Assembly (NCBI GenBank): GCA_021324655.1 | Contig: JAJPIP010000049.1 | Location: forward strand, 1-33,398 | From: Pseudomonadota bacterium | GTDB taxonomy: Bacteria; Chloroflexota; UBA5177 | Reading direction: 5' to 3' | DNA: 33,398 nucleotides | Shown here: piece after piece, positions 1 to 33,398 of the stretch | How the letters are laid out: each line of letters begins with the position of its first letter | How positions within the stretch are numbered: the stretch's first letter is position 1 | Program-made: the position numbers and the translations under genes | The notes under the pieces: model-generated | Database searches by the model: none | Told to the model about the DNA's origin: nothing | Seen by the model: only the letters and a program-made list of their open reading frames with translations

Positions 1-157
1 CTCCGTGTCTGTCCTCCTGGAGGCCAATCTCCCCTCCACATCGCTACTGGGCGCCACAATCCTCGAACCCCGGGCCATCCCGCATCTGTCCCGAGAGGGC
101 TTGGCGCACAGCGACCCTCCGGTCCCGAGGATGGTGGCGGGGCGGACAGACACGGAG
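1..157. repeat. Palindromic element A (left edge, probably truncated)
   Basis: Positions 1-17 and 141-157 are inverted copies matching at 16 of 17 bases. The sequence between them is only loosely complementary. Just outside the right arm is a CCCTACCC stretch, which also borders the palindrome at 1465-1607, so the two may be diverged members of one family. The left outer end would lie off the window. No transposase is visible, so it could be a non-autonomous element or a structured non-coding repeat. Confidence 0.5.
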
Positions 158-278
158 CTACAGTCCCTACCCGTCGTGGAGACAGGACGAGTGGCCAGGT
201 GGTTCCGGACAGGATACAGCCGGCATCAATCGGGCTGTGGCAGCGGTACTGCGTCACCGCTCCAGTGCGGTTCGGGGC
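158..278. other. Non-coding stretch downstream of the metal-binding lipoprotein gene
   Basis: This follows the stop codon of the minus-strand binding-protein gene. Open frames here are short, overlap one another and show no recognisable domain. No convincing terminator with a T-tract was seen. Confidence 0.5.
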
Positions 279-1130
279 CTACTTCCACTCCCGTTGCACG
301 GCCTGGAGCTGGCTGAGCTGCCAGGCCACGAACGAGCGATTCAGGGGCTGTGTTTCTGTGACGCCGACGACAGGGATGCCGGACTGGCCGGCGAGCGTCC
401 GCATCTGCGTCGTCGTGGGGTCGACGACCTGGCTGTTGTAGAAGAGCATCCGCACCGTGTCATGTCGCAGGGCGGTCTGGAACGCGGAGACCGACTGCGG
501 CGAGGGATCGGTCCCATCCATGATCGCTTTCTGGAAGCCAGAGTCGACCGAGGTCGTGCCGAGCGCGGCCAGCATGTAGCCGTAGACCGGCTCGGTGGCG
601 ATGACCCTGCTGCCGTTGGTTAGGCTGCGGACGCGAGCCACCTCGCGGTACACCGGTCGCAACGCGCGCAACCAGGCCGCCTTCCTCCGCGCGAAGTAGC
701 TCTTGTCGCGTGGCGCCAACCGCGAGAGATCATCGGCGATCACCGTTGCCTCTTTCGTCCAGCCGGCCGGGTCATACCAGATGTGGGGATTGTCGCCCGC
801 CGTCTTTCCGAGGTATTCCCCGACACTGAAGACCAACCGGCCCGACTGGGGTGAGGCGCTGAGCAGCTTATCCATCCAGGAGTCATACCCGATCCCGTTC
901 TTGATGACGAGCCGCGCCGTCGCCACCTGCTCGGCGGTCGACGCGCTTGCTTCGAACTCATGAGGGTCGGTGTTCGGGTTGGAGAGGAGGCTGACGACGT
1001 GCACGTCCTTCCCGCCGATTGCCGCGGCCATCGAGCCGTACTCATCCTCGGCCGCGACCACGCTGATCGTGCCGGGTGCTCCACGGCCCGCGGCCGGCCC
1101 GCATCCGGACAGAGCCACAAAGGCCGCCAT
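279..1130 (-). CDS. Zinc/manganese-type ABC transporter substrate-binding lipoprotein (ZnuA/TroA family)
   Basis: This is the extracytoplasmic metal-binding component of a cluster-9 ABC importer (283 aa from the ATG at 1130). A short hydrophobic N-terminus ends in the lipobox LSGC, so Cys10 is the likely lipid anchor. Candidate ligands are His57 (TDPHEFE), His116 (DNPHIWYDP), Glu180 (ATEPVYGYM) and an acidic residue near Glu259 (GVTET). The His-rich loop typical of Gram-negative ZnuA is absent, and Glu stands where many zinc proteins have the third His, so Zn versus Mn cannot be settled. Basic residues in frame just before the ATG (RRQAAWALL) look like the n-region of the signal peptide. The true start may therefore be slightly upstream, although no ATG/GTG/TTG is well placed. 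The frame stays open to 1730, but that part is repeat-rich and looks non-coding. The cognate permease and ATPase genes lie upstream, beyond a 633-bp gap. Confidence 0.85.
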   Translation of the reverse strand: MAAFVALSGCGPAAGRGAPGTISVVAAEDEYGSMAAAIGGKDVHVVSLLSNPNTDPHEFEASASTAEQVATARLVIKNGIGYDSWMDKLLSASPQSGRLVFSVGEYLGKTAGDNPHIWYDPAGWTKEATVIADDLSRLAPRDKSYFARRKAAWLRALRPVYREVARVRSLTNGSRVIATEPVYGYMLAALGTTSVDSGFQKAIMDGTDPSPQSVSAFQTALRHDTVRMLFYNSQVVDPTTTQMRTLAGQSGIPVVGVTETQPLNRSFVAWQLSQLQAVQREWK

Positions 1131-1763
1131 CAGCAGCGCCCACGCAGCCTGCCGGCGGCCGGTTCGCCGTCTCGAGGCAGCATCGCCGGCCCCGCCCGCG
1201 ACGTCTGATAGGGACCGGGTGCCGCCCCGCCGATGCGCATCACGGTAATGCCGGAACCGTGGGACGGCACCGCGGAGCCAATCGGTCGTAGGGCGGGGAC
1301 CGCGGAGCGTAGCGGAGCAGTGTCCCGCCGCCCGCATGCGGTGGGGGAAGATCACCAGGCGTTTCGGTCCGAGATGACGGGGCGGATGGCCACTGCTGAC
1401 GCGGGACGACCCGGCGAGGAGGTGTGGCCGATCTGGCGGGTATGAGTGACCATAGGCGTTGACCGGTAGGGTCCGGCTCCGCCGTGCCCGCCCTGGCCAC
1501 TCGTTCCACCAGGTTCGGATCGACAGACTTGCGGACCACCAGAGGCCGGATGGTCCAAACAGTGTGGCACGAGGGAGAAAGCGGGCACCGCGGAGCCGAC
1601 CCCTACCCCTGTTATGAGGATGGTCAATAGAAGCCGCTTCCCCGGGGTGCGAGGGCATCACCACGCTGTGCAGGACCAGCAGACCCAGCGGAGGGTCACT
1701 GCTGCGCGGGCACTCCCGACGAGAATTCAAGCCCGGTCTGCCTTCGGTGCCCGCTGCGCCGAT
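1131..1763. other. Repeat-rich intergenic region between permease and binding-protein genes
   Basis: This holds no supported gene. It contains the palindrome at 1465-1607 and repeated short motifs. The 13-mer GCACCGCGGAGCC occurs at 1267-1279 and again at 1585-1597, the core ACCGCGGAGC recurs at 1299-1308, and an inverted one-mismatch copy lies near 1473-1485. A bulged hairpin pairs the GGGCGGGGAC at 1291-1300 with a GTCCCGCC-containing segment near 1322-1333. A promoter for the binding-protein gene is expected here on the minus strand, but no clear -35/-10 pair was found. Confidence 0.55.
1465..1607. repeat. 143-bp palindromic element B
   Basis: The outer arms 1465-1491 and 1581-1607 are inverted repeats matching at 24 of 27 positions. 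Complementarity continues imperfectly inward: about 10 of 13 around 1498-1510 against 1562-1575 after a one-base shift, then weaker to the centre near 1536. The whole could fold as one long stem. It contains no open frame with recognisable content. Size and symmetry resemble a miniature inverted-repeat element, but target-site duplications were not established. Confidence 0.6.
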
Positions 1764-2618
1764 CTAGGCCGCGTCCGCGGTGGCGGGCTGCGCGGTGAGC
1801 CGTGTCGATCGGATGCCGATCACGCCGCGCCAGACCAGTAATCGGACCAGCAGGTAGGCCGCCACGGCCGCGGTGGCGATAAAGAAGCTTGCCGAGTAGC
1901 CGGTGTAGTACGCCATGATCAGCCCGAACCACGTCTCGAGGACGCCGAGGACCACGGCAATGCCCAGCGCCGGGTAGATCCGCGGCGTCAGGTACATGGC
2001 GGTGGCCGGCGGGGCGATGAGGAGGGCAAAGATCAGAAGCACGCCGACGACGAGCACCGCCTCGGAGACGGCGAGCGCGACGAGCAGCAGGAATAGAGCG
2101 GACAGCAGCCGGAGGGGAACACCACCGGCTTCGGCGGCGATCGGGTTGACCGACATATAGAGGAGGGGGCGGAAGATGACGCCGAGGCCGAGCAGAACGG
2201 CGATGCCGATGATGAGACTGGTGACGACCTCGGCCCGGCTGATCCCCATGATGGTCCCGAATAGGATGCTGAAGGCTTCCGATGCGTAGGCGGTGTAGAG
2301 CTGCAGGAAGAGAATCCCCAGCCCGAGGGCGAAGGCCAGGACGATGCCGATGGCGACGTCACGGCCCTCCAGCCGGTCGCCGAGGAGCCCCATGGCCAGA
2401 GCGGCCGACAGCGTGAAGGCGAGCAAACCCCAGAGCGGATCGATTCCGATCAGGACCGCTCCGGCTGCTCCCGAGAAACCGATATGGGAGAGGGCGTGCC
2501 CCGCGAACGCTACATGGCGCAGCACGACAAAGTAGCCGACGCAGGCCGCGACGGTCGCGATGATGGTGCCGGTAAGGAAGGCGTTCTGCATGAAGCTCCA
2601 CTGCAGAAACTCAGGCAT
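1764..2618 (-). CDS. Metal ABC transporter permease (ZnuB/TroC family)
   Basis: This is the membrane channel subunit of the metal importer (284 aa, PF00950 type), normally a homodimer with about eight helices. Hydrophobic segments cover most of the chain, and the family-like stretches VLRHVAFAGHALSHIGFSG near residues 32-50 and VGVLLIFALLIAPPATA near 192-208 are present. It starts 8 nt inside the end of the ATPase gene (stop at 2611), the usual coupled arrangement. The binding-protein gene of the same system follows only after 633 bp, which suggests insertion or a separate promoter. The substrate, Zn or Mn, is not decidable from this subunit. Confidence 0.9.
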   Translation of the reverse strand: MPEFLQWSFMQNAFLTGTIIATVAACVGYFVVLRHVAFAGHALSHIGFSGAAGAVLIGIDPLWGLLAFTLSAALAMGLLGDRLEGRDVAIGIVLAFALGLGILFLQLYTAYASEAFSILFGTIMGISRAEVVTSLIIGIAVLLGLGVIFRPLLYMSVNPIAAEAGGVPLRLLSALFLLLVALAVSEAVLVVGVLLIFALLIAPPATAMYLTPRIYPALGIAVVLGVLETWFGLIMAYYTGYSASFFIATAAVAAYLLVRLLVWRGVIGIRSTRLTAQPATADAA

Positions 2619-3435
2619 GACACTCTCCGCCCTCTTCCGCCGACGTGACCAGAATGTGGCCCTGCGCCCGGATGACGTCGACGGGAAAGCCGAAGAGGCG
2701 CGTCAGCACGTCGGTCTGAACGACCTCGTCCGGTGTTCCGATGACGCCCCGCCCATGCGCCAGGTAGATCACTTTGTCCATGGAGCCCAGCAGCGGATTG
2801 ACATCGTGAGCGACCAGGATCACGGCAATGTTCCGCTGACGGACCACAGAACAGACGATATTGACGACGTCGCGGCGGCTGCGAATGTCGAGATTGGCCA
2901 GCGGCTCGTCCAGCAGCAGCAAGTCCGGATCTCCGATCAGTGCCTGCGCCAGCATCAGGCGCTGCTGCTCGCCGCCGGATAGCCGTGCAATCGGAGAATC
3001 GGCATAGGCGTCGGCGCCCACCTCACGCAGCACCCGATTGACCTTCGCCGTCTTCTCCTGTGACGGCAGTGGCAGCCCCAGGCGAAACCCGTCGATACCC
3101 AGCGCGACCATGTCCCGGCCGCGCAGCGGTGAGGTTTCATCAAATGTCTGGTGCTGCGGTACGTAGCCGACCCGATGATTGCCCCGGGTCAGGGGGTGGC
3201 CGAAGAGGGAGACCGTGCCGTTGCTCGGCGGGACCAGGCCCAGGAGAAGGCGCAGTAAGGTGGTTTTGCCGGCGCCGTTTGGTCCGATCAACCCGACGAA
3301 GTCGCCGGGATAGATAGCAAAGCTCAGGTCGTTGAGCACCGGGCGGCCACCCAGCCGGACCGTCACGTTCTCCACTTCGACGATCGGGCGATCCTGGGCG
3401 AGTGCCGGTTGCTGCTGAGCTTCCCGCACTGCCAT
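2611..3435 (-). CDS. Metal ABC transporter ATP-binding protein (ZnuC/TroB family)
   Basis: This is the cytoplasmic ATPase that powers the metal importer. It has Walker A GPNGAGKTT, a Q-loop in YVPQHQTF, the signature LSGGEQQR, Walker B LLLLDEPLANLD and a switch His in LVAHDVN. A GTG 36 nt upstream (3471) is in frame, but the ATG at 3435 is preferred because AGGAGG lies 11 nt before it and the GTG has no Shine-Dalgarno sequence. From the ATG the protein is 274 aa, normal for the family. The 3' end overlaps the permease start by 8 nt. The gene is divergent from a Tat-exported phosphodiesterase. A perfect 5-5-5 inverted repeat lies upstream at 3476-3490 and may be the operator of a metal regulator. 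Confidence 0.9.
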   Translation of the reverse strand: MAVREAQQQPALAQDRPIVEVENVTVRLGGRPVLNDLSFAIYPGDFVGLIGPNGAGKTTLLRLLLGLVPPSNGTVSLFGHPLTRGNHRVGYVPQHQTFDETSPLRGRDMVALGIDGFRLGLPLPSQEKTAKVNRVLREVGADAYADSPIARLSGGEQQRLMLAQALIGDPDLLLLDEPLANLDIRSRRDVVNIVCSVVRQRNIAVILVAHDVNPLLGSMDKVIYLAHGRGVIGTPDEVVQTDVLTRLFGFPVDVIRAQGHILVTSAEEGGECHA

Positions 3436-3475
3436 CGCTCCCGATCCCTCCTGGCTGCCCGCCGGCCCCACCTAT

Positions 3476-3490
3476 TGATACACCATATCA
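3476..3490. promoter_or_regulatory. Candidate operator between metal importer and phosphodiesterase genes
   Basis: TGATA-CACCA-TATCA is a perfect inverted repeat of two 5-base arms around a 5-base spacer. It sits about 40 bp upstream of the importer ATPase start in the shared divergent region. AT-rich dyads in this position are typical of Zur, DtxR or MntR-type sites, but the sequence does not identify the regulator. Confidence 0.4.
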
Positions 3491-3509
3491 GTTACACTCA
3501 CTGGCGCGG

Positions 3510-3560
3510 ACGGCAGCGGAAAGTTAAGATTTTCTGGCTGCCGTGCCCGACAAGCGGCAG
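3510..3560 (+). promoter_or_regulatory. Leader with two mutually exclusive hairpins upstream of the first phosphodiesterase
   Basis: ACGGCAGC (3510-3517) pairs perfectly with GCTGCCGT (3537-3544), and an inner GAAA/TTTC pairing (3519-3522 with 3531-3534) extends the stem. The same CTGCCG (3538-3543) can instead pair with CGGCAG at 3555-3560. The two stems cannot form together, and the second ends about 26 nt before the start codon, close to the ribosome site. This is compatible with attenuation or translational control, or with coincidence in GC-rich DNA. Confidence 0.4.
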
Positions 3561-3585
3561 AATAGAGGGCCAGGGGGAACATTGC

Positions 3586-5241
3586 ATGCCTAAGCAGGAT
3601 CTGACGCCGGACGATCTTGAAGGTCTTTTTCGGCGGAGTGTCCTTTCACGCCGGCAGTTCATCGGCGGCCTGGCTGCCCTGGGGGTCACCGCCCCGAGCC
3701 TTGAATTGATGTTTGGCGCCGGCGCGGCGGAGGCGGCAGGGCCGCAGACGGAACCCCCGCGCTATGTGGTGATGATCACCATCGACGCGTTCCGCGCCGA
3801 CTACCAGCAGCTGGTCCCCATGCCGAACCTCCAGGCTCTCGCCAGGGCAGGTACCAGCTACTCCCGCGCCTGGGTCGGCCAGCTGGAGAGCGAGACCCCG
3901 ACGAGCCACACGACGCTCTCAACCGGCTCCATGCCGAAGCACGATGGAATCCTGGGTTTCGAATGGGCCGATCCCAAGTCGCACAAGAAAGTGCTGGATG
4001 GCTGGGCGCCGGGCGTTCTGGCCGGGAAGATGCAGGCGGATATCGCGGCCTCCGGCGCCGACACCCTGCCGGCTGCCTTCAAGCGCGCCAATTCGCATTC
4101 GGTCTCCGTTGCCATCTCCTCTGAGAAGGTGTACGCCGCCGACGGCCTGGGTGGGCCGGCGGCCGATTACATCCTGTATCACGAGCGAACCGGTCCTCAG
4201 AACCAGATCCTGATTCCGGCGGCGGTCCCGGGCCACACGCCTCCCGCTGAGTTCTTCAAGACGATGGGGTTGCACGAGCATCTCCCCATGAAGAACTTCA
4301 CCGATTGGGACTGGCTCTCCACCGAGCTGGCGATCAAGACCTTCGCCGCGTACAAACCCCAGCTCCTGATGGTCAATCTGCCCTCCGCCGATGTCTATGG
4401 TCATCCGTATGGCGGCCCCGCCGACCCGGCAATCTTCCGCCAGATCGTCGCCGGTGTCGACCGCAATATCGGCCGCATTGTGCAGGCCTATAAGAGCGCC
4501 GGACTCTACAATCAGACCCTGTTCGTCGTCGTCGGCGATCACGGCATGGTGCCGAATGACCGCATGGTCTATCCCGAGGTGGTGAAAGAGGTCGTGTACA
4601 AGGCCGGCGGGGAGTATATCTTCCACACCGGCGGGACGGCGGCCGACATCTATATCGCGAATGGATGGCACGCCCGGGCCGTGGCCGAAGCGCAGCTCCA
4701 GATTCCGGGTATCGCCGCGGCCTACTACAAGGTCGGCCATCCGGGGTCGTATGAGTACGTGCCGGCTCCCGGGCAGCGCATCGACGTGAATCTGGATGCC
4801 GCCTATCGCTACTTCCTGGATACGTTCGTCGGGCCGGACTCGCCGAATGTCGTGGCCGCGTTCCGCGAGAACACGATCGGCCGGAGCGAGACGGTTGCCT
4901 ACGGTGACCACGGCGGCATGAATTGGGGAGCGCAGCATGTGCCGCTCGTCATGGCGGGACCGGGCATCAAGGCCGGCCTGACCTCCAACTTCCCGGCGCG
5001 TCTGATGGACATCGCGCCGACGATTTTGCGCCTGATGAGCATTGCGCCGGCGCGCATGGATGGCACCGTCCTTGCCGATGCTGTGGTGGACGCGACGGCG
5101 GCGGAGGTGGTAGCGCAGAACACGCTCCTGACGCCGCTGACCGGCTACCAGAATGCGCTCATCACACAGTCCATCGACAACATTGAGGAAGACCATAAAA
5201 AGGGGCATTTGCCGCCACCATTGGCGCGCGCCCAGCCGTAA
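3586..5241 (+). CDS. Tat-exported alkaline phosphatase superfamily phosphodiesterase, paralogue 1
   Basis: A type I phosphodiesterase/nucleotide pyrophosphatase-like enzyme (PF01663 fold, 551 aa) predicted to act outside the membrane. The twin-arginine signal SRRQFIGGLAALG spans residues 21-33 and is followed by an Ala-rich cleavage region. The expected two-metal site is complete: Asp67 (ITIDAFR), nucleophile Thr104 (ETPTSHTTLSTG), Asp269 and His273 (DVYGH), Asp318 and His319 (GDHGM), and His442 (GDHGG). The start is the ATG at 3586 after GGGGGAAC; the frame is open further upstream but that part looks non-coding. The substrate cannot be read from the sequence; phosphodiesters, phosphonates or nucleotides are possible. 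It is divergent from the metal importer and followed by a paralogue 70 bp downstream on the same strand. Confidence 0.85.
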   Translation: MPKQDLTPDDLEGLFRRSVLSRRQFIGGLAALGVTAPSLELMFGAGAAEAAGPQTEPPRYVVMITIDAFRADYQQLVPMPNLQALARAGTSYSRAWVGQLESETPTSHTTLSTGSMPKHDGILGFEWADPKSHKKVLDGWAPGVLAGKMQADIAASGADTLPAAFKRANSHSVSVAISSEKVYAADGLGGPAADYILYHERTGPQNQILIPAAVPGHTPPAEFFKTMGLHEHLPMKNFTDWDWLSTELAIKTFAAYKPQLLMVNLPSADVYGHPYGGPADPAIFRQIVAGVDRNIGRIVQAYKSAGLYNQTLFVVVGDHGMVPNDRMVYPEVVKEVVYKAGGEYIFHTGGTAADIYIANGWHARAVAEAQLQIPGIAAAYYKVGHPGSYEYVPAPGQRIDVNLDAAYRYFLDTFVGPDSPNVVAAFRENTIGRSETVAYGDHGGMNWGAQHVPLVMAGPGIKAGLTSNFPARLMDIAPTILRLMSIAPARMDGTVLADAVVDATAAEVVAQNTLLTPLTGYQNALITQSIDNIEEDHKKGHLPPPLARAQP

Positions 5242-5295
5242 CCCCCGGGTTGCGGCAAGCCGCGACCGATCGACGCGTACCGGTCTGTCGTGGTG

Positions 5296-5301
5296 AAGGA
5301 G
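5296..5301 (+). promoter_or_regulatory. Ribosome binding site of phosphodiesterase paralogue 2
   Basis: AAGGAG sits 10 nt before the ATG at 5312 and only 1 nt before an in-frame TTG at 5303. It therefore favours the ATG as start. Confidence 0.7.
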
Positions 5302-5311
5302 ATTGCATCTG

Positions 5312-7141
5312 ATGTCTGAGACGCCGACCACTATCACCGAATTGACCGACGAGTATCGAAAGGGCCACCTGAGCCGGAAGCAATTTCTGGGTGGCATGGC
5401 GGCGACGGGGCTCTCGGCAGCCGGTCTCTCCTCTCTCCTGCATCCGACGTTTGCGCGGGCCGACGTGTCCTCCAGTGCCGGCGCGGCCGAGTATGTCTGT
5501 CTCATCGTGCTGGACGGCGGCCGCCCGGATTACATCACCAACCGCCTTCACGAGCTGCCCAACATCCGCAATTTCATCAAGAACGGACGCTGGTACAACA
5601 ACGCCTGGGTGGGCAGCCTGATGAGCATCACCCCTCCCGATCACGCCGTCATCGGGACCGGCTCGCTGCCGCGCGACAACGGCGGGCTGGTCAACTGGGA
5701 GTGGGCGAACCGCCATACGGGCAAGATGTCGCTGTCCCTGCAGGATCTCTCCAACTACAACAACGAGTGGGCGTTCAATCTCATTCGTGAGTCGGGCACG
5801 CCGACGCTGGCGGGGGAGATCCGCAAGAAGTATCCGAATGATCTGGTGATCGCTGGGAGCGGGGCGCACTTCCACGCGGCTGGCCCGCTGGGTGGTCCCG
5901 ATGCCTCCTGGATCTACTGGTTCCAGCACGTGGGGAACGAATGGATCCCACGCTCGATGGGGCCCAACCCCGTGCCGAAAGAGATCCTCAACGATCCCTC
6001 GCTGCGTGCCAAGGTGCCGCCCACCAGCGACACTACCGTTCCCAAGTTCTACTCGCCGCTCAATCTGGGGCAGCAGGATACCCTCGTCATCGACACCGCG
6101 ATCAGGGCACTGCAGAGGTACCGGCCGCGGGCCATTCTCCTCAACCTTCCCGAGACCGACGTGGTCGGACACTGGTCGCTGGAATGGAAGCGCGACGAGG
6201 GGATCCTCTACCGCGCCTTTGACAGGGCGTTGGGCCGGCTCATCGCGGCGTACAAGCAGGAGGGCATCTTCGACAAGACGCTCTTCGTGGTGACGGCGGA
6301 CCACGGCATGATTCAGTCGGTCCACCGCGTCCTCGACCGCGAAGCCGTCCTCAAGCAGATCAAGACCGAACTGGGAGAGAACTCGATCATTCTCACCAAT
6401 GGCGGGGGTGGCGGCGGTCCGACCATGACCTCGATCTGGCTCAAGAATCCCACCCACAGCCGGCGGATGGCGACGCTGATCTGGGAGAAGCACTACGACA
6501 ACGTCTCGGCGATCTACTACCGGAACGGCACCAAGTACCATCCTGTCGGTATCGAAGACGGCTCCGCCGCTCTGGAGAAGGCGTACACCTATCTGCTGGA
6601 GACGGAAGGGACCAACGGCGAGGACATCGCTATTCTGCTGCGGGAGAACTCCCGCAACAGCGGCTTGCCCCGCATGCTGGGCCGTCACGGCGGCGCCGAC
6701 TGGGGCTCGCAGATGGTGACGCTGATGATGATGGGCCCGGGCGTGAAAGTCGGCAAGTCGAACGCACCGGCGCGGCTGGTGGACATTGCACCGACCGTCG
6801 AGCGCTTCATGGGGATGACGCCCAATGCGCGCGACGGCGTCGTCCTGGCTGATGCCTTCCAGACGCCGCACCCGGACGACGTGCCGCCGTTCAAGTCCAC
6901 CATGGCCCAACTGGCCCCGATGGTCGCGGCGTTGCAGAGACGGGCGGCCAGAGACATCAAGCTAGCGGCCGAGGGACAGCTTCCTAACTTCATCCCCGCC
7001 AATGAGATCGTCATCCACTGGAAGCGCCGCATTGCCGTGACGGCGGCCGCCGCGGCCGTGCTGGTGGGTGCCGCCGGGTTTCTCGCCTGGGCGGTCAAGG
7101 AAGTGCGCCGCCAGGGCACGGGCCTGAAGTGGACGGCCTGA
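5312..7141 (+). CDS. Membrane-anchored alkaline phosphatase superfamily phosphodiesterase, paralogue 2
   Basis: A second PF01663-type enzyme (609 aa) with the full set of expected active-site residues: Asp68 (LIVLDGGRPDY), Thr107 (SITPPDHAVIGTG), Asp283 and His287 (DVVGH), Asp330 and His331 (ADHGM), and His459 (GRHGG). The N-terminal signal resembles a Tat motif but carries SRKQFLGG, with Lys in place of the second Arg. Unlike its neighbours it ends in a hydrophobic helix (about residues 574-594) flanked by KRR and KEVRR, so it is probably held in the membrane at its C-terminus with the catalytic domain outside. A Gly-rich loop (GGGGGGP) lies near residue 370. It follows paralogue 1 by 70 bp and probably shares its transcript. 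Confidence 0.83.
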   Translation: MSETPTTITELTDEYRKGHLSRKQFLGGMAATGLSAAGLSSLLHPTFARADVSSSAGAAEYVCLIVLDGGRPDYITNRLHELPNIRNFIKNGRWYNNAWVGSLMSITPPDHAVIGTGSLPRDNGGLVNWEWANRHTGKMSLSLQDLSNYNNEWAFNLIRESGTPTLAGEIRKKYPNDLVIAGSGAHFHAAGPLGGPDASWIYWFQHVGNEWIPRSMGPNPVPKEILNDPSLRAKVPPTSDTTVPKFYSPLNLGQQDTLVIDTAIRALQRYRPRAILLNLPETDVVGHWSLEWKRDEGILYRAFDRALGRLIAAYKQEGIFDKTLFVVTADHGMIQSVHRVLDREAVLKQIKTELGENSIILTNGGGGGGPTMTSIWLKNPTHSRRMATLIWEKHYDNVSAIYYRNGTKYHPVGIEDGSAALEKAYTYLLETEGTNGEDIAILLRENSRNSGLPRMLGRHGGADWGSQMVTLMMMGPGVKVGKSNAPARLVDIAPTVERFMGMTPNARDGVVLADAFQTPHPDDVPPFKSTMAQLAPMVAALQRRAARDIKLAAEGQLPNFIPANEIVIHWKRRIAVTAAAAAVLVGAAGFLAWAVKEVRRQGTGLKWTA

Positions 7142-7154
7142 CCGACTGCTAACT

Positions 7155-7170
7155 CCCCGCGCACCCGGGG
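7155..7170. terminator. Short GC hairpin between convergent phosphodiesterase genes
   Basis: CCCCG (7155-7159) pairs with CGGGG (7166-7170) around a 6-nt loop in the 59-bp gap between convergent paralogues 2 and 3. There is no T-tract, so terminator function is only suggested by position. Confidence 0.3.
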
Positions 7171-7200
7171 GGATGGTGCCTGGCCCCGACCTGCCGGGTT

Positions 7201-8880
7201 CTATGCTCCGGCGGATAGCTCCAGATGAGACTCCGCCTGCATGGCCGCCACCACCGGCACCAACTGATTCGACATCTGCGCCTGGCGCCACGGGGCGTCG
7301 GGCGGAGGAGACGTTAGCGCGTCCGCGAGAACCACGCCCTGCATGCCGTACGGTGTGATTCCCATCGCTTGCAGCGCCGTCGGTGCCACGTCGATGAGCC
7401 GCGCCGGAGCGGTCGAGACAGCGCCGGAGCGGAAACCGGGGCCGGAGAAGACGAGCGGCAGGTGCTGAGACTGCCAGCTGGTCCCGCCGTGATCTGCCTT
7501 CCATCCGGATTGCCCGCCGGGTTCGCATCCCGCTCCTTCTGTGAAGACGGCCACGACATCGGGGCCGTTCGGTCCGGCGAACGTAGAAAGGAGGTATTGG
7601 TTCGCACGCTCCACGGCCGAATCGTGCAGCAGGGAGGAACCACTGACGCGGCGATAGGGCCGGCCAACCGTCGTCAGATCCACCGCATACACCGCCTGAA
7701 TGAGGGGATTTTTGAGATTGGCGATGTTGAGCGCGGCGTCACCGGCTTTCGACGAGTCTTGCAGCCAATAGCATGCGCTGGTGTTGTAGCTCGACGTCAC
7801 GATCGGTGTACCCGCTTTCTCGACCGCTTTGTCGAGGAGGCCTTCGTCGATCTTGCCGTGGAGCGGCATCATGCCGTGATCGGCCAACAGAACGAAGAGG
7901 GTTCGGTCCAGCACACCGGCGCGTCGGAAGGCATCTTGTAGCAGACCGAGGTCGTGGTCAAAGCCTTGCATCAAGGTTGTGACCTGACCCATGTCGATCG
8001 TCCCGCCGTCGACGTGACCGAGCGGCCAGTCGAACTCCGCCAGATTGATGAGCGTGACCTGCTGGTGCATCCGATTGAAGGTGTCGATGGCCAGCCGCAT
8101 GGTGAGATGGTTCTCGACGCCGAGGGGGATGTTGTGATTGGGGACGGCGAGGTGTGGCGCCGTCAGCACGCCGGCCGGAGGCTCGTGCGCCGGCACCGCC
8201 GTGGGCACAAATTGTCCGTTCGCCGTGCCGTAGTAATAGAGGATGGCGTCCGCATCCGGACCGCCGAGCGCATCGGCCGCGTAGTACTTGTGGCCGGAGA
8301 GAGCGACGACCTTGGAGCCCGTGTATTGGGTATGCACCAGGCTGGCGATGGTCGGGACACCGGCCTGACTGATGATTGCTTCCATCGCCCCGTCGTTGAT
8401 CTGGCTCGGGTCGAAGAGGTCGACTTTCTGCTTTTGCAGATCGCCCCACCAGAAATTAACGATGCCGTGACGGCTAGGATTGGATCCGGTCGCGATCGTG
8501 GCGTGCCCGGGGGGCGTCTCCGACTCCAGAATGCCGGCAAAGGCATTGGAGTAGGAGATGCCGTTGCGGATCAGCCGCCGCACGTTCGGCATGTTCGGAA
8601 CGCCGAGATACTCCGGCGTGGCGCCGTCCAGCACGATCAGCACCAGATAATCGGCGCCGTTCATGCTGGTCGCACCGGTCATGGAGTGGGTCAGCATGCC
8701 ACCGACGAGAGCCATGCCGAGCCCTCCGCCGGCTGCCTGCAGTAATTGCCGGCGGCTAACGGGAGACTGGAGCCACGAATTCTCGTCGCGTCGCGGCTGC
8801 GGCGTCGGGCGGGCGACGGCGCGCACGCGCCGCGCATCGTCGTGGCGGACCGTGCGGTGCGGAGAGCATCTCTCACACAT
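7201..8880 (-). CDS. Tat-exported alkaline phosphatase superfamily phosphodiesterase, paralogue 3
   Basis: A third PF01663-type enzyme (559 aa), convergent with paralogue 2. The twin-arginine motif SRRQLLQAAGGG is at residues 42-53, after an unusually long polar N-terminus rich in Arg. No good ribosome site precedes the ATG at 8880, so the true start may lie downstream. Active-site residues are Asp85 (LIVLDGATPEY), Thr122 (ETPPGHATIATG), Asp284 and His289 (DWPLGH), Asp334 and His335 (ADHGM), and His464 (ADHGG). The DWPLGH motif has four residues between Asp and His, where paralogues 1 and 2 have three. No C-terminal anchor is seen. Substrate unknown. Confidence 0.83.
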   Translation of the reverse strand: MCERCSPHRTVRHDDARRVRAVARPTPQPRRDENSWLQSPVSRRQLLQAAGGGLGMALVGGMLTHSMTGATSMNGADYLVLIVLDGATPEYLGVPNMPNVRRLIRNGISYSNAFAGILESETPPGHATIATGSNPSRHGIVNFWWGDLQKQKVDLFDPSQINDGAMEAIISQAGVPTIASLVHTQYTGSKVVALSGHKYYAADALGGPDADAILYYYGTANGQFVPTAVPAHEPPAGVLTAPHLAVPNHNIPLGVENHLTMRLAIDTFNRMHQQVTLINLAEFDWPLGHVDGGTIDMGQVTTLMQGFDHDLGLLQDAFRRAGVLDRTLFVLLADHGMMPLHGKIDEGLLDKAVEKAGTPIVTSSYNTSACYWLQDSSKAGDAALNIANLKNPLIQAVYAVDLTTVGRPYRRVSGSSLLHDSAVERANQYLLSTFAGPNGPDVVAVFTEGAGCEPGGQSGWKADHGGTSWQSQHLPLVFSGPGFRSGAVSTAPARLIDVAPTALQAMGITPYGMQGVVLADALTSPPPDAPWRQAQMSNQLVPVVAAMQAESHLELSAGA

Positions 8881-9044
8881 AGAAACGTCCGATGCCCCGC
8901 CCGGTCTCCAATGCGCTTGACGCCATGCTTAAGGCTAGCGAGTAATCATCACAGTACAAAGTGGTTCTGAACATAGCGTTAACTGTCAAGACGCGGAAAG
9001 ACGATACACGATCCTTTATGGGCATAATGCCGGCCATGAGAAGT
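8881..9044. other. AT-richer intergenic region upstream of phosphodiesterase paralogue 3
   Basis: About 160 bp of markedly lower GC, probably the promoter region of paralogue 3 and the 3' flank of the GrpB-HIT gene. A minus-strand TTGACA at 8989-8984 matches a -35 box, but no -10 box lies at the right distance. No gene seen. Confidence 0.4.
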
Positions 9045-10127
9045 TCACGCCGGATCCGTCGCTAACGTCCCGCGTAATCTCTCGGCGAGCGCGCCAATCT
9101 CATCCCAGCCGCCACGCGGCGCCTCCGGCCACTCATCCACGTGGACGCCCCAGAACTCCGTCGGCGCTCCGGGATAGCGGGGAACGATGTGGACGTGGAG
9201 ATGCGGGACGTGATGGCCCATGACGAACACGTAGATGTGATCCGCTGCCTCGCTTTCTTTAAGGGCGCGGCCCACCCGTGTCACCATGACGCCCACCGCG
9301 GCTGCCTCTCCGTCGGTCAGATCGGCGACGCCCGGCGCGTGGCGCTTCGGTTCGATGACGATATGGCCCAGGTACGTGCCCAACTCCCCTCCCACGTGCG
9401 TCACGGCCAGGAGATCATCCTCGTAGATCATGCCCCCGGGGATCGGTTCCTCACCGCGATGCTTCCGGCAGACGAAACAGTCCGGACTCACCGGATTCTC
9501 ACCGGATGGATTGCCGTCTCTCGCGTCACCGCGTGCCACGCGGGATTCCTCATTCGCCACGCACGAACCGTCTGTGCTGCGTTCTAGATCCCGGATCGCG
9601 TCCTGCACGAAGGCGCTCTTCCGTTGAGCGTACTCGACGGTGTCCGTGACGCCGGAGGCGATGATGGCACGCTTCTCGGCGACGTAGGCCTCGCGAAGCG
9701 CGGGATCGGCGCGCAGACGGTCGCGGAAAGCGCGATTGAGCCCGACCTCCGGACAGTCGGCAGCGATGACGTGCGCATGGATGCGGAAGATGTCTCCCTC
9801 GTGCGCAATGGCCCCGATGCGCATCGGGCGATCTTCCGGGAAGGGGTTTCGGCCCCCCTGCGGCTGGAAACCGAGGCGGCCCAGAACGTCCTTGACGGCA
9901 TCCAACCGGTGCGGCGGATAGATGATCTGCAGATCGATCACGCCCTTACCGTCGCACGGCACCGCGGTGCTGCCGATGTGCTCGACCTGTGAATCGGGGA
10001 GCCAGCGCTCGATGAGCCAGGCGAGGCGCGCGGCGACATCCGATGCGCGTGGGTCCGGTGGAAGACATCGTGGACCGCGGACGGCGCCGGAAGCGTCGTA
10101 GGGAAGGATCGGCCGTCCGTCTACCAC
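9045..10127 (-). CDS. GrpB-family nucleotidyltransferase-like / HIT hydrolase fusion
   Basis: A 360-aa two-domain protein. Residues about 5-182 match the GrpB/UPF0157 family of nucleotidyltransferase fold (VEHIGSTAVP, then GKGVIDLQI). After a polar linker, residues about 215-355 form a HIT domain with a CxxC pair (Cys217, Cys220) and the histidine triad His309-Leu-His311-Val-His313 preceded by His306. HIT proteins hydrolyse or transfer nucleotidyl groups on small nucleotides such as Ap4A or AMP conjugates; GrpB-family activity is poorly known. The fusion suggests paired nucleotide transfer and removal chemistry, which is inference. The GTG start lies inside the 3' end of the methyltransferase gene (7-nt overlap), so the two are probably translationally coupled. 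The frame is continuous across both domains. Confidence 0.82.
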   Translation of the reverse strand: MVDGRPILPYDASGAVRGPRCLPPDPRASDVAARLAWLIERWLPDSQVEHIGSTAVPCDGKGVIDLQIIYPPHRLDAVKDVLGRLGFQPQGGRNPFPEDRPMRIGAIAHEGDIFRIHAHVIAADCPEVGLNRAFRDRLRADPALREAYVAEKRAIIASGVTDTVEYAQRKSAFVQDAIRDLERSTDGSCVANEESRVARGDARDGNPSGENPVSPDCFVCRKHRGEEPIPGGMIYEDDLLAVTHVGGELGTYLGHIVIEPKRHAPGVADLTDGEAAAVGVMVTRVGRALKESEAADHIYVFVMGHHVPHLHVHIVPRYPGAPTEFWGVHVDEWPEAPRGGWDEIGALAERLRGTLATDPA

Positions 10128-10903
10128 GCCACGAACATCCCGGCTTCTTTGCCGATGTGGAAGGGGCCGCGCGCCACCAGGTCTTCGATCCGACGGTCGA
10201 GTTCCGCACGTCGCGTTTCCGGTATGTGCCAGTAGTCTCCCATCGACCGGATGTACGCCTTCAAGGGCTCAGCCTGAGTGATCCGGAAGGCATCGTCGTA
10301 CCGGTACAGGACGACATCTCTGAACGAGGCGCGCAGTTGTGCGGCCCCGTCGTCCAGGCCGAAGTCCCATCCGCCCCGCATCGGCATGTCCGTGACGTAC
10401 TCGGCCAGCAGATCGCGCAACTCCTGAAGGTGTCCTTCTCCGTTGGTCGCGGCATAGAGCCGGCCGCCCGGCTGCAGAACGCGCCGGAACTCCGCGATGG
10501 CGCGCCGGCGGTCGGGGACGTGATACAGCATGTGGTTGGCGAGCACGGCATCGAAGGAGGCATCCGAGAAAGGCAGTGCCTGCGCATCGGCGACCGCAAA
10601 CCGCGCGTGCAAGCCGGTGAGGGACCGCCTGGCGTCGGCGAGAATGCCGGGTGATAGATCGGTCAGCGTGAGTTCCCAGCCGGGTGGAATGCGATCCGCA
10701 TTCTCACGCCAGAGGGCGCCGCTGCCGGCGCCGACTTCCAGGACATGCGCCGTGGCCGGCAGATCGAGTCGGTCGAAGTACCAGCGGTGGAACGGGTACG
10801 GATTGGTACTGAAGTCACGATGCAGCCGGATACGTGCCTCCAGATTCGAGGCATCACGGTATTGATGCTCGGTGAGGGAGTCGCGATCGGTGAGCCCGGT
10901 CAT
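10121..10903 (-). CDS. Class I SAM-dependent methyltransferase
   Basis: A 260-aa protein with a Rossmann-type methyltransferase domain at about residues 50-155. Motif I is VLEVGAGSGALW, an acidic residue at the end of strand 2 follows (LTDLSPG), then VADAQALPF and FDAVLANHMLYHV, the pattern of the UbiE/Methyltransf_11 group. No signal peptide or extra domain is present, and the methyl acceptor cannot be inferred. It is the first gene of a two-gene minus-strand unit with the overlapping GrpB-HIT fusion and is divergent from a small secreted-protein gene. Confidence 0.8.
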   Translation of the reverse strand: MTGLTDRDSLTEHQYRDASNLEARIRLHRDFSTNPYPFHRWYFDRLDLPATAHVLEVGAGSGALWRENADRIPPGWELTLTDLSPGILADARRSLTGLHARFAVADAQALPFSDASFDAVLANHMLYHVPDRRRAIAEFRRVLQPGGRLYAATNGEGHLQELRDLLAEYVTDMPMRGGWDFGLDDGAAQLRASFRDVVLYRYDDAFRITQAEPLKAYIRSMGDYWHIPETRRAELDRRIEDLVARGPFHIGKEAGMFVAW

Positions 10904-11077
10904 GTCATCAACTATTCTCCCCTGACCTTCTATCGGTCAAGGACCATTTTCCCTCTCCGAGGGAGGACCGTCAGACGGAAAAGAAAAGTTCAGACACCGG
11001 CAAAGGGAGGGTAAGCTCTTCTCTTTACTCTCGGGATAGGCCGCACTGGCCACTTTCAGCTGAAGGAGTCAACTCAC
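10904..11077. other. Divergent intergenic region, methyltransferase / secreted protein
   Basis: This must hold the promoters of both neighbours. A small hairpin, TCCCTC (10950-10955) with GAGGGA (10959-10964), is present. AAGGAG lies about 9 nt before the plus-strand ATG at 11078. No clear -35/-10 pair was identified. Confidence 0.4.
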
Positions 11078-11707
11078 ATGCGTTTCAATCGTGTCGCTTC
11101 CGGCGTCCTGGCCGGGACCCTGCTGCTTACCGGGGTCTCCAGCGCATTCGCCGCATCCGGCCTGCTGGCCCGGACCCACCCGGCGGTCGCCGTGGGGCAG
11201 GTGTCGAACCTTTCGACGAGTGGGTTCACGCTGACCCGACTCAACAAGAAGACGAACGCGTCCGTCGTGGTCAACGTGACAGTCTCGGCTACCACCAGGG
11301 AGCGCGCCCTGAAGGGGACGGCCGGCGCGCTGGCCAATGGTGAGTATGCCGCTGCCGTCGGCGTCAAGAGCAGCGACGGCAGCATCACGGCGACGCGCGT
11401 CGTGTACTCGAGCAAGCCGCTTCCGGTTCGGCGCGCCGTCCAGCGTGTCCGAAACCATCTGCTCCGCGCCGTCGGGGGCACAGTTGCCACGTCTTCCGCG
11501 AGCAGCATCTCCGTCACGACCAAGAAGGGTAAGACCTACACGTTCAACATCACGGCACAGACCAAGTTCCGCGTCAGTGGGAAGGCCGTCACGACGGCCC
11601 CGTCCTTCACGCAGGGCGAGCATGTGTTTGTGGTCTTCCGGGGCGCCACGGCTCTGGCGGCGGCCACGCCGGTTGACGCGGTGGCGATCATCGTCCCGAA
11701 GTCGTAA
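11078..11707 (+). CDS. Secreted protein with two DUF5666-like repeats
   Basis: A 209-aa protein with a clean Sec signal peptide (about residues 1-26, ending SSAFAA). The mature part is rich in Thr, Ser, Val and Lys and made of two beta-rich repeats. The first runs from about GQVSNLSTSGFTLTRL and the second from GGTVATSSASSISVTTKKG, each followed by a VTVSATT- or ITAQTKF-like strand, resembling DUF5666 domains. No catalytic motif is seen; such proteins are usually extracytoplasmic with unknown role. AAGGAG is well placed before the ATG. A strong UUCG hairpin follows, so it is probably monocistronic. Confidence 0.72.
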   Translation: MRFNRVASGVLAGTLLLTGVSSAFAASGLLARTHPAVAVGQVSNLSTSGFTLTRLNKKTNASVVVNVTVSATTRERALKGTAGALANGEYAAAVGVKSSDGSITATRVVYSSKPLPVRRAVQRVRNHLLRAVGGTVATSSASSISVTTKKGKTYTFNITAQTKFRVSGKAVTTAPSFTQGEHVFVVFRGATALAAATPVDAVAIIVPKS

Positions 11708-11729
11708 TCGACACCATCGCGCGGCGGTA

Positions 11730-11759
11730 GGAAGGGGGAGTCTTCGGACTCCCTCTTCC
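11730..11759. terminator. UUCG-loop hairpin between convergent genes
   Basis: A 13-bp stem with a single G-T wobble, 11730-11742 with 11747-11759, is closed by a TTCG tetraloop. It lies just after the secreted-protein gene and before the end of the convergent hybrid kinase gene, so it could stop transcription from both sides. There is no long T-tract. Confidence 0.7.
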
Positions 11760-11786
11760 TCATTTCGGGCGGAGGTGCATCGGGAG

Positions 11787-11801
11787 GAAGGGGAAACCTT
11801 C
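11787..11801 (-). terminator. Small hairpin after the hybrid kinase stop codon
   Basis: GAAGG/CCTTC (11787-11791 with 11797-11801) around a 5-nt loop lies directly after the stop codon on the minus strand. It is weak alone and may act with the UUCG hairpin just downstream. Confidence 0.3.
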
Positions 11802-14800
11802 TTACGCGGGCAGGTCGGTCCTCGTGCCCGCGGAGGCGCTGTTTGTCGCCGCGTGACGGTCGACCGCCTGCACCGTGCGAACGACCTCGGCGAGGATCTG
11901 CTCGCGGCTCAGCTTCCCCTTTTCCAGCACCGTCTGCACGTATCCATTGAGGCGCTTGCGGTCATCGGCGGTCAGGTCTTTCGCGGTGACGACCACGACC
12001 GGGACCTTCACGTCACGCTTCCGGAGTTCCTCGGCGAAGGCGAAGCCATCCATCTTGGGCATCATGAGATCGAGCAGGACCACGTCGGCCGGCGCCTGGT
12101 CCAGACGTTCCAGCCCTTCGCGTCCGTTGGTGGCTTCCACGACCGTCCACCCCTCACGTTCCAGGATGCGGCGAAGCATGACGCGTGTGGCGCCGTCATC
12201 CTCGACGACGAGTGCGGTTCCGGTCTGTCCATCGGAGAGGTGGTGGCGCAAGACGGCGAGCAGCCGATCGCGATCGATGGGCTTGGTCAGATAGTCCGAT
12301 GCGCCAAGCGCGTAGCCCATATCCTTGTTGTCGACGATGGTCAGCATGACGACCGGCACATCCGCCGTCGCCGCATCGGCCTTGAGTTCGGAGAGCACGC
12401 TCCAGCCGTCCCGGCCGGGCATCAGCACATCCAGCGTGATGACGTCGGGGTGGAGGGAGCGGGCCATCTCCAGGCCCTCATCTCCGCTGGTGGCGGAGAT
12501 GACCTCAATGCCCTCCTTGAGCAGGACTCGCTGCAGCATCTCACGCACGTCGCTGTCGTCGTCGATCACCAGGACGGTGCGGCGATCGGCGTGGCCCGCG
12601 TCCGGAGCGAGCGGCGGTGATGCCGGCCTGCGCTGCTCGACCTGCCGCGGCAGCCGGATGGTGAAAGTGGATCCCGCGCCGGCGGTACTCTCGACCGTCA
12701 CGTGGCCACCCATCAGGATGCAGAGGCGCCGGGTGAGGGCAAGGCCGAGGCCGGTACCACCATAACGCCGCGTGATCGAGCTGTTGGCTTGCGCGAACTC
12801 CTCGAACAGCCGAGCCTGCTGCTCGTCGGTCATCCCGATCCCCGTGTCGCGCACCCGAAAGACGATGTCGTCTCCCGCCTCGAGGACGTCCAGCGTGATC
12901 GTCCCGTGATCGGTGAACTTGGCGGCGTTGCTGAGGAGGTTGAAGACCGCCTGCCGGACCTTGGTCAGGTCGGCTTTCATGTCGCCCAGGTCCGCCGAGC
13001 AGTGCACCTCAAGGGTGTTGGCGTTCTTGGCGATGAGCGGCTCGACCGTGCTGACAACCTCGCCAATCATCTGGGGAACGGAGAAGGTCTCCAGGTAGAG
13101 ATCCATCTTGCCCGCTTCAATCTTGGAGAGATCGAGGATGTCGTTGATCAAGGCCAGCAAATGCTTGCCGGCTCCGGTAATCTTCCTGAGATCGGGCAGA
13201 TAATCTTCATCACCGCGGTCTTCCGCCTCTTCCTGCAGGATCTCGCTGTAGCCGATGATGGCGTTGAGCGGCGTGCGAAGCTCGTGACTCATGTTGGCCA
13301 GGAACGTACTCTTGGCGCGGTTGGCCGAGTCCGCCACTTCGCGTGCCTGCTGGATCTCCTCGAAGAGGCGAGCGTTCTGGATGGCAATGCTGGCCTGCTG
13401 GGAGAGCCCGATCAGGAAATTCAGATCCGCCTCGGTGTACAACTCGCGCTGGCCAAACCGCCAGACTACCATCATCCCAATGACGCGATCCCCCGCCAGC
13501 AAGGGCGCTGCCATCAGCTGCTCCACCTCGGACTCGGCAGTCCCCTCAATGTGTCGAGCGCGAGGATCGACAACGGCGTTGGGAATCGCCTCGGCTGCCG
13601 CGCGCTGAGCAAGATCGCCGATAATTCCCTTTCCCAGGGTGATGCGATCGCGGAGGATCTGCTCCGAATCAACTCCCAGCGCCACGATCGGGATGAAGAT
13701 ATCCTCATCCTGCCGTAGATACACGGCACCGGTCTCCGAGAGGAGAAGATCCTTTGCCTGGTCTGCAATGCGCTCGAGGACAGCATGAAGATCGAGGGTC
13801 GAGGAGATGTCACGTCCCACCTCGACGAGAGCTGTCATCTCCTTGGCCTGGCGCTCGAGAGCGGCCGTGCGTTCTCCCACCCGCTGCTCCAGCTCTCGAT
13901 TGCTGTTGAGCGTCTCCTGGTAGAGGCGCGTATTCTCAATGGCCGTCGCAGCCTGCGCGGCCAGCACGGCCATGAGGTCGAGGTCGGTCGTGGTAAACCG
14001 ACCGAAGAGGTTGCGCACGTCGCTATACAGGACGCCGATCACAGTGCCGCGTGCCACCAGGGGAAGACAGAGAATTGAGCCTTCACGCAGCGGAGCCGGA
14101 TCGGCCGTCCCTTCGCGTATGTCAGGGACGTTCTGCAGCAACTGTGGTTGGCCGGTGTCGAGGGCGACACGCACCGGTCCGCTGCCGAGCAGGCGCGCAA
14201 GATCCGTATCGTCCAGACCGCGGGAGAGAACGGTCCCGATATGACGGTCGTCATCCACCAAAATGAGAGCCGCGCGCTCGGCCCCGCTCAGTTCCACGGC
14301 TTCGTCCAGCACGAAGTCCAGCACGGTGACGTCGCGCCGCTCGTTCATGCGGACGCTGACATCAAGCATACGTTTGAGCTGATCCTGCACGCTCTGCTCG
14401 GATCCACGCGCCGCGATCTCCTCCAGATCGAGGCGGACATCGCGGAGCTTCGCCTGGCGCGCCCACTCCTGCATGATGGATCGATTGATGGCGATTTTGT
14501 TGAGGTAGTGGCGGCGAAGCCCGATGTCGCTGAGGGTGACGATACCATCCAGGGCTGTCTCGGCCGCTCGCTGTAGCGCCCGCCAGGCCTCGTCGGTGCG
14601 TCCCAGTTCCGCCAGCACACGATACCGGTGCCACCAGGCATCCTGGCCCGGATAGTCGATGTCGACGGCACTGAGCTCGTCGAGAGGAGCGACGGCTTCT
14701 GCCGTCATACGGTCGGCCCTGGCCAGATCCCCGGCTTCGAGACAGGCAGCACCGAGCCAGGCAAGAGCGTAAACCTGCGCGGAGAGATAACCGGCGTGCG

Positions 14801-15866
14801 TGGCGTGGTCGGCGGCGATCTGCAATTGCTCGCTGGCCCGCTCCGGCTCCCCGATGGCAACCAGTACGCGGCCGACGTCAGCGCGGCCGGTTCCCGAGAT
14901 AAACTCGTCGCCGCTCTCGATCCCCGCGGTAACAGCCTCTTCCATGGCCTGCAACGCCTCGTCATGACGCCCCAGGCCCTCATACGCTTTACCGAGCGTG
15001 TTCAACAGATGTCCAAAGACACGCGCGCCCATCAACTGGCTTCCCTCGACGGCGAGACGGGCGTACTCGAGGCCGCGGTTATAGAGACCGAGTCCCAGAT
15101 AGACGGTTGCCAGGTTGTTGTAGAGCCGCATCTTTTCCGCGGGATCGCCGACGATCTCCCAAATTGCCGCGGCCTGCTCCAGGAGAGCGCGGCCGCGCGC
15201 GATATCCGGAGACGCAATGGCGAGACGATCCAGGGCACGCGCTTCGCCGCGCCGATTGCCCAGTTGGCGGTGGATCTCGACGGAGCGTTCCCCTACCTCC
15301 TGCGCCTCGGCCGCGCGTCCCTGAAGCCGGTACACGTTGCACAGGAATGCAAGATTCCACGCCTCACCGGAACGATTTCCGATCGTCCGGTAGAGCGCCA
15401 GGGCACGATCGTGACGTTGCTCCGCGTGGCTGACATCTCCCAGAGAGAAATGCATCTCACCGAGGGCAGTCAGGACATCGGCTTCGAGCTCGACGTCCCC
15501 CAGCGCCTGTGCCCGGAGAAGCGCCTCTTCGCCCTCGGTCTCCATGCCCCGAGCCGATCCGGTCTGTGCGGCCAGAGTGACCTGTCGCGCAACAACTTCG
15601 ATCTGCCGGCGCTCGTCACCCAGATCCTGGGCGAGGCGCGCCATCGCCTCCAGGTCGCTGCGCGCTTCATCAAACCGGATAAGCGTCCGGTGGCACACGG
15701 CGCGCTCTGCCAGCGCGTCGAAAACACCGGCCGCATCACCCTGCTCGGTGAGAAGAGCGATCAGACGATCATAGAGCTTGATCGCGGTTTCCGTGTCGTA
15801 CGCGGCTCTCGCGCGCTGGACCGCCTGACGCAGTTCGTCGCGCGTCATCGCCTCGTCGATAATCAC
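11802..15866 (-). CDS. TPR-GAF-GAF hybrid histidine kinase with two receiver domains
   Basis: A 1354-aa soluble signalling protein. Residues 1 to about 450 are TPR-type helical repeats; about 505-655 and 690-845 are GAF domains separated by a short coiled coil. The kinase core has phosphoacceptor His861 ([10 protein letters not shown]), an N-box (NLLSNAAKF, near 974), DTGIGM and GGTGLGLAL. Two receivers follow with phosphoacceptors Asp1146 ([10 protein letters not shown]) and Asp1266 ([10 protein letters not shown]). In the second receiver the usual KP motif region reads VLEKGKLS. No membrane segment is present, so the input is cytoplasmic, perhaps a GAF ligand or a TPR partner. The GTG start overlaps the stop of the upstream receiver gene by 4 nt; an ATG six codons in is an alternative. 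There is no DNA-binding output domain. Confidence 0.88.
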
Positions 15867-16234
15867 GACTTGCCGTCCAGAAGCGTCTCGATTTTGCTCA
15901 GAAGCCGCGGCAACTCAATGGGCTTGGTGTCGTAGTCGTCACAGCCCGCGCTCATGGCCTTCTCCCGGTCTCCGGCCATGGCGTGGGCGGTCAGAGCAAT
16001 CACGGGAATCTTGCTCGTTTCCGTGTCCGCCTTGAGCTGCCGCGTGGCCTCCCAACCGTCCACCACCGGCAGGCTCATATCCATCAGGATGAGGTCCGGC
16101 GCGGCGCTGCGGGCCATCGCCATGCCCTCGCCGCCGTCCACCGCGATCACCACGTCGTAGCCCTTGCGCTGTAGTCGACGGGAGAGCATGTCCCGGTTCA
16201 TCTCGTTGTCTTCCACGATCAGAATCTTTGCCAT
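15863..16234 (-). CDS. Single-domain response regulator (CheY/DivK-like receiver)
   Basis: A 123-aa receiver with no output domain. It shows the acidic pair in VEDNEMNR, phosphoacceptor Asp in [11 protein letters not shown], a Thr in ALTAHAM and Lys in DTKPIELP, the pattern of DivK-type phosphorelay proteins found beside hybrid kinases. The ATG at 16234 is preferred over a GTG one codon upstream because GGGGGAAC precedes it. Its stop overlaps the hybrid kinase start by 4 nt (GTGA), so the two are almost certainly co-translated partners. Confidence 0.88.
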
Positions 16235-16258
16235 CACCGTTCCCCCTGCTCCGATCTC

Positions 16259-16274
16259 GGGCGGCCAGCCGCCC
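16259..16274. terminator. GC hairpin between cyclase and receiver genes
   Basis: A perfect 7-bp stem, GGGCGGC (16259-16265) with GCCGCCC (16268-16274), has a 2-nt loop. It lies in the 60-bp gap between the cyclase stop codon and the receiver gene on the minus strand. With no T-tract it could be a weak terminator or mRNA-stability element. Confidence 0.35.
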
Positions 16275-16294
16275 TCGTGTCGTGTGTTCTCTTG

Positions 16295-19200
16295 TTACAC
16301 CGCCGCGCGGTTGTCCAGCGCCCCCCGCACACGCTTCGTATGTGGCTGCGCCCCCAGTCGCTCAAAGATCGTCAGTGCCGCCTCCAGATCGCGCCGGCGC
16401 TCAGGGGAAGACGGATCCAGGGCGCTGCGCCGCAGATAGATCCCAGCCTGTTCGTAAGGATGAGGTATTCGCTCCGCCAGCGCAAGTGCCTCGTCCAGGA
16501 GCCGGTGCGCCGCGTCTCTGTCGCCCGACTCGACCGCAATGGCAGCCGCCACCGAGAGCCAGCCCAACCGAGCCATCTCGTTCGCCTGACCCGTTGCCTG
16601 GTCCAGCCCGCGCCCCGCGATCTCCGCCGCGGCCGCGCGATTGCCGGCCGCGAGGTCGGCTTCCGCTACGATCTGCATGGCCCGATGGTCGAGCGTCGTC
16701 TCGAAGACCGGCGTCTGGAGTAAGGGATTCAGACGGTCCAGGGCCCGTTCCGGCTCCCCGTCCCAGAGATCCCAGGCGGCGAGGGGAATCTGCAGATAGG
16801 GCAGCAAGCCCACCCGGCCGCTGCGCTCAGCGATGACGAACGGCTCTTCCAGATACCGCGAGGCGCGCTCACTGTCCCCAAGACGCAGATAATGCTCGCC
16901 GAGCGTCATGAGAGTCCACGCCGAAAAGTGAGAGTAGCTCATGGAGCGGACGAGATCGACCGCCTGTTCCCAGTGGCTCTGAGCGGCGGGCCAATCACCG
17001 AGCACAAACGCGGCCTGCCCCAGGCGTCTCACGGCCTCCGCCTCTCCCGCGCGATCACCCCGGCTCCGGGCCACCTCAAGTGCCCGCGCGAACATCGCCT
17101 GCGCGCCGCCGGGCCTCCCCTGTGCCAGATCGATGTCGCCTCGCCACAGGAGCGCCTGCATGAAGACGGCGCCGTCACCGCCGGCTTCGGCCTGCGGGAT
17201 CACGTCGCCGAGGACCCGCCCAGCCTCGTCCAGCCGTCCGATCCCGCCCAGCGCCAGGCCATAGCGGACGGTGGCCTGCACCACCAGCCGATCACTGTCG
17301 TGCGGGCGCGCCAGCTCAACCGCCCGATAGGAGGCCGTAAGAGCGTCCTCGAAGCGGTTCAGATGATAGAGCGGATCGACCAACGCCATATAGACGTCGA
17401 TAAGACCGTGGGGAAGATCCGCATCGTCGGCGTCCTCGTCGAAACGGGCCAGCATGCTCTGGAGACGCGTCACTGCGTCCTCCGGCGCCCCACGCAGGAA
17501 GTGCACGTCGCCGATCTGTGCGGCGACCTGCGCTTCGCTGTCCACATCCCCCAGGTCGCGGTAGAGCCGTGCCGCCGTCTCGAGTTCCTCCAGTGCCTCG
17601 TCATACCACGCGATGATGCGGAAGATGCCGCCCAGCTTGGCGGCCAATCGGGCCGCGCTCGCGGCATCGCCACCGGCCTGCCCCAGCCGGGTACGAGCGG
17701 TTTCGTAGTGGTCCACCGCGCCCTGGTTGGCATACACCTCCGCTGCCCGGTCGCCGGCGCGCTCGAGCCAGAGGGCGGCATCGGCATGCCGGTCGGTCTG
17801 TGCCAGGTGGTAGGCAACCGTTTCGACGGCGTCCTCCGCCAGGTGTAGCGCGATCATGGCGTCGGCGATCGACTCATGCAGTTCCCTGCGCCGAGCGGCG
17901 AGCAGCGTGCTATACGCCACGTCGCGCATTGTCACATGCTTGAACGCATAGTCGGATTCGCTCCCCGGCGGAAGGACCACGATCTCGCTTCGGGTGAGCG
18001 CGGTGAGGTGTTCACGCGTGATGTGCTCGGCAGTTCCCATCACGGCGGTCAGCAGGTCAGCACTGAAGGTGCGGCCGATGACGCTCGCCGTCTGCACGAG
18101 GCTTCGGAGCGTGCCGGGAAGACGGTCGAGACGGGCCAGCACGATCTCGGTGAGGGTCGAGGGGAGGTGCGCGGCGGTCGCGGCTACCAGAACGGCGCGG
18201 CCGTTCTCATACGCGATCCCGCCTTCATCCTGCAGCGTATTCAGCAACTCCTCGACGAAGAAGGGATTGCCTCCCGACCGGTCGATGATATAGCGCTCGA
18301 GGTCGGGTGCCAGCGCCGCGCCCTCCAACACACTTTCGGCCAGCGCGATCGTCTCCGGTTGTGTCAGGGGACGGAGGACGATCTTCTCCACCCAGGCCCA
18401 GGCATCCCAGGGCGGGGTCCACGGCGGACGATAGGCGGCGAGGACCAGCAGCGGCAGCCCCACGACATCGCACAGCACCTCGGCCAGCACCTCGGCGCTC
18501 GCGCTGTCCATCCCGTGGGCATCTTCCAGGATCATCACCGACGGGGCGCGCTGCGCGAGACCCATAAAAAGTAAGCGCAGGCTCTTGACGAGGGTCTGGC
18601 GGCGGGCCTGGGGGCCGGCGTCGGTCACCGATGACCGGATATCGGCGAGGCCCAGTACCTCCCCGAGCACGTCGGCGGCTGTGCTGCGCGTTTCATCATC
18701 CGCCGGGGCGAGCAAGTCGTCCAGTATCGCCGTCAGATGTAGGCGCAAGACGGCCGGGTCCTCGCCGTCCCGTACCGCAAGGACGGCACGGAGCAGTTCG
18801 GCCACCGTCCCCAGACTGATGCTCCCGCCATGACTGGAGCAGCGGACCCAGAAGACACGATCGGACGCGAAGCGTTGCGCAGCGTCGGCCAGTAGCCGGC
18901 TCTTGCCGAATCCGGCCTCCGCCAGCAGCGCCACCAATTGCCCATCGCCGGTTTGCGCCCGCTCCCAGGCCCGCTGCAGCGCGCCCAACTCGTGCTCGCG
19001 CCCGACCAGGGCCACCGGATGCCGCGCTCCGGCCTCCTGCCCCTGCGTCTCGACCGTTCCCAGTACGGCATAGGACGCCACGGCCTGCGCCTTCCCTTTA
19101 AGCGTCAGGTCATGACGCTCACCAAACACGACGGAACGCCGCGTCAGGCGCATCGTATCGAGACCGACCATAATCCCGCCGGGCTCGGCCGCCGTCTGCA

Positions 19201-19933
19201 GTCGGGCGGCAGTATTGATGACGTCTCCCGTGATGGAGTAGTCTTTCCGCCCGCCGGCGTCCAGCATCCCGCTGACGGCCTCACCGGTATTGACGCCGAC
19301 CCGGATCGCCAGCTCGACGCCGAAATCCCGCCGGACCTCACGTCGCAGCGGGATGAGAGCTGATTGCATGGCCAGCGCACACAGGACGGCCCGTTCGGCA
19401 TCATCGCCCTGGGCGAGGGGCACGCCGAAGAGCGCGAGGATGGCGTCGCCGGCGAACTTCTCCACGACGCCGCCGAATCGAGCGATCTCTCCGCTCATGC
19501 GCTCAAAGTAGGTCGTCTGGATGGCGCGCACGCCCTCCGCGTCGAGCCGTTCCGTCAGCGGCGTGAAGCCGACGAGATCGCAGAAGAGCGCGGTCACCAG
19601 CCGGCGCTCTTCTCGCGCCGTCTCATCACGCGTGGAGAGCGGCGCAGCCGGCCGCCGTTCGCCGGGCAGCGACACACCCGGACCGGCCGCCGCGCCGCAG
19701 GCGCCGCAGAACGGCTTGTTCGGCGTGACGGCCGAGCCGCAGGCAGCGCACCACGCTTGCAGCGGGGATCCGCAATCGTCACAGAAGCGGTTGCTGCTGT
19801 CCTGGATGCTTTGACAGTGTGGGCAGAGGGTGGGCAGGCGGGTCCCGCAATCGCCACAGAAGCGTTTCCCGGCCGGGCTGGTTTCACCACAAGCCCGGCA
19901 GATGAGGTGGCTAATTTCCGCGCGCGCTGCCAT
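16295..19933 (-). CDS. Zinc-ribbon / class III adenylate cyclase / AAA ATPase / TPR regulator
   Basis: A 1212-aa cytoplasmic protein. Three successive zinc ribbons open it (Cys12/15/26/29, Cys37/40/51/54, Cys62/65/76/79). A class III nucleotide cyclase domain follows at about residues 108-290 with metal ligands Asp119 (FCDLVGFT) and Asp163 (FAGDAIL) and transition-state residues Asn240 and Arg244 (GDVINTAARLQ), so it should be active. Next is an AAA/STAND-like ATPase with Lys344 in Walker A (AEAGFGKS, with Ala where Gly is usual) and Asp471 in Walker B (VMILEDAHGMD). From about residue 700 to the end are TPR-like repeats. Such proteins are common in Chloroflexota and Actinobacteria and probably couple partner binding to cyclic nucleotide synthesis; the ligand is unknown. 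The ribosome site before the ATG is weak. Confidence 0.87.
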   Translation of the reverse strand: MAARAEISHLICRACGETSPAGKRFCGDCGTRLPTLCPHCQSIQDSSNRFCDDCGSPLQAWCAACGSAVTPNKPFCGACGAAAGPGVSLPGERRPAAPLSTRDETAREERRLVTALFCDLVGFTPLTERLDAEGVRAIQTTYFERMSGEIARFGGVVEKFAGDAILALFGVPLAQGDDAERAVLCALAMQSALIPLRREVRRDFGVELAIRVGVNTGEAVSGMLDAGGRKDYSITGDVINTAARLQTAAEPGGIMVGLDTMRLTRRSVVFGERHDLTLKGKAQAVASYAVLGTVETQGQEAGARHPVALVGREHELGALQRAWERAQTGDGQLVALLAEAGFGKSRLLADAAQRFASDRVFWVRCSSHGGSISLGTVAELLRAVLAVRDGEDPAVLRLHLTAILDDLLAPADDETRSTAADVLGEVLGLADIRSSVTDAGPQARRQTLVKSLRLLFMGLAQRAPSVMILEDAHGMDSASAEVLAEVLCDVVGLPLLVLAAYRPPWTPPWDAWAWVEKIVLRPLTQPETIALAESVLEGAALAPDLERYIIDRSGGNPFFVEELLNTLQDEGGIAYENGRAVLVAATAAHLPSTLTEIVLARLDRLPGTLRSLVQTASVIGRTFSADLLTAVMGTAEHITREHLTALTRSEIVVLPPGSESDYAFKHVTMRDVAYSTLLAARRRELHESIADAMIALHLAEDAVETVAYHLAQTDRHADAALWLERAGDRAAEVYANQGAVDHYETARTRLGQAGGDAASAARLAAKLGGIFRIIAWYDEALEELETAARLYRDLGDVDSEAQVAAQIGDVHFLRGAPEDAVTRLQSMLARFDEDADDADLPHGLIDVYMALVDPLYHLNRFEDALTASYRAVELARPHDSDRLVVQATVRYGLALGGIGRLDEAGRVLGDVIPQAEAGGDGAVFMQALLWRGDIDLAQGRPGGAQAMFARALEVARSRGDRAGEAEAVRRLGQAAFVLGDWPAAQSHWEQAVDLVRSMSYSHFSAWTLMTLGEHYLRLGDSERASRYLEEPFVIAERSGRVGLLPYLQIPLAAWDLWDGEPERALDRLNPLLQTPVFETTLDHRAMQIVAEADLAAGNRAAAAEIAGRGLDQATGQANEMARLGWLSVAAAIAVESGDRDAAHRLLDEALALAERIPHPYEQAGIYLRRSALDPSSPERRRDLEAALTIFERLGAQPHTKRVRGALDNRAAV

Positions 19934-19983
19934 GTGGGGCCATTATTGATGACCTGGCACTCTCATCGCATCCTGGACGGCTG

Positions 19984-21546
19984 TCAGTGGTGTGCGGCCG
20001 CTCGCTTTCCCGTACCGCGTGGATACAGTCCCGGCAGGTCAACCGGCAGGACGCCTTGAGCCGGGCGCATCCCGAACAGGACGTCGAGCGTCGCATCCAG
20101 CATCGGCGCCGTGTCGTCGTAGCTCACCAGGTAGGTTGGTACCTCGGGAAAGGAGAGGAGATCGAACGGATCGGCGAGGGCGACAACCACCACGCGCTTG
20201 CCGGCGGCGAGCAGAGCTCGCACGACGTCCGCCTGGACGGGCCGTCCCGTGGCGAACGCGGTCCCGACCAGCACTGTCTCGATCCCCTTCAGTGCCGCCA
20301 GTACGTCGCCAACATCCATTCCCGGCTCGACCGCCACCAGGTGTGCGTGCCGGTGGCGTGCTGCGACCGCACCCGGCAGGGCCGGGCGCCGGATCGCCTT
20401 CGGTCCCTCCACCACACTCGCCGCCATCGAGGCGAAGGTCACCACGGCGAGTGGCTGATCACTACTGAGCGGGAGCAAGCCGGCCTCATCCTTGACCAGG
20501 GTGACGGCCCGCCTCGCGATTTCCCGGGCTGCCTCCGGCCCGCCGCCGCTGTCTCGACCGTTCACCGAGAGGCGATAGCGAAGCGTGTCCAGCCGCCGAT
20601 TCGCCTCTTCCAGGCGCTCGCAGGGCAGATCTCCGCTCTCCACGGCCCGGATAACCGCGTCGAGCGCCTCCTGCTGGAGTTCGGCGGTATGCGAGATCAG
20701 CACGAGATCGACGCCGGCGGCGAGGGCACGGACTGCCGCTTCCCCCGTCGTCATCCGGTTCTGGACGGCGCCCATCTCCATGCAGTCGGTGACGATCACG
20801 GTCTCGTCGCCGCCTATCTCACGGGCCAGTCCGGCAACAGCCGGCGAGACGGTGGCAGGGAGCGGTTCTGGATCGAGCACCGGATACCAGGCGTGACTCA
20901 CCATGATCGCCTCGGCTCCCGCCGTCACCGCCGCCGTGAAGGGCACAAGATCCTCGGCGCGTATCAGCTCGATGCTCTTGCTGATCTCCGGGAGGTCGAC
21001 GTGCGAGTCAATAGGGGTCGCACCGTGGCCGGCAAAGTGCTTGGCCGTCGAGGCAACGCCGGCCTCCCGGTGGCCGGCGACATAGGCGGCGCCGAAGCGG
21101 GCGGTGAGGTCCGGATCATCGGAAAAGCAGCGCGTGCCCAGCGCCGGATTCCGGTGATTCGCCAGGAGATCGACAACCGGTGCGAAGTTGACGTTGATGC
21201 CGAGCGATCGCAGCTCGGACGCTGTGGCTGCCGATGCGGTGCGGACAATCTCTACATCGCCCGTGGCGGCCCACGCCATCGCGGACGGGAACTGCGTGGC
21301 GGCTCCGCTCGCGGCCAGGCGGTTCACCCGCCCGCCCTCATGATCGATGGCAATCAGAGCGTCGTCCCCAGCCTGTGCGCGCAACGCGGTCGTCAGTGTG
21401 CGCACCTCCCCGGCAGATCCGATGTTGCGAGCAAAGAGGATGAAGTTTCGCACACCCCGCCGGATGAGTTCGTCCGGAATCTGTGTTCCCGGAAAGCCGA
21501 CCATAAGGGCGCCTGCCGCCAGACGCTCGATCTCTTGTCGCTGCAT
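19984..21546 (-). CDS. nagZ: Beta-N-acetylhexosaminidase NagZ (glycoside hydrolase family 3)
   Basis: Cleaves GlcNAc from GlcNAc-(anhydro)MurNAc wall fragments. The catalytic domain has KHFAGHG (His174), the following DSHVDLP loop typical of NagZ, and the nucleophile Asp254 in VIVTDCMEMGA. At 520 aa it is longer than the single-domain enterobacterial enzyme and carries a C-terminal GH3 second domain, like the Bacillus protein. Unlike the secreted Bacillus enzyme it has no signal peptide, so it should work in the cytoplasm on imported fragments. The ATG at 21546 is chosen because AGGAGAGG lies 7 nt before it; an ATG 21 nt upstream lacks one. It follows anmK on the same strand with a 260-bp gap. 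Confidence 0.9.
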   Translation of the reverse strand: MQRQEIERLAAGALMVGFPGTQIPDELIRRGVRNFILFARNIGSAGEVRTLTTALRAQAGDDALIAIDHEGGRVNRLAASGAATQFPSAMAWAATGDVEIVRTASAATASELRSLGINVNFAPVVDLLANHRNPALGTRCFSDDPDLTARFGAAYVAGHREAGVASTAKHFAGHGATPIDSHVDLPEISKSIELIRAEDLVPFTAAVTAGAEAIMVSHAWYPVLDPEPLPATVSPAVAGLAREIGGDETVIVTDCMEMGAVQNRMTTGEAAVRALAAGVDLVLISHTAELQQEALDAVIRAVESGDLPCERLEEANRRLDTLRYRLSVNGRDSGGGPEAAREIARRAVTLVKDEAGLLPLSSDQPLAVVTFASMAASVVEGPKAIRRPALPGAVAARHRHAHLVAVEPGMDVGDVLAALKGIETVLVGTAFATGRPVQADVVRALLAAGKRVVVVALADPFDLLSFPEVPTYLVSYDDTAPMLDATLDVLFGMRPAQGVLPVDLPGLYPRGTGKRAAAHH

Positions 21547-21806
21547 GCCCTGTCCTCTCCTATTCATTCTGGGAACAGACTACAGGTAGAGAGACCCTTG
21601 AGGCCTGTCACGGGTGCCGCGTCTCGTGGTCGTGGCGGCCGTGGTGGCTGCTTCGGCCGATGGCCTCGATGATCGTCCACGGCCCTCAGCGTGGTCCCGA
21701 TCCGCCGCGATAGTGGGCGCATCGGAGTTCGCCGGCTTGCCGAAAGTAGTGCAGCGATCGGGGGTCAGGCACGTCTGCGGCGTGCGACGGCGGGTCCACG
21801 CCTGAC
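21547..21806. other. Intergenic region between anmK and nagZ
   Basis: This stretch has no supported gene. It carries the nagZ ribosome site (AGGAGAGG, minus strand, 21554-21561). It is long enough for a separate nagZ promoter, but none is clear. Confidence 0.45.
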
Positions 21807-22994
21807 CTACGGCCGCAAATGCACGTGCTCAATATTCCGGCTCGGACTCTTCATCGCCTGTCGCATGAGTGCCCGGAAGTTGGCTCCCGGGGTAATAGAG
21901 CCGGTGATGGACGGCTGGGATGCACCGGTGCAGCGGGGAAGCGTGCCTGCTCGCCCGTGAATGGCCTCGTATCCAAGCAGGGCAAAGGCAACGGCCTCCT
22001 TTGCATCGCTCGGCAAGCCCAGGTCGTCGCTCCGCGTGAGGCGTGACGCGGGCAGCCGTTCGGCGATCAGGTGCAGCAACGTCGGATTCCTGGCGCCACC
22101 TCCGCTCACCACGATCTCGTCGATGCGGCCCGGACCGAAGGCGCGATAGCCGCGCGCGATGCTCTCGGCGGTCACGGCGGTCAGTGTCGCGAGCGTCTCG
22201 GCGGGAGAGAGCCCGCGAGCGACCGCCCGGGTCAGCAACTCGTTGCCAAAGGCGGCGCCGAACATCTCCCGCCCGGTGCTCTTGGGTGGAGCGCGGTGAA
22301 AGTAGGGATGAACGAGGATCTCCTCGAGGAACGCCTCGTCAATCCGGCCGGCAGAGGCGACGGCGCCGTCGCGATCGAAGGGAAGGCCCAGGAGAGACCG
22401 AGCCGCCTGATCGATCAGCATGTTCCCCGGACCGGTATCAAAGGCATACGGTTCCCCTGGGGCCGGGAGGAAGGTGACGTTGCCGATCCCGCCGATGTTC
22501 TGGACGGCGCGGGTCAGGGTGGGGTGGTGAAAGAGGAGAGCGTCGAGGTAGGGCACCAACGGCGCCCCTTCTCCGCCCCGCGCCATGTCGGCTGCCCGAA
22601 AATCGGAGACCACCGTGGCGCCGGTGTGCGCGGCAATGATGGCCGGATTGCCCATCTGCCACGTGCCGCGCTCACCGGTGGTGAGGTGATAGATGGTCTG
22701 GCCGTGACAGGCGACGAGGTCGGGGGCGGGCAGCTTGAGGTCGGCCACGGTCTGCTGCACGGCACCGGCAAAAGCCTGTCCGAGCGCCGTCTGCAGTCCC
22801 GTCAGTTCGGCGAGAGCTCCCTGCCCGTCGGTCAGGACGCCCATGATCCGCGCTCGCAGCCCATCGGGGAAGGGTTGCTCGCCGTAGCCGAGGACACGCA
22901 GCGTCAGGGTACCCGGATCGGCAGGGACGATTTCGCAGATCGCTACGTCGATGCCGTCAATCGACGTGCCCGACATGACACCGGCGATATGCAT
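21807..22994 (-). CDS. anmK: Anhydro-N-acetylmuramic acid kinase AnmK
   Basis: Converts 1,6-anhydro-MurNAc plus ATP to MurNAc-6-phosphate. The 395-aa chain has all family signatures: MSGTSIDGID near the N-terminus (ATP site), CHGQTI, SDFRAAD, GGEGAPL, catalytic Asp186 in FDTGPGN, and SGGGARN and KEAVAFA near the end. The ATG follows GAGGA at a suitable distance. It is upstream of nagZ on the minus strand and divergent from the peptide-type ABC transporter across 233 bp. Its product is the substrate of the MurQ encoded at the other end of the locus. Anhydro-sugars come from lytic transglycosylases, none of which is encoded here. Confidence 0.95.
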   Translation of the reverse strand: MHIAGVMSGTSIDGIDVAICEIVPADPGTLTLRVLGYGEQPFPDGLRARIMGVLTDGQGALAELTGLQTALGQAFAGAVQQTVADLKLPAPDLVACHGQTIYHLTTGERGTWQMGNPAIIAAHTGATVVSDFRAADMARGGEGAPLVPYLDALLFHHPTLTRAVQNIGGIGNVTFLPAPGEPYAFDTGPGNMLIDQAARSLLGLPFDRDGAVASAGRIDEAFLEEILVHPYFHRAPPKSTGREMFGAAFGNELLTRAVARGLSPAETLATLTAVTAESIARGYRAFGPGRIDEIVVSGGGARNPTLLHLIAERLPASRLTRSDDLGLPSDAKEAVAFALLGYEAIHGRAGTLPRCTGASQPSITGSITPGANFRALMRQAMKSPSRNIEHVHLRP

Positions 22995-23088
22995 GCTGTC
23001 CTCACCACGTCTTCACTGTCCAGCCCGCTGCGCACGTAAAGCCATTTATCTCTAAACAATGCACGAAAAGCACAGGGTCGGCCCGCTA

Positions 23089-23107
23089 TCGCACGATTTT
23101 GGTGCGA
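23089..23107. promoter_or_regulatory. Inverted repeat, candidate operator for the salvage locus
   Basis: TCGCAC-N7-GTGCGA is a perfect 6-base dyad in the divergent region. It could be a repressor site or a weak hairpin. No regulator gene lies in the window to pair it with. Confidence 0.35.
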
Positions 23108-23215
23108 CAGATGAGTAGCGAACTGGTGATGTTGCGATTCCCGCTGGATACTCGTTTCCATACGTGCATAATGGGAACTATCGGCAAGGCGGTGGATCCC
23201 TCGCGATGACACATG

Positions 23216-23221
23216 AGGAGG
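23216..23221 (+). promoter_or_regulatory. Ribosome binding site fixing the GTG start of the binding protein
   Basis: A perfect AGGAGG ends 6 nt before the GTG at 23228. The in-frame ATG at 23213 overlaps this site and has none of its own, so the GTG is the probable start. Confidence 0.7.
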
Positions 23222-23227
23222 AGTGGA

Positions 23228-25063
23228 GTGAGAGGTCTTAGGTTTGTCTCGGGTGTCCTGGTAGCCGCGGTTATCGCGATCACGTACGTCGGGACGGCAG
23301 GTCGTGCTGTTGCCGGGTCGGTGTCGGCCAACAACCAACCCTACGTGACGATCGGCAACATGGCGCAGGGGGCGCCGATTAATTGGTACAACGACCAGGG
23401 ATTGCAGTGGGCCGGCCTTGACGTGATGCCGCTCGGATTCGTCAAGATCGGATCGCCCAATCCCCTGGCGTTCTTCCCCGGTCTGGCCAAGAGCTGGACG
23501 ATCAGCAAGAACGGCCGCCAGATCACGGTGCACATCCAGCCGAATGCGCACTGGTCCAACGGTCAGCCTGTCACGGCAAAGGATCTGATCGAGACGGCCG
23601 CCATCGGATTCGCCAGCGGTGCCTCGCAAGGCTTTTACCTGGGCTCGATCAAGGCGCTCAATAGTAAGACCGTCGTCTACAAGATGCTGTCGGGGTCCAA
23701 GTACAACCTGTTCTCCCGCCTCGTTCTCGAGCAGGACATCACTCCGGCCTCGGTGTACAACAGCCAGTTGCCGTCCGATATCTGGACGACGATTGCCACC
23801 TCGCAGTACACGGGCACCGATCCGACGCTCTCCGCGAAGCAGGCGGCGGCGGTGAAGTCGCTGCAGGATCTCTACAAGAAGATCCAGGCCTACGCGCCGT
23901 CGAAGGACGTGTCGTCCGGTCCGTACGTGCTGAAGTCGTACAACCCCGGCGAGGCAATCCTGGTCAAAAACAAGGGCTTCTACGCTGCCAACAAGATTCA
24001 CATCGCGGAGGTCATTCTTCGCAACTACAACAACAGCAATCAGCAGATCTGGAACTATCTCCTGGGCGGCCAGGTGTACCAGGCCACATCCGGGGGCATG
24101 AGCAGCAGCCTGGTGCATCGCATCGCGTCGGTGCCGCATAACCATCTGTATAAGGTGTCGTCGACCGCGTCCGCGCAGCTGGTCTGGAACGAGAGCATCT
24201 ACCCGTTCAACATGGTCAAGGTGCGCCAGGCGATCGCGTACATCATCAATCGGAAGGCAGTGCAGCGTGTGGGCGAGCCGGTGGGAGGAACCTACAACCA
24301 CTGGCCGACCACGACCGTCGATTCCAATACCAAGACGTACCTGACGAAGGCGCAGCTCAAGCACCTCAATCCCTACCTGCCGAGCCCCAAGGCGGCGACG
24401 GCCCTCCTGCGTTCGGCCGGTTTCAAGAAGTCGGGCGGCGCGTGGACCATGCCGAACGGCAAGCCCTTCACGGTGACGCTGACGACGGTGAATGGATTCA
24501 ATGACTGGGTGGAGGCCTCCTCCGAAATCAAGAGCGAGATGGACTCTTTCGGCATTCCAACGACCGTCGATCTCTCACCGACGTTTGCCCAGTACCTCAA
24601 GGATCTCGGTAACGGCAAGATTGCCTTCGGTTTCTGGATCGGCACCGGGCTGACCCCGGCCGGCATTGCTCTCCGCCTCTTCGGCGGCGCCGACGGCTAT
24701 CAGCTCGAGGGCGGCAAGCTGGTCTACTACTCGCCGTCCGCTCAAGGGAAGGGCAACTGGCTCGACTTCCCCAAGACGGTCAGTGTCAAGGGGTACGGGA
24801 GCGTGTCCGTGGGCCCGCTCGCCAATAAGCTCAATGTCATCACCAACAGGGCCCAGGTGCGGCGGATCATGCAAACGTTGCTGATCACGGCCAACCAGTA
24901 CGTGCCGGAGATCACGCTCTGGAACTACGTGACGGACGGGTTCGTCAACGACAAGTACTTCACCGATTACCCAACCAGGAATGCGACCGTCATGCAAAGC
25001 TGCAACGGTTACTACCCGCCCATTGGGTGTTGGGAGATCATGGGGTACGTGAGGCCCCGCTAG
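23228..25063 (+). CDS. Family 5 (peptide-type) ABC transporter substrate-binding protein
   Basis: The extracytoplasmic binding component of a DppABCDF/OppA-type importer (611 aa, SBP_bac_5 fold). An N-terminal signal runs from MRGLRFVSGVLVAAV to about AGRAVAG. There is no lipobox Cys near it, unlike the metal-binding protein in this window. Family features include GLAKSWTISKNGRQITVHI and HWSNGQPVTAKD. It is followed by two permeases, two ATPases and a hydrolase, all on the same strand, after a strong hairpin at 25074-25103. The flanking peptidoglycan-salvage genes suggest that its ligand is a muropeptide, wall peptide or sugar-peptide rather than general dipeptides, an inference from context. 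Confidence 0.88.
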   Translation: MRGLRFVSGVLVAAVIAITYVGTAGRAVAGSVSANNQPYVTIGNMAQGAPINWYNDQGLQWAGLDVMPLGFVKIGSPNPLAFFPGLAKSWTISKNGRQITVHIQPNAHWSNGQPVTAKDLIETAAIGFASGASQGFYLGSIKALNSKTVVYKMLSGSKYNLFSRLVLEQDITPASVYNSQLPSDIWTTIATSQYTGTDPTLSAKQAAAVKSLQDLYKKIQAYAPSKDVSSGPYVLKSYNPGEAILVKNKGFYAANKIHIAEVILRNYNNSNQQIWNYLLGGQVYQATSGGMSSSLVHRIASVPHNHLYKVSSTASAQLVWNESIYPFNMVKVRQAIAYIINRKAVQRVGEPVGGTYNHWPTTTVDSNTKTYLTKAQLKHLNPYLPSPKAATALLRSAGFKKSGGAWTMPNGKPFTVTLTTVNGFNDWVEASSEIKSEMDSFGIPTTVDLSPTFAQYLKDLGNGKIAFGFWIGTGLTPAGIALRLFGGADGYQLEGGKLVYYSPSAQGKGNWLDFPKTVSVKGYGSVSVGPLANKLNVITNRAQVRRIMQTLLITANQYVPEITLWNYVTDGFVNDKYFTDYPTRNATVMQSCNGYYPPIGCWEIMGYVRPR

Positions 25064-25073
25064 TCGCACACGA

Positions 25074-25103
25074 GACGGCCGCGGCGCTGTAGCCGCGGCC
25101 GTC
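25074..25103 (+). terminator. Strong hairpin between binding-protein and permease genes
   Basis: A perfect 12-bp GC-rich stem, 25074-25085 with 25092-25103, has a 6-nt loop and is followed by TTTCT. It lies in the 62-bp gap between the binding-protein stop and the first permease. It probably causes partial termination or protects the upstream mRNA, giving more binding protein than membrane subunits. Confidence 0.7.
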
Positions 25104-25125
25104 TTTCTCGATCGAGGGATCCGGG

Positions 25126-26124
25126 ATGAGAGGCTTTCTGCTCCGGCTTGCCAGGCGGTTGGTCGGCGCGCTCGTCATGATCTGGGCGGTTGCCACCTTT
25201 ACCTTTTTCCTGATTCGCATGATTCCCGGTGATCCGGTCGCGGCCCAGCTGAATATGCTGGAGCAGCAGGGGATGAGCGAGTCGCAGGCGGCCGCCCGCG
25301 TCGCCGGCATGTACGGCTTCTACCCGAAAGATCCGCTGCCCATCCAGTACCTGCATTACATGCAACAGATGGCGCATCTCGATCTGGGGCAATCCATCTC
25401 CTACACGGGCGTGCCCGTCATGCACATCATCCTGTCGGCCCTTCCCTACACCCTGGGACTGGTCGTCACCGGCATCATTCTCACCTTCATCGTCGGCGTC
25501 ATCGGTGGCGTCTTCGCTGCCATCTACCGGAATACGTGGGTCGGGAGCTCCATCACGGTTGTCGGATCGATCCTGCACGGCATTCCGCAGTTCATGGTCG
25601 CCCTGCTGCTTGCCTACCTGCTGGCGACCGCGCACCCGATTTTTCCGTTTGGCGCGCCGTACGATGCCGCCATCTCACCCGGAATCACCTGGACCTTTCT
25701 CTCCAATCTCGGCCTGCACGCCGTGTTGCCGATTGCCGCGTTCATCATCTCGGGGTTTGGTTTCTGGGCACTCGCCATGAAGGCGAGCGTCGTCACGACC
25801 CTCGGTGACGATTTCATCCTGGCGGCGGAGCTGCGGGGGATCAAACCCTCGATTCGCTTCCGCTACATCGCGCGCAACGCCTTCCTGCCGCTCTTCACCT
25901 ACCTGGCCATCGCCATCGGGTATACCTTCGGCGGCGCCATCTTTATCGAGCAGATCTTTGACTACCCCGGTCTCGGACTGCTCCAGTTGAACAGTATCGG
26001 AGTCCATGATTACCCCTTGATGCAGGCAGCGTTTCTCATGATCACCGTGGCGGTGATCGTGTCCAATATCGTCGCGGAGATGCTGTACACGGTCATTGAT
26101 CCGCGCATCCGGACCGCGAGGTAG
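25126..26124 (+). CDS. Peptide-type ABC transporter permease (DppB family)
   Basis: The first membrane subunit of the importer (332 aa), BPD_transp_1 type. The N-terminal helix reads LVGALVMIWAVATFTFFLIR, followed by RMIPGDPV, typical of DppB/OppB. The cytoplasmic coupling loop is visible as AAELRGIKPSIRFRYIARN, ending near the conserved LP. About six helices are expected. The ATG follows GAGGGATCCGGG. Only 2 nt separate its stop from the next permease start. Confidence 0.9.
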   Translation: MRGFLLRLARRLVGALVMIWAVATFTFFLIRMIPGDPVAAQLNMLEQQGMSESQAAARVAGMYGFYPKDPLPIQYLHYMQQMAHLDLGQSISYTGVPVMHIILSALPYTLGLVVTGIILTFIVGVIGGVFAAIYRNTWVGSSITVVGSILHGIPQFMVALLLAYLLATAHPIFPFGAPYDAAISPGITWTFLSNLGLHAVLPIAAFIISGFGFWALAMKASVVTTLGDDFILAAELRGIKPSIRFRYIARNAFLPLFTYLAIAIGYTFGGAIFIEQIFDYPGLGLLQLNSIGVHDYPLMQAAFLMITVAVIVSNIVAEMLYTVIDPRIRTAR

Positions 26125-26126
26125 CG

Positions 26127-27053
26127 ATGAACACCATCGTTTCCGAAGAACCGCAAGCCCTATCGACCTATCCCAGCGCGCAGACGCCGCGCCACAGGCC
26201 GTCGTCGTGGGCGGTCGCCTGGGATGTCCTGCGCCGGCGGCCGACCGGGCTGCTGGGCCTTGCCATCCTCCTCTTCTTTATCGGCATGGCGGCTTTCGGA
26301 CCGCTTTTCTACCCGGCGGAGCTTCCCAGCAATCCCTCGAACATCTTTGCCGGGCCGTCGCCTGCGCATCCACTGGGCACCGATTTCCAGGGCACCGATA
26401 CCCTCGCGCTTGTGATCACGGGGTCGCGGTACGTCCTGCTCTCGGCATTCCTGGCCGGCCTCTTCACCGCCGTCTTCGGCACGGTGACGGGGTTGATTTC
26501 CGGCTACTATCTCGGCGTCCCGGATTCGATTATCACCAAGCTGGCCGATTTTGTTCTCACCATTCCGAGCTTCCCGTTGCTGGTTGTGCTCTCCACGGTC
26601 TGGAAGTTCGGCAGTCCCCTGGCCATGGGTCTGGTTCTGGGACTCATCGGATGGGGGGCGCTGGCGCGCGCCGTTCGATCGCAGGTGCTGACGCTCCGTG
26701 AGCGTACCTTCATTGAGGCAGCCCGCGGCCTCGGCTTCTCGTCGGTTCACATCATCGTCAAAGAGATCTTTCCCAATATCACGTCGTATGTCGCGATGAA
26801 GTTCCTGCTGGCGGTCACCGGCGCCATTTACGCCTCGGTGGCTCTCTTCTTCCTGGGCGTCCTGCCGCTCTCCACGAACAACTGGGGTGTCATGCTGCAG
26901 TTCGCTTTCTCCCAGGCCGGCGCCATGTACACGACTCAGTCCCTCCCCTACCTGCTGGCGCCGTTGGCGTGCATCCTGTTGGTCACATTCGGTGTGGTGC
27001 TCTTTCTCGATGCGGTTGATGAGATGCTCAATCCGCGTCTGAGGAGAGGCTAG
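26127..27053 (+). CDS. Peptide-type ABC transporter permease (DppC family)
   Basis: The second membrane subunit (308 aa). A polar N-terminus leads to the first helix (LLGLAILLFFIGMAAFGPLF). Then comes HPLGTDFQGTD, the family's conserved periplasmic stretch, and the EAA coupling loop FIEAARGLGFSSVHIIVKE. It forms a heterodimer with the upstream DppB-type protein. The ATPase gene starts 2 nt after its stop, with the ribosome site AGGAGAGG inside its last codons. Confidence 0.9.
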   Translation: MNTIVSEEPQALSTYPSAQTPRHRPSSWAVAWDVLRRRPTGLLGLAILLFFIGMAAFGPLFYPAELPSNPSNIFAGPSPAHPLGTDFQGTDTLALVITGSRYVLLSAFLAGLFTAVFGTVTGLISGYYLGVPDSIITKLADFVLTIPSFPLLVVLSTVWKFGSPLAMGLVLGLIGWGALARAVRSQVLTLRERTFIEAARGLGFSSVHIIVKEIFPNITSYVAMKFLLAVTGAIYASVALFFLGVLPLSTNNWGVMLQFAFSQAGAMYTTQSLPYLLAPLACILLVTFGVVLFLDAVDEMLNPRLRRG

Positions 27054-27055
27054 GC

Positions 27056-28057
27056 GTGGCGACACAGGCGGCGACGCGGGTCGAGCAAAACGCGTGCAGT
27101 ATTCGCGGGCTGACGGTCGTTTACCGGGTTGAGCGACACGAGTATGCGGCGGTCCAGGACGTCGACCTTGATATTCCGAGCGGTGAGATCACGGCCGTCA
27201 TCGGCGAGTCCGGCTCCGGCAAAACAACTCTGGCCATGGCCATGCTGAATGCCGTGCAGCCCCCGGGCCGGATCGCTGCCGGGTCCGTCGTCTATCCCAC
27301 GGCCGGCGACATCTTGCGCCTCAGTGGGAAACGCCTGCGCCGCCTGCGGGGCGATTCGATCAGCATGGTGTTTCAAACCTCGCAGAACTCACTCAATCCC
27401 TTGAAGCGGATCGGCGGGCAGGCCATGGATCTGGCGCGCTCGCACGGGCGTGATCCCCGCGGAACGCTGCGCGAGGCGCGGGATCTCTGTGCCAAGATGT
27501 CACTCGATGCCGATCGCGTCCTGACGTCGTACCAGCATGAGCTCTCCGGCGGGATGCGGCAGCGGGTCGGCATCATGCTGGCCCTGGTGTTACAGCCCGA
27601 AGTTGTCCTGCTCGACGAGCCGACAACCGCGCTCGACGTGCTCTCTCAGTCGGAAGTCTTGCAGATCCTGCGTGACCTGCAGCGAGAGCGGCGCTTCAGC
27701 GCGGTCCTGATTACCCACGATATGGGGGTGGTCGCCGAGCTGGCCGACCGTGTTGCCGTCATGTATGCCGGACGCATCGTGGAGCGTGGCCGGACGCGCG
27801 ATGTGCTCATTCGGCCCGACCACCCGTACACGCGGGCCCTCATTCGCTCGATTCCCCGCCTCAGCGGCGATCTCTCCGAGGCGGTGCCGCTCCCGGGTCT
27901 GCCCCCCTCCCTCACCACGATCCCGGACCACGGTTGCGTCTTTCGCGCGCGTTGCGCATATCGGATGCCGATCTGCGACACGGTGCAGCCGCCGCTGGAG
28001 AGCGTGGGGCCCGATCACGACTCGGCCTGCTATCTCGAGGGATTCCCGAGTGATTGA
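27056..28057 (+). CDS. Peptide-type ABC transporter ATP-binding protein (DppD family)
   Basis: The first ATPase of the importer (333 aa, GTG start with AGGAGAGG 6 nt upstream). It shows Walker A GESGSGKTT, signature LSGGMRQRV, Walker B VVLLDEPTTALD and the switch His in LITHDMG. The C-terminal oligopeptide-transporter extension carries four cysteines (GCVFRARCAYRMPIC and a last one in SACYL), the arrangement reported to bind an iron-sulfur cluster in DppD-type ATPases. It overlaps the next ATPase gene by 8 nt. Confidence 0.92.
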   Translation: MATQAATRVEQNACSIRGLTVVYRVERHEYAAVQDVDLDIPSGEITAVIGESGSGKTTLAMAMLNAVQPPGRIAAGSVVYPTAGDILRLSGKRLRRLRGDSISMVFQTSQNSLNPLKRIGGQAMDLARSHGRDPRGTLREARDLCAKMSLDADRVLTSYQHELSGGMRQRVGIMLALVLQPEVVLLDEPTTALDVLSQSEVLQILRDLQRERRFSAVLITHDMGVVAELADRVAVMYAGRIVERGRTRDVLIRPDHPYTRALIRSIPRLSGDLSEAVPLPGLPPSLTTIPDHGCVFRARCAYRMPICDTVQPPLESVGPDHDSACYLEGFPSD

Positions 28058-29069
28058 ACTGATCGACATCAAGAAGACGTTCCAGGGGCGGACCGGCATG
28101 CTGAGCACCGCCGATGTGCACGCCCTGCGCGGCGTGTCCTTGAGCATCGAGAACGGCGGGGCCCTTGCCCTGCTGGGCGAGTCGGGCTGCGGCAAAACGA
28201 CGCTGGGGCGCATTCTGGCAGGGCTGGAGACGTATGATTCCGGCGACATCGTGATCGACGGGACATCACTGAACGGTGCGCCAAAAGGAGAGCGGGATCG
28301 GCTGCAGCGCAAGATCCAGCTCATTCACCAGGATCCGTACGCGGCTTTGAATCCGGTGCGCACCATCGAGAAGTCTCTCACCGCGCCGCTGAAACTCCGT
28401 GCGAAGCAGAGCGGCAAAGACAAAGGGTGGGTCGAGCAGCGCGCACGCGAGCTGCTGACGATCGTCGGGCTCGACCCGGATGAGGTGCTCTACAAGTATC
28501 CGCACAATCTCTCCGGCGGACAGCGGCAGCGCGTCGTGATCGCCCGCGCCCTAACGGTGGATCCCACCGTGCTGGTCGCCGACGAAGCGGTCTCGATGAT
28601 CGACGTCTCGCTTCGTCTCGGCATTCTTCAGTTGCTCAACGATCTGCGTCGCCGCCTGAAGATTGCCGTGGTCTTCATCACGCACGACGTCGCCGCCGCC
28701 CGCTACGTCGCCCTGGACGGCGATATCTGTGTGATCTACCGCGGAGAGATCTTTGAATACGGCCGAACGGATGACGTCATCCACGCACCGGTGAATCCGT
28801 ATACGCAGTCGCTCCTCTCCGCCGTGCCGGTACTGGTCGGCCTCGAGCGGCCCGGCCCCGATCGCTTCATCCCGCTGGAGGAGTTGGTGACCGGGCGCGC
28901 CGTGAGCGGGTGCCTGTTCTCCGACCGGTGTCCCTTCGCCGTCGAGGTATGTCATCAGGATCATCCGGATCTCCTTCCCATCGAGGAACTGAGCCGGCTG
29001 AATCGCTGCTTCTTCCCGACGGTGCGGCACGTGACTGCCGTATCGGCGTCGGGAGAAGCCAGCGCATGA
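28050..29069 (+). CDS. Peptide-type ABC transporter ATP-binding protein (DppF family)
   Basis: The second ATPase (339 aa), a heterodimer partner of the preceding one. It has Walker A GESGCGKTT, a Q-loop region HQDPYAALNP, signature LSGGQRQRV and Walker B VLVADEAVSMID, the DppF-type variant. Cys residues in the C-terminal extension (SGCLFSDRCPFAVEVC, then RCFFP) again form a four-Cys set. The GTG at 28050, 8 nt inside the upstream gene and after GAGGGA, is the probable start. The frame is open further upstream, but that part is a shadow of the neighbouring ATPase gene. Confidence 0.92.
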   Translation: MIELIDIKKTFQGRTGMLSTADVHALRGVSLSIENGGALALLGESGCGKTTLGRILAGLETYDSGDIVIDGTSLNGAPKGERDRLQRKIQLIHQDPYAALNPVRTIEKSLTAPLKLRAKQSGKDKGWVEQRARELLTIVGLDPDEVLYKYPHNLSGGQRQRVVIARALTVDPTVLVADEAVSMIDVSLRLGILQLLNDLRRRLKIAVVFITHDVAAARYVALDGDICVIYRGEIFEYGRTDDVIHAPVNPYTQSLLSAVPVLVGLERPGPDRFIPLEELVTGRAVSGCLFSDRCPFAVEVCHQDHPDLLPIEELSRLNRCFFPTVRHVTAVSASGEASA

Positions 29070-29082
29070 GGGTGGCGAGGTT

Positions 29083-30234
29083 TTGACCACCGCTCAGTCC
29101 CCCCAACCCATCGCCGGTTCAACCCTGCTCCGCGACGCGGTCGCGGCCGGCGAGGTGCCGGGTGCTGTCGCGCTCGTCCGACAGCATGGAGAGGTCGTGC
29201 TGCATGACGCCTACGGGTTTGCGGCTATCGAGCCCGAGCCGATTCCGATGCGGCCTGATACCATCTTTGACCTTGCCTCGCTCACCAAGCCGCTGGCGAC
29301 GACACCGGTGATCTTGCGGCTGGTCGAGGAGGGAGCGCTTGCTCTGGACGCGCCACTCGACCGATATTTACCGGCGCTTGCCGGCACCAATCTTGGCGCG
29401 GCGACCATCGAGCGTCTCCTCACTCATACCTCGGGCTTGCCTGCCCACTTTCCGATCTACAGCCGCGCCACGTCGCGTGAGGATGTCCTGCGCGTGATCG
29501 CCGACTTGCCGTTCTCGTATCAGCCCGGGACCAGAGTCGAGTACAGCTGCCTCGGCTTCATCACGTTGGGCCTGCTGGCGGAACATGTGACCGGGACCAC
29601 GCTCGACCGCCTGGCGGACAGCATGGTATTCGCCCCGCTCGGCCCCCACACCACCGGCTATCGTCTCGACTTCCCGGCCGAACGTTTCGCCTGGACGGAA
29701 CGCGGCACGACCTACGAGAAGGGAACGATGGAGGCGATGGGAGAGGCATACGGCCGCCTGCGGACCGACTTCCATCCCGGTGAGGTCCACGACGGCAACG
29801 CCCACTATGCCATGGGTGGTGTCAGCGGTAACGCCGGCCTCTTCGGCACGGCGGAGGACGTGGGCGTTCTGGGGCAGATGTGGCTGGACGGCGGGATCTT
29901 TGCCGGCACCCGCATCCTCCAGCCGGAGACCGTGGCCGCGGCGATCATCGACCGCACGCTGGGGCTGGAGGAGGGACGTGGACTGGGTTGGGTCATCAAC
30001 CGCCCGTCCGAGGTCTTTCCACGCTCGGTCGGCTCACGTCTCTCCCGCCGGACCTTCGGTCACACCGGCTTCACCGGCACGTCCATCTGGATTGACCCGG
30101 AGGATGATCTCGTGATCGTCCTCCTCACCAATCGAGTTCATCCGACGGTGGATGACGGCATGACCAACATCCGCCTCCGTCACCGCTTCCACGACGCGGT
30201 CGCCACGGCTCTCAAGGGCCGAACCGGGATGTAG
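29083..30234 (+). CDS. Beta-lactamase-fold serine hydrolase, possibly a wall-fragment amidase
   Basis: A 383-aa serine hydrolase of the beta-lactamase/PBP4B fold (PF00144). The SxxK motif is Ser66-Leu-Thr-Lys69 (DLASLTKP). The second motif is Tyr154-Ser-Cys156 where the family normally has YxN or YSD. The third is HTG (GHTGFTG). No signal peptide is seen, so it should be cytoplasmic. The start is the TTG at 29083, with GAGG just upstream, but the spacing is poor and the start is uncertain. It ends the ABC transporter unit. In Bacillus subtilis a related protein (YbbE) lies in the MurNAc-recycling cluster and is described as the amidase AmiE. By analogy it may act on MurNAc-L-Ala or a wall peptide. 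Esterase or peptidase activity is equally possible on sequence alone. Confidence 0.78.
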   Translation: MTTAQSPQPIAGSTLLRDAVAAGEVPGAVALVRQHGEVVLHDAYGFAAIEPEPIPMRPDTIFDLASLTKPLATTPVILRLVEEGALALDAPLDRYLPALAGTNLGAATIERLLTHTSGLPAHFPIYSRATSREDVLRVIADLPFSYQPGTRVEYSCLGFITLGLLAEHVTGTTLDRLADSMVFAPLGPHTTGYRLDFPAERFAWTERGTTYEKGTMEAMGEAYGRLRTDFHPGEVHDGNAHYAMGGVSGNAGLFGTAEDVGVLGQMWLDGGIFAGTRILQPETVAAAIIDRTLGLEEGRGLGWVINRPSEVFPRSVGSRLSRRTFGHTGFTGTSIWIDPEDDLVIVLLTNRVHPTVDDGMTNIRLRHRFHDAVATALKGRTGM

Positions 30235-30259
30235 TGGCAGAGCAGGGCTCTGCCACTAC
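30231..30259. terminator. Perfect hairpin between convergent salvage units
   Basis: A 13-bp perfect stem, 30231-30243 with 30247-30259, and a 3-nt loop span the stop codon of the serine hydrolase. It lies between convergent units and is likely a bidirectional terminator. No T-tract follows. Confidence 0.65.
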
Positions 30260-30283
30260 CATCGGCGGTTTGCTCTGGGACCG

Positions 30284-31318
30284 CTACCAGGTCTCCGTCA
30301 CTTTCCGTAGCCCACGAGGCTCGTCAGGATCATAGCCGCGGGTGCGCGCCAGGCTCCAGGCCAGCAGCTGGACGGGAATGATGAGGAGGAGCGGAGACAA
30401 CACCTCCGGTCCGAGGTCGGCGAGAGGCAGCCCGACCGTGCCCTGCCCAGCCGCGTCCGGCGGACCGATGATCAGGGTATCGGCACCCAGGTCCCCAAGC
30501 TGGCGGAGCACGGGCTGGAGTGCCGCCCTGCCCGGCCCGTCCGGGACGACGGTGATCACCGGGAAACCGTGCTCGATCATGGCGATCGGGCCGTGCACGA
30601 AGTCGGCTGCCGAGAAGCCTTCAGCGACCAGATAGCTCGTCTCCATCAACTTGAGAGCGCCCTCGCGCGCCGTGGGGTAGTTGTAGCCGCGGGAGAGGAG
30701 CACCACCTGCTCCGCGAAGTGATAGCGCACGGCCAGCTCCGCGGCAGGAGAGCGTGTCGACAGCATCCGGTGGGCGCGGTCCGGGAGCTCGTCAAGCGCG
30801 GGCTCGGCGGTCCCGGCCAGGGCCGCGACCAGGAGATAGAGGGTGAGCAATTCGGCGGTGTACGTTTTGGTGGCGGCGACAGCCCGCTCCGCTCCAGCCA
30901 GGATATCCAGGTGGAACTCGGCGGCCTCGGCCAGCGCCGAGTGGGGGGCATTGGTCACGGCCAGCGTGAGAGCGCCGGCTGCCCGCGCGCGCTGGAGCGG
31001 CTCGAGTAAGTCCGGTGAGCCGCCCGACTGGCTGACGGCTATATAGAGAACGCCCTCCATCCGGGGGTGCGTGTCATAGACGGTCGCCGTGGAGGGGGAG
31101 ACCAGGCCGCAGGGGAGGCCGAGCTGCGTTTCGGCGAGGTACTTGGCATAGAGGGCGGCATGATCGGACGTGCCGCGCGCCACAAAGAGGATGAAGCGCG
31201 GCCGGCGCGCGCTGAGCGCTGCCGCGACGTCCTGGATCCTTTCTTGACCCTGACGCAGGATGCGCTCAAAGACGGCCGGTTGCTCTTCGATCTCGGCCAG
31301 CATGAACTGTCCGTTCAT
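30284..31318 (-). CDS. SIS-domain sugar-phosphate isomerase/deaminase (GlmS/NagB-II type)
   Basis: A 344-aa protein with two SIS domains, lacking the glutaminase half of GlmS. Substrate-site motifs are ARGTSDHAA, SQSGGSPD and KLMETSY, with FVHGP in the second domain. In NagB-II and AgaS-type enzymes this architecture deaminates and isomerises glucosamine-6-phosphate to fructose-6-phosphate. Position directly after nagA fits that role; no classical NagB is present here. The ATG at 31318 is preferred because it overlaps the nagA stop as ATGA, although an upstream GTG is in frame. It is the last gene of the murQ-nagA unit. Confidence 0.85.
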   Translation of the reverse strand: MNGQFMLAEIEEQPAVFERILRQGQERIQDVAAALSARRPRFILFVARGTSDHAALYAKYLAETQLGLPCGLVSPSTATVYDTHPRMEGVLYIAVSQSGGSPDLLEPLQRARAAGALTLAVTNAPHSALAEAAEFHLDILAGAERAVAATKTYTAELLTLYLLVAALAGTAEPALDELPDRAHRMLSTRSPAAELAVRYHFAEQVVLLSRGYNYPTAREGALKLMETSYLVAEGFSAADFVHGPIAMIEHGFPVITVVPDGPGRAALQPVLRQLGDLGADTLIIGPPDAAGQGTVGLPLADLGPEVLSPLLLIIPVQLLAWSLARTRGYDPDEPRGLRKVTETW

Positions 31319-32421
31319 TCCGGCCTCTGATAGACCCACATACCGCCGATCATGGTTCCCTTGACCTTCAGGCCCTCGTCGAGCACAACCAGATCGGCCG
31401 GCGCGCCCACTGCAATGCGCCGTGCCGGTACGTCGAGGATGCGCCCCGGTATCTCCGCCGCCATGCGCAGCGCCTGCGGCACCGTGGCCTCTGTCCAGCG
31501 GACCATAGCGCGGACCGCGTCGTCCATGGTGAGAGCCGCGCCGGCCAGCGTGCCGTCCGGCAAACGCACCGCCCGGCCGTCCGCAATCACCCGTCGGCCG
31601 CCCAGTTCATACTCCCCGGGCGGCATCCCGGCCGCGGCCACCATGTCGGTCACCAGCAGGAGCCGATCCGGTCCTTTCGCCCGGAAGGCGAGGCGCAGCG
31701 AGGCCGGGTGGCTGTGGATGCCGTCGGCAATGACGCCGGCCGTCACACGGTCGTCCAGCAGGGTCGCGCCGATGGCGCCCGGGGCGCGGTGGCCGAAGGC
31801 GGACATGGCGTTGAAGAGGTGGGTCGCCATCATGGCACCGGCATCGGCACCGGCCTCGAACTGCTCGTAGGTCGCGTCGGTGTGGCCCAGGCTGACCGCG
31901 ATCCCGTGGGAGCGCACGAGCCGGATGACGTCGAGCGCATCGGGCCGATCGGGTGCCACCGTCATGAGGCGGACCTGGCCGGCATCCAGGATGCGTCCCA
32001 GCACGCTGAGATCGGCCGATTCCATCAGGTCGGGACGGTGGGCGCCGGCCCGTCTCGGCGAGAGAAACGGACCCTCTAAATGGAGGCCGAGCGGCCGAGC
32101 CCCCGCACAGCCCGCGGCCTCCGTGAACGCTGCCGCGACAGACGGGTAGACGTCGGGTTCCGAGGTGATCACGGTGGGCAGATAGGCGACGACCCCGGTT
32201 TCCGGCAGCCGGCGGGAGATGGTGCGAATCGCTTCCGGTCCCTCGGCAACATCGACCCCATAGCCACCGTTGACCTGGAGATCGACGTATCCCGGCGCGA
32301 TGATGGGCCCTGTCTCCTGCTCGTCCCGCGTGACGTCGGCAATCGTCTCGCCGTCGATCAGCAACCGGCCGGGGATGATCTCATCGCCCAGCAGGAGCCG
32401 TCCCCGGATCTCTTCGCTCAC
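31315..32421 (-). CDS. nagA: N-acetylglucosamine-6-phosphate deacetylase NagA
   Basis: Deacetylates GlcNAc-6-P, the sugar released by MurQ, to GlcN-6-P. The 368-aa amidohydrolase has the NagA pattern: VDLQVNGGYG near residue 47, metal ligands Glu116 (HLEGPF), His180 (LGHTDATY) and His201 (THLFNAM), then DGIHSH and catalytic Asp259 (LVTDM). The GTG start overlaps the murQ stop by 4 nt (GTGA), and its own stop overlaps the next start by 4 nt (ATGA), so all three proteins are probably translationally coupled. Confidence 0.94.
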   Translation of the reverse strand: MSEEIRGRLLLGDEIIPGRLLIDGETIADVTRDEQETGPIIAPGYVDLQVNGGYGVDVAEGPEAIRTISRRLPETGVVAYLPTVITSEPDVYPSVAAAFTEAAGCAGARPLGLHLEGPFLSPRRAGAHRPDLMESADLSVLGRILDAGQVRLMTVAPDRPDALDVIRLVRSHGIAVSLGHTDATYEQFEAGADAGAMMATHLFNAMSAFGHRAPGAIGATLLDDRVTAGVIADGIHSHPASLRLAFRAKGPDRLLLVTDMVAAAGMPPGEYELGGRRVIADGRAVRLPDGTLAGAALTMDDAVRAMVRWTEATVPQALRMAAEIPGRILDVPARRIAVGAPADLVVLDEGLKVKGTMIGGMWVYQRPE

Positions 32422-33326
32422 GAGAGGGCCTCGCGCACGCGGCCCTCCACGGCGTGTAGCCGCCGGCGAGCCTCCTCAGGCGTGACCCCGGCCAACACCG
32501 CGACGATCGCCGTCTTGGCATCACCGCCCGCGTCCGCCAGTTGCCGGGCCGCTTCCTCCGGTGGCAGTCCCGTGACGGCCGCCACGATCCGCACTGCCCG
32601 GTCACGCAGTTTGGCGTTACTCGCGCGCAGATCCACCATGAGGTTGCCGTAGGTCTTGCCGAGCAGCACCATGGCGCCGGTACTCAGCATGTTGAGCACC
32701 ATCTTCTCCGCCGTTCCGGCTTTGAGACGGGTCGAACCCGCGATGACCTCCGGTCCAACGACCGGCTCGATGGCGATCTCGGCTCGCGATGCCAGGGTCG
32801 ACCCACGGTTACACGTCACAGCCACGGTGAGAGCGCCGGTCTCACGAGCGTACTCCAGGGCACCGATGACGAACGGCGTGCGGCCGCTGGCGGCGATGCC
32901 GACGACGGCATCGCGCGGCGTCAGCCCGATGGCCGCAAGAGCTCGCCGGCCCTCCTCCGGCCGATCTTCCAGTTCCTCGATCGCGTGCGTCAGCGCCCGC
33001 TCGCCCCCCGCGATGACGGCCTGGACGAGCGATGGATCGGTGCCGAAAGTGGGCGGGCATTCCGCCGCATCCAGCACGCCGAGCCGTCCGGAGGTTCCGG
33101 CCCCGACATAGATCAGGTGACCGCCGGCACGGAGTCGTGTCGCGATCCCCTCCACCGCCCGGGCGATCGACGGGAGCTCGGCTCGGACCGCCTTCGCGAT
33201 CCGCGCATCCTGCTCGTTCATCAGGCGCACGATGCCGAGCGCGTTCAGGGAGTCAATCGCGGCCGTCTCCGGATTTACTGCTTCGGTCGCCAGATCGCCC
33301 AGTATCGAGCCTGGCCGGTCCCGCAT
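32418..33326 (-). CDS. murQ: N-acetylmuramic acid 6-phosphate etherase MurQ
   Basis: Cleaves the lactyl ether of MurNAc-6-P to give GlcNAc-6-P and D-lactate. It shows the SIS core YVGAGTSGRLGVLDA, catalytic Glu89 in AAECPPTFG and a second acidic residue Glu120 in IEELED, followed by SGRTPFV and SNAKLRDRA. From the ATG at 33326, preceded by GGGAGGG, the protein is 302 aa. ATGs at 33344 and 33353 are also in frame without good ribosome sites. The start LATEAVNP near residue 12 matches the normal N-terminus of the family. It heads the unit; its promoter should lie at 33327-33398 or just outside the window. Confidence 0.94.
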   Translation of the reverse strand: MRDRPGSILGDLATEAVNPETAAIDSLNALGIVRLMNEQDARIAKAVRAELPSIARAVEGIATRLRAGGHLIYVGAGTSGRLGVLDAAECPPTFGTDPSLVQAVIAGGERALTHAIEELEDRPEEGRRALAAIGLTPRDAVVGIAASGRTPFVIGALEYARETGALTVAVTCNRGSTLASRAEIAIEPVVGPEVIAGSTRLKAGTAEKMVLNMLSTGAMVLLGKTYGNLMVDLRASNAKLRDRAVRIVAAVTGLPPEEAARQLADAGGDAKTAIVAVLAGVTPEEARRRLHAVEGRVREALS

Positions 33327-33398
33327 GTACCCTCCCGTGTCCATACCCACCATACAGGGAGGTGAGGGACGACGTCGCTGTCGGCGCGGTTTCCTCTA

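Follow-up and report, generated by a model that had tools for sequence, protein, structure and literature searches.

A one-frame GrpB-HIT protein, most likely a recent and lineage-specific tether of two common proteins

A GrpB domain and a histidine triad (HIT) domain are joined in a single uninterrupted reading frame in the window, i.e., the whole stretch of 33,398 nucleotides that was analysed, from an uncultured bacterium (Table 1). The join is confirmed in the sequence at hand. The open reading frame and the Pfam matches agree on it (PF04229, GrpB, 83.7 bits against a cut-off of 25.5, 2e-23; PF01230, HIT, 40.8 bits against a cut-off of 21.5, 3.6e-10), and the initial annotation had correctly described one continuous frame with the triad and the CxxC pair of the HIT domain intact. 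The explanation that we favor, with somewhat better than even confidence, is a lineage-specific tethered two-domain protein that combines a working HIT nucleotide hydrolase with a ligand-binding GrpB domain. Most likely two common soluble proteins were tethered recently in this lineage: the genes of GrpB and HIT would have become neighbors, head to tail, and the intervening stop codon would have been lost. Such a fusion would tether GrpB and HIT without implying a joint reaction.

Table 1. Coordinates of the fusion, its parts and its neighbors in the window, and of the second fusion found in the phylum.
Feature	Position	Strand	Remarks
GrpB-HIT fusion ORF	9045..10127	(-)	GTG start, 360 aa, zero internal stops
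GrpB domain, aa 5-187	9567..10115	(-)	Pfam match aa 23-178
Linker, aa 188-209	9501..9566	(-)	pLDDT mostly <50
HIT domain, aa 210-360	9048..9500	(-)	Pfam match aa 232-319; CxxC 217-220; His triad 309-313
Possible independent HIT start, GTG = codon 213	9489..9491	(-)	Putative; GGTGA few bases upstream
Class I SAM methyltransferase ORF, 260 aa	10121..10903	(-)	ORF list and Pfam
Sigma-70-like promoter match, 5' of methyltransferase	10911..10940	(-)	9/12; consensus match only
Second GrpB-HIT fusion, genome G150	L060:2891-3931	(-)	347-aa frame; another family of the phylum

In the product, GrpB would be N-terminal and a HIT domain of the zinc type C-terminal, with some 25–30 residues of disordered linker between them. 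The AlphaFold2 model, for which the input was an alignment of 35 rows, predicts two confident domains (mean pLDDT 89.7, pTM 0.60) and a disordered linker, residues 188–209 being the sole long stretch with pLDDT below 50. In the HIT part the triad H309-L-H311-V-H313 and C217-x-x-C220 are both intact, and the positions conserved among 45 HIT sequences (C217 in 43; C220, H263, H309 and H311 in 44 each) are all kept. We take the CxxC pair, H263 and H309 to be the zinc site residues of zinc-binding HIT proteins. When predicted models were compared with VIA-align 2, the HIT part matched the zinc-bound HIT protein 3o0m with a Z of 16.3 (the zinc being taken from the title of the entry) and the Rv2613c-type Ap4A phosphorylase 3ano with a Z of 15.0. 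In HIT proteins the middle histidine of the triad is the nucleophile that frees the nucleotide from a conjugate by attack on its phosphate; with these residues kept, His311 would presumably act in the same way. The host genome has two other HIT places, with three HIT genes in all.

The GrpB part, compared by the same method, matched the GrpB protein 2nrk (Z 17.3, rmsd 2.9, 159 residues aligned), the CoaE-GrpB protein 6n39 (Z 17.1) and, with a Z of about 10, DNA polymerase lambda, which has the nucleotidyltransferase (NTase) fold. A profile of the subfamily finds 2nrk at an E of 1.1e-18, and PMC7288161 lists GrpB among the proteins with an NTase core. In a set of 111 GrpB sequences that includes the window's own, H50, G52, S53 and D65 are each held by 110, H119 by 103, R135 by 107, D136 by 99, and Y148 and K152 by 109; the window's GrpB keeps H50, GST at 52–54, K61, D65, H117, H119, R135-D136, Y148, K152, Y166 and K170. 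The motif of a nucleotidyltransferase comprises, as we assume here, hG[GS], [DE]h[DE] and one further acid. The window's GrpB departs from that of an active enzyme: GS and D65 are present, position 67, that of the second acid, is Q, and H117 and H119 occupy the presumed place of the third acid. Over the 111 sequences position 67 is acidic in three, and positions 117 and 119 in the strand 112–122, third-acid candidates read by eye and not by superposition, are acidic in one and none. From the alignment, the pocket of the family is strongly kept but lacks the usual acid triad, unlike that of a standard nucleotidyltransferase, which narrows the choice of assays.

That the family is without the canonical acid pair weakens the case for nucleotidyl transfer by GrpB. 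It is likelier that the domain would bind a small-molecule or nucleotide ligand, or would support its partner as in CoaE. The initial annotation had proposed that a nucleotide adduct is made and removed, for which we found no support; in its fuller form, GrpB would make and HIT would remove the adduct on one substrate, perhaps together with the methyltransferase encoded upstream. An NTase fold lying beside a nucleotide hydrolase fold and the existence of a second, divergent GrpB-HIT fusion are in line with this idea, but the canonical NTase acids are nearly absent over the 111 sequences, the partners of GrpB are very diverse, with HIT in the locus for only 3 of 109 GrpB domains (window included), and the methyltransferase is unlinked elsewhere, so that we regard it as very unlikely. 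No enzymatic activity assigned to GrpB was found in the literature searched.

The junction between the two domains has a weak coding character. Linker codons 185–212 have a GC3 of 0.61 and score -0.07 bits per codon (the two domains score +0.28 and +0.30), and 3.1% of the 24-codon windows in the other genes of the window score as low. At the local base composition, 28 stop-free codons would occur by chance with a P of about 0.49. These values would suit an arrangement of two proteins in one open frame, in which HIT is made mostly from its own internal GTG at 9491 and the linker is the old spacer, stop-free by chance. The GGTGA ahead of this GTG, and the N-terminus that would result, M-S-P-D-C-F-V-C, which resembles those of standalone HIT proteins (in several relatives they start a few residues ahead of the CxxC), point the same way. 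However, with no stop between GrpB and HIT any translation of GrpB would yield some read-through product, the read frame outscores the other two across the linker as well, and the second fusion (L060) likewise has no stop and shows an identical gap of 114 nt between the domain matches. We therefore judge an internal start to be an unlikely main source of the HIT domain. The linker of L060 is also low-scoring (-0.04, vs. 0.16 and 0.11 in its domains). A short terminator-like hairpin is found at the junction (9495–9481), such sites being at chance level (2 found, mean 1.3).

The beginning of the frame is also unusual. The codon usage of the read frame is coding-like over codons ~34–178 and ~226–346, but in the region of the first 30 codons another frame outscores it by 0.59–0.65 bits per codon (windows starting at codons 3–11), and an off-frame advantage of at least 0.6 was seen in none of 3220 overlapping windows from five other genes. 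The exact N-terminus of the fusion is therefore uncertain. A two-frame composite, hand-picked after inspection, scored 68.6 vs. 56.4 bits on the N-terminal profile of the relatives, and this better fit suggests compensated indels near the N-terminus, genuine or erroneous. In addition, the window's GrpB is without the Gly after P57 that 99 of the 111 GrpB sequences hold. The odd first ~30 codons together with the lost Gly could mean a decaying gene or sequence errors. The corresponding explanation for the join itself is that an assembly indel or recent decay brought two separate genes into one frame; the composite and the odd start would fit it, as would a +1-frame stop at codon 180, close to where the GrpB relatives end. 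We consider this explanation quite improbable, given that the coding-like usage extends over most of both domains, the core motifs of both are intact, and many other long frames in the window are uninterrupted (as judged from the ORF list and the Pfam matches only).

We compared the fusion with its relatives in a set of 61 genomes, of which 42 gave some match, and both domains in one frame were found in the window's own genome only, among the matches listed. We found that close relatives have separate genes, the observation that the initial annotation had named as counting against its reading. The closest GrpB among the matches listed, that of G257, is 63% identical and lies in a 226-aa frame without HIT, and the next two, both from the family of the host, are in a 204-aa frame without HIT (G003, 51% identical) and fused to two GNAT domains (G002, 60% identical). 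Likewise, the closest HIT domains (L036, L033, L032, L004 and L037, 57–61% identical) have no GrpB, a more distant one (L071) belongs to a HIT-DUF1706-rhodanese frame, and in the loci examined zero relatives of the window's HIT subfamily were joined to GrpB. One scan of genome contigs for the fusion returned three loci, all with HIT and without GrpB, and the 47 genomes of the class of G257 gave zero further matches over both domains at 1e-25. Two adjoining HIT genes in tandem, relatives of the window's HIT, were seen at L063:2847-3839(-) and L062:1414-2564(+). Since the same fusion was found in zero relatives, among the matches listed, there is no basis to infer selection for the fused state, and since the nearest relatives keep the domains apart, the fusion is a weak clue to the job of GrpB. 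In the trees, with moderate support and several forks unresolved, the window's GrpB falls with members of its own family and G257, and its HIT among sequences of other families and a Rossellomorea. We infer that the GrpB-HIT pairing arose in the lineage of the host. No paper naming both GrpB and histidine triad was found, in a search that left subscription journals mostly outside, and the architecture may have been published.

GrpB is widespread (of a 400-genome sample of the phylum, 130 have PF04229), and the host genome has two further copies. The initial annotation had recommended a search for other GrpB-HIT fusions and their neighbors. Among the matches listed for the 400 genomes, one other stop-free match over both domains appeared, that of G150; the scan scored at most the five best candidates per genome, and further fusions may therefore be missed. 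Like the window's fusion, L060 has GrpB followed by HIT, although the two are only 27% (GrpB) and 35% (HIT) identical over the aligned parts. Its HIT domain stays below the Pfam cut-off of 21.5 (21.4 bits as a part, 19.2 in the whole protein), reaches 90 bits on a profile built from other HIT sequences with itself left out, and matches solved HIT proteins (3ksv, 9e-6). A HIT homologue of L060 in another genome (G400), 67% identical, stands without GrpB. One could read the two fusions as signs that GrpB and HIT are a recurrent functional pair, joined on two or more independent occasions; the non-standard Asp-His site of GrpB would then bind a nucleotide or attach it to a small molecule, and HIT would remove it. 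We give this proposal very little credence.

The methyltransferase ORF exceeds the Pfam cut-offs for Methyltransf_11 and others and overlaps the fusion ORF by 7 nt, as had been annotated. From this overlap, the fusion is probably co-transcribed and translationally coupled with it. Sigma-70-like promoter matches numbered one, vs. a mean of 0.3 in shuffles. A homologue of the methyltransferase at 1e-25 or better is present in 11 of the 61 relatives, and when eight homologue loci (window included) were checked for about 1.5 kb on each side, GrpB or HIT lay beside it in the window only. The only methyltransferase match at the other GrpB loci was a weak one (1e-6) at L123. A conserved operon with the methyltransferase was thus rejected, as the homologues sit elsewhere and the adjacency is not kept.

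Elsewhere in the window there are three adjacent genes of the type I phosphodiesterase/nucleotide pyrophosphatase family (3409–5241(+), 5303–7141(+) and 7201–8880(-)), with N-termini that look twin-arginine-like by eye; a ZnuA-like binding protein with an ABC-3 permease and an ABC ATPase (279–3471(-)), probably an operon for the uptake of zinc or metal; and a single protein with a double zinc ribbon, an adenylate/guanylate cyclase catalytic domain, an AAA ATPase and TPR repeats (16295–19933(-)). A link to defence or phages was also rejected: the PADLOC matches of HIT to ThsC (30.1 bits) and of the methyltransferase to mad2 (72.2 bits) were taken as shared domain families, and PADLOC gave no match for the phosphodiesterase gene. 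Phage records gave zero matches to the query at 1e-5, PHROGs only families of unknown function (the window protein reached 2.4e-8 at best, the GrpB of L060 1.4e-33), and of 15 plasmid records matched none covered 80% of the query.

Fusion partners are among the few clues to the role of GrpB. We collected 109 distinct GrpB domains from the fetched loci, 91 of them flanked by 1 kb or more on both sides; these loci were picked by score and long open frame, not at random, and partner counts are therefore not frequencies. The three with HIT in the locus are the window and L060, both fused, and L092, where HIT lies about 1.07 kb off on the same strand; HIT genes are otherwise rare near GrpB. These three, window included, stand against about 0.5 expected at 109 loci by a rough arithmetic that rests on about three HIT genes per genome, as in the host. 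An N-terminal GrpB joined to PurK, i.e., 5-(carboxyamino)imidazole ribonucleotide synthase, was found at nine distinct loci, all in one family (f21): L046/L067, L048, L050, L052, L053, L054, L057, L058 and L059. Two of them were scanned with Pfam and all nine compared by blastp, with at least 57% identity to the first. The GrpB-PurK architecture recurs and, as a clue to GrpB, is better than the fusion with HIT; no paper naming both GrpB and purK was found, again with subscription journals mostly outside the search. Other one-frame partners are an LCM methyltransferase, an ADK-like kinase and GNAT (L069:2278-3789(-), L073:1456-2619(-), L066:4382-5950(+), L089:1709-3079(+) and L051:919-2064(-)), with GNAT fused to GrpB in three proteins and HIT in two. 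Tandem GrpB-GrpB frames occur at L085:1633-2784(-) and L086:1400-2770(+), and a nitrilase (CN_hydrolase)-GrpB frame at L084:483-1976(+). The latter, NitFhit and GrpB-HIT form a triangle of fusions among nitrilase, HIT and GrpB. In these loci GrpB behaves as a promiscuous fusion domain, joined to PurK, GNAT, nitrilase, methyltransferase, ADK-like kinase or HIT, and with partners so diverse the GrpB-HIT pair is one among many. The fusion had been expected to help assign a role to GrpB; it does supply a partner, but with at least six kinds of partner here, HIT is a weak clue.

A close precedent is the mycobacterial CoaE-GrpB (UPF0157) dephospho-CoA kinase (6n39), in which GrpB and a nucleotide-handling enzyme also share one chain; there GrpB is C-terminal to a kinase, whereas in the window it is N-terminal to HIT. 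PMC2765170 reports that the UPF0157 domain of this enzyme is necessary for the folding of the kinase and is not a general chaperone. The GrpB of Enterococcus faecalis (2nrk) has the same fold as the window's GrpB in a standalone chain, and the M. smegmatis HIT (3o0m) and the Rv2613c-type protein (3ano) share the HIT fold in matched chains without GrpB. In NitFhit (1ems), as here, HIT is joined to another small-molecule enzyme, the partner there being a nitrilase.
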